Under the pieces are notes generated by a model. The model saw nothing but the letters and a program-made list of their open reading frames with translations. It was not told where the DNA came from and did not search any database. 64,000 nt of DNA from Parabacteroides goldsteinii (GTDB lineage: Bacteria > Bacteroidota > Bacteroidia > Bacteroidales > Tannerellaceae), in contig NZ_JADNBB010000012.1 in NCBI RefSeq assembly GCF_015550595.1, forward strand, positions 31,440 to 95,439, in the 5' to 3' direction. Below, one piece after another: positions 1 to 64,000 of the stretch (position 1 is the stretch's first letter; every line of letters begins with the position of its first letter). Position numbers and translations under genes: made by a program.

Positions 1-2
1 TA

Positions 3-89
<87 letters not shown>

Positions 90-92
<3 letters not shown>

Positions 93-127
93 GCTTTCAG
101 TTTTTAACTGAGAGCCTTTTTCTTTTT
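90..127 (+). terminator. Intrinsic terminator after tRNA-fMet copy 1
   Basis: A 13-bp stem with one G:T pair (AAGGCTTTCAGTT and AACTGAGAGCCTT) around a three-T loop is followed by a T-rich tail. It sits 8 bases after the tRNA and would end its transcript. Confidence 0.85.
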
Positions 128-243
128 CAACTTCCCTAAGGTTTATTAGCCAAAATTAAACGATCAAATTACTCCCAGGCATGTTTATTGTAATGTATAT
201 GTATGGTTATCTACTGACATAAAGACTTAACAATATAAATAAT

Positions 244-1155
244 ATGGCTTATATAGACTATTACAACATTCTTGGAGTAAACAAAGGCGCTTCTCAGGAC
301 GAGATAAAGAAAGCTTACAAGAAGCTGGCCCGCAAATACCATCCGGACCTGAACCCGGGTGATCCGGATGCTCACCGGAAATTTCAGGAAATCAACGAAG
401 CCAATGAAGTATTGAGCGATCCTGAAAAACGGAAGAAATACGATCAATATGGTGAAAACTGGAAACATGCCGATCAGTTCGAGGCTCAACAACAGCAATA
501 CGGACAGTATCAAAACGGCGGTTTCGGTGGTGGTGGCGGAACTTACTGGAGTGCATCCGACGACGGAAGCGGATTCTCCGATTTCTTCGAATCGATGTTT
601 GGCGGCAGAAGCGGTCGTAGCAGCGGTGGCGGTAATCATATGTTCCGTGGACAAGACTATACAGCTTCACTGAGCCTCTCCTTGACAGATGCGGCAAAGA
701 CACATAAACAGGTCATCACCGTTAACGGAAAGAACCTGCGTATCACTGTCCCGGCCGGTATTGCAGATGGGCAGACCATCAAATTAAAAGGCCAGGGAGG
801 TCCGGGTGTAAACGGAGGTCCTGCCGGAGATCTGTACATTACTTTCAATATTACCGACGACGGCAGATTCAAACGTGTCGGCGACGATCTATACCTTACC
901 GTTCCTCTTAACCTGTACACCGCCATCCTGGGAGGTGAACAGATCGTGGAAACAATGGACAGTAAAGTTAAACTGAAAGTCGGCCCCGGTACCCAGAACA
1001 ATACAAAGGTACGCCTGAAAGGCAAAGGTTTCCCTGTCTATAAGAAAGAAGGAGAATTCGGTGATCTGATAGTGACCTACTCTATCGAAATACCGACTAA
1101 TCTGACGGACAAACAGAAAGAGTTGTTCCGCGAAATACAGAGTCTTAATCAATAA
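244..1155 (+). CDS. cbpA: CbpA-type DnaJ-family co-chaperone
   Basis: This is a cytoplasmic J-domain protein of 303 residues that would stimulate the ATPase of DnaK. The J domain spans about residues 4-70 and has the invariant HPD at 33-35. A Gly-rich linker (GGFGGGGG) follows at about 95-130. Two C-terminal substrate-binding beta domains then follow without the four-cysteine zinc finger of DnaJ. Length and layout match CbpA (type II J-proteins). The next gene starts three bases after the stop and encodes a CbpM-like protein, the known CbpA modulator, so the two are an operon. The chromosomal DnaJ would be elsewhere. Confidence 0.92.
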
Positions 1156-1158
1156 AAC

Positions 1159-1482
1159 ATGAGTAGTATGCAAACAGATTTAATTATAGTCAACGAATAT
1201 TGCCGGATATGTCATATTGAACCCTCCTTTATCTTTCGTCTGGAAGAAGGAGGATTGATCGAGATCCGTATTGTAGGAGGCGAAAAATTCTTACAGGCTT
1301 CCCAATTGCACGATATTGAAAGGTATACACGTATGTATTACGACCTGTCTATTAATTTCGAAGGAATAGATGCCATTCATCATCTGTTAAACCGCGTCAA
1401 ATCGATGCAGCAGGAGATTGGGCATCTGAAAAAGAAGCTGACGATATACGAAGCAAAAGATTTTGAAGAAAATGAATTATAG
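1159..1482 (+). CDS. CbpM-like chaperone modulator (MerR-type HTH)
   Basis: A 107-residue protein with an N-terminal MerR-like winged-helix segment (IVNEYCRICHIEPSFIFRL, about residues 8-55) and a C-terminal coiled coil (about 75-100, KSMQQEIGHLKKKL). CbpM proteins of this size bind the J domain of CbpA and inhibit it; they need not bind DNA. Assignment rests on shape and on the immediately upstream cbpA. A second ATG nine bases downstream (1168) is an alternative start. A plain MerR-family regulator is the other possibility. Confidence 0.75.
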   Translation: MSSMQTDLIIVNEYCRICHIEPSFIFRLEEGGLIEIRIVGGEKFLQASQLHDIERYTRMYYDLSINFEGIDAIHHLLNRVKSMQQEIGHLKKKLTIYEAKDFEENEL

Positions 1483-1595
1483 CCTCAACTGACACATTTA
1501 CCTTACAATCAGCCAGGTAAATGTGTCAATTTGTCGCAATACAAGCATCCTCATCCCCTCTATAAGCAGAAATACACAAACTATTTGTAAAATAA

Positions 1596-1626
1596 TTTGG
1601 TTTGTAAGAAATAATTCGTACCTTTG
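1596..1626 (+). promoter_or_regulatory. Promoter of tRNA-fMet copy 2
   Basis: TTTG at 1596-1599 and TACCTTTG at 1619-1626 match the Bacteroidota -33 and -7 elements, with the standard 19-base spacer. Start of transcription would be about 1633, just upstream of the tRNA. Confidence 0.8.
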
Positions 1627-1650
1627 CACTCGCAATCAGGTAATGATAGC

Positions 1651-1738
<88 letters not shown>

Positions 1739-1740
<2 letters not shown>

Positions 1741-1770
1741 AGAATCAACAAGGTTGGTTCTCTTTTTTTA
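1739..1770 (+). terminator. Intrinsic terminator after tRNA-fMet copy 2
   Basis: Stem AGAGAATCAAC / GTTGGTTCTCT with a three-base loop, then seven T residues. Confidence 0.85.
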
Positions 1771-2049
1771 TCTTTTCGGGTTCATGCATTCATTCCATAC
1801 CCTTATACAACTCATTTTCTGCACAATAAACACATGAATACACCTGCTTTTTTGCATTCATATTGTATTCACAGACCCTTCATTTTGCTTTCATATCTTC
1901 CACTTTATCCCGCTATAACAGTCCTTGTATGAATAATCCGGTAGGCATCATCCCTACAATTAAGTTCTTTCTATAAGAAGATTACTTCCATACCTCCCTA
2001 CTATTAGATAAATTTCTCCTTAGTATTAAAAAAGAAACATATAGATTAC

Positions 2050-2121
2050 AAATATGTAAGGCATAGGATACAAATATGCAAGGCTTGCCTTACTTTTTAG
2101 CAACGTAAGCCTTACATATTT
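2050..2121. repeat. 13-bp inverted repeat with internal partial copies
   Basis: The outer arms are exact reverse complements with a 46-base spacer. Inside, AAATATGCAAGGC repeats the left arm with one mismatch, 22 bases on, and GCCTTAC repeats part of the right arm. It could form alternative hairpins in the leader or be a protein-binding site. Confidence 0.6.
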
Positions 2122-2560
2122 AGGATAAAGAAGAAAAAGAATTAATTCTCACAGGTTACGATCTTAATTACAGTATGATTAAGAATTAACAATAACGGGA
2201 AAGCAGCCTTAACATGGTATTGTGTATTCAAATAATAAACCTAAACGACAACCAAACAGACAGATCTGCTCGTAAAAAACACTAAACAATTGTTTCTGTA
2301 AAGTAAATATTCCACACTTTTCTTATCTCAAAAAAGTCGTCTTTAACGACAAAATACAATCATTTGTATAGCCGAATTATCAGGCGTTGACAATCATCAC
2401 TTACTTTCCATACCTCTTCAAATGTGTTGAAATTCAGCGTTAAAATAGAGTAATAACCTTTTAAATGATGAACGTTTTCAGAAGCATTCTGTTTATATAC
2501 ACAGCTAAACAAAAGACACATACCTTCCCAGGGAAACGCCCCCTCAGTCAGAAATCCAGG

Positions 2561-2568
2561 TATGTTTG
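2561..2568 (+). promoter_or_regulatory. Candidate -7 box of the polysaccharide operon
   Basis: TATGTTTG matches TAnnTTTG, 79 bases before the first gene. No TTTG is seen at the expected -33 position, so the promoter may be weak or activator-dependent. Confidence 0.4.
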
Positions 2569-2647
2569 TTATGAGCAAAATTATTTCCCGACAGTCCCAT
2601 TTACTGTGACTGACGAACATTGTCGTATAACTTAACTTACAACGCAA

Positions 2648-3775
2648 ATGATATATCTCTTGATTTTATTAGCTTTTATAATATCAATAGTCTTTTCTAT
2701 GCTGATAATACCACGTATCCTGATCGTGGCATTAACGAAAAGACTCTTCGATATGCCTAATGAGCGAAAAATACATACAGGAGCCATTCCCCGTCTTGGA
2801 GGAATATCATTTGCCCCGACTATTTTATTCTCATTAGCTTTTGTTTCTGCCATCTCTTACATGGGATATCTGTATGGTTTTAAAATACCTAAAGATATTA
2901 CACCTCATATCACTCCCGACCTCTATCTATTGACCTGCGGGTTGATCGTTCTTTACCTGGCCGGTATCAAAGACGATCTAATAGGTCTGCGATATCATAC
3001 CAAGTTTATCGTACAGATACTTGCCGCCACCCTACTCCCCCTTTCCGGATTATGGATCAACAATTTTTACGGATTATTCGGTATTCATGAACTGGCACCG
3101 TGGATAGGAATGCCGCTTACGATCTTCGCTATTGTATTTATTACCAATGCAATCAACCTGATAGACGGTATCGACGGACTGGCATCCGGATTAAGCGGGG
3201 CTGCCCTGCTTATATTGGGATCTTTATTTCTGCACAATCATATGTGGGCGTATGCCATGCTATCTTTCTCGACCCTGGGTGTACTGATCCCCTTTTTCTA
3301 CTATAATGTATTCGGACAGGCAGAGCATGGACGAAAGATATTTATGGGAGACACGGGAAGCCTGACTTTAGGATACATCCTGGCATTTCTCTGCATCCGC
3401 TTCGCTGTATATAATCCGGATGTGGCGCCCTATTCGACTAGTGCGATATTGATCTCTTTCTCAACACTGATCGTTCCGATGTTTGATGTGATCCGGGTTA
3501 TGTTGATCCGGTTCCGCAGAAGGAAAAGCCTGTTCTCACCGGACAGAAATCATATTCATCACAAATTTCTGGAGATGGGCTTTTCACCGCACAAAGCATT
3601 ACTTTATATTCTGGGGATCTCATGGATATTCAGCAGCCTGAATATCATACTTGCTCCCTTTATTAATATCAATATCCTTTTTATAGGCGATATAGTAGTC
3701 TGGACGGTATTGAATATCTGCCTGGATAAAGTGCATCGCAGAAAAAAAGTTATCAATGAAAAGAAAATTATTTAA
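2648..3775 (+). CDS. WecA/TagO-like polyprenyl-phosphate sugar-1-phosphate transferase
   Basis: An integral membrane enzyme of 375 residues from the MraY/WecA family. It would start repeat-unit synthesis by transferring a HexNAc-1-phosphate, typically GlcNAc, from its UDP-sugar to undecaprenyl phosphate. Visible family motifs are the metal-binding DD in IKDDLIGL (about residue 107), NAINLIDGIDGLASG (about 166-180), GDTGSLTLGY (about 234) and the basic cytoplasmic loop RNHIHHKFLEMG (about 299). Many hydrophobic helices are present. It is the first gene of the cluster and is followed 17 bases later by the dehydrogenase gene. The exact sugar is not readable from sequence. Confidence 0.9.
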   Translation: MIYLLILLAFIISIVFSMLIIPRILIVALTKRLFDMPNERKIHTGAIPRLGGISFAPTILFSLAFVSAISYMGYLYGFKIPKDITPHITPDLYLLTCGLIVLYLAGIKDDLIGLRYHTKFIVQILAATLLPLSGLWINNFYGLFGIHELAPWIGMPLTIFAIVFITNAINLIDGIDGLASGLSGAALLILGSLFLHNHMWAYAMLSFSTLGVLIPFFYYNVFGQAEHGRKIFMGDTGSLTLGYILAFLCIRFAVYNPDVAPYSTSAILISFSTLIVPMFDVIRVMLIRFRRRKSLFSPDRNHIHHKFLEMGFSPHKALLYILGISWIFSSLNIILAPFININILFIGDIVVWTVLNICLDKVHRRKKVINEKKII

Positions 3776-3792
3776 AAGACTGAACTAAAAGT

Positions 3793-4998
3793 ATGAAAGC
3801 ATGTTTTATGGGGCTTGGTTACATAGGCCTGCCCACAGCAATAATAGCAGCCGGCAACGGCATCGATGTAGTTGGTGTAGACATCAACCCTCAGGTTGTA
3901 GATATGACCAATAAAGGACAGATCCATATCGTAGAGCCTGGATTGCAGGAGTTATGCCAGCAGGTAGTAGTATCCGGTCATCTGAAAGCCTCGGTCAAAC
4001 CGGAGGTCAGCGACGTGTACCTGATTGTTGTACCGACACCTTTCAAAGGAAATCATGAACCGGATATCTCTTATGTCGAGACGGCAACCCGTTCCGTTAT
4101 TCCTCTCCTTAAGGAGAACGATCTGTTTATTATAGAATCGACCTCTCCGGTAGGGACAACGAATAAAATGACAGAACTGATTTTTACCCTTCGCCCAGAG
4201 CTGAAGGGTAAGATATACATCGCCTACTGTCCGGAACGTGTATTACCGGGTAATGTAATTTATGAGTTGGTACATAACGACCGGGTGATCGGTGGTATCG
4301 ATCCGGCATCAACGGAAAAAGCGATAGAGTTCTACAGACGTTTTGTAAAAGGGACATTACATAAGACGAATGCTAAAACGGCCGAGATGTGTAAGTTAAC
4401 GGAGAACTCTTCCCGTGACGTACAGATCGCTTTTGCCAATGAGTTGTCGTTGATATGCGATAAAGCAGGGATCAATGTATGGGAGCTGGTAGAACTGGCC
4501 AACAAACATCCCCGGGTAAATATTCTTCAACCGGGTGCCGGTGTAGGAGGACATTGTATCGCTGTCGACCCTTATTTCATCACGGCTGAATTTCCCTATG
4601 AATCGCAGCTGATAGCCAAAGCGCGTGAGATCAATAACTACAAAGCTTTCTGGTGTGCAGAAAAGATAGAAAACGCCATGCTCAGATTCGAACTGAAACA
4701 TCATCGTAAACCGATTGTCGCCATGATGGGCCTGGCCTTCAAACCGAATATCGACGATTTACGGGAATCACCGGCCAAATATATTACCACGAAAGTGATG
4801 CAAGGCCATAACAATGCCGACATTCTGGTTGTGGAACCGAACGTCGAAGTACACAAGGTATTTAAACTCACCGATTACAAGGAGGCATACGAAAAAGCGG
4901 ATATCGTAGCATTGATGGTGGCACATAAGCAGTTTAAAGAGTTGCCTTACAGGGAAGATAAGGTGATATTGGATTTTTGTGGGATATTCAAAAAGTAA
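3793..4998 (+). CDS. wecC: UDP-N-acetyl-D-mannosamine dehydrogenase
   Basis: A cytoplasmic NAD-dependent UDP-sugar dehydrogenase (401 residues) that oxidizes UDP-ManNAc to UDP-ManNAc-uronate. The N-terminal Rossmann motif is MGLGYIGLP. The central domain has PTPFK and ESTSPVGT, and the catalytic cysteine lies in GVGGHCIAVDP (about residue 257). The C-terminal domain carries GLAFKPNIDDLRESP. The matching 2-epimerase is encoded at 14533 in the same cluster, which supports ManNAc as substrate over GlcNAc or glucose. The next gene begins directly after the stop codon. Confidence 0.9.
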   Translation: MKACFMGLGYIGLPTAIIAAGNGIDVVGVDINPQVVDMTNKGQIHIVEPGLQELCQQVVVSGHLKASVKPEVSDVYLIVVPTPFKGNHEPDISYVETATRSVIPLLKENDLFIIESTSPVGTTNKMTELIFTLRPELKGKIYIAYCPERVLPGNVIYELVHNDRVIGGIDPASTEKAIEFYRRFVKGTLHKTNAKTAEMCKLTENSSRDVQIAFANELSLICDKAGINVWELVELANKHPRVNILQPGAGVGGHCIAVDPYFITAEFPYESQLIAKAREINNYKAFWCAEKIENAMLRFELKHHRKPIVAMMGLAFKPNIDDLRESPAKYITTKVMQGHNNADILVVEPNVEVHKVFKLTDYKEAYEKADIVALMVAHKQFKELPYREDKVILDFCGIFKK

Positions 4999-6258
4999 AT
5001 GATTACAAATCTCAGAATAAAGAATATAATAAACAATCATAAAACAGTAATCACGAACTACTGTTTCATGACTATTATAAAATTCGTAAATTCTTTCTTT
5101 TATTTATTAGTTTATCCTTTTCTTATCCGAAAGTTAGGAACAGACAGTTATGGACTATTCGTTTTTGCATCATCCATAACGACTTATTTTCAAACTTTTA
5201 TATCTTTCGGCTTTGATTTTCCTGCAGTTAAAGTTATATCCACCCAACCGGATAATATTGAAGAAAAATCCTCCATCGTATCATCTGTTTTAACAGCCAA
5301 AATATATTTAGCAGCGATTTCGATAATAATATTTATCCTATTAATAGGGTGCTTCGACTTTTTCAGAAAGGATTGGATTATCTATCTTATTTGCTATTCC
5401 AATATTATAACGACTATATTATTGCCAGTCTGGTATTTTCAAGGAATGCAAAAGATGAAATCTGTCACGATTGCACAGGTCGTAACAAAAGTCATGTCGT
5501 TACCATTCATTTTTCTATTTGTAACAAATCCTTCCGATACTTGGATTATAGCACTCATTATATCTGTTAGCGGTGGAATCAGTGGTTTATATACCTTGTA
5601 TCTTTTAGTAAGAAAAGAAAAACTAATTATCAGATGGCAATCTTTTTCCGCTATTAAAAAGTTATTCAAAAATTCAATTCCTTTCTTCTTTTCTTCATCG
5701 GCCAGTATAATAAAGCAGCAGTTTACTATATTTATCATCGGGATTTCATTTTCCATGTCCGATGTTGCTATCTATGATCTCGCGAATAAGTTAGTGGCCG
5801 TCCCCATGAACTTTATTGCACAAATAAACAATGCTTTATTTCCTAAAGTCATAAAAGAATACAACAAACAATATATCAAAAAAATTATCTATATGGAAAG
5901 TGTACTATCGCTGCTAATTATAAGTGGCCTGGCTATTTTCGGAAAACTGATTATCAGATTATTTGCCGGAACCAATATGTTAGAGGCCTATCCGCTAATG
6001 ATGATTTTAAGTATTATAATTCCTTGCTGGCTACTGGTAGGTTGCTTTATTAACTTCATCTATGTTCCATTAGGGTTATATAATTATGTTACTAAGAGTC
6101 AGATAGGGGCATTGATCATTTTCATGGTAGTCTGCCTATCCGGAGTATCTCTCATTAAAGAAATAGGTATTATCGCTTTTGCTGTTAGTCTATCTGGAAT
6201 ATTCGAGTTAACTTACAATTATTACATCATAAAGAAAAAGAAATTATTAGCAAGATAA
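4999..6258 (+). CDS. wzx: Wzx-type lipid-linked oligosaccharide flippase
   Basis: A polytopic membrane protein of 419 residues in the MATE/Wzx fold, with about 12 hydrophobic segments spread along its length. The N-terminal signature RKLGTDSYGLFVFASS is typical of polysaccharide flippases. It would move the finished undecaprenyl-linked repeat unit across the inner membrane. It is notably more AT-rich than the two preceding genes, as are the following transferases, as is usual for exchangeable polysaccharide cassettes. Its TAA overlaps the next ATG by one base. Confidence 0.88.
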   Translation: MITNLRIKNIINNHKTVITNYCFMTIIKFVNSFFYLLVYPFLIRKLGTDSYGLFVFASSITTYFQTFISFGFDFPAVKVISTQPDNIEEKSSIVSSVLTAKIYLAAISIIIFILLIGCFDFFRKDWIIYLICYSNIITTILLPVWYFQGMQKMKSVTIAQVVTKVMSLPFIFLFVTNPSDTWIIALIISVSGGISGLYTLYLLVRKEKLIIRWQSFSAIKKLFKNSIPFFFSSSASIIKQQFTIFIIGISFSMSDVAIYDLANKLVAVPMNFIAQINNALFPKVIKEYNKQYIKKIIYMESVLSLLIISGLAIFGKLIIRLFAGTNMLEAYPLMMILSIIIPCWLLVGCFINFIYVPLGLYNYVTKSQIGALIIFMVVCLSGVSLIKEIGIIAFAVSLSGIFELTYNYYIIKKKKLLAR

Positions 6259-7346
6259 TGGGAAAACATATATGTTTTTTAATGCCGGCTGTCGGATATG
6301 CTCCTTCTGGAGGATTCAAAGTTGTTTTTGAATATGCAAATAGATTTGTCAATGATGACTTTCAGGTTTCCATTGTATTTCCGGCCGTACATTTCTATAA
6401 CACTCTCAGTCGAAAAAAGAAAGTTAAAGCAATAATTCGCTATTTATTAAATTTCAGTCCCAGGAGATACACACCTTATAGCTGGTTCAATTTAGATAAA
6501 CGTGTCAAACTATTTCCTGTATGGGATCTTAGTGAATCAAATATTCCTGCAGCTGATATATATATTGCTACAGCAGTTCAGACTGCTGTTTATTTAAATG
6601 AGTATAAAAAAATCACTAGTCATCAAAAGTTTTATTTCATACAAGGATTTGAAACCTGGGCTTTACCAGAAAAAAAAGTATTAGAAACATATACTTATCC
6701 ACTTCAAAAAATAACAATTGCTCCCTGGTTAATGGATAAAATAGAATCAGCCGGAGGAAAAGCTGATCTTATCTATAATGGGTTTGATTTCAAGTATTTC
6801 AAAAAAGAAATAGATTATAAAGACAAAAACAGATATTGTATTACTATGCTTTATCACCCTATGCCGGAGAAGGGGTGTAAAGATGCATTTGAAGCTCTTT
6901 CGATCGTAAAAAATAAATTTTCTAATTTGCAAGTCAATCTTTTTGGTTTTCCCAAGCAGCCTCCTGATCTGCCGAATTGGATAAACTATTATCAGCAGCC
7001 AGACAAAAAAACACATAATCGTTTGTATAATGAAGCTGCAATATTCATTAATGCCAGTCATGGAGAAGGATTTTGCCTAACTCCACCGGAAGCCATGCAA
7101 TGTGGTTGTGCGATCGCTTGTACAGATATTGGAGGGTTTAAAGTAGTCTGTCATCATGAAAAGACAGCTTTATTATCACCGGTAAAAGATCCTGTCGCTT
7201 TAGCCAGTAATATAGAAAGGCTCATCACTGATAATTCATTAAGATATAAATTAGCAGAAAACGGGCATAAATACATTCAACAGTTCACTTGGGAAAAAGC
7301 GTATTCAAAATTTAAAGATTTAATCGATATCTCTACCAAAGTATAA
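6258..7346 (+). CDS. Glycosyltransferase, family 4 (GT-B)
   Basis: A 362-residue retaining GT-B enzyme that would add one sugar to the lipid-linked repeat. The N-terminal domain opens with ICFLMPAVGYAPSGGFKVV. The nucleotide-sugar-binding C-terminal domain has the EX7E signature in GEGFCLTPPEAMQCG (about residues 272-286), followed by ACTDIGGF. No signal peptide is seen, so it acts on the cytoplasmic face. The start overlaps the flippase stop by one base (TAATG), which fixes both. Donor and acceptor are not predictable. Confidence 0.85.
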   Translation: MGKHICFLMPAVGYAPSGGFKVVFEYANRFVNDDFQVSIVFPAVHFYNTLSRKKKVKAIIRYLLNFSPRRYTPYSWFNLDKRVKLFPVWDLSESNIPAADIYIATAVQTAVYLNEYKKITSHQKFYFIQGFETWALPEKKVLETYTYPLQKITIAPWLMDKIESAGGKADLIYNGFDFKYFKKEIDYKDKNRYCITMLYHPMPEKGCKDAFEALSIVKNKFSNLQVNLFGFPKQPPDLPNWINYYQQPDKKTHNRLYNEAAIFINASHGEGFCLTPPEAMQCGCAIACTDIGGFKVVCHHEKTALLSPVKDPVALASNIERLITDNSLRYKLAENGHKYIQQFTWEKAYSKFKDLIDISTKV

Positions 7347-7351
7347 ATACT

Positions 7352-8395
7352 ATGTATATCGCAACTTTGGCACTAACTATTTACCTCTACGCATTAGATC
7401 ATTTTCTAAAATTCAATAAAAGGACTAAATTCCTGATATATGCGACTCTTTATATCTGGATTATAATTCTTTTATCTTTATTACGTAGTGATAATATCCC
7501 CGATACACTGGAATATAAAGAGATTTATCTATTTCACAGTATGGAAGATATCGTGGAAAAAGGATTTATGTTTATCAATAAATCATTTCTATCTTTCGGG
7601 ATAAGCTTTCATCTTTTTCTATTCATCTATCTCTGTTTTTTATTTTGTTGTTTCTTCTTATGTACAAGAAAACTCGTTGAAAACGTAAATTTAGCATTTC
7701 TACTATTCTTACCTTATTTCGGATTTTACTATTTTGGAATCATCATACGGGTTGCATTAGCTATATCTATTTGTTTCATAGGAATTACATATTTACTAAA
7801 TCATAAAACATCATATGGAATCTGTCTTTATTATACCATCGTCACAATCGCTTTTTTTATACATCAGACTACCATATTATTTTACATTTTACCATTAGTT
7901 GGATTTATTAATATAAAAAAGAAATATCTTTATATAATACTTAGTATAGGGATTCTCCTTCCATTTCTATCTCTACAGAATCATATATTAACACAGTTAG
8001 AGACAATATCACAGCTTTTATCATTCTCTCCAAGATTTCAGAAGTATATAGATCATGCAGACATTAGTTCACAAATGTATGGTCTGTCAAAAATAAAATT
8101 CGGTTTATGTGGTATTCTGTTTGTTTATTTAAAAGATTATATATCCCCAGAGAAATTGAAAACGTACAATTTCTTTTTAAACACATACTGTATCGGAACA
8201 ATTCTTACTCTCATGTTTTACTTTGTTCCGGCTGGTGGAAGATTAGGAGAAATATTCATATTTTTTGAGTTCATTTTGCTCACTTACTTATATGAAGACT
8301 CCTCTCTGAATAAAAACATCGTACTGACAGCCTTATTTTTCAATATTCTTATAGAATATACAATGTTTGCACGATTAGTTCCAGAAATGATTTAA
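7352..8395 (+). CDS. wzy: EpsG/Wzy-like O-unit polymerase
   Basis: A 347-residue integral membrane protein with roughly ten hydrophobic helices and the layout of EpsG-family polymerases. A charged loop near residues 50-60 (DNIPDTLEYKEIYLF) precedes a string of aromatic-rich helices. In a Wzx/Wzy pathway it would join repeat units in the periplasm. Wzy sequences diverge strongly, so the call rests on topology and on its place between flippase and transferases. AT content is very high. Confidence 0.75.
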   Translation: MYIATLALTIYLYALDHFLKFNKRTKFLIYATLYIWIIILLSLLRSDNIPDTLEYKEIYLFHSMEDIVEKGFMFINKSFLSFGISFHLFLFIYLCFLFCCFFLCTRKLVENVNLAFLLFLPYFGFYYFGIIIRVALAISICFIGITYLLNHKTSYGICLYYTIVTIAFFIHQTTILFYILPLVGFINIKKKYLYIILSIGILLPFLSLQNHILTQLETISQLLSFSPRFQKYIDHADISSQMYGLSKIKFGLCGILFVYLKDYISPEKLKTYNFFLNTYCIGTILTLMFYFVPAGGRLGEIFIFFEFILLTYLYEDSSLNKNIVLTALFFNILIEYTMFARLVPEMI

Positions 8396-8410
8396 TTTAA
8401 AATAAATCTA

Positions 8411-9277
8411 ATGAATACATTATCAATTATCATTCCTGTATATCATCTATTGGACAATAAGAATAAAATATATTTTGATATACTTATACAATCGATAGCT
8501 CAAAATCTTCAGTCGACCTACACCTACAAAAGATTTAGTGAAGTCGTAATCATAAATGATTGTCCGGAGGAAGATATAGAAAAGTTTATTTATTCTGTGT
8601 TTACTAAATATAACATTCCTCGATCAATAATACGTAATAACCAAACTAACAAAGGACAGGGATGTTCACGTAATATTGGAGCAAGTCTAGCTTCTGGTAA
8701 TTATTTACATTTTATAGATCAGGATGATTATATCTCACAGGATTTTTATTCTATACTACTCAGAGCCATCGAAAAAGAAAATGCACAGATTGCTTTTTCA
8801 GGATTCAATCTATACAATATGAATACGGGCAAATACTTTAATCCCTTTCGCCCCCAAACAACCAGAATGTATACAAAGGCTAAGTCTTTAACCGATCTAA
8901 AAATATTTCTCATGTCAAATATTGCTGTTTCACCAGGACAATATATTCTTAGTAAAAGTTTATTTGAAAATGTAGGAGGCTTTGCAGACTTACAAAATAA
9001 AGGGACTGATGATTGGGGTATATTCTATTCGCTTAATATACAACATCCAGATACAATCATAACATTTAGAAGTGAAGCTGTTTTTACATATAGAATACAC
9101 AATACACAAAATCGAAAAAGTTTGGATATGAAGGCATCACTTTCTGAAATGTTCAGCAAAGTAAATCATAAAAAAACAAAGTGGTACAAATTACTTTATT
9201 TCTTCAAAATAAATCCGGTTGGTCTATTATTAAACAAAATAATTTATAGAATATATTGGAGAGTACCCAATTTTTAA
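8411..9277 (+). CDS. Glycosyltransferase, family 2 (GT-A)
   Basis: A 288-residue inverting GT-A transferase. The N-terminal LSIIIPVYHLLD strand and the variant metal-binding DXD motif in FIDQDDYISQDF (about residues 106-110) identify family 2. GTDDWGIFYSLN (about 199) would hold the catalytic-base region. There is no transmembrane segment. It sits 15 bases after the polymerase and 4 bases before the next transferase, so all are co-transcribed. The sugar is unknown. Confidence 0.85.
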   Translation: MNTLSIIIPVYHLLDNKNKIYFDILIQSIAQNLQSTYTYKRFSEVVIINDCPEEDIEKFIYSVFTKYNIPRSIIRNNQTNKGQGCSRNIGASLASGNYLHFIDQDDYISQDFYSILLRAIEKENAQIAFSGFNLYNMNTGKYFNPFRPQTTRMYTKAKSLTDLKIFLMSNIAVSPGQYILSKSLFENVGGFADLQNKGTDDWGIFYSLNIQHPDTIITFRSEAVFTYRIHNTQNRKSLDMKASLSEMFSKVNHKKTKWYKLLYFFKINPVGLLLNKIIYRIYWRVPNF

Positions 9278-9281
9278 GCCT

Positions 9282-10331
9282 ATGAAAAAGCACAATAAAA
9301 CAACACTTATTATAGGAGCTATTCCTTATAAAAATAGGGAAGAAAGTTATGGAGGGACAACTGTCTTACTACAAAATCTCATAGATTATATGGCTAGCAA
9401 CCAATATCCTTATAAAATAATACCGACAAATCGCTTTAACGGGAAACTCTTAAAAAAAATAAATTTCTTATACGTAATATGGAAATATGTAATCAATCTT
9501 AATAATATAGATATCGTAACTTTTCATGTCACCAGCAAAGGGGCTTTTATACTTTTTCCTATTTTAAGTCCACTAGCTTTACTTTTCAACAAAAAAATTG
9601 TTTTTCGAAAGTTTGCAGGAAGTTTTAAAAGCGTTTACAAAAAACAATCACCTATTACTAAAGCTTTCTTTCGCTTTTTTTTAAAAAAAGCGGACCTGAC
9701 ATTTGGAGAAACAAAAGAATTAGTATCATTCTTCGCGGAGATAAGTGGAAAACCCGATAAAGTACTATGGTTCCCTAATGTGCGAAAGAAAAGCAAAACA
9801 ATCAAAATATCACCTTATCAAAAACGCCTTGTTTTTATATCACATGTAAAACAGAGTAAAGGTATTAACGAAATTCTGGAGGTATCTAAACGGTTACCTC
9901 CAGATTATACATTGGATATTTACGGTCCCATTAAAGACGAGAGCTATACAGCCGACTATTTCAAGCAATATAATGTGACCTATCGCGGCACTATCAATCC
10001 GGATCAAGTAACGAACACCCTTATCAACTATGATATACTGTTGCTCCCAACATTCCATTCGGGAGAAGGATATCCCGGGATCGTTATCGAAGCTTTTTCT
10101 GTGGGAATACCTGTAATAGCTACAAACTTCGGAGGAATTCCCGAAATCGTAACAGATCGATATAACGGAAGATTAATATCACCTCAGAATACCGATGAAC
10201 TGGAAGAAGCGATCTTATCGTTTCATTCAAAAAATTACTCGAATTATTCTCAGAATGCCTTACTTTCCTTTCACGAAAATTTCGATTCTGACACAGTAAA
10301 TAAGCGCATCACAAATAAAATTATCTCATAA
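9282..10331 (+). CDS. Glycosyltransferase, family 4 (GT-B)
   Basis: A 349-residue GT-B enzyme. The C-terminal half begins with RLVFISHVKQSKGINEIL, a common family-4 hinge. The EX7E signature lies in GEGYPGIVIEAFSVG (about residues 265-279), followed by NFGGIPEIV. It would act at the cytoplasmic face on the growing lipid-linked oligosaccharide. Base composition becomes less AT-rich in its second half. Confidence 0.85.
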   Translation: MKKHNKTTLIIGAIPYKNREESYGGTTVLLQNLIDYMASNQYPYKIIPTNRFNGKLLKKINFLYVIWKYVINLNNIDIVTFHVTSKGAFILFPILSPLALLFNKKIVFRKFAGSFKSVYKKQSPITKAFFRFFLKKADLTFGETKELVSFFAEISGKPDKVLWFPNVRKKSKTIKISPYQKRLVFISHVKQSKGINEILEVSKRLPPDYTLDIYGPIKDESYTADYFKQYNVTYRGTINPDQVTNTLINYDILLLPTFHSGEGYPGIVIEAFSVGIPVIATNFGGIPEIVTDRYNGRLISPQNTDELEEAILSFHSKNYSNYSQNALLSFHENFDSDTVNKRITNKIIS

Positions 10332-10350
10332 CTCCAAATTGACATTTTAT

Positions 10351-11739
10351 ATGAATTATGAAAATATATATGCAAGACTAACGCCGTCTCTGCAAAATTT
10401 AGCTTGTTCCCTATATGGATACAAACTTAAAGAACAACGATTTAATAAGGATTTTTATGCTATCCGTAAATTTTTAGACAGTACCTCCAGCTGGAATCCA
10501 GACCAAATCCTGTCTTATAAAGAAGATAATATTCACCGGATCATACATCATGCTTATAACCATTGTCCTTATTACAAACAAAAATACTCTTCAGTAGGCT
10601 TATCTCCTGCTGATTTTAAATCAATAGACGATCTGTTGCTATTCCCAGAATTGACTAAAGAAGAAATACGTATGCACTGGAAAGAAATGCTTGCAGATAA
10701 TATCCCTGCCGGAAAACTTATCCAATATCATACCAGTGGAAGTACCGGTACTGCTTTAAATTTCTATTGGACTCAATATAGTACACAATTCTACTGGGCT
10801 GTTGTTTACAGATATATGGCCAGGTTTGGAGTTAAGTTAGGTGATAGATATCTCACTCTTACAGGAAAAACAGTCGTTCCAATATCAATAAGCCAACCTC
10901 CATATTGGAGAAAAAACACAATATTAAATCAATACTTCATTAACATGCAACATATTACCAAAGATAAAATAAAATCCATCACCGACTTCATCAATCAAAC
11001 CGATTTCAAATATTTCACAGGATATCCTTCCATCCTCTACCAACTCTCGCTTCAGATTGAGGAAGCGGGACTCATTATATTAAACTCTCCCAAACATATA
11101 TTTACCGGAGCAGAAAAGTTATACGAATATCAAAGAAATCAAATTGCCAGAACATTTAAAGGATGTGAGATTCATGAACATTATAGCTTTTCAGAAGAAG
11201 CAGCCTCTGCCTCTCAATGCACAGACAACAAATACCATGAAGATTTTGAATTAGGACACTTTGAACTGGCTTCCTCCGTACAAAACGAAGGTGAAGAGTC
11301 AGGAGAATTACTGGCAACAGGCTTCGCGAATTACGGAATGCCTTTCATCCGGTATAGAAATGGAGACACTGCTATATTCGATAATCATCCGTGCCCATGT
11401 CATTTAAAAAGTCAGATAATTAAAGAAATCACAGGAAGAATAGAAGATTATATATTAACTCCGGAAGGAATAAAAATTATGCGCTTTGATTATCTGTTCA
11501 AAGATACTCACGATATAAAAGAATGCCAGATAGTACAAACCAAACCAAATGAAATAACATTACGGATTGTACGTCGAAATAATTATTCTGTCCAAACAGA
11601 AAACAACATCCGCAAGCAAGTTAAACATTACATAAGTCTCAATATGCAAGTTCTTTTTGAATACGTATCTGAAATACCTCGCACCAAAGCTGGAAAATTT
11701 AAAGCTGTTGTATCCGAATTAATACATCCCCAACAATGA
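10351..11739 (+). CDS. CapK/PaaK-like adenylate-forming enzyme
   Basis: About 462 residues in the phenylacetate-CoA-ligase-like branch of the adenylate-forming superfamily. The ATP-binding loop is HTSGSTGTALNFYW, the adenine motif region is HEHYSFSEEAA, and YRNGDTA lies near the hinge. CapK-type relatives in capsule loci probably activate an acid that decorates the polysaccharide; the substrate here is unknown. I chose ATG 10351; a TTG at 10339 would add four residues and leave the ORF open. The stop overlaps the next start by four bases (ATGA), pairing it tightly with the heparinase-like gene. Confidence 0.82.
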   Translation: MNYENIYARLTPSLQNLACSLYGYKLKEQRFNKDFYAIRKFLDSTSSWNPDQILSYKEDNIHRIIHHAYNHCPYYKQKYSSVGLSPADFKSIDDLLLFPELTKEEIRMHWKEMLADNIPAGKLIQYHTSGSTGTALNFYWTQYSTQFYWAVVYRYMARFGVKLGDRYLTLTGKTVVPISISQPPYWRKNTILNQYFINMQHITKDKIKSITDFINQTDFKYFTGYPSILYQLSLQIEEAGLIILNSPKHIFTGAEKLYEYQRNQIARTFKGCEIHEHYSFSEEAASASQCTDNKYHEDFELGHFELASSVQNEGEESGELLATGFANYGMPFIRYRNGDTAIFDNHPCPCHLKSQIIKEITGRIEDYILTPEGIKIMRFDYLFKDTHDIKECQIVQTKPNEITLRIVRRNNYSVQTENNIRKQVKHYISLNMQVLFEYVSEIPRTKAGKFKAVVSELIHPQQ

Positions 11740-13328
11740 AACTATCTTTATATTATCATACTTTACGCCACCTGAGGCCAATACAAATTATTTATCAGAT
11801 AAAACATCATATCTGGCAAATACAAAAAAAAACTCTTCGCATAAATAAATATAGAAAAGGAGAACCATTATCTCTTTTAACATATATAGATAAATCTATC
11901 TGTCTACAAGCAGACGGATCTTTTACGTTCCTAAACATCAATAAAAGGGTTAAAGAGTGGAATTATACCGAAGGATCCATGCTATGGATGTATAATCTCA
12001 ATTATATGGATTATCTGTTACAAACAGGATTGGATCCGAAACTAGGTATTGATTGGATCAACCGCTTTATACAGGACCAATCAACAAATATAACAGGATT
12101 AGATCCTTATCCGATAGCTCTTCGTAATATCAATTGGATCAAATTTATATCCCGATATTATTTTCTGATTTCGGAAACGGAACTAACTCAATGGAACACT
12201 TCCATATATTCCCAGTATCAAAGATTATTCAGTAACCTCGAATTCCACCTCTTGGGTAATCATCTCCTTGAAAATGCTTATTCTCTTTTATGGGGAGGAC
12301 TTTATTTCCGGGAAGATAAATTTTATGAGAAAGCAGTCTGGCTGTTGACGCAAGAGCTCAATGAGCAAATTCTTCCGGATGGGGCTCATTATGAACTGAG
12401 CCCGATGTATCACGAAATACTTCTGGACCGGTTACTGGATTGTATCAATGCGTTAAAATACAATTACCGTTTTGAAGGACAAGAGAGTGTTATTGCTTTT
12501 CTGGAAGAAAAAGCCCGGCTTATGCTTAGCTGGCTAAACGCTATTATCTATAAAGACGGTACAATTCCTTTATTGAATGATTCCGCTTACGGGATCGCTC
12601 CTTCCGCCAGGGATTTATTCGCCTATGCTAAACGACTGGCAATCCAATGGTCTACTCATAAATTAAAAGAAAGCGGATATCGGAAATTTGTATCCGATAC
12701 GTTTGAAATGATTATGGATGTCGGAAATATCGGTCCTGATTATATTCCGGGGCATGCTCATGCCGATACATTCAATTATGAACTTCGCATTGACGGAAAG
12801 CCTTTCATTATCGATTCCGGCATTTCTACTTATGAAAAAAATAGCCGTAGACAATACGAACGTGAAACACATGCCCATAATACCGTTCAGGTAGATGGAA
12901 AAAGTTCCAGTAAAGTATGGGGAGGTTTCCGGGTTGCACAACGAGCAAAGATATCCGGCTTAAAAGAAGACAAATTCTGTATTACGGCAAGTCATAATGG
13001 TTTCAGAGAAACAGGAATCAGTCACCAACGGATATTTAACATGAATGATGAAGAGATCATGATTTGCGATTCTCTTCTACCTCTATCCGAGAAAAAAGGG
13101 ATCACCATGATTCATCTTCATCCGGATATAAGAATCATATCCGTCAATAATGACTCTATAAAAACCAATCTGGCAATCTTCTGGTTTTACGGAACAGATG
13201 AAATATGGATAGAAGACTGTGAAGTAGCTTTCGAATACAATAAGCGAGTCGCCACAAAAAAAATATGTATAGCATTCACGAACCAAATGCAATACACTAT
13301 TAACAAATTCAGGACAGAACACAAATGA
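11736..13328 (+). CDS. Heparinase II/III-like polysaccharide lyase-fold protein
   Basis: 530 residues with an N-terminal alpha-helical toroid (about 60-310; NHLLENAYSLLWGGLYF) and a C-terminal beta-sandwich of the heparinase II/III type. The beta part carries GHAHADTFNYELRIDG and ETHAHNTVQVDG, the conserved His-containing motifs of the family. No signal peptide is apparent. Family members are lyases of uronate-containing polymers. Inside a biosynthetic locus it may modify, edit or release the product, which probably contains ManNAcA (inference). Four-base overlaps on both sides show translational coupling with the CapK-like and GT4 genes. Confidence 0.82.
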   Translation: MKLSLYYHTLRHLRPIQIIYQIKHHIWQIQKKTLRINKYRKGEPLSLLTYIDKSICLQADGSFTFLNINKRVKEWNYTEGSMLWMYNLNYMDYLLQTGLDPKLGIDWINRFIQDQSTNITGLDPYPIALRNINWIKFISRYYFLISETELTQWNTSIYSQYQRLFSNLEFHLLGNHLLENAYSLLWGGLYFREDKFYEKAVWLLTQELNEQILPDGAHYELSPMYHEILLDRLLDCINALKYNYRFEGQESVIAFLEEKARLMLSWLNAIIYKDGTIPLLNDSAYGIAPSARDLFAYAKRLAIQWSTHKLKESGYRKFVSDTFEMIMDVGNIGPDYIPGHAHADTFNYELRIDGKPFIIDSGISTYEKNSRRQYERETHAHNTVQVDGKSSSKVWGGFRVAQRAKISGLKEDKFCITASHNGFRETGISHQRIFNMNDEEIMICDSLLPLSEKKGITMIHLHPDIRIISVNNDSIKTNLAIFWFYGTDEIWIEDCEVAFEYNKRVATKKICIAFTNQMQYTINKFRTEHK

Positions 13329-14536
13329 AAATTTTATTTTTAACAGACAACTTTCCTCCGGAAGTAAATGCACCCGCTACACGTACTTACGAACATTGCA
13401 AAGAATGGGTTCAACAAGGAGCAGAAGTCACAGTTATCACCTGCGTCCCCAATTTTCCACAAGGAAAAGTATATAAAGGATACAGTAATAAATTATATCA
13501 ACAGGAGATGATGGATGGCATTCATGTTATTCGTGTATGGAGTTATATCACCGCCAACGAAGGATTTCTGAAACGTACACTTGACTACATTAGTTTTTCT
13601 GTATCCGCATTCTTCGCCGGCCTCTTTCAACAGGCTGATATTATCATTGCAACATCCCCTCAATTCTTCACGGCCCTCTCGGGACGCACATTAGCTTTCT
13701 GGAAAAGAAAGCCCTGGATCATGGAGGTACGCGATCTTTGGCCGGAATCGATCAAGACAGTCGGAGCCATGAAAGATAACCCAATCATCCGTTATTTCGA
13801 ATGGGAAGAAAAAAGATGCTACCGGTCGGCAGATAAAGTCGTTGTCGTAACCGACTCCTTCAAAAAGAAGCTGGGAGAAAAAGGTATTACATCTCCTAAG
13901 ATAGAAGTAATAAAGAATGGAGTAGACCTGACCAGGTTTACCCCAGTCGGGAAAGATGAAAAACTGATCGAAGAATTAGACCTGAAAGGGAAAAAGGTGA
14001 TTGGATATATCGGCACACATGGCATGGCGCATAAACTAGATTTTATTCTGCAATGTGCCGCCAACATGCACGGTAAAAATAATTACCATTTCCTTCTGAT
14101 CGGAGCCGGGGCGGAAAAAAAGAACTTACTAAAACTAAAAGAGCAATTAAATATAAAAAATGTAACCATGCTCGATCCCGTCTCCAAACAAGATGTAAAA
14201 CGCTATATATCCATCCTCGATATAGCCTTGATAAACCTGCGTAAATCGGATTTGTTCACCACTGTGATTCCTTCTAAAATATTCGAAAATGCAGGTATGG
14301 AAATTCCTATTCTTATGGGTGTAGATGGAGAAGCCCGCCAGATCATAGAAGCTTATCAGGCCGGATTGTTCTTTGAGCCGGAATCAGAAGAAGATTTTAA
14401 CAGGAAACTTCATTCGCTTCTATCCGACCCAGCCTTATACAAGCAATGTCAAGAAGGATGTCGGAAACTGGCTCACGACTTCGACCGTAAATTACTCGCC
14501 AAACGAATGTTACATATAATAAAAGAAACAATATGA
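13325..14536 (+). CDS. Glycosyltransferase, family 4 (WbuB-like)
   Basis: 403 residues. The opening LFLTDNFPPEVNAPATRTYE and the segment WIMEVRDLWPESI match the WbuB-like subgroup that transfers deoxy-aminosugars such as FucNAc. The C-terminal domain has GYIGTHGMAHKLDF and PSKIFENAGMEIPIL. It overlaps both neighbours by four bases. Compared with the central cassette it is less AT-rich. The precise sugar is not certain. Confidence 0.85.
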   Translation: MKILFLTDNFPPEVNAPATRTYEHCKEWVQQGAEVTVITCVPNFPQGKVYKGYSNKLYQQEMMDGIHVIRVWSYITANEGFLKRTLDYISFSVSAFFAGLFQQADIIIATSPQFFTALSGRTLAFWKRKPWIMEVRDLWPESIKTVGAMKDNPIIRYFEWEEKRCYRSADKVVVVTDSFKKKLGEKGITSPKIEVIKNGVDLTRFTPVGKDEKLIEELDLKGKKVIGYIGTHGMAHKLDFILQCAANMHGKNNYHFLLIGAGAEKKNLLKLKEQLNIKNVTMLDPVSKQDVKRYISILDIALINLRKSDLFTTVIPSKIFENAGMEIPILMGVDGEARQIIEAYQAGLFFEPESEEDFNRKLHSLLSDPALYKQCQEGCRKLAHDFDRKLLAKRMLHIIKETI

Positions 14537-15693
14537 AAAAAATTATGCTAGTCTTCGGTACTCGCCCCGAAGCAATAAAAATGGCTCCTCTGGTAAAGGA
14601 ATTTCAAAAAGATACCGACAATTTTCAAACCATCGTTTGTGTCACCGGACAACATCGTGAAATGCTGGACCAGGTGCTGCATATTTTTGACATCCATCCA
14701 GACTATGACCTGAACATCATGAAGCAAGGGCAGGATCTGTATGATGTAACAGCCCGCGTCCTTATCGGAATGAGAGATGTTCTACAGGAAGCCCGGCCTG
14801 ATCTGGTTCTGGTACATGGCGATACAACCACTTCTACGGCCGCAGCTCTGGCCGCCTTTTATCAACAGATCCCTGTCGGACATATAGAAGCCGGATTGCG
14901 GACTCATAATATATACAGTCCCTGGCCGGAAGAAATGAACCGTCAGATTACCGGGAGAATTGCAACTTATCACTTCTCTCCAACTTCTTTAAGCAAAAAA
15001 AACTTACTGGCGGAAGGGATCGCAGAGGAACGGATCACAGTAACAGGCAATACCGTTATAGATGCTTTGTATCATGTGGTCAGGCAAATAAAAAACAAGG
15101 ACAATTTACGCCAACAACTTACTAATGAACTGGAAAGAGCTGGTTATAAAATAAGTAGACTGGCAGAACAAAGTAACCGGAAATTGGTTTTAATAACAGG
15201 TCATCGCAGGGAAAACTTCGGTAAAGGTTTTATAGCCATGTGTAAAGCCATCAAAACTTTAGCAAAGAAATACCCGAAAGTAGACTTTGTCTATCCGATG
15301 CATCTGAATCCGAACGTTCGGAAACCCATACAGGAAGTATTCGGAGATACGCATCTCCCCAATATGTTCTTTATAGAACCGTTAGAATACCTTCCGTTTG
15401 TCTATCTGATGGAACAATCGACAATCGTCCTGACCGATAGCGGCGGCATCCAGGAAGAGGCTCCCGGATTGGGTAAACCGGTATTGGTTATGCGTGATAC
15501 AACCGAACGCCCGGAGGCGTTAGACGCCGGAACAGTAAAACTGGTAGGAACTGATTTCATAAAAATATTGGATGAAACCTCCCGGTTATTGGAAGATCAG
15601 AATCTGTATGATCAAATGAGTAAAGCCGTTAATCCTTATGGGGATGGACTGGCCTGCCAAAGAATTGTAACACAAATAAGAAAGATTTTATGA
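14533..15693 (+). CDS. wecB: UDP-N-acetylglucosamine 2-epimerase (non-hydrolysing)
   Basis: 386 residues. It interconverts UDP-GlcNAc and UDP-ManNAc in the cytoplasm and feeds the WecC dehydrogenase encoded at 3793. Family motifs are GTRPEAIKMAPL at the N-terminus, VTGQHREMLD, LVHGDTTTSTAAA, GHIEAGLRT, PEEMNRQ and TDSGGIQEEAP. It overlaps both neighbours by four bases. Separating wecB and wecC by about ten genes is unusual but still within one operon. Confidence 0.93.
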   Translation: MKKIMLVFGTRPEAIKMAPLVKEFQKDTDNFQTIVCVTGQHREMLDQVLHIFDIHPDYDLNIMKQGQDLYDVTARVLIGMRDVLQEARPDLVLVHGDTTTSTAAALAAFYQQIPVGHIEAGLRTHNIYSPWPEEMNRQITGRIATYHFSPTSLSKKNLLAEGIAEERITVTGNTVIDALYHVVRQIKNKDNLRQQLTNELERAGYKISRLAEQSNRKLVLITGHRRENFGKGFIAMCKAIKTLAKKYPKVDFVYPMHLNPNVRKPIQEVFGDTHLPNMFFIEPLEYLPFVYLMEQSTIVLTDSGGIQEEAPGLGKPVLVMRDTTERPEALDAGTVKLVGTDFIKILDETSRLLEDQNLYDQMSKAVNPYGDGLACQRIVTQIRKIL

Positions 15694-18080
15694 AAACTTT
15701 GAGCCGATACATTTTCTGTGTTTTATGTCTCTTTATACCAGCTGTCACTTTCGCCCAAATACCGCAAGAGCTATTGGATAAAGCAAAAGCTGCAGGTATG
15801 ACGGAAGAACAGATTCAGCAGGAGATGAGAAAACGCCTGGAACAACAGCATTCTAATCAACCGGTAATTTCTGCAACCGAACATCCGGTTACGGACAGGA
15901 TCACATTCGATACAAAGATACCTCCGCTGGAGTTACAACGCGAAAACAATACTCCGCAGGATAGTAGCAAGAACCTCGTATTCGGTCGTGAAATATTCTC
16001 AAATAAAAACCTGTCTTTCGAGCCGAACCTAAACATGCCTACCCCCAGAAACTATCCACTATCAGCCGGTGACGAATTACAAATCAACGTATGGGGAGAC
16101 TCTGAGTTAAATCTGCAACTAACCGTATCACCCGACGGTACAATTATTATACCGAATGTAGGTCCTGTAGCTATTAGCGGCCTGACCGTCGAACAGGCGG
16201 AAAACCGTATCAAGCAGGAACTGGGAAAGATCATGACAAACCTGGTAGATGGAAGCGAGCCTAACACCTTCGTTTCCGTCGGACTTGGGAAGATACGTAG
16301 CATTAAGGTGAATATCGTAGGTGAAGCCGTTACCCCCGGAACGTATACACTTCCCTCACTGGCCAGCTTATTCAACGCCTTATATGCAGCCGGAGGTGTC
16401 AATGACATCGGTTCCTTACGTAACATACGGGTATATCGCAACAATAAAGAAATTGCCAACCTGGATGTGTACGACTATCTGCTGAAAGGTAAATACGATA
16501 CGAATATCCGCCTGGAAGATAATGATATGATTATCATTGAACCTTACGACCAGTTGGTCAACACCAAAGGCAAAGTAAAACGCAACCGTACATTCGAACT
16601 TCGTAAAGGCGAAACTTTAAGTGATTTATTAAAGATGGCAGGAGGATTTACCGGAGATGCTTTTACCGAAGACGTGACAATCAAACGAAAATCCGGCTCA
16701 CGCTATCAGATTGCCACCATTACGGAAGAAGAGTTCCCAACCTTTATCCTTCATGACGGCGACTCCCTATTGGTAGACTCTGTTATCCCTTTCTATGACA
16801 ACCGGCTCACAATAACCGGAGCCGTATGGCGTCCCGGCGAATATGAGTTAAGTCCGCGAGTACATACCGTCAAACAACTGATCAACCAGGCTGCCGGACT
16901 GAAAGGAGACGAATTTATCGGAAGAGCCCATATCACCCGGTTGAACCCGGATTTTACCAGTACAGTAATAGCTATCGACGTTCAGGACATCCTGAACGGG
17001 AAAGCCCCTGATATTGAATTACAGAAAGAGGACAAACTACATATCCCTTCTCTCTTCGAGCTACGGGAACCTTATACCATCAAAGTAGGCGGAGCGGTTA
17101 ATTATCCAGACACAGTCCTTCCTTTCAGTAAAAATATGACAGTTGAAGATGCGGTTATACTGGCAGGTGGCTTGCAAGAGTCAGCCTCTACAATCAATGT
17201 GGAAGTGGCACGCCGTATAAAAGATCCGACAGCCGACAAAAGCACAAACCAGATATCCAGGATATATACAGTTTCATTGAACAATGATCTGAAACTATCC
17301 TCAAAATCATCCGGATCGCATACGGATACACTCTTCACGCTGGAACCATTCGATGAGGTATTCGTACGCTTCTCCCCTGGTTATGAAAAACAGCAGGTTG
17401 TTAAAGTAAACGGTGAAGTAACTTTCACCGGTGATTATGCATTGCCTACCAAAAACACCCGGCTAAGTAATATCATAGCCCAATCCGGAGGTGTCACCAA
17501 AGATGCCTATGTGAAAGGAGCTAGTTTGAAACGCCAGTTAACACGAGATGAAGTGCGTCAGGTAGAGACTTTATTGCATCTAAGCAACAATAATAAACAA
17601 AGCAAAGACTCCATCGCCCTATCGCTTGCTAACATAAAAGATTATTCGGTCGGCATCGACCTGGAGCAGGCACTGGCACATCCAGGAAGTACACACGACC
17701 TGGTACTCCGCGACGGGGATGCAATCTATATACCTCAGCTACAAAGTACCGTAAAGGTGAGCGGTTCCGTTACCTATCCCAACAGTATCACCTATACAAA
17801 AGGAGCCTCCGTACGCGACTGCCTTTCACAGGCCGGAGGATATAACGACATTGCCCGCAAATACCCGATCGTTATTTATATGAACGGTAAAGTAGCCACT
17901 ACACGTAGGGTCGGCATCTTCTTTAAGCGTTATCCTAAAGTCGAACCGGGATGTGAAATCGTCGTACCTTCTAAAACACAACGAGACAGACGATCGAATC
18001 TGGCTGAAATACTAAGTATAGCAAGTTCGACAACCTCTATGGCCGCCATGGTTACTTCAATAATAAATAATTTAAAATAA
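15690..18080 (+). CDS. Large SLBB-repeat polysaccharide export protein (Wza-like)
   Basis: 796 residues, about twice the length of E. coli Wza. A signal peptide (FCVLCLFIPAVTFAQ) ends near residue 23 and no lipobox cysteine is seen. The Poly_export domain follows at about 118-185 (LSAGDELQINVWGDSEL). I count about six SLBB-like beta-grasp repeats, each with a form of GG or G-G-Y near its end (for example VNIVGEAVTPGTYTLPS and VKVSGSVTYPNSITYTK). A short hydrophobic tail ends it. It would form the outer-membrane and periplasmic channel. The start overlaps wecB by four bases. Confidence 0.9.
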   Translation: MKTLSRYIFCVLCLFIPAVTFAQIPQELLDKAKAAGMTEEQIQQEMRKRLEQQHSNQPVISATEHPVTDRITFDTKIPPLELQRENNTPQDSSKNLVFGREIFSNKNLSFEPNLNMPTPRNYPLSAGDELQINVWGDSELNLQLTVSPDGTIIIPNVGPVAISGLTVEQAENRIKQELGKIMTNLVDGSEPNTFVSVGLGKIRSIKVNIVGEAVTPGTYTLPSLASLFNALYAAGGVNDIGSLRNIRVYRNNKEIANLDVYDYLLKGKYDTNIRLEDNDMIIIEPYDQLVNTKGKVKRNRTFELRKGETLSDLLKMAGGFTGDAFTEDVTIKRKSGSRYQIATITEEEFPTFILHDGDSLLVDSVIPFYDNRLTITGAVWRPGEYELSPRVHTVKQLINQAAGLKGDEFIGRAHITRLNPDFTSTVIAIDVQDILNGKAPDIELQKEDKLHIPSLFELREPYTIKVGGAVNYPDTVLPFSKNMTVEDAVILAGGLQESASTINVEVARRIKDPTADKSTNQISRIYTVSLNNDLKLSSKSSGSHTDTLFTLEPFDEVFVRFSPGYEKQQVVKVNGEVTFTGDYALPTKNTRLSNIIAQSGGVTKDAYVKGASLKRQLTRDEVRQVETLLHLSNNNKQSKDSIALSLANIKDYSVGIDLEQALAHPGSTHDLVLRDGDAIYIPQLQSTVKVSGSVTYPNSITYTKGASVRDCLSQAGGYNDIARKYPIVIYMNGKVATTRRVGIFFKRYPKVEPGCEIVVPSKTQRDRRSNLAEILSIASSTTSMAAMVTSIINNLK

Positions 18081-18086
18081 GTAATA

Positions 18087-19160
18087 ATGGATACAACAGA
18101 AAACAAACAACCCGGAACGGAACAGGATATAGACATTGTCGTTATCGTCCGTTATCTGTGGTCTAAGCGAAAGCTACTATTAAAAAGTAGTGTTATAGCT
18201 ATACTGGCCGGGCTTATCATAGCTTTCAGTATCCCCAAAGAATATACAACGACCATCAAACTCATGCCTGAAACAAACAATCCGGCTAATAAGATGGGAA
18301 ACCTGGGCGGATTAGCTGCCATAGCAGGGATAGATTTGAATAGTACAACCAGCCCGGATGCAATCTCACCGGAATTGTATCCGGACGTGGTTCACAGTAC
18401 TCCTTTCTTGCTGGAGCTGTTTCCGGAACAGGTAACCAATAAGAAAAAGACATTGTCGGTCTCCGTATTCGATTATCTGGCCGAACATCAGCGGGATGCG
18501 TGGTGGAACTATATCCTGAAAGCACCATTAAAAGGGTTATCATACTTAATCGGACTTTTCGGAGACCAGGAAGAGAAATCAGATAAAGTCGACCCTTTCT
18601 TTCTGACCAAAGAGCAGGAGAATATTATTAAGGAATTGCAAAGCAGAATATCCGTCTTTGTCGATAAAAAGACACAGGTGGTAACCGTATCCGTCGAAAT
18701 GCAGGACCCGGTCATTTCTGCGCAGATAACAGAAAGTGTAGTAAGTAAATTACAAACCTACATCACCAACTATCGGACACAAAAGGCCAAACAGGATCTT
18801 GAATTCACCGATAAAGTACTGAGGGAGGCCCAGGCTGCCTATTATAAGGCACAAAAGGCTTATGCTGCTTTCGAGGATAGTAATAAGAATATCATTTCAG
18901 CCAGTTACCGGACAGAACAGGAAAGATTGCGCAATGAAATGACACTGACATTCAATGTATATAATACGCTGGCACAGAAATTGGAACAGGATAAACTGCG
19001 GGTACAGGAACAAACACCGATCTATACGATCATAGAGCCGGCTACTGTCCCGCTAAAAGCATCAGCACCTAAAAAGGTACTGATACTTATCGGTTTCCTG
19101 TTTATTACACTGACGGGAATGGCCGGTTACCTATTAATCAGGGACAAACAATTATTCTAA
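18087..19160 (+). CDS. Wzz-type chain-length determinant / copolymerase
   Basis: 357 residues with two transmembrane helices, at about 32-52 (SSVIAILAGLIIAFSIP) and 332-352 (VLILIGFLFITLTGMAGYLL). A periplasmic domain with coiled coil lies between them (about 225-300). The Pro-rich PATVPLKASAPKK just before the second helix is a Wzz signature. No C-terminal tyrosine kinase is fused. It would set polymer length with the Wzy and SLBB proteins. It is the last gene of the operon and ends 18 bases from the convergent fkp stop. Confidence 0.88.
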   Translation: MDTTENKQPGTEQDIDIVVIVRYLWSKRKLLLKSSVIAILAGLIIAFSIPKEYTTTIKLMPETNNPANKMGNLGGLAAIAGIDLNSTTSPDAISPELYPDVVHSTPFLLELFPEQVTNKKKTLSVSVFDYLAEHQRDAWWNYILKAPLKGLSYLIGLFGDQEEKSDKVDPFFLTKEQENIIKELQSRISVFVDKKTQVVTVSVEMQDPVISAQITESVVSKLQTYITNYRTQKAKQDLEFTDKVLREAQAAYYKAQKAYAAFEDSNKNIISASYRTEQERLRNEMTLTFNVYNTLAQKLEQDKLRVQEQTPIYTIIEPATVPLKASAPKKVLILIGFLFITLTGMAGYLLIRDKQLF

Positions 19161-19178
19161 CAACTCTGTCTCTTCCTG

Positions 19179-22016
19179 TCAGGACCGGCTGATCTGCAAT
19201 CCCTTATCCGAAAGCCCCATTTCTACAAAACGGGCATTCGGATTACGCGGAGAAGCCGTCAACTGTTTACGTATCAGCAAAGCAGCTTCCGGATCTTTTG
19301 CTACGATATACAAATAGCCACCACCTCCTGCTCCAGGTAGTTTATAGCCTAATGCATAATCTTTTATCTGCGCGATTAATTCTTCCACCGCAGGAGGATT
19401 CGTCCCGGAATCGAGTGCCTTCTTCTGTTCCCAGGTCTTTGCGATAAGTTTACCGTACGTTTCAAAATTACCGCATTGAATAGCATCGAACATATCCAGG
19501 GCATGTATCTTCATTTCTGAAAGCAGACGAAGATGCGTGGTACTATTCAGGAACATACCTTGTACAATCTCTGCCAGGATATTCTTGGCCGTACGGGTTA
19601 TGCCTGTATAATATAATAAATGACAAGCCTGATATTGCGGGTCGGTAAACAAATATTCCGGTAGCCAGCGCACGGAAGGATTCTGATTGAAACCTTCTCC
19701 TGTCTGTAACAGTTTCAGGCCATGTAATACCCCGCCATACTGATCCTGCCAGCCCCCGCCTGTTGTAAGCAGTTGCTCTAAAATCAAGGTACGATATCCT
19801 ATTTTACTTTTATCCCAGGCCAGACCACAAAAATCGGATATTGCTCCAAGCACAGTTGCTGCCAAAATGGAACTGGTCCCAAGTCCCGATCCAGCCGGAA
19901 TAGCCGCCAGTAAAGTAACTTCCAGTCCACAACCAAAACTTTTCAACTGGGCTTCCAGTGAAGAGTGATGCGTTGCTGAAAATTCCGGGATAAAGCCGGC
20001 TAGAGACAAAGCCGCTTTGGGGATAGAGAAAGGAGAACCGATCTTTTTATAATCACGCAATTCATCCCAGGTAGAAACAACTTCCATCGCTCCCAGATCG
20101 ATAGAACGCAAAATGATCTTATATTCTTTCGAAGGCTTTACATATACCTGCAAAGGTGGTTGACCGTTCAACTCGATGGCTACATTGACCACATTCCCCC
20201 CAGCATACATGCAATAAGGAGGGGTATCAGTCCATCCACCAGCCAAGTCGATACGGACCGGGCTTCGTCCCCACACAATCTGGTCACGATATACATTCAG
20301 ATAAGGAGACTGTTTTTCTCCGGATACAGAGCCAATTAATCCTTCCCGCAATAAAGAAAAGGCTTCCTGTTGCTCTCCCTCATACGGTTTCCCTTCCAAT
20401 TGTAATACACGAGCCCGGAACATCCAGTTATGTATCTGTTTCATCAATGGTGTTTCAGAAGGAAGTACATCCGGTAAATCTAGATTTCCCTCTGCAAACT
20501 CGCGAGCGGCATCTGCCAGATCCAACTGGTAGAATACGCTTTTCTCATGATTGACTGCCAACATAGGCCAATTGGCATAACGGAATTTCTCACGCTGGGC
20601 AAAAAGTCTGCTCAGATTGGCACGATCGGATAATTCATTCGCCGACATTTTCTCCGACGACTTCCATATATCCCTGCCACTTTGCAGTTCCGGTTCAGAA
20701 ACCATCCACCGCATAACCAAGCCCAATTCTTCGATATTTTTACAAACCGGAAATAATGCAGCATTCTGTAAGTCTACGAAAGCCTCCAATAGGAAGCCTC
20801 TTTCTTCTGCCCACTTAGCGACAGGATATCCCATAAAGACTGTTTTCTCATCGGTCGATGCTCCTTTAAACAGATCATTGAACCCATACGGACGAGCCAC
20901 CCAGTCCTGTTCTCCGACAGGTACAACATCAATACAAACACCGGACGGGATATCCAATACCCAATCATTTTCTGGAACTCCGGTTATAATATGTCGGTTA
21001 TCCAGCTTCCAGTGCTTACCTATATAGCTGTTCTCAATCCATAACTCCGAATTTGCGGCAGTCAGGGTGATATTAATCGATGCATTCTGAACAAACATGG
21101 CTGGATGAGGTTTAACCTTCCGGTGCATGATAGCCCGCTGATCGCGGACCAGATTCTGCACAGCCAGAGTCGAAGAGATCAGTTCACGGCTCGTCCCATA
21201 ATGATAAAACTCCCCTCCCTCCAAAGGAAGGATAGCCACACTCAACCGGTTCAACTCTTCATCTGGAATACGGGGGTGTTCACCCAAAGCCAGTCCGAAT
21301 TCAGAATAGAGGTCGTATGACTTCATTGTCTTTCCATCGGCTGTATACGAGTGTTTCATCAGCAACTCCATAGCCCTGTCACTTAGTAACCACACACCTA
21401 TATCCATCAGAAAAAGATGTGTCTGGGCCAACTGCCCCAGATCGGCCAGAGAGGGCTTCTGAAGCATAAAGTCTAGCTTATCGGGAGTCTGCCTGTTCGA
21501 TACGAACACGCCATGATTGGTTGCCAGGGCCGGATCGACCCATAACCCGTAACAGACAACATCCACATCCGGAATATCCTGCAACGGTTCACTATTTCGT
21601 ATATATACATCCCCACTGGCAATCAGTGTATGGAGCGATTCAGGAGCTTTCTCCATAATCTCCTCATAAAGGGGAAGCTGCAAAGACAATAGATTTTGTG
21701 ATAACTTCTGCCCCCTCGCCCACCGGAAAACAGGAATTGGTGTCAATATTTTTCCGGAAGGGGCATACCCCGGTAAACGCCGGCTCTGCCCGCCGGCATG
21801 CAATAATATTCTTTTTTCCTTATCCAACCATTCCTTTACCGGTGTTTCCGGAGCTTCATTTTGCCGGCAAGCTTCCACCAGCCAGGTAGTGCCTCCCCCG
21901 GATCCTAAACGGGCACCAACCGGATCGGATGTGCAAAACCATTCATTCCTGCCGACTTTCGCGATTTTATGAAAACTACTCACCAGATTGGGAGGGAGCG
22001 ATAACAACTTTTTCAT
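19179..22016 (-). CDS. fkp: Bifunctional L-fucokinase / GDP-fucose pyrophosphorylase
   Basis: 945 residues, close to the B. fragilis Fkp length. The N-terminal half is the fucose-1-phosphate guanylyltransferase with LGSGGGTTWLVEA and HAGGQSRRLPGYAPSGK. The C-terminal half is a GHMP sugar kinase with the phosphate loop in IPAGSGLGTSSILAATVL, RIDLAGGWTDTPPY and PGAGGGGYL. It salvages free L-fucose through fucose-1-phosphate to GDP-fucose in the cytoplasm. In Bacteroides this supplies fucose to capsules and glycoproteins (known). Next to this cluster it may serve the polysaccharide, but no clear fucosyltransferase is identified here. Confidence 0.95.
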   Translation of the reverse strand: MKKLLSLPPNLVSSFHKIAKVGRNEWFCTSDPVGARLGSGGGTTWLVEACRQNEAPETPVKEWLDKEKRILLHAGGQSRRLPGYAPSGKILTPIPVFRWARGQKLSQNLLSLQLPLYEEIMEKAPESLHTLIASGDVYIRNSEPLQDIPDVDVVCYGLWVDPALATNHGVFVSNRQTPDKLDFMLQKPSLADLGQLAQTHLFLMDIGVWLLSDRAMELLMKHSYTADGKTMKSYDLYSEFGLALGEHPRIPDEELNRLSVAILPLEGGEFYHYGTSRELISSTLAVQNLVRDQRAIMHRKVKPHPAMFVQNASINITLTAANSELWIENSYIGKHWKLDNRHIITGVPENDWVLDIPSGVCIDVVPVGEQDWVARPYGFNDLFKGASTDEKTVFMGYPVAKWAEERGFLLEAFVDLQNAALFPVCKNIEELGLVMRWMVSEPELQSGRDIWKSSEKMSANELSDRANLSRLFAQREKFRYANWPMLAVNHEKSVFYQLDLADAAREFAEGNLDLPDVLPSETPLMKQIHNWMFRARVLQLEGKPYEGEQQEAFSLLREGLIGSVSGEKQSPYLNVYRDQIVWGRSPVRIDLAGGWTDTPPYCMYAGGNVVNVAIELNGQPPLQVYVKPSKEYKIILRSIDLGAMEVVSTWDELRDYKKIGSPFSIPKAALSLAGFIPEFSATHHSSLEAQLKSFGCGLEVTLLAAIPAGSGLGTSSILAATVLGAISDFCGLAWDKSKIGYRTLILEQLLTTGGGWQDQYGGVLHGLKLLQTGEGFNQNPSVRWLPEYLFTDPQYQACHLLYYTGITRTAKNILAEIVQGMFLNSTTHLRLLSEMKIHALDMFDAIQCGNFETYGKLIAKTWEQKKALDSGTNPPAVEELIAQIKDYALGYKLPGAGGGGYLYIVAKDPEAALLIRKQLTASPRNPNARFVEMGLSDKGLQISRS

Positions 22017-22075
22017 ACTTACAATTACATGGAAACGATGAAAATCGCTTCTGTTTAATAATCTATTCTTTAATA

Positions 22076-22107
22076 CAAAAGTAATTTTTCCTACTCAATA
22101 GCACAAT
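22076..22107 (-). promoter_or_regulatory. Promoter of fkp
   Basis: Read on the minus strand, TACTTTTG (22076-22083) fits the -7 element. ATTG (22104-22107) lies 20 bases upstream as a near -33 element. The rest of the 320-base gap up to 22336 is AT-rich with no gene. Confidence 0.55.
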
Positions 22108-22336
22108 AAAACGAACCAGATATTATTTTTCGATTCTGTTTTGGATGTACCGACATTGAAATTTAATTTAATTTCACAATTCAGGATACTATTGATTTAA
22201 ATTATTATATTCATATTTGCAGGGAAAAACAACTTACATATCCAGTTGACGATAAAAAACGTTGGTTTTTACTAATCACCCCTTACCATTTAGTTTTCTG
22301 ACGTATCTTTAGTTATTCATTTAATTTTCAGATTGT

Positions 22337-22939
22337 ATGATATACGGTTATGTAAGAGTCAGTACAGATAAGCAAAGTACTGAAAATCAGCGATTCGAGA
22401 TCGAAAAGTTCGCAAAAGCAAAGAACATGCGTATTGATCGTTGGGTAGAAGAAACAATCAGTGGTACAACTGATGTTGCAGAACGGCAACTTGGTAGATT
22501 AATCAAACAAATCCGTAAAGGGGATGTTTTGGTCACAACCGAATTATCCCGGTTGGGTCGTAATCTTATGCAGGTTATGAGCTTTCTCCATCAATGTATG
22601 GAAAAAGACATTTTCGTGCTTACGGTAAAAGAACGCTACGAGTTAGGAAACAACATCAACAGTAAAATTTTGGCTTTTGCTTTTAGTTTAAGTGCCGAAA
22701 TTGAACGTAACCTGATTTCCCAACGAACCAAGGAAGCATTGGCCAGAAAAAAGAAAGAAGGGACCAAGCTTGGTCGTCCTAAAGGTGGTAAATCCGAGTT
22801 GTATAAGTTATCTGGAAAAGAAGGACAGATACGCAAACTTCTGCAGGAAAAGAAAACCAGATTGTATATAAGTAAGAAGTTAGGAGTAAACCGGCAAACA
22901 CTGAGAGACTTTATGAAAATGAATCCAGAGTTGGATTAA
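22337..22939 (+). CDS. Mpi-like serine site-specific DNA invertase
   Basis: A 200-residue resolvase/invertase. The catalytic domain begins YGYVRVSTDKQS with the nucleophile Ser at residue 9, and contains LSRLGRNL and a long E helix (AFSLSAEIERNLISQRTKEAL). A C-terminal helix-turn-helix spans about 160-195 (LYISKKLGVNRQTLRDFM). Size and sequence style match Mpi, which inverts several capsule promoters in B. fragilis. Here it lies between fkp and the polysaccharide cluster on one side and housekeeping genes on the other. No convincing inversion site is seen beside it, so targets may be elsewhere. Confidence 0.88.
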   Translation: MIYGYVRVSTDKQSTENQRFEIEKFAKAKNMRIDRWVEETISGTTDVAERQLGRLIKQIRKGDVLVTTELSRLGRNLMQVMSFLHQCMEKDIFVLTVKERYELGNNINSKILAFAFSLSAEIERNLISQRTKEALARKKKEGTKLGRPKGGKSELYKLSGKEGQIRKLLQEKKTRLYISKKLGVNRQTLRDFMKMNPELD

Positions 22940-23556
22940 ATATAGAAATATTAAGTTATTGTCAACCGGAGAGTTACTGTCTAAATTGTTAAACAATGCA
23001 ATCCCTGCAAATGAAACCTAAGCTAAATTGTTTATTTAAACTTGTTTGTTCTAAATATGTGGAAAACACTTGTTCCAAAGAATTCAAAGTTAAGAATGTT
23101 TGTGTTCTGAAGGGATATTTTACACTCTATTTCATGATGATTATAAGTACTTTAGAATCAAAACTGAATCAAGAAATATTTCATATTGGATGATTCACAT
23201 ATCAAAGGCAAACATACAGGCAATCTTCGGATAAAAATAGATATTTTTGGGTATAAAACTGTGATTGTAATAAATACACCCAAGGACGAAAATTCAAAGA
23301 ATATAAAAATATGGACACAAGCTTATAAAAATAAAATACAGAATAATCAGATAGCTGGACAACCAACCTAAAATGGATAAACAGCCCAGTTCCCACTTTA
23401 GTATAGAATGATATTTGCAATAGTGAAAACCTGTTATTTTTACCACGTTTTTACACATTATTATACTATAAATTAATTAATAGTGAATAAATACACTATC
23501 TTTGGGATTATTAGTGCTATCAAGAATATTCGTAGAACCTTATAAAAGATAACAGT
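22940..23556. other. AT-rich gap without a recognised gene
   Basis: There are two short open frames, at 22996-23193 (65 codons) and 23186-23371 (61 codons, beginning MDDSHIKGKHTGNL). Neither has a recognisable domain or a clear start signal. The second could be a transposase remnant, but this is only an impression. The ndk promoter lies at its right end. Confidence 0.4.
23497..23504 (+). promoter_or_regulatory. -7 box of ndk
   Basis: TATCTTTG fits TAnnTTTG, 52 bases before the ndk ATG. No good -33 element is seen. Confidence 0.6.
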
Positions 23557-24018
23557 ATGGAAAAGACACTTGTTATATTAAAACCATGTACCATTCAACG
23601 AGGTTTGATCGGTGAAATCATTTCCCGTTTTGAAAAGAAAGGATTAATACTCTGTGGCATGAAAATGATCTGGTTGACTGATGATCTCTTAAGCGAACAC
23701 TATGCCCACCTCAGAGAAAAATCCTTCTTCCAAAGAGTAAAAGATGCCATGGCTGTATGCCCGGTCATTGTTTGTTGTTGGAAAGGAGTCGACGCGGTAC
23801 AGGTAGTTCGTACCCTGGCCGGAGCTACAAATGGCAGAAATGCTGCACCCGGAACCATTCGCGGTGATTATAGCATGAGCGTACAAGAAAATATTGTACA
23901 TGCATCCGACTCTCTCGAAACAGCAGAGATCGAATTAAAGAGATTCTTTAATGAGGATGAACTATTTGACTATAAAATGAATTATTTCCCCAGTCTCTAC
24001 GCAAACGACGAATTTTAA
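23557..24018 (+). CDS. ndk: Nucleoside-diphosphate kinase
   Basis: 153 residues, the usual length. It transfers the gamma-phosphate of ATP to nucleoside diphosphates through a phosphohistidine, here His115 in ENIVHASDS. Other family marks are LVILKPCTIQRGLIGEII at the start, GATNGRNAAPGTIRGDY and the nearby Arg residues. It is monocistronic with its own promoter and a strong terminator. Confidence 0.96.
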   Translation: MEKTLVILKPCTIQRGLIGEIISRFEKKGLILCGMKMIWLTDDLLSEHYAHLREKSFFQRVKDAMAVCPVIVCCWKGVDAVQVVRTLAGATNGRNAAPGTIRGDYSMSVQENIVHASDSLETAEIELKRFFNEDELFDYKMNYFPSLYANDEF

Positions 24019-24035
24019 GGATTCAAAGATAAAAT

Positions 24036-24083
24036 AAAAAGCCGGAAAGGAGTTGATAAGTCTTCTCTTTTCCGGCTTTCTTA
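24036..24083 (+). terminator. Terminator of ndk
   Basis: AAAGCCGGAAAGGAG pairs with CTCTTTTCCGGCTTT around a short loop, followed by a T-rich tail. Confidence 0.85.
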
Positions 24084-24251
24084 TTTCAGATATTTCATTC
24101 TATCCTCCCGGACTGAATGAACAACCTCATTACTAATCTAAAAATCTAATACCATGAAAAACACACTACATCTTATAAACAAGCCCTTAATAGAAAATGT
24201 TCCGAAAAAATAAAGAATTTCATTGCAGTTGTATTATTGCCGAATTGAACC

Positions 24252-24259
24252 TATATTTG
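24252..24259 (+). promoter_or_regulatory. -7 box of the DUF4494-yggS operon
   Basis: TATATTTG lies 46 bases before the ATG at 24306. A weak -33 (GTTG near 24228) is spaced about 20 bases upstream. Confidence 0.6.
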
Positions 24260-24305
24260 TACTGTATTTTAAACACGAGTATAGACAAAATAAAAAGAAA
24301 ATAAT

Positions 24306-24815
24306 ATGCATAGTTGGTTTGAATGTAAAGTCTCCTTCGAAAAAGTACTGGAGAATGGAATGCAAAAGAAAGTAACAGAACCTTACCTGGTTGACGCCCT
24401 GTCATTCACAGAAGCGGAAGCCCGTATCATTGAAGAAATCCGCCCGTTCATCTCCGGCGAATTTACTGTTACAGACATCAAACGCGCCCGCCTTTCAGAA
24501 TTGTTCTTCAACGAGAATGGCGATCGTTTCTATAAAATTAAAGTATACTTTATCACGTTAGACGAAAAAAGCGGTGCAGAAAAGAAAACAGCTGCACAAA
24601 TGCTTGCACAGGCATGCACGCTGAAAGAAGCCATTGCCGTATTGGAAGAAGGCATGAAAGGAACGATGGCCGACTACACAATCGCCTCAGTCACTGAAAC
24701 CATGCTTATGGATGTATTCCCATTCTCTGCCAGCGACGACAAAACTCCTAAATCCGGCGAAGAACTGATTGCCGAACAAAAGAAACAAGCAGAAGACAAA
24801 GTTCAGGAAGCATGA
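24306..24815 (+). CDS. DUF4494 family protein
   Basis: A 169-residue cytoplasmic protein of unknown function, conserved in Bacteroidota. It starts HSWFECKVSFEKVLENG and contains a repeated alternation of beta strands and helices, for example VDALSFTEAEARIIEEI and FYKIKVYFITLDEKSG. The C-terminal 20 residues are Lys/Glu-rich. The stop overlaps the yggS start by four bases (ATGA), so it is translationally coupled to a PLP-homeostasis gene; a related role is inferred, not shown. Confidence 0.85.
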   Translation: MHSWFECKVSFEKVLENGMQKKVTEPYLVDALSFTEAEARIIEEIRPFISGEFTVTDIKRARLSELFFNENGDRFYKIKVYFITLDEKSGAEKKTAAQMLAQACTLKEAIAVLEEGMKGTMADYTIASVTETMLMDVFPFSASDDKTPKSGEELIAEQKKQAEDKVQEA

Positions 24816-25480
24816 GTATCGCCCAGAATATAGTACAATTAAAGGCATCGCTACCGACAAACGTGACATTGGTAGCCGTGTCTAAGTTTCATCCGGCAGA
24901 AGCATTGAAGGAAGCTTACGATGCAGGCCAGCGTGTCTTCGGCGAAAGCAGGGCACAGGAGCTGACGGCTAAACAAAAAGTACTACCGGATGATATCGAA
25001 TGGCACTTTATCGGACCATTGCAAAGTAACAAAGTAAAAGATATTGCACCGTTTATTCATACTATCCACAGTATCGACTCACTTAAGTTGTTACAGGAAG
25101 TAAACAAACAAGCGGCAAAAAACAATCGTGTGATCCGTGTTTTGTTGGAAATACATGTCGCTCAGGAAGACACTAAATACGGAATGACTCCAGACGAATG
25201 TCGTCAACTTTTGCAAAGCGAACAACTGGCCGGACTTGACAATATTCAAATATGCGGATTAATGGGAATGGCGACCTATACCGACGATACCGTTCTCATC
25301 GAACAGGAATTTCACATTTTACATGAACTTTTCATCGAGTTAAAAGCGCTATATTTCATAGGAAATGATAATTTTGCAGAACTATCTATGGGTATGAGCC
25401 ACGATTATCCCGTTGCCATTCGCCAGGGTAGTACCATGATACGGGTTGGAACCAGTATTTTCGGCGAACGCGAGTACTAA
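24812..25480 (+). CDS. YggS/PLPBP family pyridoxal-phosphate homeostasis protein
   Basis: 222 residues, single TIM-barrel family. It binds PLP and tunes vitamin B6 and amino-acid homeostasis without known enzymatic activity. The PLP lysine lies in LVAVSKFHPAEAL. Other motifs are VFGESRAQEL, WHFIGPLQSNK, GLMGMATY and SMGMSHDYPVAIRQGSTMIR, all diagnostic. It is coupled to the DUF4494 gene upstream and followed 21 bases later by a DHOD-like gene. Confidence 0.93.
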   Translation: MSIAQNIVQLKASLPTNVTLVAVSKFHPAEALKEAYDAGQRVFGESRAQELTAKQKVLPDDIEWHFIGPLQSNKVKDIAPFIHTIHSIDSLKLLQEVNKQAAKNNRVIRVLLEIHVAQEDTKYGMTPDECRQLLQSEQLAGLDNIQICGLMGMATYTDDTVLIEQEFHILHELFIELKALYFIGNDNFAELSMGMSHDYPVAIRQGSTMIRVGTSIFGEREY

Positions 25481-25501
25481 TACATTAAAATTGAATCTGA
25501 C

Positions 25502-26479
25502 ATGATTGACATTAAAACTCAATACGCAGGACTAACACTTCGTAATCCTATAATCGTTGGAAGCTCCGGATTGACTAATAACCCGGAACGAAACAAAGAA
25601 TTTGAAAAAGCAGGTGCAGGAGCAATTGTTCTCAAATCCCTTTTTGAAGAACAGATCGAAATGCAAAGCGATTCGCTCATGCAGGACTCCGATTATCCGG
25701 AAGCTGCCGATTATATCCGTGGCTACGTAAAAGCCAATCAGGTAAACAATTATCTGGAACTGATTAAAAAGAGCAAAGAATCATGCACTATCCCCATCAT
25801 CGCCAGTATTAACTGTTATAAGTCGGATGTATGGATAGACTTTGCCCGTCAGATAGAACTGGCCGGTGCAGATGCTCTGGAACTAAATGTATTTTTTCTG
25901 GAAACAAGCCTTGAATACAACCCGGATGAAATACGGGATCTTTACGTCAACATTATCCGGAAAGTAAAAGAAACGGTTTCAATACCTGTTATTATGAAGA
26001 TCGGAAAGAATGTCGGAAATATTCCGGCACTGGTCAACACATTGAAGGTTAATGGTGCAGATGGCGTGGTGATGTTTAACCGCTTCTATCAACCGGATAT
26101 CGATATCAACAGCATGCAGATAGTGTCAGGTAACGTATTCAGTAACCACTCCGACTTAAGTGATACAATTCGTTGGACAGCAATCGTTTCAGGTAAAGTA
26201 CCCGGTATTAGTATTGCATCTTCTACCGGAATACATGATTGGGAAGACGTTATCAAATGCCTGCTGGCAGGTGCTTCTGCTGTACAAATGTGTAGTGCCG
26301 TATACACACACGGAGGTGAGATTATCTCACAGGTCCTGACCTGTGTCGAAGAATGGATGCACCAAGCACATTACCAGAATTTGTCTCAATTCCAGGGAAA
26401 GTTGAACTATGCGAATATTCCAAACCCTGCAATGTACGAACGCTCACAATTCATGAAGTATTTCTCGAACAGAGACTGA
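25502..26479 (+). CDS. Dihydroorotate dehydrogenase-like flavoprotein
   Basis: A 325-residue FMN-binding TIM barrel. It begins DIKTQYAGLTLRNPIIVGSS and has GAGAIVLKSLFEEQI, PVIMKIGKN and GVVMFNRFYQPDID. It belongs to a PyrD-related subgroup common in Bacteroidota whose true substrate is unproven. It lacks an obvious partner electron-transfer gene here, so I would not call it pyrD. It is probably co-transcribed with yggS and ends at a clear terminator. Confidence 0.85.
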   Translation: MIDIKTQYAGLTLRNPIIVGSSGLTNNPERNKEFEKAGAGAIVLKSLFEEQIEMQSDSLMQDSDYPEAADYIRGYVKANQVNNYLELIKKSKESCTIPIIASINCYKSDVWIDFARQIELAGADALELNVFFLETSLEYNPDEIRDLYVNIIRKVKETVSIPVIMKIGKNVGNIPALVNTLKVNGADGVVMFNRFYQPDIDINSMQIVSGNVFSNHSDLSDTIRWTAIVSGKVPGISIASSTGIHDWEDVIKCLLAGASAVQMCSAVYTHGGEIISQVLTCVEEWMHQAHYQNLSQFQGKLNYANIPNPAMYERSQFMKYFSNRD

Positions 26480-26493
26480 CACAAATAATCAAG

Positions 26494-26532
26494 CAAAAAA
26501 AGAGATAAGGAATAAACCTTATCTCTTTTTTT
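26494..26532 (+). terminator. Terminator of the DUF4494-yggS-DHOD operon
   Basis: A perfect stem AAAAGAGATAAGG / CCTTATCTCTTTT with a six-base loop, followed by T residues. Confidence 0.9.
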
Positions 26533-26585
26533 AGCAACTCATATATTATTTTCCACTAAACACTATTTACACCAGAAATATTATT

Positions 26586-26593
26586 TATATTTG
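26586..26593 (+). promoter_or_regulatory. -7 box of the MarR gene
   Basis: TATATTTG lies 22 bases before the ATG at 26616, giving a very short leader. Confidence 0.6.
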
Positions 26594-26615
26594 TACCATC
26601 ATTAAATAAAGCAAT

Positions 26616-26981
26616 ATGGAAGCAATTTGTGTTATAAAGGATATATATAAAACATTATACCAGTTTGAAAAGGCATTTTCAGAGGTACATGAGATCACGA
26701 TCAACGAAGCCATGCTGTTATGTTGCCTGAAAGACAACGAAGCCAAGTCGGCTGGAACAATTTGTGACTATATCGGTTTATCCAACTCACGCGTATCAAA
26801 AGTAATCACGTCGGTAGAAAATAAAGGCTTTATCCGCCGTAGTATCAGTAAAGAAGATAAACGGCAGATGTTCTTCTCGCTTACTCCAAAAGGGAAAGAG
26901 AAAGTACAGCAGATGATGAATGCCGAATTACGTTTTGACGGTCTGTTCGGAAAACTACAACAATGTATGGAAAAAGGGTAA
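26616..26981 (+). CDS. MarR-family transcriptional regulator
   Basis: 121 residues with a winged helix-turn-helix: TICDYIGLSNSRVSKVITSVENKGFIRR is the recognition region (about residues 48-75) and SKEDKRQMFFSLTPKGKE the wing. Such proteins act as dimers and usually respond to small ligands or oxidants. It has two cysteines in LLCCLK (about residue 31) that could be redox-active (inference). It probably controls the following sulfur-transfer enzyme gene. Its stop codon lies in the loop of a hairpin. Confidence 0.88.
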   Translation: MEAICVIKDIYKTLYQFEKAFSEVHEITINEAMLLCCLKDNEAKSAGTICDYIGLSNSRVSKVITSVENKGFIRRSISKEDKRQMFFSLTPKGKEKVQQMMNAELRFDGLFGKLQQCMEKG

Positions 26982-26993
26982 CTCCCTTTTTTT
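26971..26993 (+). terminator. Hairpin over the MarR stop codon
   Basis: AAAAAGGG and CCCTTTTT form an eight-base stem whose five-base loop contains the TAA stop, followed by T residues. It may weakly terminate or attenuate transcription into the next gene. Confidence 0.5.
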
Positions 26994-27048
26994 ACTCATT
27001 TATTTTCCATTAGCAAATATGTATAATAACAATTATAATAATAACAAG

Positions 27049-29505
27049 ATGAAATATTTAGTAATCGGAGGAGTTGCCGGAGGAGCAACTACAGCAGCAC
27101 GCCTGAGAAGAATGGACGAGAATGCAAACATTATCCTGTTTGAACGTGGAAAATATGTATCATACGCCAACTGCGGTCTCCCTTATTATATAGGCGGAAC
27201 AATTTCAGAACGCGATAAACTATTCGTACAGACAGTCGAAGGCTTCACAGCCCGTTTCAACATCGACATCCGAACCGAACAGGAGGTTACAGCCATCCAT
27301 CCGAAGGAGAAAACCGTCGAAGTGAAAAACATCAGAACAGGACAAACGTACACCGAAAGTTATGACAAGCTGGTACTTTCTCTCGGAGCAGAACCGCTTC
27401 GCCCCGGCATCGAGGGTATCGACAGTAAAAAAATATTCACCTTACGCAACGTACCTGATACGGATACGATCAAAAAATATATCGATTTGAACAAACCTCG
27501 TCATGCAGTTGTCGTAGGCGGTGGATTCATCGGACTTGAAATGGCAGAAAATCTACACGACCTGGGAGTTCATATCGCTGTGGTTGAAATGGCCAACCAA
27601 GTAATGGCTCCGCTCGACTACTCGATGGCAGCTATCGTACATCAACAACTGATCGAAAAACAGGTGGACCTGCGTCTGGAAGATGGCGTTTTACGTTTTG
27701 AGGAAACGGCCGAAGGTATCGTCGTACATCTGCGCAGCGGTAAACAAATTTCTACCGACCTGGTTATATTGAGTATCGGGGTACGCCCTGAAACTAAACT
27801 GGCTAAAGAAGCCGGCCTGTCCATCGGTACACTGGGAGGCATCGCTGTAAATGAATATATGCAGACTTCGGATCCTGCCATTTATGCACTGGGAGACGCC
27901 GTTGAAGTACTCAATCCGGTAACAGGCAAACCGGCCCTAATCCCACTTGCCGGGCCGGCCAACAAACAGGGACGCATCGTTGCCGACAATATCGTGTTCG
28001 GTAACCGCGAAACATACAGGGGGACTATCGGCACCTCTATTGCAAAGGTATTCGACCTGACAGTTGCTGCTGCCGGAGCTAATGCCAAGTTGTTAAAACG
28101 CGAAGGTATCCCCTATCAGTCGTCGTATACACATTCGGCATCACATGCCGGTTATTATCCGGGAGCAGTCCCGATGTCTATCAAAATATTATTCTCGCCT
28201 GACAACGGACAGCTGCTGGGCGCACAGGTTGTCGGATTCGATGGAGTGGACAAACGGATCGAAATGCTCGAACAGGTTATACAGCGCAAAGGGACAGTCT
28301 ACGACCTGACCGAACTTGAGCAGGCCTATGCTCCCCCCTATTCATCAGCTAAAGATCCGGTAAATATGGCCGGATATGTGGCAGAAAACATTCTTACTAA
28401 AAAGGTGGAGGTTATAGATTGGCGTAAAATAAGCCAACTGGGTAGCGGCACTATCCTGGTAGACGTACGCACGGCCGACGAATATTCTTTGGGAACTATT
28501 CCGGGAGCTATTAATATTCCGGTCGACGAACTCCGCAACCGCTTGTCGGAATTGCCTAAAGATAAACCGATCGTGGTGACCTGTGCCGTTGGTCTGCGCG
28601 GATACCTGGCTTACCGCATTCTGGTTCAGCATGGCTATAAAGATGTAAAGAACCTGTCCGGTGGTTATAAAACATGGAGCATCGCGACCGCTAAACCAGT
28701 TTTAAAACAGACCGAAAGTAATCAACAAACAACAAAACCGGAAGAACCGTCTGCCGTAACCGCCGCTCGCCCTGCTTTACAGAAGACCGTACAGATCGAT
28801 GCCTGCGGCCTGCAATGCCCCGGCCCGGTCATGCAATTAAAAAAGCATTATGCCGAAATAAATACAGGCGATCGTTTGCTGATCACAGCTACCGACCAGG
28901 GTTTCGGCAAAGACGTAGGAGCCTGGTGTAACATGACAGGGGCACAATTGGTGAGTGTCGAGAATAAATCAGGTATCATTCACGCCACAATCGAAAAAGC
29001 AGAATCCAAAAGTTCCTGCAAAATGGTAAACGGGTCCGACAATAAAACACTGATCGTATTCAGCGACAACCTGGATAAAGCTCTGGCTTCCTTCGTCATC
29101 GCCAACGGAGCGGCCTCTACCGGTAAGAAAGTGACCATGTTCTTTACCTTCTGGGGATTGAATGTAATCAAGAAAAGACAGAAACCGGCCGTATCGAAAG
29201 ATCTCTTCGGAAAAATGTTCGGTTGGATGCTTCCTTCTCACAGCGGTAAACTGAAGCTGTCGAAGATGAACATGGGAGGCACCGGAAGTTGGATGATGCG
29301 TCTGATCATGAAGAAAAAACATATCGACAGCCTGGAAAGCCTGATCGCACAGGCCGCCGAAAACGGTGTCGAAATGATTGCCTGCACCATGAGTATGGAT
29401 GTGATGGGCGTCAAAGAAGAAGAACTGATGGATAATGTTACACTGGGCGGTGTTGCCACTTACCTGGAACGCGCAGAAGATGCCAATGTAAACCTATTCA
29501 TCTAA
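27049..29505 (+). CDS. CoA-disulfide-reductase-like / rhodanese / TusA / DsrE fusion
   Basis: About 818 residues with four parts. Residues 1-450 are a pyridine-nucleotide disulfide oxidoreductase with FAD motif VIGGVAGGATTAARLRR and the CoADR cysteine Cys42 in YANCGLPYYIGG. Residues 460-560 are a rhodanese domain with the active Cys in VVTCAVGLRGYLA. A TusA-like domain follows with Cys in DACGLQCPGPVMQL. The last part is DsrE/DsrF-like (LIVFSDNLDKALASFVIANG). Together they would reduce and relay sulfane sulfur from CoA persulfides or polysulfides. I chose ATG 27049, at the start of the FAD motif; ATG 27019 is also open. Confidence 0.88.
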   Translation: MKYLVIGGVAGGATTAARLRRMDENANIILFERGKYVSYANCGLPYYIGGTISERDKLFVQTVEGFTARFNIDIRTEQEVTAIHPKEKTVEVKNIRTGQTYTESYDKLVLSLGAEPLRPGIEGIDSKKIFTLRNVPDTDTIKKYIDLNKPRHAVVVGGGFIGLEMAENLHDLGVHIAVVEMANQVMAPLDYSMAAIVHQQLIEKQVDLRLEDGVLRFEETAEGIVVHLRSGKQISTDLVILSIGVRPETKLAKEAGLSIGTLGGIAVNEYMQTSDPAIYALGDAVEVLNPVTGKPALIPLAGPANKQGRIVADNIVFGNRETYRGTIGTSIAKVFDLTVAAAGANAKLLKREGIPYQSSYTHSASHAGYYPGAVPMSIKILFSPDNGQLLGAQVVGFDGVDKRIEMLEQVIQRKGTVYDLTELEQAYAPPYSSAKDPVNMAGYVAENILTKKVEVIDWRKISQLGSGTILVDVRTADEYSLGTIPGAINIPVDELRNRLSELPKDKPIVVTCAVGLRGYLAYRILVQHGYKDVKNLSGGYKTWSIATAKPVLKQTESNQQTTKPEEPSAVTAARPALQKTVQIDACGLQCPGPVMQLKKHYAEINTGDRLLITATDQGFGKDVGAWCNMTGAQLVSVENKSGIIHATIEKAESKSSCKMVNGSDNKTLIVFSDNLDKALASFVIANGAASTGKKVTMFFTFWGLNVIKKRQKPAVSKDLFGKMFGWMLPSHSGKLKLSKMNMGGTGSWMMRLIMKKKHIDSLESLIAQAAENGVEMIACTMSMDVMGVKEEELMDNVTLGGVATYLERAEDANVNLFI

Positions 29506-29518
29506 GCGAGGTTAGCTA

Positions 29519-29564
29519 CAAAAAAGGATGCACCCTTTTCGAAAAGAGGGTACATCCTTTTTTT
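29519..29564. terminator. Bidirectional terminator between convergent genes
   Basis: AAAAAAGGATG-ACCCT and AGGGT-CATCCTTTTTT form a long stem with A and T tracts on both sides. It serves the sulfur enzyme gene on the left and the DUF3472 gene on the right. Confidence 0.85.
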
Positions 29565-29581
29565 AAAGAGGTCGTATGCTT

Positions 29582-30877
29582 TTATTTTAAAGGCAACGTC
29601 GTTACGTCGACTTCAGGAGCCACTCCATTCGGCTGGCGCGTAAAAACTGATTTAAATTCCGTATTATCATTAAAGAAACCGCCGTTACGAAGGAAAAACA
29701 TATTGTCAGCCACACCACCGGCATAGTCCTGACGAACACCGGCCCGGGCGGTTGCATCATAAGTAAACATTCCTTCCGTAAGTTCCTTCCATTCACCTTT
29801 TGCCGTTCGAGCCCACTGATTGCCAAAACGTACGCTACGTTCAAGATAGCCTTGCCCCGGAATAAAGTTTTCAAGGAAAGAATGCGCTCCGGTATACCAG
29901 GCATTTGTTTGTGGGCGAAGGAAACCAGCTATCAATCGCCACTGATTCTCCTCGGGAGCAAAAAACCAGGCATAATAAGCGGTATTCCCTTTTCCGTCCG
30001 GATGGACACGTGTAATCACACGATAAGTTTGTCCGGCTTTCCAGGGGTAAATCAAATAACTTTGACCACCGGAGCCTTCATTGCCGAACTCTCCGATATG
30101 TACATCTTTCCCCTGAGCCAGTAACTTGATACGGTGATCTTCCGGGATAGCTTTCGGATCATCCGTTTCGAACGGACTCCAGACAGAAAACAAAATACGT
30201 CGTTCCTTATCGCTATTCGCCTGGATACCACAATATCCTTCACCAAAACCATTAGTCATGAAATAACTGCCGATCTTATCTTCCCCCTCGGGAACGGTTA
30301 TTTCGTTGTAAAAATATTCAACCGATTCTTCCGGCAATGTGTATTTCATATGTACCGAAGGCCCGCGCATTCCCCAATAAGGTTCAAAGTCCCGGATAAA
30401 AGAAAGAGGTTCCTGAGCAGCCGACCCGTCTATCAACAGTTCGGAAATACCGGCAAACTGAGCACCTTCCTTCTTCTCCCCTTGTAAATCTACACGAACA
30501 TAACCCGGCTCCGCAAGCAATACGCTACCCACCGGAATGATCGTTTCTTCCGCTTCTGTGATCTTTACCGTAAAACTTTTCCCACCGAAAGTAACTTTCA
30601 CAACCGACGGACCACCCGTAGCAGTAGCCTTTAGGAACAACTTCAATTCTCCGGCTTGGCTTACCTTAAACCATGACGAAAGAACAGCATCAGAACCTGT
30701 CCACGACTTGATGCCTTCGGTAGAAACCTTCGCACCCTCTTTTCCGGCAGTCACATACGTATTACCACCTAACGGAACAGCAACTGCTTCTGCAGACAGT
30801 TCCAACTTCTTACTCTGGCAGCTACACATCATCCATACAGCCATACCGAGTAAAATAATTTGTTTAATCTTCTTCAT
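29582..30877 (-). CDS. DUF3472 (plus DUF5077-like) lipoprotein
   Basis: 431 residues. An N-terminal signal with lipobox (AVWMMCSCQSKK) predicts export and lipidation. An N-terminal beta-sandwich (about 30-155) resembles DUF5077, a carbohydrate-binding-like module. The C-terminal part (about 160-430), with GYCGIQANSDKERRILFSVW and GGQSYLIYPWKAGQTYRV, matches DUF3472. Proteins of this type are common in Bacteroidota near glycan-use genes. The enzymatic role is unknown. It stands alone between two terminators. Confidence 0.8.
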   Translation of the reverse strand: MKKIKQIILLGMAVWMMCSCQSKKLELSAEAVAVPLGGNTYVTAGKEGAKVSTEGIKSWTGSDAVLSSWFKVSQAGELKLFLKATATGGPSVVKVTFGGKSFTVKITEAEETIIPVGSVLLAEPGYVRVDLQGEKKEGAQFAGISELLIDGSAAQEPLSFIRDFEPYWGMRGPSVHMKYTLPEESVEYFYNEITVPEGEDKIGSYFMTNGFGEGYCGIQANSDKERRILFSVWSPFETDDPKAIPEDHRIKLLAQGKDVHIGEFGNEGSGGQSYLIYPWKAGQTYRVITRVHPDGKGNTAYYAWFFAPEENQWRLIAGFLRPQTNAWYTGAHSFLENFIPGQGYLERSVRFGNQWARTAKGEWKELTEGMFTYDATARAGVRQDYAGGVADNMFFLRNGGFFNDNTEFKSVFTRQPNGVAPEVDVTTLPLK

Positions 30878-30899
30878 TGTCTATTTCTTAGATTTAAAG

Positions 30900-30943
30900 C
30901 AAAACGGGACGGAAGTAAACCTATTACTCTCCGTCCCGTTTCC
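30900..30943 (-). terminator. Terminator of serS
   Basis: AAACGGGACGGA and TCCGTCCCGTTT form a strong GC-rich stem just downstream of serS on the minus strand, followed by T residues in that direction. Confidence 0.8.
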
Positions 30944-30974
30944 TGTTATTTCCTCCGCAGCTAATCTACGAATA

Positions 30975-32249
30975 TTATTTGATCATATCAAAACCGGTAT
31001 AAGGGATCAACGCTTTCGGAATGCGGATACCTTCAGGAGTCTGGTTGTTTTCAAGCAAAGCTGCCACGATACGCGGTAAGGCCAAAGCACTACCGTTCAA
31101 AGTGTGACACAGCTGAGTCTTTTTATTCTCATCACGATAACGACATTTCAAGCGGTTTGCCTGATAAGTGTCGAAGTTAGATACAGAACTTACTTCCAAC
31201 CAACGCTTCTGAGCTTCTGAATAAACTTCGAAGTCAAAGCAAAGAGCCGCCGTAAAGCTCATGTCCCCACCGCACAGACGAAGAATACGATACGGAAGTT
31301 CCAACTTCTGAAGCAGGCCTTCCACATGATCTAACATCTCCTGGTGTGACTGTTTTGAATGTTCCGGCTTGTCAATACGAACCAGTTCCACCTTGGAAAA
31401 CTCGTGCAGACGGTTCAGACCGCGTACATCCTTTCCATAAGAACCAGCTTCACGACGAAAACATTGTGTATAGGCACAGTTCTTGATCGGCAACTGCTTA
31501 TCATCCAAAATAACATCGCGATAGATATTTGTTACCGGAACTTCGGCTGTCGGTATCAGATAAAGATCATCCACTTCGCAATGATACATCTGTCCTTCCT
31601 TGTCAGGAAGCTGGCCTGTACCAAAACCGGAAGCGGCATTTACCACTGTCGGCGGCATAATTTCCATATAACCGGACTTGCGGGCTTCATCCAGGAAGAA
31701 GTTTATCAGGGCACGCTGCAATTGTGCTCCCTGTCCTTTGTAAACCGGAAAACCGGCACCTGTAATCTTCACACCCAAGTCAAAGTCTATCAGGTCATAT
31801 TTCTTTGTCAATTCCCAGTGAGGCAGTGCATCTTTCGGCAATTCCGTTTCCATACCGCCCATTTTCTCTACCACATTATCTTCGGCAGCGACACCTTCGG
31901 GTACTTCTTCATAAGGAACATTCGGAATGGTATAAAGCAGGTTCTGCATTTCTTCCGACGCCTGATCCATTTCAGCCTGGATACCCTTGCTGACTTCCTT
32001 GATTTCGGCAACACGCTTTTTAATAGCCTCAGCTTCATCCTTTTTGCCCTCTTTCATCAGGCCACCGATAGCTTTCGACAGCGAGTTTACCTCTGCCAAG
32101 TTATTATCTAATTGATTCTGCGTACTACGTCTTTTATCGTTTAGCTCAATCACTTTAGCGATAGCTTCCTTAGCATCCTTAAAGTGTTTCTTCTCCAGAC
32201 CACGAATTACGCGGTCTGTTTCTTCCGTAATCATTTTAAGCGTCAACAT
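30975..32249 (-). CDS. serS: Seryl-tRNA synthetase
   Basis: 424 residues. It charges tRNA-Ser in the cytoplasm. An N-terminal coiled-coil tRNA-binding arm spans about 30-105. Class II motif 2 is FRREAGSYGKDVRGL, motif 3 is GSALALPRIVAALLENNQ, and TAEVPVTNIYRD and TFELR-like VYSEAQKRWLEVSS lie between. I chose ATG at 32249 (MLTLKMITE), the usual SerS beginning. The open frame extends 24 codons further upstream, but that segment overlaps the promoter -7 box. Confidence 0.96.
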   Translation of the reverse strand: MLTLKMITEETDRVIRGLEKKHFKDAKEAIAKVIELNDKRRSTQNQLDNNLAEVNSLSKAIGGLMKEGKKDEAEAIKKRVAEIKEVSKGIQAEMDQASEEMQNLLYTIPNVPYEEVPEGVAAEDNVVEKMGGMETELPKDALPHWELTKKYDLIDFDLGVKITGAGFPVYKGQGAQLQRALINFFLDEARKSGYMEIMPPTVVNAASGFGTGQLPDKEGQMYHCEVDDLYLIPTAEVPVTNIYRDVILDDKQLPIKNCAYTQCFRREAGSYGKDVRGLNRLHEFSKVELVRIDKPEHSKQSHQEMLDHVEGLLQKLELPYRILRLCGGDMSFTAALCFDFEVYSEAQKRWLEVSSVSNFDTYQANRLKCRYRDENKKTQLCHTLNGSALALPRIVAALLENNQTPEGIRIPKALIPYTGFDMIK

Positions 32250-32279
32250 ACTTGATCTATGTTTATTTATTTTGAAGTG

Positions 32280-32287
32280 CAAAGATA
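32280..32287 (-). promoter_or_regulatory. -7 box of serS
   Basis: Minus-strand TATCTTTG, 31 bases upstream of the chosen ATG, supports the shorter SerS start. Confidence 0.6.
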
Positions 32288-32341
32288 GTGTAAACCTAAT
32301 ACATAAAAAAGCAACTTCCATTCAGATGTTTACAAAATATT

Positions 32342-32875
32342 TTACTTCACCCGTCCGCCTGTTATCCAGGTCCGCGTATAATAAGGTTCACTTAGACTAC
32401 TGACCATCACTCCCTTCGAGGTACTGGTATGTATGAACTTCCCGTTTTTCAGATAGATACCGACATGGTTTGGCACTTTTTTCTTCCCGCTGCCTGTCCT
32501 GAAAAACACCAGATCCCCCTCTTGTAACTTAGAGCGACTCACCTTCTTACAATTATATTTCAGCATATCAGCCGACGAACGAGCCAATTGTTTTCTATAA
32601 ACCTCACGGAAAACAATAGCCACAAACCCGGAGCAATCCACTCCCCGCTTCGTGCTTCCTCCCATCCGGTGAGGCGTACCGAGCCATTTCGCCCCTTCAT
32701 TATAAAGAAAGATATTATCATCGGGAGTAATACGAACACCATATAAACGCGACAATTCTTTCGGCCCTTTGAAGTCAGCAGGAAGTGCTACACGCTTTTT
32801 ACTGCCGCAGGACGTCAGAACCAGTGTAAACAAAAATATCCAAAGAAAAGACAGGATGAAATTTTTACGAGTCAT
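32342..32875 (-). CDS. NlpC/P60 cell-wall endopeptidase lipoprotein
   Basis: 177 residues. A signal peptide with lipobox (FTLVLTSCGSKK) predicts export and lipid anchoring. The NlpC/P60 domain follows with catalytic Cys in GVDCSGFVAIVF (about residue 81), His in PNHVGIYL and the third catalytic His in FIHTSTSKGV. It would cut the D-Glu to diamino-acid bond in peptidoglycan stem peptides. Length and layout resemble E. coli Spr/MepS. It has its own promoter (TATATTTG on the minus strand at 32901-32908). Confidence 0.92.
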   Translation of the reverse strand: MTRKNFILSFLWIFLFTLVLTSCGSKKRVALPADFKGPKELSRLYGVRITPDDNIFLYNEGAKWLGTPHRMGGSTKRGVDCSGFVAIVFREVYRKQLARSSADMLKYNCKKVSRSKLQEGDLVFFRTGSGKKKVPNHVGIYLKNGKFIHTSTSKGVMVSSLSEPYYTRTWITGGRVK

Positions 32876-32900
32876 GATTATTTATTTGTGGATACAACTA

Positions 32901-32908
32901 CAAATATA
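32901..32908 (-). promoter_or_regulatory. -7 box of the NlpC/P60 gene
   Basis: Minus-strand TATATTTG, 26 bases upstream of the ATG. Confidence 0.6.
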
Positions 32909-32984
32909 ACATGCTTTTCGTAAGTTCTTAAGGTTATAATCCTAAAAACTCTATAATACTATTTTTTTCTTAGAGTTATAATCT

Positions 32985-33182
32985 GAAACAAAAGTCCCCC
33001 TATCAGAAACATGAAAAGCCATTTGCTAGGGGAGATACTGGCGGCATGTTCTTTCTGCAAAGAGTCGGAACTAAACTGATGGCTACTGATTTTTGAGTCG
33101 GATCGAATGGATGTACTTACTTCTGCCTAATCCCGTTCATTAAATGATTATGCAGTTGTCTCCGGGAAACGATACAAAGGTA
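32985..33182 (-). ncRNA. Possible small RNA unit (promoter plus hairpin)
   Basis: On the minus strand a consensus -7 box TACCTTTG (33175-33182) is followed about 140 bases later by a stem CTCCCCTA / TAGGGGGA (about 32995-33040) and a T-rich stretch. No open frame of note lies between. This would give a transcript of about 180 bases. I do not recognise an RNA family. Confidence 0.25.
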
Positions 33183-33434
33183 TGGGCAACCAGATATATT
33201 AAAAGCACAATAACCACTTCTAATAAAACACTATAATTTAATATATTACAATCTTAAAACACTTTAAACACCACTTTTAACGACTCTTTACCACGATCTG
33301 TTTTACATTTTATTTAACTTTTATAAACCATTCAGCATCAGCCGTTGTAGTCATACTTAATTTTTGTTTTGCCGGATAATATCAATATGTCTTCAGGAGT
33401 AGTCTTTTCTTTACTGATTTTTTCACTCAAGGTT
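33183..33434. other. AT-rich stretch, nothing recognised
   Basis: No gene, repeat or promoter can be supported here. Confidence 0.4.
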
Positions 33435-33632
33435 TTAATTTTTTCGGAAAAGTCGAAGCAAATTACCACGGACATAGCCAGGCACCCGGTCGCGATAGTT
33501 TCCACTACGGTCGATATAGAAAGCGATGCAGTCAGCGAGAATATCCAAACGGTTTTTCAGACCGCCACGCAATGAAGCTTCATTGAGAACCTCTGCTTCC
33601 TCACAATCGTAGGCACTCACATGCGATACGAT
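33435..33632 (-). pseudogene. Unrecognised coding remnant
   Basis: A minus-strand frame of about 62-66 codons with coding-like composition (DCEEAEVLNEASLRGGL, YRDRVPGYVRGNLLRLF). It lacks an ATG, opening on GTG or continuing upstream, and directly abuts the truncated recombinase at 33632. It looks like the 3' end of a gene cut off by a rearrangement. No family is recognised. Confidence 0.35.
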
Positions 33633-34114
33633 CAGCTACCGACTTTAAGTACGATATCCACAAAAGGCATACCGCAGGCCATAAAAGAAAACAACGCCAT
33701 ATCGGCAGCCAACTGTTTCTCCGGCTCATCCTTCAAATCCAGCGAAGCGATATTTTTGACAACATTGACCGGTACGGCCCGCTTTTTCGTATCCTCCCGC
33801 TTTAAACAGATACCTGCAAACGGCGACTCCTCCGGCCTCCCTTTCCAACCCAAACAGGCACGGTTATACATCGCACGAAAGTTACTGAGATAGCTGTTCA
33901 CGCTATTCACCCGCAGCCCCTTCCTATGTAGCCAATCCTGAAAACCATGAACCACAGCAGGGGTAATTCCTTTCAAAGAGGGTTCCCGACCGCCATTGAA
34001 GCTTTTAAATTGGTTCCGCACAGCCCGGTACAGGTCGGCCGTGCTTTCATTACCCGCAAAACGTTTCTCCTGCTCCTGTCGCTTCATCTCATAACAAAAC
34101 ACCTTGTTTTTCAT
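33632..34114 (-). pseudogene. Truncated tyrosine recombinase (N-terminal part)
   Basis: 160 codons. The N-terminal core-binding SAM-like domain is intact (LHRKGLRVNSVNSYLSNFRA). The catalytic domain begins (FSFMACGMPFVDIV) and then breaks off into LKVGS and a stop. The K, HxxR, H/W and Tyr motifs are missing. This subgroup is common in Bacteroidales polysaccharide and integrative-element loci. It is one of two broken recombinase genes in this region; its C-terminal half is not in the window. Confidence 0.75.
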
Positions 34115-34715
34115 ATCATTTCATTTTTTTTAAAGAAAAACAAAGATATAACAATTGCGAAGGAATAAAAGTTACTCGCATGGGTAATCCAATGCAAACA
34201 GCATAGGTTCGACATTTATCAAAATGACAAGAATAAACAATGCTTAGCTTTCATAAAGTCCAAATTTTACAATTTCAGATAACAGCCATTTATCTCCGGC
34301 AAGGCGTTTCAGAAAGATATATGGTCTTTTTTCGGCCAGATTTCATCTCCTCCGAAAATTCATCACAATCATTTTTTAAATCATCACAATAATTCGAGTA
34401 AACCATTGCAATGACTCCCGGCACCTATCACAATAAAATCTGCAAGTCATTGCAATCATTTTTTTAACATATTGAGAAGCAGAGGTAAAACTATAAAAAC
34501 GGGCATCCAAAACGATAAAAAGATATTTTAAAAACGCTAAAACATCCTCTTATATCGCTATTTATCCAATAACATATTACAAACATTCACTGACCTTATC
34601 TATCATTCTCACAAAAATCATTTCAATGACTCTTTTCTCCCTTTACAAAACAACCACAATATTCTCCATATATAACCTTTCCGTCAAATCTTAACACCCA
34701 ATGCAAAAGACATAA
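34115..34715. other. AT-rich gap with repeated TCATTGCAATGA-like boxes
   Basis: No gene is seen. CATTGCAATGACT (34404-34416), AGTCATTGCAATCA (34445-34458) and ATCATTTCAATGACT (34617-34631) are variants of the palindrome TCATTGCAATGA. Related TCACAAT boxes lie near 34360-34390 and 34428. They could be operator or recombinase-binding sites. Confidence 0.45.
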
Positions 34716-34784
34716 TTTATCCCCCAACTCCTCAACTCTCATACAAAGCAGGGAAATAAGGGATAAATAAACAAAATGACAAAA
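34716..34784. repeat. Hairpin repeat, copy A
   Basis: TTTATCCC (34716-34723) pairs with GGGATAAA (34760-34767). The loop and right flank share CATACAAAGC, GAAATAAGGG and AATAAACAAA with copy B at 50778-50848, while the stem sequences differ in a compensated way. It lies 19 bases after the stop of the recombinase fragment. Confidence 0.65.
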
Positions 34785-34802
34785 TTTATCTAAGAACAGT
34801 AA

Positions 34803-34976
34803 TCAACCATTCGCTGCCAACTGCAATTTTCTTCTCGGATGCTTTGTCGTTAAGATTTTCTTTTGTTTGCTGATATTCACATGCGTATATATCTGCGTTA
34901 TAGCAATAGAGCTGTGCCCAAGCATATCCTGAATATACTCTATGGCTACATCTTCTTCCAAAAGCAACGTAGCAAA
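34803..34976 (-). pseudogene. C-terminal fragment of the split XerC/D-like recombinase
   Basis: The minus-strand frame encodes ATLLLEEDVAIEYIQDMLGH, then SSIAITQIYTHV with the catalytic Tyr, and ends at TGA (34803-34805). It has no start of its own. It is the missing 3' end of the gene at 46827-47638. Joined through the shared TTTGC core the frame reads RHTFATLLLEE without a shift. The mobile element at 34972-46831 lies between the two halves. Confidence 0.88.
34972..34976 (+). other. Left attachment core (GCAAA)
   Basis: Junction between the recombinase C-terminal fragment and the element; matches the right core at 46827-46831. Confidence 0.75.
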
Positions 34977-35300
34977 ACTGTAAACCTAAAAAGAGAATGA
35001 CGGAAATTGAACGTAATTCACACTGATACAATTATTTGTGTCGTATGGTGGCTTTAGCTGTCTAACCCCTGAAATGCAATAAAAAGCAGATTTAGGAAAA
35101 CGTTCAGTTACTTATCCGTTCCCTGTTTTTGAAACAGAAAAACGAGGTAAAACACTGAATTTTAGACGGGTTTAGTTATATGTGCTGCTTTTCTTTGGTG
35201 GATGTCGTTAGTTAGCCGATTAAGGCGTTGTTCGTCTATGGTTTCCATTCCTTTAAATAGCTCTGTTAGAAGTAATTTTATCATTTTAAAGTAACAGAGT
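34977..35300. other. Left end of the element, non-coding
   Basis: Holds CTTATCCGTTCCCT (35111-35124), repeated exactly at 46748-46761 near the other end and probably an integrase arm site. No gene is seen. It contains the integrase leader. Confidence 0.6.
35111..35124 (+). repeat. 14-bp direct repeat, left copy (putative arm site)
   Basis: CTTATCCGTTCCCT, same orientation as 46748-46761; about 140 bases inside the left core. Confidence 0.6.
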
Positions 35301-36524
35301 ATGACAACAGATTTCAAGCTGCTTTTCTACATCAAGAAAACAGAAGCAAAAGCCGATGGCACTTGCCCGATTATGGGGCGTATCTCCATCGGAAAAACGA
35401 TGGCACAATTCAGTACCAAACAGACCGCTAATGTATCCCTTTGGGATACACGGGCAAACCGTATGTCAGGTAAAAGCACAACGGCAGTAACCGTTAATCG
35501 AGCGTTGGATAAACTAACGGTTTCGATAAACTCACACTATCAAAAGTTAATTCAACTAAATGGTTCAACTACCGCCAACGATGTAAAGAACGCCTTTCAA
35601 GGTATGGCTTCCGCTCAACATACTTTGGTTAAGTATTATCAGAACCACAATCAAGAGTTTTTCAAGCGTGTTGGTGTTAATCGAGAAAAGAATACGGCAA
35701 TTCAGTATGAAAATTCTCTAAATCATCTGATTCGTTTTATACGAAAGAAATATAACGTGTCGGATATCCCTTTTTCTAAATTGGATTTATCCTTTATTGA
35801 AGCCTGTGATTTTTATCTACGGGTAGAACTCAAACTAAAATCAAATACAATTCTCGGTATCGTTCGCCACATTCGGAAAATGATTAAGTTAGCGATTGCA
35901 GAGGGTATTATCTATCGTGACCCATTTGATGGCTATACCCCTGAACGTCCGAAAGCAGAACAAAAGTATCTTACACGGGAAGAACTCGACCGCTTGATGA
36001 AAACACGCTTAGACCATCCGTCCCGATACCTTACCCGTGATATGTTTCTATTTTCGGTTTTTACTGGCTTGGCGTATCGGGATGTTTGTAACCTTACCCC
36101 GAAACATATAGTAAGAGCCGATGATGGCGTACTATGGATTAGAACAACCCGACAAAAGACTGGAACGCCTTGTGATATTCCGCTATTGGAGTTACCGAAA
36201 CAGATTATTGAGAAATATAAAGGTACTGCCAAAGATGGAAAACTACTCCCGATGCTTAGTTGTGGTAGGCTTAATAAGAATCTAAAAGTAATCGCAAAAC
36301 TCTGCAATATAGACCGTAAGCTCATCTACCATGCCGGGAGACATACGTATGCCACCGAAATTTGTCTGTCGCAAGGTGTTCCAATTGAGAGCGTTAGCCG
36401 AATGTTGGGACATCGTGATTTACGTTCTACACAGATATACGCCAAAATTACGGAACACAAGATAGCTGAAGATATTCAAAGGGCTGAATCTCGTATTGAA
36501 GATAAATTCAAAGTAGTATTATAA
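35301..36524 (+). CDS. Tyrosine integrase 1 (IntDOT-like)
   Basis: 407 residues with an N-terminal arm-binding domain (about 5-90, LLFYIKKTEAKADGTCPIMG), a SAM-like core-binding domain (about 105-205) and a catalytic domain. Visible catalytic elements are HAGRHTYAT (His, Arg), LGH and Tyr in TQIYAKI. The position of the first catalytic Arg holds Ala (FTGLAYRDV); IntDOT likewise lacks this Arg. It would catalyse integration and excision of the element. The second integrase follows after 14 bases, so the pair is co-transcribed. Confidence 0.92.
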   Translation: MTTDFKLLFYIKKTEAKADGTCPIMGRISIGKTMAQFSTKQTANVSLWDTRANRMSGKSTTAVTVNRALDKLTVSINSHYQKLIQLNGSTTANDVKNAFQGMASAQHTLVKYYQNHNQEFFKRVGVNREKNTAIQYENSLNHLIRFIRKKYNVSDIPFSKLDLSFIEACDFYLRVELKLKSNTILGIVRHIRKMIKLAIAEGIIYRDPFDGYTPERPKAEQKYLTREELDRLMKTRLDHPSRYLTRDMFLFSVFTGLAYRDVCNLTPKHIVRADDGVLWIRTTRQKTGTPCDIPLLELPKQIIEKYKGTAKDGKLLPMLSCGRLNKNLKVIAKLCNIDRKLIYHAGRHTYATEICLSQGVPIESVSRMLGHRDLRSTQIYAKITEHKIAEDIQRAESRIEDKFKVVL

Positions 36525-36538
36525 ACGTATAAAACATT

Positions 36539-37828
36539 ATGACAATGAAGATAAAAACAAGAAGTACGTTTGCCGTGCTGTTCTATATTGACAAATCGAA
36601 AGCAAAGAAAAAAAGTAAAGGACTGTGTACCATTACTGGGCGTATCACCATAGATACGGAAATTGCCCGTTTCAGTACGAAGATGGATGTAAATCCCGAA
36701 ATATGGGATGCTCAAACTGGGCGAGTTATTGGCAAAGGTAAAGAAGTTACCAAAATAAACCGCACTCTTGATAATTTAGAACAGGAGATACAGAGCCATT
36801 ATGACCGTTTGGTTTTGGAAGATGGCTATGTTACTGCCGAAGCGGTTAAAAATGCTCTGAATGGTATTGGAAAAAAGGCTACCGGATTACTGGAGCTATT
36901 CAGAGAACACAACGAAGAATTTAAATTTCGGGTGGGTGTAAACCGTGTAAAGGACACCTACGAACATTATCTGCACTCTTACAGGATACTGGAAAATTTC
37001 TTATGGGTAAGATTCCAAATAAAAGATATTGCCCTAAATCAGCTTACCCATAGCTTTATTGATGCTTATGATTTCCATTTGAGGGTAGATAAACGAATGA
37101 ACAGTAATACGGTCTTGAATCATACTATCCCACTCAGGAAAATGATTCGTAGAGCCATTAGCCAAGATATTATCAAGCGTGACCCGTTTGTAAACTATGT
37201 TGCAGAAAAACCGCTGAAACAGCGTAGGCACTTGACGATGGACGAGTTTCAAAAGTTACTCACCACTCCTATAACTGAAAAACATCTTGAAAGGTGTCGG
37301 GATATGTTTCTGTTTGCTTGTTTCAGTGGGATGGCGTATGCCGATGTATGTAACCTGTCCGAAAAGCATATCACACAGGACGATAACGGGGTAATGTGGA
37401 TAAGGATTGAACGGCAGAAAACTAAAAGTGAGTGCAGAATCAGGCTGCTAAATGTCCCCATTCAAATAATGGAGAAGTACAAGCATGAGCGGACGGATGA
37501 TAAGATTTTTAAATTAAAGACGTTGAAAACCATCGATGAAAACCTGAAAATCATTGCTCAAAAGTGCGGTATTGAAAGCCGACTTTGCTATCATATGGGG
37601 AGACACACATACGCCACCCAAGTGTGTATATCACAAGGTGTTCCGATTGAAACGCTCTGCAAAATGATGGGACATCGTTCTGTTCAGACTACTCAAATTT
37701 ACGCCAAAATCACGAACCAAAAGGTGAATGAAGATATGAAAATCTTATCCAGTCGCATTGAAAACCGTTACGAGCTACCGAAAGATGACATGCCAGAGAA
37801 ATTTGCTAGAAATCAGTATTATAAATGA
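36539..37828 (+). CDS. Tyrosine integrase 2 (IntDOT-like)
   Basis: 429 residues with the same domain order as the preceding integrase and clear similarity along its length (FAVLFYIDKSKAKKKSKG, HMGRHTYATQVCISQG, MGHRSVQTTQIYAKIT). The first catalytic Arg is again replaced by Ala (FSGMAYADV). Tandem pairs may act together or divide integration and excision (inference). It ends 54 bases before the SIR2 gene, which has its own promoter. Confidence 0.92.
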   Translation: MTMKIKTRSTFAVLFYIDKSKAKKKSKGLCTITGRITIDTEIARFSTKMDVNPEIWDAQTGRVIGKGKEVTKINRTLDNLEQEIQSHYDRLVLEDGYVTAEAVKNALNGIGKKATGLLELFREHNEEFKFRVGVNRVKDTYEHYLHSYRILENFLWVRFQIKDIALNQLTHSFIDAYDFHLRVDKRMNSNTVLNHTIPLRKMIRRAISQDIIKRDPFVNYVAEKPLKQRRHLTMDEFQKLLTTPITEKHLERCRDMFLFACFSGMAYADVCNLSEKHITQDDNGVMWIRIERQKTKSECRIRLLNVPIQIMEKYKHERTDDKIFKLKTLKTIDENLKIIAQKCGIESRLCYHMGRHTYATQVCISQGVPIETLCKMMGHRSVQTTQIYAKITNQKVNEDMKILSSRIENRYELPKDDMPEKFARNQYYK

Positions 37829-37839
37829 TAAAATACAAT

Positions 37840-37847
37840 TATCTTTG
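37840..37847 (+). promoter_or_regulatory. -7 box of the SIR2 fusion gene
   Basis: TATCTTTG, 35 bases upstream of the ATG. It indicates independent transcription of this cargo gene. Confidence 0.65.
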
Positions 37848-37882
37848 TAGCATTATAGAATAAACTACTGAAGTAATATACT

Positions 37883-39334
37883 ATGAATATAGAGAATGTT
37901 ATAAGTCAAATAAATAATGGCAGTAATTCAAGGGCTGGATTTCACTTTGAATTATTTATTCAAAATTTACTTAAACTACACCTTGAAAAACAAGGTAAGG
38001 ATTTTGTTGTAGAGTATCCCGTTAGTAAATATCGGTTGGATGGTTATTCTAAGGATGGTATAGACCAATATGAAGGACCTGTTGCATTTGAAGTTAAATA
38101 TTTTCGTCACCCTGCTTTGTCAATGATAAAATCTGTTATTGAGCAGATGACACATATATTAAATCTCACAGAAGTAAAATACATAATACTCATTTGTCCT
38201 ACCGCTTCTGATAGGATGAGAGAGATTATCCAAAAAGAAAATCCAAAATTTATTTTATGGGGCACTGCAGAAATAAATGAATTGATTCAAACAAATAAAG
38301 AAAAGGCTGAATATATTGCAAATAGTTTATTTAAATTAGAAATAGAGAAGGAGCTTAAAAAGGATGATAATGATTGGAGAAATTCCAGAGAAGAACTATT
38401 GAACTCTATCAAAAAAGCGTATAAAAAAGGAAATTTTTCGCTTTTATTAGGTGCAGGGGTGTCTTGCAGTGCAGGACTTCCTAACTGGAAAACTTTATTA
38501 AACTCTCTATATGCTAATTTTGTAAATAAAATATTCAATGATGATACTATAGAAAATGATACTATTGAAGCTATTACAAATACGTTTATTAAAATAAATG
38601 AAAGTTCAACATTAGCTGTTGCTCGCTACCTGAAAGCAGGATTATCGCAAAAAGACGATGATGCCCTTTTTTTATCAGCAGTAAAAGAAGCTTTATATAA
38701 TTCACCTAGAATCTCATCTTTATTAATAGAATCAATCACTAGTCTGTGTATACCTAAAAGAAGTGGAGCAAAAGTAAAGTCTATAATTACCTATAATTTT
38801 GACGATTTAATCGAGGAGTCTTTAGACAAAGTAAAACTTGAATATAAGACAATACATAAAGATGAGGAACAGCATGATTCTGACGAATTACCAATTTATC
38901 ATGTACATGGTTTTATTCCCAGCAAAGGTGACATCAATAAAGATGTATCTCTAATTTTTTCAGAAGAAGCATATCATAAAGTTTATTCCGAGCCATATCA
39001 TTGGTCTAATCTTGTTCAACTAGCAACATTGCGAGAGAATAATTGTTTGATGATTGGACTGTCATTGAGTGACCCGAATTTGCGGCGATTGTTAGAAATT
39101 GCTGCTCAGAAGCAATCCAAAAATAGTAAACACTACGCTTTTATTCAGAGATTGAGTAATAATAATTTTATTGACGATACAAGTAAAGTTAAGATTGATG
39201 AGGTATCAGCAAATAAGATATTACGAACGCATCATGTTATTCAAGAGAAAATGATGGAAAGTTTAGGAACAAAAGTAATTTGGTTTGAAGATTACAGTGA
39301 AATCCCTACTTTATTGGACATTATAAGAAAATAA
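37883..39334 (+). CDS. PD-(D/E)xK nuclease-like + SIR2 domain fusion, candidate defence protein
   Basis: 483 residues, no signal or membrane segment. The N-terminal 140 residues look like an Mrr-type restriction-endonuclease fold, with Glu23 (FHFELF), Asp53 (RLDGYSKDGID) and Glu70-x-Lys72 (FEVKYF). From about 185 a SIR2 domain shows GAGVS at 190-194, GLPNW at 198-202, TYNFDDLIE from 303, HVHG with the probable catalytic His342, and GLSLSDPNLRRLL. SIR2 domains in bacterial defence deplete NAD when phage is sensed. I infer abortive-infection defence: the nuclease-like part could sense or cut DNA and SIR2 be the toxic effector. Its 3' end overlaps the opposing HTH gene by 14 bases. Confidence 0.82.
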   Translation: MNIENVISQINNGSNSRAGFHFELFIQNLLKLHLEKQGKDFVVEYPVSKYRLDGYSKDGIDQYEGPVAFEVKYFRHPALSMIKSVIEQMTHILNLTEVKYIILICPTASDRMREIIQKENPKFILWGTAEINELIQTNKEKAEYIANSLFKLEIEKELKKDDNDWRNSREELLNSIKKAYKKGNFSLLLGAGVSCSAGLPNWKTLLNSLYANFVNKIFNDDTIENDTIEAITNTFIKINESSTLAVARYLKAGLSQKDDDALFLSAVKEALYNSPRISSLLIESITSLCIPKRSGAKVKSIITYNFDDLIEESLDKVKLEYKTIHKDEEQHDSDELPIYHVHGFIPSKGDINKDVSLIFSEEAYHKVYSEPYHWSNLVQLATLRENNCLMIGLSLSDPNLRRLLEIAAQKQSKNSKHYAFIQRLSNNNFIDDTSKVKIDEVSANKILRTHHVIQEKMMESLGTKVIWFEDYSEIPTLLDIIRK

Positions 39335-39584
39335 AGATTTCCGACTCCTTATACAGAATTTTTCCTTTCAGTCTGATATACTGTATTTTCCCCGTGTCCC
39401 TCCAATTTTGGAGGGTACGGGAAGAAATTCGGAGCAGTTGGCAGACCTCTCGGTTTGTGAGGTACTTTTCGCCATTGAGGTGTGGAGTACGGTTTTGCAG
39501 GGCTTGTTGAATGGTATCTGAAAGCTCATTCAAAGCCGTAAAGAACGAAACCATTTGCGGAGATTTGTTATCGAGTATATCCAT
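39321..39584 (-). CDS. Excisionase-like helix-turn-helix protein
   Basis: 87 residues. The C-terminal half is a MerR/Xis-type winged helix (HTH_17 style): YLTNREVCQLLRISSRTLQNW followed by a Lys-rich wing. An N-terminal helix (about 10-32) may dimerise. Such small proteins in Bacteroides elements act as excision or directionality factors. It is the last gene of a minus-strand group with two similar partners and overlaps the SIR2 gene tail to tail. Confidence 0.82.
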   Translation of the reverse strand: MDILDNKSPQMVSFFTALNELSDTIQQALQNRTPHLNGEKYLTNREVCQLLRISSRTLQNWRDTGKIQYIRLKGKILYKESEIFIFL

Positions 39585-39597
39585 GATTCATTGATTG

Positions 39598-39882
39598 TTA
39601 GTTTCTCATATAATCGCCCAGTGTGGCGATGGTTAGCATATCCAACCTTTGGCAATAGGAAATCGAAGCTCGTTTTCCATTGAAGTACACAAAATAACCT
39701 TGTTCATCCTCCTGAATCTCATAAGTTACTGGACTTGCCTGTTTGGTGGCTTCATTCATATAGATGATACTTAGCTGGTGGCTCTCAGCGTTCCGATGAA
39801 TCATCACGGTTGGATTCAGGTTAATACTCTCCCAATTCCCGACCAATATATCTAAATCAAAAAGTTCTCTTTCCATAGTCAT
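39598..39882 (-). CDS. DUF3876-like small protein
   Basis: About 94 residues from ATG 39882 (MTMERELFDLDILVGNW). This start overlaps the TAA of the upstream gene by one base, and a further ATG lies two codons in. The open frame extends 20 codons further but inside the upstream gene. The protein is beta-strand-rich (NPTVMIHRN, LSIIYMNE, GYFVYFNGKR). It is a family often found between HTH genes in Bacteroides mobile elements; its function is unknown. Confidence 0.75.
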   Translation of the reverse strand: MTMERELFDLDILVGNWESINLNPTVMIHRNAESHQLSIIYMNEATKQASPVTYEIQEDEQGYFVYFNGKRASISYCQRLDMLTIATLGDYMRN

Positions 39883-40157
39883 TATTTCTTGATTTGTTGC
39901 TGATTGATAAACTGTTCGATGTCGGTAGCTTTGTAATAACACTTACGTCCGATTTGAGAATAGGGTAAAACTCCGGTATCTCGGTAGGATTGCAGAGTAC
40001 GGGGAGAGATTTTAAGCAACTCGCAAACCTGCTTGTTATCTAACCAGTTTTCATTACTCCGGTTCTGTCCGCAAAGTGCGTTCACTTGCTCAGCAAAACC
40101 CTCAAACCTCTGCATCATCTGTTCAAAGGTTCTTTTTTCGATGGCTACAATTTCCAT
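39882..40157 (-). CDS. Excisionase-like helix-turn-helix protein
   Basis: 91 residues with an N-terminal helix and a MerR/Xis-type HTH (WLDNKQVCELLKISPRTLQSY, then GRKCYYKATDIEQFI). It is related to the proteins at 39321 and 42676. It would control excision or mobilization of the element. It leads a three-gene unit; a near-consensus -7 (TTTCTTTG on the minus strand) is seen near 40209. Confidence 0.85.
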   Translation of the reverse strand: MEIVAIEKRTFEQMMQRFEGFAEQVNALCGQNRSNENWLDNKQVCELLKISPRTLQSYRDTGVLPYSQIGRKCYYKATDIEQFINQQQIKK

Positions 40158-40489
40158 ATTGGTGTTGTTTTAGATTGTTATAAACTCCTGTCATTGCAAT
40201 GATTTGCTGCAAAGAAAGAGATAAAATCACTGGTTTCGGAAATTGTGTATGCAGTGGACTGAACTGGCTGCTGTTGGCTTTACCGCATACTCCAACAACA
40301 TATTTTTTCCTTTTTTTCTCTGATAAGCATTAACTATATGGAGAGAATAAATAAGGCAACACTTTTTGGAAATTTACTCTTTTGAGGAACGAAAAAGGAA
40401 GAAATTTCCAAAAACCGCTTGCGGCTCGGTGTTGCCGTTTTATTCTCGGAATATACCTTTGTGTTCAGAGAAAGAAAGGAATTATTAAA
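40158..40489. other. Non-coding region with a long interrupted inverted repeat
   Basis: The gap holds a TCATTGCAATGA palindrome near 40193-40204 and a large inverted repeat (40343-40447). No gene is seen. Confidence 0.6.
40343..40447. repeat. Long interrupted inverted repeat
   Basis: Three blocks pair across a centre: GAGAATAA (40343) with TTATTCTC (40440), GGCAACAC (40355) with GTGTTGCC (40429), and TTTTTGGAAATTT (40363) with AAATTTCCAAAAA (40402). A small CCGCTTGCGG hairpin sits in the right arm. It lies between the HTH and mobilization units and could be a replication or transfer site, a terminator, or a regulatory leader. Confidence 0.7.
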
Positions 40490-40894
40490 CTATTCCATTG
40501 AAAAATAAAATGTTAGATTACTTACAGTTATGAAATAGTTTTCACCATCCACTGAGTAAAAACCTAACTTCTTAGCAAATGCACCGCTTTTAACATTGAC
40601 ACACTCAATGCCGATATGATTAAAACCATACTTTTGGGCTACTTCGGTCAAAAATCTAAGAAAGTGCGTACCGTGCCCTATTCGCTCCTTACTGAATCCC
40701 AATCGGGCAATGATAAGGCAATCAGGTGGAAATAGGCTTTTAACCTTTCTGATACGCAAATACAGGTCTATACGGCTATTTCTTCGGGTGGCAATAACAT
40801 TGTCTACCGTCAAATACACAAGTGACCTGCGGTACTTGAAACGTTCCATCAGGTAGCGGTCTATATCGGCTCCTAGTTCTTCATATTCAATCAT
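40490..40894 (-). CDS. GNAT-family acetyltransferase
   Basis: 134 residues. The acetyl-CoA loop region is seen in RLGFSKERIGHGTHFLRFL and the C-terminal strand and helix in GIECVNVKSGAFAKKLGF, the usual GNAT layout. The substrate is unknown. The start overlaps the relaxase stop by four bases, so it is translated with the mobilization genes; it may be cargo or a modifier. Confidence 0.82.
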   Translation of the reverse strand: MIEYEELGADIDRYLMERFKYRRSLVYLTVDNVIATRRNSRIDLYLRIRKVKSLFPPDCLIIARLGFSKERIGHGTHFLRFLTEVAQKYGFNHIGIECVNVKSGAFAKKLGFYSVDGENYFITVSNLTFYFSME

Positions 40895-41832
40895 CGTCTA
40901 ATCCCTTTCTTCTTTTTCTTTTTGAGTTTCTTTGCTTGTAATTCCTCTGCCAGTGTTGCATCGTAATTATTGCCTTCTCCCAATGAAAAGATAGATAATA
41001 GGGAATTGCCACTACCGTTATTTTGTTGATTGTAAGACTGTTTATTGTCTTCCTTGTTATCAATATGGCAAGAAATCTTGTTTTCATTTTCACCGGATTG
41101 GAATATCTCTTTTTTCTTTTCGCCAGTAAAATATTGTTTTGGCTCTTTCAACTCCTGCTCCTGCATTTTCAGTTTATCGCCCATGCTTCCGTTCTTCATC
41201 GTGTTGGAATACTCAAAGGATTCTGATAATTGACGGTTATAGCCGAACAGCTTATCAAATCCCTGCTCTGCCTGTTGGAACAGATTCACACGGTCAAAGC
41301 CACCTGTTATTACTCCGTTCTTGGTGTTCTTATGATTGGTGAGTGGTGATAGCTTCTTTTTATTGGCTTGGTCTTTCCGGCTCACAATCAAATGGCAGTG
41401 CATATTCAGTTCGTTGTCGGAACGACTACGGTCAAAATGAATCTTGCCGTAAAACTTTATATCTGCTTTGGATAGCCCTTTGTTGAAATTCTTGGCGTAT
41501 TCAGGAATGAATACTTCCCGAATATACCGCTTTATGGCTTCGGCTTTCTCCTGCTCGGTGTTCCCCATTACCCGAAGTTCGTTTTCCGATGGGCTGACAT
41601 GGATAGCGAAAAACTTAGCATCCGTTTTCAGGAGTTGCCCGACATTGCTGTCTATATCCTTAATAACCTTTGATTTGTAGATATTATCATCCGTCAGGTC
41701 GAAAAAGCCATCGGTATAGATTCCTTTCTCCATGCGTTCCAAATCTTCATGCTCGCAATATGAAACTAATTGCCGACTGCTACCTGCATTGTTATATGTT
41801 CCGCCCGATGGTGGGGCAAAATCTATGTGCAT
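40891..41832 (-). CDS. DUF5712-type relaxase / mobilization protein
   Basis: 313 residues. The N-terminal domain has a HUH-like histidine pair in NELNMHCHLIVSRKD (about residue 140) and a candidate Tyr region near 25 (LVSYCEHEDLE). The C-terminal part is low-complexity and ends in a Lys run (KKLKKKKKKGIRR). Proteins of this type pair with BfmA/BtgA proteins in Bacteroides mobilizable elements and would nick oriT. It follows the accessory gene by four bases. Confidence 0.8.
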   Translation of the reverse strand: MHIDFAPPSGGTYNNAGSSRQLVSYCEHEDLERMEKGIYTDGFFDLTDDNIYKSKVIKDIDSNVGQLLKTDAKFFAIHVSPSENELRVMGNTEQEKAEAIKRYIREVFIPEYAKNFNKGLSKADIKFYGKIHFDRSRSDNELNMHCHLIVSRKDQANKKKLSPLTNHKNTKNGVITGGFDRVNLFQQAEQGFDKLFGYNRQLSESFEYSNTMKNGSMGDKLKMQEQELKEPKQYFTGEKKKEIFQSGENENKISCHIDNKEDNKQSYNQQNNGSGNSLLSIFSLGEGNNYDATLAEELQAKKLKKKKKKGIRR

Positions 41833-41836
41833 GGCT

Positions 41837-42421
41837 CTATGTATTTATTAGGTTGGTTATTTCAGCCTTTAAGCTCTCTTTCCTTTTGCTATCCATCACA
41901 CCGCAAGCGGAGAGTTCCGAATAGAGTTGTATCAGTTGAAGCAGTTTTTTATAATCCCGTTGGTGTATCTGATAGAGTGCAGAGAGTTGCTTTCCCTGCT
42001 GGTTGATTACATCGGCGTGCTTGCCGAACTGTTCACTTACCTTTTGTAGTACCTCTGTTTGTTTCCCCTGAGTGGATTCCAATTGAGAAAGAATAAGCTT
42101 TTCCAATGTCTTGCCAATACCATCAAACCGAACTGCAATAGAATTAGCGGTTCGTATCATGGGATTTAGTTGTTCTTCCTCGTAGTGTCGGATAAAGCGG
42201 ATAATATCGTCCTGCCGTTTGTTTATCTTCGCCAGTTCGGATTTTACGGATTCCGGTGCTTCCGATGGGTTGATACACGCTTTATCAATATAGACAAATG
42301 CCAACCGGACTATTTCACCCTTTTTCAGCGAATAGCGTTTGCAGAGTTTGTCTATCAATTTTCCCGTCTGACGGTCTATGCCGATAGTGGTAAGCGTGGA
42401 TATATTACTGGTCTTATCCAT
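41837..42421 (-). CDS. BfmA/BtgA-family mobilization accessory protein
   Basis: 194 residues from ATG 42421 (MDKTSNISTLTTIGID). The open frame runs 20 codons further, but the family begins here. A ribbon-helix-helix-like N-terminus (DKLCKRYSLKKGEIVRLAFVYIDK) would bind oriT DNA. Long helices with coiled-coil character follow (about 70-180). It would form the relaxosome with the next protein. The intergenic region just upstream holds nested inverted repeats. Confidence 0.85.
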   Translation of the reverse strand: MDKTSNISTLTTIGIDRQTGKLIDKLCKRYSLKKGEIVRLAFVYIDKACINPSEAPESVKSELAKINKRQDDIIRFIRHYEEEQLNPMIRTANSIAVRFDGIGKTLEKLILSQLESTQGKQTEVLQKVSEQFGKHADVINQQGKQLSALYQIHQRDYKKLLQLIQLYSELSACGVMDSKRKESLKAEITNLINT

Positions 42422-42522
42422 GATTATAAGTTTTTTATAAAGAAAACGACATTCATTCAGTTGATTATAAGCAAAATACATTTTCGACCTATAATCACTG
42501 TTATAAACGATTACGAATGTAA

Positions 42523-42660
42523 CCCATTAAAGCCGAAGGCTTTGCCCCGCAGGGCAAGAGGGAAGAACAGGACTTGTCCAGTTCCCTCTTGCTTCATTTA
42601 GCGAAACGAGCCGAGCCACAGGGCGAGGCGGTTTCTGCTAAATGGGGAGTGGTGGCACTT
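42523..42660. other. Candidate oriT
   Basis: This region lies directly upstream of the mobilization genes. It holds an 11-bp perfect inverted repeat GCAAGAGGGAA (42554-42564) / TTCCCTCTTGC (42582-42592), then ATTTAGC (42596-42602) / GCTAAAT (42637-42643), and a small GCCCCGCAGGGC hairpin. Position and nested repeats fit an origin of transfer, but the nick site is not identified. Confidence 0.45.
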
Positions 42661-42675
42661 CATCAGGTGATAACA

Positions 42676-43026
42676 TTACCCACCCTGTTTTGCTTCGGTT
42701 TGCGTATCGAGTTGATTTTCCTTTTTGAACCGCTCGTAGGTCTTGCAATCGGCATTTTCCTGTACAAATGCACGAATGTCGGATGCTCGGTAGTAGGTTT
42801 TATGACTTATCGTAAAGTAAGGAAGCTTGCCACTTGCCCGATACCGTTGCAAGGTTCGGAAAGATACTTTCAGTAGAAACGCCAAATCCTGATTATCCAA
42901 CAACTTGTCGTTGGGGTCTAATACGTTGTCGGTATTGATTAGCGATTTCAGGTCTTGCCCGATTTCGGAGAGTTTCTTCGACAGTCGTTCCATCCACTTG
43001 TCGAAGTTTTCATTGTCTATATACAT
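42676..43026 (-). CDS. Helix-turn-helix regulator of mobilization
   Basis: 116 residues with an N-terminal helical segment (about 5-45) and a MerR/Xis-type HTH (LLDNQDLAFLLKVSFRTLQR, then KTYYRASDIRAFV). A hydrophilic tail ends it. It is a third relative of the HTH genes at 39321 and 39882. It is probably transcribed ahead of the mobilization genes, though a 250-base gap with the oriT candidate separates them. Confidence 0.83.
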   Translation of the reverse strand: MYIDNENFDKWMERLSKKLSEIGQDLKSLINTDNVLDPNDKLLDNQDLAFLLKVSFRTLQRYRASGKLPYFTISHKTYYRASDIRAFVQENADCKTYERFKKENQLDTQTEAKQGG

Positions 43027-43181
43027 TTTGCTTCACTTTTAAATTAAACATTAAGATTACCAATCGATTGATGAAGCAAAGTTCGGCAAATGGGTGCAAA
43101 TAAGTTAGGGGAATACCAGTGGTACTCCCCCATAAATAGCTGCTATCTCACTGATAAACAGAATAGAATATTCTGATGTTT

Positions 43182-43835
43182 TTATGGCTGATAGTAGCCC
43201 TCGTCTTTACTTTTTTGAATAATGGCAGCTTTCAGCCTGTCTAAAAACTCAGTAATTTTAACCGGCTTGCGTTTGATTACGGCTTCTTCTTTCTTGTATA
43301 TATCACCAAGATTCACATTGAACATTTTTTCAAAAATGCGTGTAATGTCTATCAGGTGTAACTCTTTATTGTCGATGCGTAGAAGTCCATCCATTAGATA
43401 GAAGAAACCGCAAGCAAGTTCCATCAAATCAATAAGTTTTACCACATCGGAATTTACACAGATAGGTGATTTCCATTCAGATTCTATATTGATAAAGAAT
43501 TTTGGATATTCCATTTGGCGGTAAAGCAAATCTTGCTCTTTCTCTATCAGAGTTATCAATTTATTCAAAAAAACTATCTTTAATTTATTGTTTTCGGTAG
43601 GTATAGATTCTTCAAATGCTTTTATAGTGGCAAACTCAATATATGCCGTATTCAATTTGCGGATAACTTCCTTGTTGTCTTTCACGTCATTCAGGTACTC
43701 AAATAGTTCTTCCACAAATTCCAAATATGCAGAAGTCATATCTTCAACTACTGTCTTATCAATCTGACAAGGATGTTTCAATAGTTGGTATATTCGCTTA
43801 TCCGTTAGCTCCCAGTCATCAGACATTATATCCAT
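43182..43835 (-). CDS. RteC-like regulator of excision/transfer
   Basis: About 217 residues from ATG 43835. The C-terminal third (FEKMFNVNLGDIYKKEEAV and FLDRLKAAIIQKSKDE) matches the conserved end of RteC, the CTnDOT protein that activates excision genes. The N-terminal part is all-helical. The longer open frame from 43898 is rejected because its start is upstream of the minus-strand -7 box TATCTTTG at 43885-43892. It is divergent from the MocR gene, with a shared regulatory gap. Confidence 0.8.
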   Translation of the reverse strand: MDIMSDDWELTDKRIYQLLKHPCQIDKTVVEDMTSAYLEFVEELFEYLNDVKDNKEVIRKLNTAYIEFATIKAFEESIPTENNKLKIVFLNKLITLIEKEQDLLYRQMEYPKFFINIESEWKSPICVNSDVVKLIDLMELACGFFYLMDGLLRIDNKELHLIDITRIFEKMFNVNLGDIYKKEEAVIKRKPVKITEFLDRLKAAIIQKSKDEGYYQP

Positions 43836-43884
43836 AAATAGAAGTATTGTTATTGGCGCAAATAGTTTGAATAGAATCACTTTG

Positions 43885-43892
43885 CAAAGATA
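43885..43892 (-). promoter_or_regulatory. -7 box of the RteC-like gene
   Basis: Minus-strand TATCTTTG, 50 bases upstream of ATG 43835. Confidence 0.6.
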
Positions 43893-43905
43893 ATCCAAAA
43901 AATAA

Positions 43906-43951
43906 AACAGATACAGATATAAATTTTGTATATTTGCAGGGTACAGATAAG
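43906..43951 (+). promoter_or_regulatory. MocR promoter with ACAGATA operator-like repeats
   Basis: The -7 box is TATATTTG (43929-43936). Instead of a TTTG, the -33 position carries ACAGATACAGATA (43907-43919). Another ACAGATAA lies at 43943-43950. The same box recurs at the aminotransferase promoter (46627 and 46652), which suggests a common regulator, most simply the MocR protein itself. Confidence 0.6.
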
Positions 43952-43959
43952 TAGAGTAT

Positions 43960-45378
43960 ATGAAAAAAGAGATTCAGTATCAGAAGATAGCACAGGCAAT
44001 CGCTTCTCAAATAAAAAAAGGAGTATGGAAAACAGGAGAGAAATTACCTTCTTTGCGTACTATTAGTACTGAAAATGGGGTGAGTTTAAATACTGCAATT
44101 CAGGCATATTACGAGTTGGAAAAGGGTGGATTTATTATTTCACGCCCCAAATCAGGGTACATAGTCAATTACAAGCCGTTGCGTTTATCTGCTCCTGCAA
44201 CTACACAACCTTCGATTAAATCCGAAAGTAAAGAGGTGGTGGATTTGATAACAGAAGTATATAACTCTTTGGAAACACAAAACTCGCCTATTATCCGTTT
44301 CTCATTAGGAATACCCGAAGATGCTTTATTACCTATTGCTAAACTCAATAAGGAACTTATTCGGGCTATGCGCTCGCTTCCGGGCAATGGGACACGATAT
44401 GAAGACCCGCAAGGAAATTTGCGATTAAGAAAAGATATAGCCCGTTTCACTTATAATTGGAATGGAAACCTAACCGAAGAGGACATCATAACAACAACAG
44501 GGGCAACTAATGCTCTTTCGTTAGCTCTATCCGTCATAACACAAAAGGGAGATACTATCGCTGTCGAAAGCCCTATCTATTTTGGAATATTGCAATTAGC
44601 CAATAGTTTAGGACTTAAAGTATTGGAGCTGCCAACGAACCCGGTAACAGGTATAGAACCGGATGCTTTAAGAAAAGTATTGCCACAGATTAACGCTTGT
44701 TTATTGATGAGCAATTTTAGCAATCCGATGGGTAGCTGTATGCCTGACGAACATAAAAAAGAGATTGTAAAAATGTTGGCTGAATACAAAATTCCTCTTA
44801 TTGAGGACGATATGTACGGTGATTTATTTTTTGGAAACTCACGCCCCAAACCGTGTAAAGCCTTTGATGAAGATGGGCTTGTGTTGTGGTGTGGCTCAAT
44901 GTCAAAAACATTGGCTCCTGGTTATCGAGTAGGTTGGATTGCTGCTGGAAGATTTAAAGAAGCCATTGTTCGTCAGAAGTATATTCATTTAATATCTACG
45001 CCAACCATACCCCAAGAAGCTATTGCCAACTTTATGGAGAATAATAGATACGAAAATCATTTGAGAAAACTCCGTCAAGAACTACACACCAATAGTATTC
45101 ATTTCACACAAGCTATTATGAACTATTTCCCCAAAGAAACCAAAGTCATAACCCCACAAGGGGGCTATATGCTTTGGATTGAGTTGGATAAAAAGATAGA
45201 TACCACAGAGTTGTATTATAAAGCGATGCAGCAGGATATTAGCATTGCTCCGGGACGCATGTTCACTTTGCAAGAACAGTATAATAACTGTATGCGATTA
45301 AGTTACGGTCAGCGATGGAATCCGCTTATCGAAGAGCGTTTACAGCTATTAGGTAGTATTATCAAGAAATCATTTTGA
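43960..45378 (+). CDS. MocR/PdxR-type regulator (GntR wHTH + aminotransferase fold)
   Basis: 472 residues. A GntR winged helix occupies 1-75 (KKGVWKTGEKLPSLRTIS, VSLNTAIQAYYELEKGG). A type-I PLP aminotransferase fold spans about 100-470, with the PLP lysine in GSMSKTLAPGYRVGW and the Asp of NFSNPMG-IEDDMYGD. Such regulators bind direct repeats and sense PLP or amines. It lies convergent to an aminotransferase gene and overlaps it by nine bases. It is cargo of the mobile element; the effector is unknown. Confidence 0.92.
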   Translation: MKKEIQYQKIAQAIASQIKKGVWKTGEKLPSLRTISTENGVSLNTAIQAYYELEKGGFIISRPKSGYIVNYKPLRLSAPATTQPSIKSESKEVVDLITEVYNSLETQNSPIIRFSLGIPEDALLPIAKLNKELIRAMRSLPGNGTRYEDPQGNLRLRKDIARFTYNWNGNLTEEDIITTTGATNALSLALSVITQKGDTIAVESPIYFGILQLANSLGLKVLELPTNPVTGIEPDALRKVLPQINACLLMSNFSNPMGSCMPDEHKKEIVKMLAEYKIPLIEDDMYGDLFFGNSRPKPCKAFDEDGLVLWCGSMSKTLAPGYRVGWIAAGRFKEAIVRQKYIHLISTPTIPQEAIANFMENNRYENHLRKLRQELHTNSIHFTQAIMNYFPKETKVITPQGGYMLWIELDKKIDTTELYYKAMQQDISIAPGRMFTLQEQYNNCMRLSYGQRWNPLIEERLQLLGSIIKKSF

Positions 45379-46572
45379 TTCTTTGATAAACTCTTTAATG
45401 ACTTCGCTAAGAATAATAAGTCCTTTTTCTATTTTTTCTTCGGGCATATTAGAAAAATTTATTCTAAAGGTGTTCTCCTTATTATTAGTTGGATAAAATG
45501 AACCACCCGGGACAAATGCAATTTTTTGTTCTATACATTTTATTAAAACGTCCCTTGCCGAAATACCTTTAGGTAGCTCAATCCAAGTGAATAGACCGCC
45601 TTTCGGATTGGTAAACTTTATCTCTTCGGGAAAATAATGTTCTATACATTGAATAGCAATATCTCTACGTCTTTTATAAACTTCGACTATTTTATCGATA
45701 TGCTTATCAATATCATACCGTTTTAGATATTCGGCAATCGTCATTTGTGCTATTGTGTTGCATTGCAAATCTGTACCCTGTTTAACTAAAACGTATTTGC
45801 GGATAATCTCTTTATCCCCTGCAATCCATCCAATCCGAAAGCCGGGACAAAATATTTTAGAGAAACTACCTGTACATAAGATGTTACCCTCTTTATCAAA
45901 TGACTTGACAGAAGGCAAAAATTCGCCTTCAAATCTCAACTCTCCATAAGGATTATCTTCGACTACCGCAATACCGTATCGGGCTGATAATTCAGCCAAC
46001 TTTTTACGTCTTTCCAAACTCCATGTTCTTCCTGTTGGATTTTGAAAAGTTGGGATAACGTAGATTAGCTTTATATTCTGTACAGTGCTTAAAATATCTT
46101 CTAAAACTTTCATATTCATGCCGTCTTCATCCGTAGGGATTTCAATAAAATCACATCCGTAGGATTTAAACGCACTGATTGCAGCTAAGTAGGTAGGACT
46201 TTCGCACAGTACTATATCGCCATCATCCAAGAAAACCTTACCCGATAAATCAAGTCCTTGCTGTGAACCATGAGTGATAAGAATATTATCTTTATCAAAT
46301 GATGTTCCTAAACCATCATTCATCCGATTAGCAATCCATTCCCTCAAAGGAGCATAACCTTCAGTCGTGGTATATTGAAGTGCTTTTGTGCCTGCTTCTT
46401 TTAAAACAATCTGATTTACTTCATTAATTTCATCTATTGGGAAAAGTTCAGGAGCAGGCAAGCCACCTGCAAATGAAATAATATCATCTTGTTCTGTAAC
46501 TTTTAGTATCTCCCTTATCTCCGAAGCCTTTATGTAGGACATTCTTTTTGCAAATTTCAATTTCATAATCAT
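45370..46572 (-). CDS. Class I/II PLP-dependent aminotransferase
   Basis: 400 residues in the fold type I family near 2-aminoadipate/kynurenine and multi-substrate aminotransferases. Marks are ISFAGGLPAPELFP, YTTTEGYAPLREW, VIPTFQNPTGRTW, VEDNPYGELRF and the PLP lysine in TGSFSKIFCPGFRIGW. A second ATG two codons in (46566) is equally good. There is no DNA-binding domain. It is probably controlled by the convergent MocR protein through shared promoter boxes. The substrate is unknown. Confidence 0.9.
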   Translation of the reverse strand: MIMKLKFAKRMSYIKASEIREILKVTEQDDIISFAGGLPAPELFPIDEINEVNQIVLKEAGTKALQYTTTEGYAPLREWIANRMNDGLGTSFDKDNILITHGSQQGLDLSGKVFLDDGDIVLCESPTYLAAISAFKSYGCDFIEIPTDEDGMNMKVLEDILSTVQNIKLIYVIPTFQNPTGRTWSLERRKKLAELSARYGIAVVEDNPYGELRFEGEFLPSVKSFDKEGNILCTGSFSKIFCPGFRIGWIAGDKEIIRKYVLVKQGTDLQCNTIAQMTIAEYLKRYDIDKHIDKIVEVYKRRRDIAIQCIEHYFPEEIKFTNPKGGLFTWIELPKGISARDVLIKCIEQKIAFVPGGSFYPTNNKENTFRINFSNMPEEKIEKGLIILSEVIKEFIKESK

Positions 46573-46598
46573 TAAATAGTTCGAGAATTAAAACGTTG

Positions 46599-46660
46599 CA
46601 AAGTTAACCAGAAACAAAAGACGGAAACAGATACAATTTTATTTATATTGATAGATACAG
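46599..46660 (-). promoter_or_regulatory. Aminotransferase promoter with ACAGATACA boxes
   Basis: Minus-strand -7 box TAACTTTG (46599-46606). ACAGATACA (46627-46635) covers the -33 position, and ATAGATACAG (46651-46660) lies 25 bases further upstream. The promoter would be weak without an activator. A divergent TATCTTTG (46682-46689) points right but meets only an eight-codon frame. Confidence 0.6.
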
Positions 46661-46747
46661 TTTGAATTAGAAAATAAGTATTATCTTTGTGGAAGAGTTA
46701 TTTGAAGCAATGGAAAAACACAGCAGACTAAAGTAGTTCGCTCGTTT

Positions 46748-46761
46748 CTTATCCGTTCCCT
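46748..46761 (+). repeat. 14-bp direct repeat, right copy (putative arm site)
   Basis: CTTATCCGTTCCCT, identical to 35111-35124; 66 bases inside the right core. Confidence 0.6.
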
Positions 46762-46826
46762 ATTTTGATTTTACATTTTGCAAAACATTAATAATCAGGA
46801 ATATATTTCAAGATGTTATAGTAGTG

Positions 46827-46831
46827 GCAAA
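46827..46831 (+). other. Right attachment core (GCAAA)
   Basis: Junction between the element and the N-terminal part of the split recombinase gene; on the minus strand the host side reads ATACATTTGC. Confidence 0.75.
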
Positions 46832-47638
46832 TGTATGCCTGGCAAGATGAGGGGTGATTCGTTTTGATAATCCGGCTTTTTTCACATAAGACTTTATCAT
46901 AAGCCTGACTGATTGTGTAGATACACGTTGCCCTAGCCTATTAATAAAGATGGGTAAACTATACCCGATCTCTTGTTTATAGCTTTGATAGTAGGTTCTG
47001 ATTATCGAAAGCGTTTCAGACTGACAAATCTGTATGATACGCTCTTTGCTTCCTTTTCCAAAGACTCTTATTACCCCATTTCTAAGATTTATGTCTTCAT
47101 AATTAAGATTACAAACCTCGGAAACCCTCATTCCGATTGAAAATAAAACCTCTACAATCGCAATATTACGAGTTTGTGCCTTATACATGTAATTATTTGT
47201 GTGTTGATTATTAATCAGTCCCTTATACATAACGGTCAATATTTTTTTCACCTCATCAAGACTCATCACAGACGGTAACAAACTTGGTTCTTTTAAGCGA
47301 ACTTTTATTTTACGAAAGGGATTGATGTAATCATCATCTTCATATTAAAGAAAATTAAGCATCGCTTTCAGAGAAGCGACCTTTCGTTTTACTGTTTTAA
47401 GTTTTAGATGATAAATTTCCTGTAAGTAATTTTTCAAAGTATCTTTAGACATACATTTGAAATCAAGCTCATCTTCCGTATCTTTTATGTATAGAGCAAA
47501 TTGCCTTAGGTCAGTTCCATAAGCTTTTAATGTTTTTGAACTCAGATTCTTTTCAAACTGACAATGAAAAAGAAATTTCCCTATCACTTCATACACACTC
47601 ACCTTTTCCTCTGGCTTGCTTAAATTACTGGTATCCAT
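46827..47638 (-). pseudogene. Split XerC/D-like tyrosine recombinase, N-terminal part with nonsense codon
   Basis: The gene starts at ATG 47638. An N-terminal SAM-like domain (SSKTLKAYGTDLRQFALYI) is followed by an in-frame TAA at 47345-47347. The same frame then continues (YEDDDYINPFRKIKVRLK) into the catalytic domain with Arg in GMRVSEVCNL, Lys in VFGKGSKER and His/Arg in PHLARHTFA, where the mobile element interrupts it. Past the junction the frame reads into element DNA and stops at 46808. Its C-terminus is at 34803-34976. The complete protein would be about 330 residues. Two independent lesions make it inactive. Confidence 0.88.
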
Positions 47639-47733
47639 ATCCTTCCTGTTTTAAATTAGACCCCGAAGGAACATATTTATGATGTAAAACTCAAATACAA
47701 GCTATGATATTGAATAATTGATAACTTAATATT

Positions 47734-48757
47734 ATGGATCACTCACAGGCATTTATTTCTTATATAAAAAAAGACTGGATTATTTTCATTCAAATAAAAA
47801 GGATTTTCATATTATCATTGTAGGAACTAACGATCCGCTTACAAAAGGAGAAATAATGATAACAAAGACAATCGATTGTCTTTTAGGTATTTGTAAGAAA
47901 TACAATCTTGTCTATCAGTATTATCAACAGGGAAATGAATTTATTGAGGCTTTTCTTTCTGGTAAAATAGATTCTTCTAAAGCTGTTGTATACAATCGGA
48001 CTACGATGACCCCCCAATAGCAAGCGTAGTCTCATACCTGCATTTTGTGGGCTTAACGAAATAAAATGTTTGGACAATGATGCTTATAGAATGAGGTTAC
48101 TATGTAATAAATTTCATTATTCATCTATTTTGCGTAATATAGGAATCTCTGTTCCCGATTTCTGGTGTTATTGTCCCCAATATGGTTGGATAACCACTCT
48201 TCCTCCAGAGGGAATAAAAGTTATCGCTAAACTTATTAATGAAAACAATAAAGTTTCTCTAACTAACGCTTCTGTTGATGTTTTCTCTGAAAACTTTAAT
48301 TTTCTGGTGAAAAGTCTATCACATAAATACAATCAGCCTGTCATTGTGCAGAATTTATTGCAGGGTATGAAATTACCATTCCTGTTTTTATGGATCTTGA
48401 GAGTGAAGTGATAGTTCCCCAAATACTTGGTATTTATACGGCACAACAGCATAGAGCAGGTAATCAAATCATGCGTGAAGCCGACCTTTCCTATTTGCGG
48501 AATACTGATTGCAGAGAAAAGTATTATGATTTCAGTAACATCAACAGCCAGGTTTGTGAAAATATACGTAAAGATACTACCTTAATAGCAAAAGCACTGG
48601 GCATAAAAGGATTTTCAAGGTTCGATATACGAATAGATGATAGTTATCAGCCATTTTTCATAGAGGGACTGTCCATAAGAATTCAATGCTTCTATACTGA
48701 AATCGTCCCAGAAATTAACCTCATCAAAAATGATAATATTTCTCCGGTATTCCTTAC
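47734..48757 (+). pseudogene. Frameshifted D-Ala-D-Ala-ligase-like ATP-grasp gene
   Basis: A reading frame is conserved over about 1 kb but jumps three times. One break is near an A7 tract at about 47770. One is in a C6 tract (48010-48015), where removing one C gives MTPNSKRSLIPAF. The third is a missing base near 48367 (QG then YEITIPVFMDLESE). Reconstructed segments show FHIIIVGTNDPLTKG, RSLIPAFCGLNEIKCLD and GFSRFDIRID before FFIEGL, the order of ATP-grasp ligases. The 3' end is cut near or at the ISL3 element. The natural substrate is unknown. Confidence 0.7.
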
Positions 48758-50532
48758 GGGTCTTGTTCACTTTTGCTGAATTAACAGAAAATGATCATTC
48801 TTTTGAGCAGTTCAATGCCGCACCGTCCATAACAGATTCTTTTGATCATTTTCAATTTGTTTACAACCCCTTCGGTTATGCCGTTATGCCATTTTTCACA
48901 GAAAGCATTAACTACGGCATTATAGTCTTGTCTGAGCCCATTAATGAACTGTTTCAATTCAGTAATGTCAGTTTTTTTGTTTATCCTTTCTTCTAAGAGT
49001 AGTACATCCCTGGACTTAAGTGCTTTATTGAACTCTTCCTGAACGGATAATAATTCATTTAGTTCATTGCATTCATATACCACCTTGCGCCATAGTCGCT
49101 CTTGTTCATTACATTTAGATTCTTCCTTTTTACATAAATAGTATAACGACTTCCATTTGGGTATCTTGACTACCGGTTCTGTGGCTGGTCGCCAGGAACG
49201 AATGTAGAGATTTACAGCTTCACGACCTCCAGTGTATCCCCTTTCTTTTATTTCTTTAAAGAGAGTAACCGAACTCTGAATGTGTTCATCATAAAAACGC
49301 GTCCTTAAATAAGTATCATATTCTTCGATGCCAGAGTACTTTTTGCGTTGTGGAAATTTGTATTGGATTTGTTCCCAATATTTATTGATCGTGTCATATG
49401 CTATTCTCGTTTGGCGTACTCTCTCTCTTGGTATGTCCTTCCTGCTGTAACTCTTTTATTCGCAGAAAATTTCGTTCACCTTTAGTTATTTTGGCTGGAA
49501 GTAAAATGTGTGCTTCCGCCTTTTTTCCACTTTGCATGTCCTTAATTGACCCTTGATCTCCTTATAATAACGTCGAAAGGCTTGTTGTACTGCTTCTGAT
49601 AAGTTGTGGGATAAATGCCATCGCTCTGCTATCTCTTTTACCTCAGGACAGGACTCATGAATAGCTTTAGAAAAACAATCGGCACGATCCGAGGATATTG
49701 TTTTCAAACTCGTATAGTCTTTTAATGCTTCTCCCACACAACCGGATTCTCTATGAGGGAGTAAATCCAGAGGTTTGTGAGTGTCGTTATCTATTATGAT
49801 TGAACCATACTGATGACCTTTACGTTTGGCCCAATCATCAACACCTATATTTTCCACAGTATCTCGCCCTGGTAATGACAATGTTAATATACTGCGTATT
49901 ATACTGTTACGCTTCATTTGTATATGAGACTTGTTTAATAAGCGAGCTCCTTTACTTCCCCCGGTTTCCAAACCGGTAAATAAGATTTGTTCATTCACTT
50001 TATCTACACAACGCTGATAGGTTTGAAGATGATTTTCAAAACGTTCACAGAATATTTCACGACGACATTCCGGGTTTCGGCAGAAGAAACGATGAACAGT
50101 CAAGTGGATACGACAATTGTAGTCACCCAAAGGTTGCTCCTGAGGTTTTCGGCAGTAACAACTCTGCTTTTTGTTAGAGGAAACACTGCACAAAGGGCAT
50201 CGGGAGCTATCCTGAGTACTGTGTACAGACATGATTATGGAAGAGGTATTTATTGATGTTTTTTTCAATTGCCAACAGGGTATATCATGGAAAAAAATAC
50301 TGGCTAAACTTACCGTTTCTTCTACTGAAAGGAGGGATTCTTTTGATAAACTTGTGTTTTGTTTGCTTGTTTCTGGATTTTCTTGTATATTGTCGGTTCG
50401 CACAGCTTGATTAGTTTGTCTTTATTTATTAGTTTGCACTTACAATATAGACATTTCTTTTTTAGCTGTGCTTTTTTATACCTATTTTATAACAGGCGGT
50501 CTTAGTTTATTCAGCAAAAGTGAACAAGACCC
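48758..50532 (-). mobile_element. ISL3-family insertion sequence (decayed)
   Basis: 1775 bp bounded by a perfect 24-bp inverted repeat (48758-48781 and 50509-50532; outer bases GGGTCTTGTTCACTTTTGCT). It carries one minus-strand transposase gene with frameshifts. The eight-base flanks differ (TTCCTTAC and TGGCAAAC), so no target duplication remains, which suggests deletion or recombination at one side. Confidence 0.85.
48781..50403 (-). pseudogene. ISL3-family transposase, frameshifted
   Basis: It would be about 540 codons. The first part (50403 to 49486) has a zinc-ribbon (CPLCSVSSNKKQ, FFCRNPECRREIFCERF) and the DDE domain with GVDDWAKRKGHQYGSIIIDN and SSDRADCFSKAI. The frame breaks near 49488, continues with TKGERNFLRIKELQQEGH, breaks again near 49425, and ends in EKWHNGITEGVVNKLKMIKR with the catalytic Glu. 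With two breaks it is unlikely to be active. Confidence 0.85.
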
Positions 50533-50777
50533 TGGCAAACTACCTATATAATAAAAAGGATTGTTGATAAACCGAAACTTTTTTCCTTTCGGAGTAGAAA
50601 CCATATCGATAGAATACAGACCACTCCAAATCCTTATCGCAAGGTCACCTAAAGACAAGTCCATAAAAAACTGAAACGACCGTAAATGAGCGTTATGCTC
50701 GGCTTTTCCCCTGTCTGTTTTCAAAATACGATAACATAGGCAAAAACTATCTTCAACTCCAAACACCGGAAATACAA
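50533..50777 (-). pseudogene. Unrecognised coding remnant between the IS and repeat B
   Basis: The minus-strand frame FGVEDSFCLCYRILKTD through FINNPFYYIGSLPG looks like protein-coding sequence, interrupted at 50532 by the IS end and entering repeat B upstream. No domain is recognised and no reliable start exists. It may be a gene fragment brought in or cut by the IS. Confidence 0.35.
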
Positions 50778-50848
50778 TTATTAACCCCTTACTCCCCGAC
50801 CTACATACAAAGCCGAGAAATAAGGGGTTAATAAACAAAGTAACAAAA
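50778..50848. repeat. Hairpin repeat, copy B
   Basis: A perfect 14-bp inverted repeat TTATTAACCCCTTA (50778-50791) / TAAGGGGTTAATAA (50821-50834). It shares CATACAAAGC, GAAATAAGGG and AATAAACAAA with copy A (34716-34784). It lies about 20 bases after the GH43 stop, mirroring the position of copy A after the recombinase stop. No T-tract follows, so it is not a standard terminator. Confidence 0.7.
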
Positions 50849-50870
50849 GGATTAAATAACGGACAAAAAT

Positions 50871-51851
50871 CTATTTATTCCGATCTTGTGTATCATCACC
50901 TCCAGTCTGGAAAACTTTTTGGATGGTTCCATCCTGATTATAATACAATTTATCGACACAAATAGAACGTAGCCAGTCATGATTCGACAGGGCACTGTTA
51001 TGATAAAAAGCATACCATTGTCCTTTATATTCAACAATAGAACCATGGTTTGTATAACTGTCAGTCGGATCCATATAGATACCCTGATGTTTCCAGGGAC
51101 CGAGCGGACTATTACTGATCGCATAACGCATACGGTTATGGGTCGTCCCGTCATCATGATTATCAGAGTAGGACAGATAATAAATACCATTCCGCTTATG
51201 TACCCAGGTCGCTTCATGGAAATCATCCAATCCCAGCATTTCCTGCATCGGACCATCCAATTCCATCATATTCTCTTTCAGCCTGCCACCTTTGCAAATA
51301 CCGCCGCCACCATTGTAAATATAAGCTTGCCCGTCATCATCCACAAAGACACAGGGATCGATCAGAGGGTCCATTCCTTCAATATAGCCCTGTACCGTAA
51401 AATCACTGGCCGGCTTTTTGCTGGTTGCCACCCCTATCTTCCAACTGGCGTTCCATTCCGTTTCACTGGGATGCGGAAAATAGAAATAGTAAGTCCCATT
51501 CTTATACGCACAATCGGGAGCCCACATGAAACCACCTTCCTTACGTCCCCAGGGAACCTGGCTGGAATTCAATATTTCACCATGATCCGTCCAATGTTTC
51601 ATGTCATCCGTTGAAAACACATGATAGCGGTCCATCAGATCGCATCCACGGGGCGGATCTATGTCATGAGAAGCATATACATATAAACGCCCGTCTTCCC
51701 ATACATGAGCAGAAGGATCCGCCGTATACATATGAGTAATAAAAGGATTCGGACCTATATTACCCGTATCTGCTCCCTGAGCTCTTTTTTGTACGCAACT
51801 ACTAAATAAGGCAACCACAGAGATAGCCAATGTTATCAATAAGTTTTTCAT
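50871..51851 (-). CDS. GH43 glycoside hydrolase, lipoprotein
   Basis: 326 residues. A signal with lipobox (SVVALFSSCVQKRA) predicts export and lipid anchoring. The five-bladed beta-propeller shows the catalytic Asp in YTADPSAHVWEDG, the pKa-modulating Asp in LIDPCVFVDDDGQA and the acid Glu in FHEATWVHKRNGIYYLSYS. GH43 enzymes usually remove arabinofuranose or xylose, but this subgroup could differ. It is a close paralogue of the next gene and lies 12 bases after it, so the two arose by tandem duplication. Confidence 0.9.
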   Translation of the reverse strand: MKNLLITLAISVVALFSSCVQKRAQGADTGNIGPNPFITHMYTADPSAHVWEDGRLYVYASHDIDPPRGCDLMDRYHVFSTDDMKHWTDHGEILNSSQVPWGRKEGGFMWAPDCAYKNGTYYFYFPHPSETEWNASWKIGVATSKKPASDFTVQGYIEGMDPLIDPCVFVDDDGQAYIYNGGGGICKGGRLKENMMELDGPMQEMLGLDDFHEATWVHKRNGIYYLSYSDNHDDGTTHNRMRYAISNSPLGPWKHQGIYMDPTDSYTNHGSIVEYKGQWYAFYHNSALSNHDWLRSICVDKLYYNQDGTIQKVFQTGGDDTQDRNK

Positions 51852-51863
51852 TCCGTATCTTGA

Positions 51864-52829
51864 TTATTTCTGAATAGGATTTCCTTTCGTCTGTATTACT
51901 TTCCGGATTGTTCCATCCGGGTTATAATATAGTTTATCTACACAAATAGAGCGTAAATTTCCTTGTCCCGAAAGAACACAATTGTGATAAAAAGCAAACC
52001 ATTCTCCTTTATATTCGACAATAGAGCCATGAATAGTACCTGAACCCGATGTATCCATATAAACACCCTGATAATTCCATGGTCCCAGCGGGTGATCGCT
52101 GGTTGCATAGACCAGGCGGTTGCCAGCCTCTTCATTATCGGAATAAGAAAGATAATAGATGCCATCTTTCTTATGTACCCAAGCTGCTTCATGAAAATCG
52201 TACAGTCCTTCCATTTTCACCGGTTCTTCAGCCAGCTCGGTCATACTCTCTTTCAAACGGGCACCGATACAGCGTCCGCCACCTCCATAATAGAAATAAG
52301 CCTGTCCGTCGTCATCGACGAACACACAAGGATCGATCATGGCAAAAGCATCTCCCAATCCTTCAATATATCCCTGCACCTCAAAATCTTTTGCCGGATA
52401 TTTACTGGTAGCGACTCCTACCTTCCAGCTATTGTTCCAGTCCGTATCACTGGGATGCGGGAAATAGAAGTAATAAATCCCGTTCTTGTAAGCACAATCG
52501 GGAGCCCACATAAAACCACCTTCTTTACGTCCCCAGGGAACCTGACCGGAATTCAAAATTTCACCATGATCGGTCCAATGCTGCATATCATCTGTAGAAA
52601 ACACATGATAACGGTCCATCAGATCGCAACCACGCGGAGGATCGATATCATGAGATGCGTATACATATAGACGACCGTCTTCCCATACATGAGCAGAAGG
52701 ATCTGCCGTATACAATTCCGTTATGAACGGATTCGGACCTAATACAATTTCCTGTTTTTCTTTTTTCAGGCTACAACTGCTCAATAAAGCGACAGACAGG
52801 GCAGCCATTGCAATCCATGTGTGTTTCAT
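51864..52829 (-). CDS. GH43 glycoside hydrolase, lipoprotein (paralogue)
   Basis: 321 residues with lipobox ALLSSCSLKKEK. Catalytic elements match the downstream copy: YTADPSAHVWEDG, MIDPCVFVDDDGQA and FHEAAWVHKKDGIYYLSYS. Residues around the first 150 positions are almost identical between the two proteins, while the signal peptides and C-terminal halves differ more. Slight differences near the active site (LGDAFAMIDPC versus MDPLIDPC) may change specificity. Confidence 0.9.
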   Translation of the reverse strand: MKHTWIAMAALSVALLSSCSLKKEKQEIVLGPNPFITELYTADPSAHVWEDGRLYVYASHDIDPPRGCDLMDRYHVFSTDDMQHWTDHGEILNSGQVPWGRKEGGFMWAPDCAYKNGIYYFYFPHPSDTDWNNSWKVGVATSKYPAKDFEVQGYIEGLGDAFAMIDPCVFVDDDGQAYFYYGGGGRCIGARLKESMTELAEEPVKMEGLYDFHEAAWVHKKDGIYYLSYSDNEEAGNRLVYATSDHPLGPWNYQGVYMDTSGSGTIHGSIVEYKGEWFAFYHNCVLSGQGNLRSICVDKLYYNPDGTIRKVIQTKGNPIQK

Positions 52830-52852
52830 ATAAATTTCTTATAAATATTTCA

Positions 52853-55402
52853 TTAGAATATAAAATCTTGTTTCAGACGAATATCAGCAGAAGAAGCTCC
52901 TACCATAAACCGGTATGTACCTTCGGGAACGACAAATTTTTCCTGTCCGGCATCCCAATGACGTAATGACTCTTTCCTGACTGTGATAGTCACAGTCTTT
53001 GCCTCTCCTTTCTCAAAATGCGTACGGGCGAAACCTTTCAGTTGTTTAAGCGGACCATTAGCCTCCGGAGTTTTCACATATAACTGAGAAACTTCGTCAC
53101 CAGCCATTTTCCCAGCATTCTTTACCCGGAACGAAACAGCCAACTCGTCCCCCTTGTCTTCCACATTCAGGTTACTGTATGCATATGTCGTATAGCTCAA
53201 ACCATAACCGAACGGATACAGGCAATCTCCCTGAAAATATTGATAAGTACGCCCTTTCGTAATGTCATAATCATCGAACGGAGGTAGTTCATCCAAACTC
53301 TTATAATAAGTAAGAGGTAAACGGCCTGCCGGATTATAATCGCCAAACAACACTTCGGCTACAGCTGTTCCTCCCTGCTCTCCCGGATACCAGGCATTTA
53401 CTATTGCAGGGATATGTTCGTCAATCCAGTTAATAGCCAATGAACTTCCGGCCACAAGCACAACCACCGTGTTCGGGTTCAGTTTGTATATCTCCTGGAT
53501 AAATTCACGTTGGTCTGCAGGTAATTGGATATCATACCGATCCTGTCCTTCCCTTTCGATAGATTTGTTGATACCTAAGACGGCTATTGCCATATCCGAT
53601 TCGCGAACGGCTTTGCCAGCTTCGCCATACAGGTCGATCCGATCTTTTTTGTTAATTTCCGGCACACGCCATTGCAGACGGGCAATCGCATAGTCACGAT
53701 TATCATAATACTCGGCACATAGTTCATATGTCCTGTCAGCTTTTAAATCGACCATTACCGTATCTGTACGCACAGCATGACCTTCCCAGGCATCCAAAAT
53801 TTTTTTACCGTCCAGCATCAACCGGCAACCGTCGTCGGACGTAAAAGTCAACGCATAACGACCGGATACAGTCGGACGTAATTTACCGGTCCAGCGAATG
53901 GACAATGGTGATTTCGGTAAAAATGGATCCGGTGCCTGATTGGCCGGCTCAAAATTGATCCATTGCTCTTCACGAACAACCGGTTCGCCTTTCAACTCTG
54001 TGTCGTTATAATATTCCACTTTTAACCCTCCGGGGAAATTATCGCCCTGGACCAACTCCAAACCGTCTTTTGCTGATTTCCAGGGAGCATAAACAACCTT
54101 TACCTCCTTGCCCACACGGCGGCGGATACCCTCCAATACAGAGATCGGCTCGTTGGCTGGTGCTCCGCTATAATCTCCAAATTCACAACTTCCGGCATTG
54201 ATACCTACGACAGCAATTGATTTCAACTTTTTCGGATTCAACGGCAACATGTTGTTTTTATTCTTCAACAAGACAATACTCTGGCGAGCAGCTTCCAACG
54301 CCAGCTCCCGATGTTCGTCCGAACCGACAACAGACGGAACCAGCTTATTATAAGGATTCGATTCCGGATCGTCAAACAAACCTAACTGCATGCGTGCACG
54401 CAATACCCGGAAGGCCGCCCGATCAAGATCTTCCATGCTGACCATACCCAGTTTATACGCGTTCAACAGAGGTTGCTTGTATACATCATCACCACACTCC
54501 AGATCCAGACCTGCTTTAATAGAAAGAGTGGCAGAGGCTTCTTTCGTTTTTACATAATGATGACCGCTTACCACCAATGACGGACCACCGCAGTCGGATA
54601 CGACATATCCGTTAAATCCCCAGTCCTCACGCAATACCTTATTTAACAGCCACGGATTGACGGTACAAGGAACATCATTGATCGCATTGTAAGCTGCCAT
54701 GATAGAAGCAGCCTTCCCTTCCCGTACACAAGACTCAAATGCCGGAAGGTAATAATCACGCAGCTGTTTTTCTGAAATCCGGGGATTACATTCGAAACGG
54801 TTGTGCTCCTCATTATTGGCAGCGAAATGTTTCGGGGTAGAAACCACTTTCAGATAACGCGGATCATCTCCCTGAAGCCCACGGACAAACTGAGCCCCCA
54901 ATACTCCCGACAGACAAGGATCTTCACCGTATGTTTCCGGTGTACGCCCCCAACGCGGATCACGAGCCATATTCACTGTCGGGGACCAGAATGTCAACAG
55001 ATCGCTGAAAAGCATCGTCTGCTTCTTTCCCCCGTCCAACTCATTCCAACGGGCACGGGCTTCATCCGAAATAGCCGTGGCTATCTTATATTGTAAATCC
55101 GAATTCCACATAGCAGCCAACCCTATAGCCTGGGGAAATACCGTAAACCGTCCGGGGCGTACGACACCATGCAGCGCTTCGTTTCCATGATAATAATGGG
55201 GAATATCCAGACGAGGTATATCCGGCGAAGTTGCTATCAGCAAACCAACCTTTTCTTCAACAGTCAATCGGGACAACAAGTCATTGACACGATCCTCTAT
55301 CGGAGCTTTTTCATCTCTGAACAACATCTTTTCCTGCGCAAAAGCAGAGGCAGATATCATAACGGCCAACACACAGCTTACTATTGTTTTATATGTATTC
55401 AT
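52853..55402 (-). CDS. GH3 beta-glycosidase with inserted PA14 domain
   Basis: 849 residues. A signal peptide (VMISASAFAQ) indicates periplasmic or surface location. The (beta/alpha)8 domain spans about 30-360 with the nucleophile Asp in GYVVSDCGGPS. The alpha/beta sandwich follows, interrupted by a PA14 module (about 425-570; LKVEYYNDTELKGEPVV and TFTSDDGCRLMLDG). A fibronectin-like C-terminus (about 720-849) ends it. GH3 PA14 enzymes act on beta-glucosides, xylosides or related links. It lies 23 bases upstream of the GH43 pair in one operon. Confidence 0.92.
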   Translation of the reverse strand: MNTYKTIVSCVLAVMISASAFAQEKMLFRDEKAPIEDRVNDLLSRLTVEEKVGLLIATSPDIPRLDIPHYYHGNEALHGVVRPGRFTVFPQAIGLAAMWNSDLQYKIATAISDEARARWNELDGGKKQTMLFSDLLTFWSPTVNMARDPRWGRTPETYGEDPCLSGVLGAQFVRGLQGDDPRYLKVVSTPKHFAANNEEHNRFECNPRISEKQLRDYYLPAFESCVREGKAASIMAAYNAINDVPCTVNPWLLNKVLREDWGFNGYVVSDCGGPSLVVSGHHYVKTKEASATLSIKAGLDLECGDDVYKQPLLNAYKLGMVSMEDLDRAAFRVLRARMQLGLFDDPESNPYNKLVPSVVGSDEHRELALEAARQSIVLLKNKNNMLPLNPKKLKSIAVVGINAGSCEFGDYSGAPANEPISVLEGIRRRVGKEVKVVYAPWKSAKDGLELVQGDNFPGGLKVEYYNDTELKGEPVVREEQWINFEPANQAPDPFLPKSPLSIRWTGKLRPTVSGRYALTFTSDDGCRLMLDGKKILDAWEGHAVRTDTVMVDLKADRTYELCAEYYDNRDYAIARLQWRVPEINKKDRIDLYGEAGKAVRESDMAIAVLGINKSIEREGQDRYDIQLPADQREFIQEIYKLNPNTVVVLVAGSSLAINWIDEHIPAIVNAWYPGEQGGTAVAEVLFGDYNPAGRLPLTYYKSLDELPPFDDYDITKGRTYQYFQGDCLYPFGYGLSYTTYAYSNLNVEDKGDELAVSFRVKNAGKMAGDEVSQLYVKTPEANGPLKQLKGFARTHFEKGEAKTVTITVRKESLRHWDAGQEKFVVPEGTYRFMVGASSADIRLKQDFIF

Positions 55403-55422
55403 GTAAGTATCTTCTTTTTAAT

Positions 55423-57702
55423 TTATATTCCGGACAAATTCTCTACAGAGGGAGGTACACAGTCCGCATCGGCACCCCAGGTTTTATTTGCTGTATTCCC
55501 CATGATCAGTACCAATTTACCGCCATTGGCTATCTCGACATGTGTAAACCAGGGTTTATTCCATTCCTTCCCATTCAATGTTGCGCTCTGGATATATTTA
55601 TTTTCTTCCGAACATCCGTGTGCTTCTATCTCAAATATCTTACCATTGCTAAGATTCATGGTAACATGAGTAAATATCGGACTTCCGATGTTGTAAGCAG
55701 GAATACCCGGAGTCACCGGATAAAATCCCATCGAAGAGAAGACTACAAAAGCAGACATACCGCCTCCGTCTTCATCTCCGGGTACGCCCATCAAATCATT
55801 ACGGAACCATTGTTTCAATAATGTACGGATCCGTTTCTGCGTCTTCCAGGGCTGACCGGCATAATTATATAGGTAAGGGATATGCAGGCAAGGCTCGTTT
55901 GCCATGGAAAACTGTCCGACATTCCCTGTATGGTCCGGCATCATAGCGTAAAATTCCGGTTTGCCACGTCCCAAAGGTTGCACAAACATGGCATCCAGAT
56001 TCCAGATAAATTGCTCCCGTCCCCCCATCAGCTCAATCAGGTCTGCCACGTTATGGGGGACATCCCAACGATAAACCCATCCATTATTTTCTCCGTAATA
56101 CAAACGTGCCCCCGGCCCTCCGTCAAAACTGTAATCCAAAGGTTCGATAAACTTTCCGTCTTTATCTTTCGGATGAAAAAAACCGGTTTCCGGATTATAT
56201 ACATTCCGGTAATTATAGGCACATTTCATATAATGTTCCTGGTCTTCTTTATTTCCCAAGGCACCTGCTATCCGTGAAAGGCACCATTGGTCGTACGAAG
56301 TACCCAATGTCACGGCAATCGGTTGCCGCTTCTCAAAATCACTAACATTCGGTACCGTTTCTTCTTCACCCGGAGCCAACGCCGGAATATAGCCGTTCTT
56401 CTTATAAAAATCATCCAACCAACCTGCCGGAGCTCCGGACCAGGGTATCAGTGTCTTTTCTTCAATTCCTTTCTTACATACACGATAGGCCTTTTGCAAA
56501 TCAAAGCCACGCAAACCTTTTATATATCCGTCTGCTACAGTAGCCACGGCATGATTAGAGTTCATCCGGCGGGAATCGCCGGTTATTTCCGGAAATGTCG
56601 GCATCCAGTCATCCCCCATCTGTTCAGCCATAGTCAAATAAGAATTGATTACATCTGTTTCACGTTCAGCATCGATCATAACGCGAAGCGAGTGGGCAGC
56701 ACGATATGTATCCCAGATCCAGTCATCCGTATAGAAAGGTTTTCCATTATCCTCATGTACTTTTCCGTCAAAAGCACTAAAATAACGATTCCCTTCACTG
56801 ATACAAACCGGACGTTCGCTCACACGGTATAAAGAAGTATAGAAAACCGTTTTATTTGTATCGTCACCTCCTTCTACTTTAATTTTACCTAAAGCATTGT
56901 TCCAGATATCACGTCCCTGGGAAGCGAGTTTCATAACATCATATTCCTTTAGCTCACGACGCAGATTTTCTTTGGCTTGCTCTTCGCTAATAAACGAAAT
57001 GCCATAACGAAGCTGCAAAGTTTGCGGTTGATTGCCATAATTCAAAACTGCACAGGCATTTTTACCCTCAAACTCCCGGCTGTCCCAATCTATGGCTGAT
57101 CCATTCAATATTCCTACTTTTCCCGGTTGGGTTTCCGACTCCAGATAAATATAGACCCGTGTGTTATTTTCCAACTGCTGGTAGCCGCTCACGCTATTTC
57201 CGGTTACCCGGATCTTTCCATTTTTTGAATTCAACATCAAATAAACCGGCTGATCACTTTGCGTAAAATCAATCTGATAAACAGCCGACTGATGCGAAGG
57301 AGCATATTTCACATACGTCTGTTGGTCGTCAAGTATAACCTCATAATAATAAGGTTTCAACTTCTCCTGGTCGTAACTGAAAGATACAACCGGTCGGACT
57401 CCTTCCAAATCACCCTGGTAAGGACTTAAATTAAAAGCCGAACTTCCACGGTGGCTGGTTACAATCAAAGGTAATCCGTGCAACACATCCCCCGTATAAT
57501 CGCCACGTTCAGGATAAACCCTCAGCATACTGTTGGGTAAATGAATCGTCGGATAGGTCGGAACCAGCAAATGGCTGATATTCCCCATATAAGGGTTCAC
57601 ATAATCCACAGGCATTTTTTCCGCCTGCCGGGCATATAAACTACCGGCAGCCATGCACCAGCAGAATGTTGCCCCCACTAAAATATTTGTCAGTTTTTTC
57701 AT
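55423..57702 (-). CDS. GH92 alpha-mannosidase
   Basis: 759 residues with a signal peptide (CMAAGSLYARQA). The N-terminal beta-sandwich and the (alpha/alpha)6 catalytic domain of GH92 are visible: NEPCLHIPYLYNYAGQPW, GENNGWVYRWDVPHNV and GDEDGGGMSAFVVFSSMGFY, the last with the conserved Asp residues. GH92 enzymes are Ca-dependent exo-alpha-mannosidases, so the target glycan probably has terminal alpha-mannose. Positions normally reading GNDDCGQMSAW read GDEDGGGMSAF here, a modest deviation. Confidence 0.92.
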   Translation of the reverse strand: MKKLTNILVGATFCWCMAAGSLYARQAEKMPVDYVNPYMGNISHLLVPTYPTIHLPNSMLRVYPERGDYTGDVLHGLPLIVTSHRGSSAFNLSPYQGDLEGVRPVVSFSYDQEKLKPYYYEVILDDQQTYVKYAPSHQSAVYQIDFTQSDQPVYLMLNSKNGKIRVTGNSVSGYQQLENNTRVYIYLESETQPGKVGILNGSAIDWDSREFEGKNACAVLNYGNQPQTLQLRYGISFISEEQAKENLRRELKEYDVMKLASQGRDIWNNALGKIKVEGGDDTNKTVFYTSLYRVSERPVCISEGNRYFSAFDGKVHEDNGKPFYTDDWIWDTYRAAHSLRVMIDAERETDVINSYLTMAEQMGDDWMPTFPEITGDSRRMNSNHAVATVADGYIKGLRGFDLQKAYRVCKKGIEEKTLIPWSGAPAGWLDDFYKKNGYIPALAPGEEETVPNVSDFEKRQPIAVTLGTSYDQWCLSRIAGALGNKEDQEHYMKCAYNYRNVYNPETGFFHPKDKDGKFIEPLDYSFDGGPGARLYYGENNGWVYRWDVPHNVADLIELMGGREQFIWNLDAMFVQPLGRGKPEFYAMMPDHTGNVGQFSMANEPCLHIPYLYNYAGQPWKTQKRIRTLLKQWFRNDLMGVPGDEDGGGMSAFVVFSSMGFYPVTPGIPAYNIGSPIFTHVTMNLSNGKIFEIEAHGCSEENKYIQSATLNGKEWNKPWFTHVEIANGGKLVLIMGNTANKTWGADADCVPPSVENLSGI

Positions 57703-57709
57703 GCTATAA

Positions 57710-60586
57710 TTATTTATTCGTTATAAGTCGAGCACTTTTATATTTAGTTGTAAAAAGCAATTCCTGGTATTCAGGAGTAGACAATTCAAAACAGATTTGC
57801 TTTTCTTCGCCCGGAGCTAGTTCATAATGCCGGACATCCCCTTGCCGGATACCATCGATATACATCATCACTTTACCCGTATCCATCAAGTTTCCCTTAT
57901 TTTTTACGGTAACCAATGCATATTTCTTTTTCTGCATCAGATTATCCTCTACTCCTGCTACACGAATATCGAAATCAGCCCCGAATGCGTAAGGATATTC
58001 AATCGTCGTATTCACACCTTCTTTATCGTTGTTGAACCCGACACTGTCTTTTATTTTATCGGCAGCCACATAATCCGGACTTTTCCCTCCTACCATGATC
58101 TTAAATTCTCCTTTTTCGACCACACGGTCCATCTGATCATTCAAGAGCGATAATTCATATGGAGTCAAGCTGAAAGATACTACTTTCGATTCACCCGGTA
58201 ACAGGTGCAGGCGGGTAAAATCTTTTAATTCCATCACACGTGTCTTTACACTGCCGTACATATCGGTCACATATAATTGAGCGACTTCGTCGCCCGCTAC
58301 TTTTCCGGTATTCGTCACTGTAGCCTGTACATTCACATTTCCGTCCGGTTCGACACGGGTTTTCAAATCCGAATAGCTAAAAGTCGTATAACTCAATCCA
58401 AAGCCGAAATGATAGAGGGGCTGGAATTCTATATCCACATAATCATATACCCGACCGGATGTTTTGAAATTATAATACAACGGCAACTGAGCAGCATCCC
58501 GTGGAAATGTCATCGGTAAACGCCCGGCAGGGTTATAATCACCAAACAAGACATCTGCCGTTGCCGGTCCGCCTTCCTGTCCCGGGAACCAGTTTACCAG
58601 GATCGCATCACAATGCTCCGCTGCATAAGTCAGATTGTACGGTCGCCCTACCTGAAGAATCAAAACAACAGGTTTTCCTGTCGCACAAACGGCTTCCAGC
58701 AATTTCTGCTGATCGCCCGGCAAAACCAAACTGGCATAATCGCGGTTCTCCCCACTGGTCTGCTGGATTCCTGACAGGGCTTCGCTTGTGGAACAGTCCC
58801 CTAGCACTAAAACGGCTACATCCGATTCATTTGCAGCACGGACCGCCTTTTCAATATCCGTATTTGTCTTATGGAAAAATTCACACCCTTTCTCATAAAT
58901 TATCTGCGTCTGCTTGCCTACGGCAGCCTTTATTCCAGTCAGAACGGATTTTAATTGTCCGGGCTGCAATTTCGGTGTATAATCACCCGGCTGTAAATCA
59001 TCTGCCCCCGGACCAATAACAGCTATACGGTGAACAGATTTAGACAATGGCAATGTTCCGGATTCATTCTTCAGTAAAACCATCGATTCACGGGCTGCCT
59101 GGCGGGCGATTTCTTTATGTTCCGGTGTGTTCCATCCGGGATAAATTTTATCCCAATCCAACAATTGAGACGGATTGTATTCAAACAGACCGTTACGGAA
59201 CATCGTGCGAAGCATTGTACGGCATACAAAGTCCAGATTATCCATATCGATCTGTCCGTTCTTTGCTGCTTCTATGACTGTTTTGTCATTATATGTATCG
59301 CCGCAATTGGTCGCGATTCCGGCAGCCAGTGCTTCATTGGCAGCCTCTATCTTATCTTTTGCCGTATAATGCTTTTTGGACGTCATATTGGAAATAGCCC
59401 CGCAATCGCTCACAATAAAGCCGTCGAATCCCCATTCATCACGCAGGATACCTTTTAACAATTCCTTGCTCTTTGCTACCGGAACTCCCTGGTAATCGGA
59501 ATAAGCCATCATTACGGACTGGCAATCGTAATTACGGATCACATGCCGGAAAGGAACCAGGTGTATTTCCCGCCATTCCCGTTCAGACAATCCGATATCG
59601 TGAGAATCACGTCCTCCAAGCGGTGCACCGTGACCGGCAAAGTGTTTCGGAGTCGTCCAAAGCCCTTTGGACTGGTACCCTCTGATCCAGGCACCTCCTA
59701 TTTCGGAGACTAACACTGGATCTTCACCGAATGTCTCTTCACAACGTCCCCAACGGGCATCCTGTGCCACATCCAATACCGGAGACCAAGCTTGTTTTGC
59801 ATGGGCACTGACTGTCTCATCTCCGATGACTCCTGCCACCTTTTCGACCAGTTGCTTATCCCAGCTTGCACCCATCCCGATTGCCTGCGGGAAAATAGTA
59901 GCTCCACTGCCGTAAGAAAAACCATGGACAGCCTCCACTTTCATAATAGCCGGAATTCCCAAACGGGGTACTCCGGGAATCCCCCAGCCTTCACGTATCA
60001 ACTCCATTTTCTCTTCGGTTGTCATCTGTGACAATAAATTCTCCACACGGTCTTCTACCGGGAGATCCGGGTCCATATATACTTTATCTATTGAAATGCC
60101 ATCGCTTTTCTCTTGACTTTTGGCAAAGGCAACCCCTACCTCCTGCAATGAAAGTGCTGTTTCTGATGATCCTTTCCAGCCCATTTTTATATGTGCACCA
60201 TATTTTGGTGAGAACATCAGTACAAATTTGTTCTTATTCCCTTTCACTGAATATTTAATCGGTTCACCCAGGTTCATCGGATCATACGTAATAAACAGAT
60301 CCAGCATATTGCGTAATTCATCTTTGGTAACCCCGTCTGCATGTATTGTCAGTTCTTTCACATCCCCTGGTCGTTGTAAAGAAAACATCAGCCACTGCCC
60401 TGCCGACAAATCTGCCGGAGAAAGCATCCAGGATGTCTGCAAATCACCATCGAACACACGACTCACACTTCCAGCGTTGGACGATGCCGCGACCGATGCA
60501 ACCTGACTTTGTTGTGCATGGCCTGATAAACAAGAAAACAAACCCAGCATCACACACCATTTTAGTTTTTTTATTTCTATATTCAT
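57710..60586 (-). CDS. GH3 beta-glycosidase with N-terminal discoidin-like domain
   Basis: 958 residues. A signal peptide ends near residue 25 (GLFSCLSGHAQQ). A discoidin (F5/8C)-like carbohydrate-binding domain spans about 30-150 (DGDLQTSWMLSPADLSAGQW). The GH3 barrel follows with GHGAPLGGRDSHD and the nucleophile Asp in GFIVSDCGAIS. The second GH3 domain has VLVLGDCSTSEA. A fibronectin-like domain and a further beta-domain of about 100 residues end it. It is the first gene of the minus-strand operon, with a promoter at 60609-60616. Confidence 0.92.
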   Translation of the reverse strand: MNIEIKKLKWCVMLGLFSCLSGHAQQSQVASVAASSNAGSVSRVFDGDLQTSWMLSPADLSAGQWLMFSLQRPGDVKELTIHADGVTKDELRNMLDLFITYDPMNLGEPIKYSVKGNKNKFVLMFSPKYGAHIKMGWKGSSETALSLQEVGVAFAKSQEKSDGISIDKVYMDPDLPVEDRVENLLSQMTTEEKMELIREGWGIPGVPRLGIPAIMKVEAVHGFSYGSGATIFPQAIGMGASWDKQLVEKVAGVIGDETVSAHAKQAWSPVLDVAQDARWGRCEETFGEDPVLVSEIGGAWIRGYQSKGLWTTPKHFAGHGAPLGGRDSHDIGLSEREWREIHLVPFRHVIRNYDCQSVMMAYSDYQGVPVAKSKELLKGILRDEWGFDGFIVSDCGAISNMTSKKHYTAKDKIEAANEALAAGIATNCGDTYNDKTVIEAAKNGQIDMDNLDFVCRTMLRTMFRNGLFEYNPSQLLDWDKIYPGWNTPEHKEIARQAARESMVLLKNESGTLPLSKSVHRIAVIGPGADDLQPGDYTPKLQPGQLKSVLTGIKAAVGKQTQIIYEKGCEFFHKTNTDIEKAVRAANESDVAVLVLGDCSTSEALSGIQQTSGENRDYASLVLPGDQQKLLEAVCATGKPVVLILQVGRPYNLTYAAEHCDAILVNWFPGQEGGPATADVLFGDYNPAGRLPMTFPRDAAQLPLYYNFKTSGRVYDYVDIEFQPLYHFGFGLSYTTFSYSDLKTRVEPDGNVNVQATVTNTGKVAGDEVAQLYVTDMYGSVKTRVMELKDFTRLHLLPGESKVVSFSLTPYELSLLNDQMDRVVEKGEFKIMVGGKSPDYVAADKIKDSVGFNNDKEGVNTTIEYPYAFGADFDIRVAGVEDNLMQKKKYALVTVKNKGNLMDTGKVMMYIDGIRQGDVRHYELAPGEEKQICFELSTPEYQELLFTTKYKSARLITNK

Positions 60587-60608
60587 GATATTAAGATTGA
60601 GTACGCTG

Positions 60609-60616
60609 CAAAACTA
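60609..60616 (-). promoter_or_regulatory. -7 box of the GH operon
   Basis: Minus-strand TAGTTTTG, 23 bases upstream of the GH3 ATG. The rest of the 202-base divergent gap to susC is AT-rich with repeated ATTAAT; TACTTTAC at 60755-60762 is a weak -7 for susC. Confidence 0.5.
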
Positions 60617-60788
60617 CTGTTCCACCATTAACAGAACCGCGAAAACGACCTTAATATGGAATTAAAATCCGCATAAACTATATTAATCGAATATTAATTC
60701 ATTTTTATAGCACTGTTAAGCAGGAATTAATAAGTTTATTAATAGCCGCCCGCTTACTTTACTTCCGTTAACGCAAATAAAAATTAAT

Positions 60789-63700
60789 ATGAAAAAAGAT
60801 TATCACAAAGAACGATTATTTTTTCAAAGAGCTGGTGCCTTGGCATTAGCACTGTCTCTGTCTCCGGTCTTATATGCTGCTGACGTTAATCCGGCAGTCG
60901 GTCCGAAGATTCAGAATGAAATTATGCAGGAAAAGAAAATCACAGGTATTGTCTATGACATAAATGGTGATCCGATTCCTGGCGCTAGTATTATTGTGAA
61001 AGGAACTACCATTGGTACAACATCTGATATGGACGGTAAATACACGATCGAAAACGTTCCGTCAGGAAGCACTTTAGTATTTTCTTTTATCGGTATGCAG
61101 ACACAGGAAGTTCCTGTTTCCAACCAATCACAAATTAATATTACAATGAGTGAAGAAGCAATCGGTTTGAATGAAGTCGTTGCGATCGGTTACGGTGTTG
61201 CACGTAAATCTGATGTGACCGGTGCCAGCAGCTCATTGAAATCAGATGAATTCGTAAAACGTCCGATCACCCGTATAGAACAAGCGATGCAAGGTACGGC
61301 ACCCGGTGTACAGGTTGTCAGTAGCAGCGGTATGCCCGGCAAAGGATTAAACGTTAAGATCCGTGGCGCAAACTCTATCAAAGGAGGAACAGAGCCATTA
61401 TATGTGATCGACGGACAAGTGGGGGGCGACATTGCTTCTTTAAATCCCAATGATATCAAATCAATGGAAATTTTGAAAGATGCATCGGCCACAGCTATTT
61501 ATGGATCACGCGGTTCGAATGGTGTCGTGCTGATCACTACTAAATCAGGTGAAGCAGGCAAAACTAAAATTAATTTCAATGCCTGGTGGAGCCAGTCGAG
61601 CATCGCCAAACACCTGGATCTGATGGATGCCTATGATTTTGCCAGAGTGGTTAATGAAACAAATATCTCGACCGGAGGTTCTGCCGCCTTTAACGAGACC
61701 CAGTTACAGGAGTTCAAACAATGGGGAGGCACAGACTGGCATAAAGAGATCGAACAAAAGCCGTGGACCCAGAATTATGACTTAAACATGTCCGGCGGTT
61801 CCGAGGCAGCCCGTTACCGTTTGTCTTTTAACTATGTAAATCAACCCGGTCTGATCATCAACCAGTATTACAAGAAAGCGAACTTGCGTGCAAACTTAGA
61901 TTTGAAGCCTTACAAATGGTTAGATGTAAAAGTGAACCTCTCCTATCTGCAACCTCAAAGCCGCAACACGGATTATCAGGGAGACTTGACAGACCCGTTC
62001 GCACAAGCAAATATCTGGGATCCGACATCACTTGTCCGTGACCCGGAAACCGGAGCTTATATCAAGAACTCGACGTATGGTTCAAACGGTTTCAACCCTG
62101 TTGCCCAGGCAGAATCCCAACTGGAAGATTATACCGCAACCCTGGTAACCGGTATGGGACAGTTGACGGTTCACCTTCCGATAAATGGTCTGACATTTAC
62201 GACCACAAATTCGTACACGCGCAATAACACGACTAAACAGTCTTTGCGTGACTCCAATACAGATGAAGGTATGGTAAACGGAGCGCGTGCCACCGTTAAA
62301 TCGCAAAAGATCATTTCCTGGCAAAATAGTAATTATTTTACTTACCAACGGACTTTCGACGACCATTCATTGACTGCCACTTTATTATATGAACAGTCTC
62401 AATACGAAGAGATCTGGCATCAGGGGGAAGCCAGAAATCTGTCTACCGAATCTTTGGGATATTATAACCTTGGATTAGGAGCCAGCCAGCAGACGACTTC
62501 CGGATATACGGCCGATGCCCTACAATCTTATATGGCACGCGTTTATTATTCTTTCAAAGAGAAATATATGGTTACAGCCAGCTGGCGTATTGACGGATCT
62601 TCCCGCTTGACAGACAAATACAGTAATTTTCCCTCTGTCGCTTTAGGTTGGAACATTGCAAAGGAAAAGTTCCTTGAAGATTCTCCGGTCATTTCTGGTT
62701 TAAAGATCCGCGCCAGCTACGGTCTTACAGGGAACCAGGCAGTCGGAGCTTTTGCTACAATTCCAAGAATCAAGGTGGATAAACCTTATTTCTTCGATGG
62801 CGTTACGTCAAGTGTAACCACTCCGTTAGGGGCTCCGACCTCCTCCAGTCTGAAATGGGAAAAAACCAAACAAACCGACATCGGTATCGATGCTTCATTC
62901 TTCAACGGACGTTTGACTTTTACAATGGACTTGTATAATAAAGACATTACCGATCTGCTGTACCAATATGATTCTCCTTATTATATGGGAGGCGAAAGCT
63001 ATGACCGTAACATGGGCAAATTAAATAACAAGGGTATAGAACTGAATATCGGTGGTATCCCTCTCAGTAACAAGGATTTCACCTGGAGCACCAATTTAAC
63101 ATTCTCTTTGAACCGCAACAAAGTGGTCGATCTGGAAGGTCTGGATAATGTACAAGTCAATAACATCGGTTCTGCACAATCCGGAATCTCTTATCTGAAA
63201 GTAGGACGTCCGCTAGGAGAATTCTATGGCTACAAATTCCTGGGTACCTGGAAAAGTAGTGAAGCTGAAGAAGCAGCTAAGTTTGGTATGAAACCCGGTG
63301 ATGCACGTTATGAAGATGTCAACGGTGACCATGCTTATACATCAGACGACATGCAGCGTATAGGTAATGCAACTCCTGATTTCACCTTTGGTTTCAGCAA
63401 TGACTTAAAATATAAGAACTTTACATTGAATCTGATGTTTTACGGATCTATCGGACAAGATATTTATTCTCAATCCATGGCTTACATCTGGGGCGGTCAG
63501 GGACAGGCAAAATCACCGACTACCATGGAAGCACTGAACATGTGGACCCCGGAACATGAGACTGACAATCCTCATTTCAGTAATACGAGCAAGAACTTCA
63601 TCAACAGCAGCCGCTATGTATACAATGGCAGCTTCGTCAAACTGAAGAATATCGCCTTGAATTACACAGTTCCGCAATCTATTACTAAAAAACTCTTCGT

Positions 63701-63869
63701 AGACAATCTGGAACTGTATGTCAGTGCACAGAACCTGTTTACCATCACAAGCTATCCAGGATATGACCCTGAAGTAAATAACGGAACAAACGCACTTACC
63801 CAAGGTCTTGAAATGGGTGTTATTCCGAATCCGAGATCATATACATTTGGTATCCGTGTCGGCTTCTAA
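60789..63869 (+). CDS. SusC/RagA-family TonB-dependent glycan transporter
   Basis: 1026 residues. A signal peptide lies in the first 35 residues (ALALALSLSPVLYAAD). A carboxypeptidase-like domain follows at about 50-130 (ITGIVYDINGDPIPGASIIV), then a TonB box/plug beginning VVAIGYGVARKSDVTGA with DVIKGTEPLYVIDG-type motif GGTEPLYVIDGQVGG, and a 22-strand barrel ending in an aromatic residue (GIRVGF). No N-terminal STN extension is present, so it is probably not coupled to an anti-sigma factor. It imports oligosaccharides with the SusD partner. Confidence 0.95.
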   Translation: MKKDYHKERLFFQRAGALALALSLSPVLYAADVNPAVGPKIQNEIMQEKKITGIVYDINGDPIPGASIIVKGTTIGTTSDMDGKYTIENVPSGSTLVFSFIGMQTQEVPVSNQSQINITMSEEAIGLNEVVAIGYGVARKSDVTGASSSLKSDEFVKRPITRIEQAMQGTAPGVQVVSSSGMPGKGLNVKIRGANSIKGGTEPLYVIDGQVGGDIASLNPNDIKSMEILKDASATAIYGSRGSNGVVLITTKSGEAGKTKINFNAWWSQSSIAKHLDLMDAYDFARVVNETNISTGGSAAFNETQLQEFKQWGGTDWHKEIEQKPWTQNYDLNMSGGSEAARYRLSFNYVNQPGLIINQYYKKANLRANLDLKPYKWLDVKVNLSYLQPQSRNTDYQGDLTDPFAQANIWDPTSLVRDPETGAYIKNSTYGSNGFNPVAQAESQLEDYTATLVTGMGQLTVHLPINGLTFTTTNSYTRNNTTKQSLRDSNTDEGMVNGARATVKSQKIISWQNSNYFTYQRTFDDHSLTATLLYEQSQYEEIWHQGEARNLSTESLGYYNLGLGASQQTTSGYTADALQSYMARVYYSFKEKYMVTASWRIDGSSRLTDKYSNFPSVALGWNIAKEKFLEDSPVISGLKIRASYGLTGNQAVGAFATIPRIKVDKPYFFDGVTSSVTTPLGAPTSSSLKWEKTKQTDIGIDASFFNGRLTFTMDLYNKDITDLLYQYDSPYYMGGESYDRNMGKLNNKGIELNIGGIPLSNKDFTWSTNLTFSLNRNKVVDLEGLDNVQVNNIGSAQSGISYLKVGRPLGEFYGYKFLGTWKSSEAEEAAKFGMKPGDARYEDVNGDHAYTSDDMQRIGNATPDFTFGFSNDLKYKNFTLNLMFYGSIGQDIYSQSMAYIWGGQGQAKSPTTMEALNMWTPEHETDNPHFSNTSKNFINSSRYVYNGSFVKLKNIALNYTVPQSITKKLFVDNLELYVSAQNLFTITSYPGYDPEVNNGTNALTQGLEMGVIPNPRSYTFGIRVGF

Positions 63870-63922
63870 TTCTGAAATAAGACAGAAACAAGTTTAGTTT
63901 AGTAATTCAAAAAAGAAATATC

Positions 63923-64000
63923 ATGAAATTTAAATATTTAGCATTCTCGTTATTATCTGTGGTATCGCTGGCCGGATGTCAGGACCTGAACGAAGATCCG
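63923..64000 (+). CDS. SusD-family glycan-binding lipoprotein (5' end only)
   Basis: The first 26 codons are in the window. The signal peptide and lipobox LLSVVSLAGCQDLNEDP are typical of SusD proteins, which cap the SusC barrel on the cell surface. It begins 53 bases after susC. The rest lies beyond the window. Confidence 0.88.
   Translation, partial: MKFKYLAFSLLSVVSLAGCQDLNEDP

Follow-up and report, generated by a model that had tools for sequence, protein, structure and literature searches.

Many abortive-infection systems that use a SIR2 or TIR domain rely on a sensor that stands apart, be it the product of another gene, a nucleotide messenger, or a large domain of helical or STAND type. 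Kongming KomC chains are bare SIR2 proteins of 264 residues that act with KomA and KomB, and DSR1 and DSR2 join SIR2 to a large C-terminal sensor, reaching about 1000 aa or more overall. In Avs4 and other nuclease-headed STAND proteins the nuclease accompanies a STAND NTPase or repeat sensor, and the modification-dependent restriction enzymes AspBHI and MspJI possess a modified-base recognition domain. In type I Thoeris, ThsA has a SLOG sensor at its C-terminus and acts together with ThsB (PMC12948488). Two further papers (PMC2743648, PMC6299218) describe the effectors of short-Argonaute APAZ partners as SIR2, TIR and PD-(D/E)xK nucleases, mostly as alternatives, and report that some TIR-APAZ proteins have a PD-(D/E)xK domain, catalytic residues included, added at the N-terminus. 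Among proteins that combine a nuclease fold with an NADase-type domain, these last are the closest precedent.

The gene considered here lies at 37883-39334 on the forward strand of a 64,000-nucleotide stretch of Parabacteroides goldsteinii DNA, which was analysed as a whole and is called the window below, and it encodes a protein of 483 aa in which a PD-(D/E)xK-fold domain precedes a SIR2 NADase-type domain. The frame is intact and unbroken over 483 codons from an ATG start; given the local base composition, a stop-free run this long would arise with a probability of about 1e-19, and 774 of 7999 candidate sequences scored as homologues at E <= 1e-3. The preliminary description had named the residues E23, D53 and E70-x-K72 and the motifs GAGVS, TYNFDDLIE, HVHG (with H342) and GLSLSDPN, and all of them were found at their claimed positions when the sequence was read again. 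The N-terminal domain, residues 1-160 (37883-38362, +), holds the E23 codon at 37949-37951 and the stretch from D53 to E70-x-K72 at 38039-38098, which is kept in most of 121 aligned sequences. The SIR2 domain, which begins at about residue 163 to 165 and ends with residue 483 (38375-39331, +, for residues 165-483), holds the codons of N305 (38795-38797) and H342 (38906-38908), which we take, from their role in ThsA, to be the catalytic Asn and His. By Pfam and by fold, no separate sensor domain is visible in the 483 residues.

Pfam assigns the protein to SIR2_2 (E 1.7e-20), and in the fold search the nearest structures to its predicted SIR2 part are antiphage NADases, ThsA and KomC being closest and the SIR2 domains of Avs5 and DSR2 also appearing among the matches. 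The earlier reading of this half as a SIR2 domain of the defence NADase type is therefore borne out, and fold and putative catalytic Asn and His together would place it in the SIR2 antiphage NADase superfamily (SIR2_2, ThsA/KomC-like). Since the fold search with the full model had tested only the SIR2 part, residues 1-160 were modelled alone, which gave a high-confidence prediction of a PD-(D/E)xK (restriction-endonuclease) fold with Avs4, AF1548, AspBHI and MspJI as the nearest structures. The best VIA match of this model is the Avs4 nuclease domain, from a structure whose title describes it as bound to phage portal protein. Predicted fold and E...D...(D/E)xK site both agree with membership of the PD-(D/E)xK nuclease superfamily, so that the suggestion of a nuclease-like N-terminus holds, the fold on which it depended being predicted as of the restriction-endonuclease type. 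Its likening to Mrr did not survive: up to E 0.1 the protein is matched by no Mrr model in Pfam, the SIR2 relatives with Mrr_N (L008, L010 and L012) are all more distant ones, and Mrr family identity was rejected.

Compared with the described systems, the protein departs from each of them. Unlike ThsA, it has a SIR2 domain that runs to the last residue and a nuclease-fold domain ahead of it, and Thoeris, for which ThsA should have a SLOG or macro module and a TIR partner, was rejected as there is no SLOG match and no TIR gene among the ten ORFs between 35301 and 43898, which were scanned with Pfam and NCBIfam. The same ten neighbours include no KomA or KomB, no HerA ATPase and no pAgo, and Kongming, SIR2-HerA and SPARSA were set aside, the last also because no residues follow SIR2 to accommodate APAZ. 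DSR1 and DSR2 were excluded by the length of 483 aa and by a score of 18.5 bits against a cut-off of 1400 for the Dsr1 equivalog. Where Avs4 and its like have a STAND sensor, the nuclease fold here is joined to a second effector-type domain, and Avs (STAND) was dismissed because the 483-aa protein has no NTPase domain; likewise, SIR2 stands where AspBHI and MspJI would have their modified-base recognition domain. As to Lamassu LmuA, the gene is not in a Lamassu operon within the window, LmuB is not among the ten ORFs scanned, and only one of the ten other loci described below (L128) adjoins one, so this assignment was also rejected. Finally, the APAZ partners (SIR2-APAZ, TIR-APAZ and Mrr/DUF4365-APAZ) serve Argonaute, whereas the present protein has SIR2, no APAZ and no Argonaute neighbour.

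Searches of model collections agree with this picture. The best stretches found with PADLOC 2023 cover the SIR2 part only, and no NCBIfam equivalog reaches its cut-off for the 483-aa protein, all scores being far below. In sequence listings the homologues are called 'SIR2 family protein', 'SIR2-like domain-containing protein' or 'hypothetical protein'. The available sections of a review of defence domains cover SIR2 systems and do not include this architecture (PMC10952713), and among titles and abstract openings in the open-licence PMC literature, outside which lie most subscription papers, supplements and bioRxiv, no named one-gene nuclease-SIR2 system was found. The architecture is real and widespread, and it is apparently without a name.

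The gene family spans Bacteroidota to Gammaproteobacteria, and its members are scattered. Four overlapping sets of genomes were searched for full-length copies. Of 123 genomes from the family to which the window belongs, one was positive (the window's own), as were 3 of 393 from its order and 2 of 395 from its phylum (each including its own); in the order that contains G783, 1 of 293 was positive (G783 itself). With the Klebsiella gene as a DNA query, at least 3 of 5426 E. coli genomes were positive, which is a lower bound. One of 72,556 plasmid records has a match that spans 80% or more of the query, and the 50,697 phage records yielded one weak partial match. Such patchy occurrence across phyla points to horizontal transfer of the family.

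Ten independent full-length loci besides the window were available for a comparison of neighbourhoods, and their neighbours were examined to uneven depth: six loci entered the matched scan described below, and for the other four the coverage was five neighbours at L038 and three at L128 by PADLOC and three each at L126 and L127 by PHROGs alone, with the E. coli copy of the L038 island (L119) read from its annotation. Recognised defence systems lie within about 9 kb in four of the ten. The Bacteroides clarus locus (L002) has a type II methyltransferase, a restriction enzyme and Vsr nearby; the Acinetobacter locus (L005) has a CBASS cyclase (1.8e-142) and a Cap15 effector (5.9e-91) beside TniQ/TnsB-type genes; and the Klebsiella locus (L038) has SngC (1.1e-278) and SngB (9.7e-187) at a distance of 5.6-9 kb, its island recurring in E. 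coli (L119), where type I R-M and AbiEii are annotated but an ATP-binding gene is frameshifted. In the fourth, L128, LmuA (7.6e-130) and LmuB (4.9e-234) end 75 bp upstream of the SIR2 gene; this viral contig also bears a tyrosine recombinase distantly like that of the window. L126 and L127 adjoin terminase, portal or head genes that we call P2-like from our reading of the gene set, and L072 sits in remnants of the element discussed below. No clear defence neighbour was seen in three of the ten loci (L003, L004 and L073), L004 having a weak DzbB match (6.2e-10).

A matched scan was carried out on six case and six control regions from the same genomes (PADLOC, E <= 1e-20, ORFs of at least 110 aa), with the SIR2 gene removed and one ORF of more than 1200 aa dropped from each set. 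The case flanks gave 44 matched families among 82 proteins, including CBASS, type II R-M and PDC-S70, and the control flanks 11 among 78, including LmuB (2.4e-72) with LmuA (8.1e-30), AbiTii (3 proteins), SoFic, PDC-S68 and RmuC. Whole systems were present in two of six case loci versus one of six control loci in this small scan, so we claim no enrichment in defence islands. The Lamassu-like pair among the controls was placed by eye at about 14518-18055 of L120, on the same B. clarus contig as L002; tblastn with LmuA and LmuB of L128 found nothing in the control regions. Across the eleven loci, window included, no protein within 6 kb was found to be common to more than two. The window shares an HTH gene with L072 and a recombinase with L128, L126 shares phage genes with L127, and one more pair links L126 with L128. 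There is accordingly no constant partner, and the single-gene architecture that had been proposed is upheld.

The two domains travel together: query coverage is at least 95% in 119 of the best 120 of the 774 homologues, and the N-terminal domain alone, used as the query of a word-based search, retrieved only three matches, of 195, 97 and 127 aa, that may be fragments or free-standing copies. Among distant relatives the same SIR2 core follows different N-termini, which is Mrr_N in L008, L010 and L012 and another E-x-K domain in L006 and L009, and this exchange of N-termini fits a sensor or trigger role. Several of these relatives merit separate mention. The flavobacterial SIR2 relatives L013, L018 and L021 have an IF-2-like N-terminus (compared by eye in L013 and L021); residues 1-60 of L018 match a 1029-aa frame of the window's own genome (E 6e-5, 37% over 49 residues), read by eye as infB adjoining nusA, and L018 would thus typify a SIR2 effector with a translation-factor-like head. 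In the region 2867-11074 of L010, from a Roseburia MAG, the Mrr_N-SIR2 variant comes directly after a type II R-M cluster with two cytosine methyltransferases and a restriction enzyme, and a SIR2 relative with a different N-terminus (L133, 9911-11119) lies between the tail-completion and baseplate genes of a P2-like prophage.

Conservation was measured in a query-like set of 121 sequences (the query and the best 120 of its 774 homologues, one of which, P0045, is a partial, chimeric match) and in a sister set of 120, the best 120 of 1497 homologues from a second search started from L126. N305 and H342 are invariant in all 241 aligned sequences, query included, which means that the NAD site of the SIR2 domain is kept in 121 of 121 query-like and 120 of 120 sister sequences, and the degeneracy that would have spoken against the preliminary description is nowhere seen. 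At the N-terminal site the query-like set has E at position 23 in 115, D53 in 120 and E or D at position 70 in 120 of its 121 members, while position 72 is K in 106, R in 7 and Q, F, M or a gap in the other 8. Conservation of the four residues to this extent raises the PD-(D/E)xK motif above a chance resemblance, and the full E23-D53-(E/D)70-K72 is present in 104. In one query-type copy, L128 at 3249-4760 (80% identical to P0107), N replaces D53.

The sister sequences form one clade in a FastTree phylogeny (support 1.0), within which lie L126 (identical to P0127) and L127 (identical to P0198). They keep the acids, with E23 in 113, D53 in 114 and E70 in 110 of 120, but a lysine at the K72 position occurs in only 4 of the 120 (gaps in 3), V, T, I, S or A having mostly replaced it. 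A new basic position, K78 of P0127, is K or R in 87% of the sister clade versus 4%, so the lysine may have moved there rather than vanished. Each set consists of the best 120 homologues of one query and so lacks intermediate sequences, which accounts in part for the sharp separation seen in the tree. The N-terminal domain also changes faster than SIR2, its mean identity being 39% in pairs with 60-70% SIR2 identity (3141 pairs). Taken at the level of sequence, the NADase site is the constant part of the family, and the nuclease-fold part has the look of a trigger for which cutting is optional. The full site in 104 of 121 suggests that cutting matters in the query branch; members of the sister clade probably do not cut or use another residue to do so, and with the lysine in only 4 of 120 there, cutting as a family-wide requirement is doubtful. 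The interpretation given in the preliminary description is, as a whole, partly supported.

From the two predicted folds, the conserved sites, the faster N-terminus, the fusion, the lack of a constant partner and the mobile slot described below, we infer that the 483-aa protein is most likely a one-gene NAD-depleting defence protein. The account we prefer, and consider rather probable, is of an abortive-infection protein carried as cargo, in which a SIR2 NADase effector is controlled by a PD-(D/E)xK-fold trigger that senses a DNA-like sign of infection. The N-terminal domain would engage DNA, or something resembling it, and this engagement would assemble and activate the SIR2 domain by direct coupling. 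The switch is probably thrown by higher-order assembly, by analogy with ThsA, KomC and Avs5 as far as structure titles and the available parts of two papers go (PMC12948488, PMC12700824). Active SIR2 would then hydrolyse NAD+ and the infected cell would stop. Members of the query branch, with their complete catalytic site, may in addition nick DNA, either in the course of sensing or as a further attack, although across the family cutting is probably dispensable. An NAD-depleting effector agrees with a SIR2 site that is constant and always intact, and a trigger agrees with an N-terminal part that changes fast, can be exchanged and has a nucleic-acid-handling fold; as there is no constant second gene, direct coupling is the simplest reading. 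It is from these observations that we infer NADase activity, any cleavage of DNA, the role of DNA as signal, the link between the two domains and protection from phage.

Somewhat more speculatively, the PD-(D/E)xK domain could act as a tripwire for invading DNA itself, recognizing an end, a modification or a replication form and answering by destruction of NAD with or without cutting. One branch would then hold the full cutting site and another, found beside P2-like genes, would have exchanged the lysine and kept the acids, and the family would record a passage from restriction to DNA-sensing abortive infection.

A protein with two effectors, in which an active endonuclease degrades DNA and SIR2 depletes NAD once a different sign of the phage, for instance one of its structural proteins, has switched both on, seems to us unlikely. 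The complete E-D-(E/D)-K of 104 of the 121 query-like sequences speaks for it, as does the best VIA match, given that the Avs4 nuclease domain was solved with phage portal protein according to the title; moreover, the SIR2 domains of Avs5 and DSR2 are in the fold list, and DSR2 is activated by phage tail tube protein as stated in the available sections of PMC10952713. A trigger of this kind, however, would find no separate sensor domain in the 483 residues, and the lysine retained in only 4 of 120 sister sequences argues against a second effector that cuts.

Returning to the preferred account of a cargo protein, the surroundings of the gene show what carries it. Two tandem tyrosine recombinases (35301-36524 and 36539-37828, both + and both with PF00589, PF13102 and PF17293) are followed by the SIR2 gene, an HTH gene, a DUF3876 gene, a second HTH gene, a MobB-type relaxase and a BfmA-type gene. 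The second integrase ORF ends at 37828 and the SIR2 gene starts at 37883, just after the integrases as had been stated. The HTH_17 gene that follows (HTHa, 39321-39584, -; PF12728) is convergent with the SIR2 gene and overlaps its 3' end by 14 bases (39321-39334); a remnant of it also follows the SIR2 gene in L072 and L019. Beyond it lie the DUF3876 and second HTH_17 proteins (39598-40157, -), the MobB-type relaxase (DUF5712; 40891-41832, -), the BfmA/BtgA-type mobilization protein (41837-42481, -; NF041200, 2.5e-11, above the cut-off) and another HTH_17 protein (42676-43026, -). The relaxase scores 233.1 against a cut-off of 25 for DUF5712 (PF18976, 7e-69) and 144.6 against a cut-off of 200 for the MobB equivalog (NF041495, 4.9e-42, below it). 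By its sequence, the combination of relaxase, accessory mobilization gene and tyrosine recombinase is that expected of a Bacteroides-type mobilizable element (MobB/BfmA). The locus L117 is 85.7% identical in DNA over the mobilization half, 40289-43088, the homology stopping just past the last HTH_17 gene.

Eight tandem-recombinase loci (L110-L117) lack the SIR2 gene. In five of them, L110-L114, the interval between recombinase and HTH gene measures 0.35-1.6 kb and holds other small ORFs in L110 and L112-L114 and none of more than 55 aa in L111. In L072, whose protein is 68% identical, the gene lies between what is left of the second recombinase, 34 residues, and the HTH remnant. These remnants and intervals indicate that the gene moved with the element and that the slot is variable, and its description as cargo of a mobilizable element is supported. 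The G+C of the gene is 31% against 40-41% in the surrounding integrase and mobilization genes. A frame-broken copy without the N-terminal part occurs on an Oxalobacter paraformigenes contig (L019, 10001-10904), with 78% DNA identity to 38487-39422 of the window and then the same HTH remnant, in a patch of 43-48% G+C against 51-62% before it on this betaproteobacterial contig, which suggests that the element has passed between phyla. A comparison of 33.0-35.3 kb with 42.9-47.8 kb showed no exact direct repeat of at least 15 bases that could mark the attachment sites. Read by eye, 46808-47281 and 47345-47638 (-) look like a split XerC/D-like recombinase gene and 33632-34114 (-) like a short recombinase-like fragment, which are probably remains of other integration events.

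The preliminary description gave the cargo gene a -7 box of its own, and such a box is present. A -7-box-like TAnnTTTG (TATCTTTG) lies at 37840-37847 (+), 43 nt before the ATG, with about 0.03 expected in the 54-nt gap from its frequency across the window, and L072 bears a similar box at -47. Such a box usually has a TTTG partner at -33; none was read by eye at that spacing upstream, and the combined -33/-7 pattern has no match at the SIR2 gene, so the box is a half-promoter at most. The promoter scan gave 13 sigma-70-like sites against 9.2 (sd 3.0) in shuffles, and no terminator.

A position in the slot of a mobilizable element, adjoining the integrase, would also suit a protein that excludes plasmids or other elements, rather than phages, by the same trigger-plus-NADase route, and short Argonautes with TIR-APAZ or SIR2-APAZ are reported to act against mobile elements in the accessible part of PMC10474274; with relatives beside P2-like phage genes and near phage-defence systems, competition between elements nevertheless appears quite improbable. 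We give very little credence to a role outside defence, with the protein serving as an ADP-ribosyltransferase or deacetylase of the SIR2 type in control of the element or in DNA repair, since, although SIR2 folds also serve deacetylation and ADP-ribosylation (PMC9503650, in its available part), the zinc module of deacetylase sirtuins is missing (four Cys in the 483 residues and no C-x2-C pair), the nearest structures are antiphage NADases, and the gene, absent from L110-L117, is dispensable to the element.

If the restriction-type fold gates the NADase directly, as our preferred account has it, this protein would be among the simplest DNA-triggered suicide proteins. With 483 aa it is small enough for structure work and mutational dissection, and the lysine exchange of the sister clade offers a natural comparison between a possibly cutting and a probably non-cutting version, in a family that is widespread and present both on a mobilizable element and beside phage genes.
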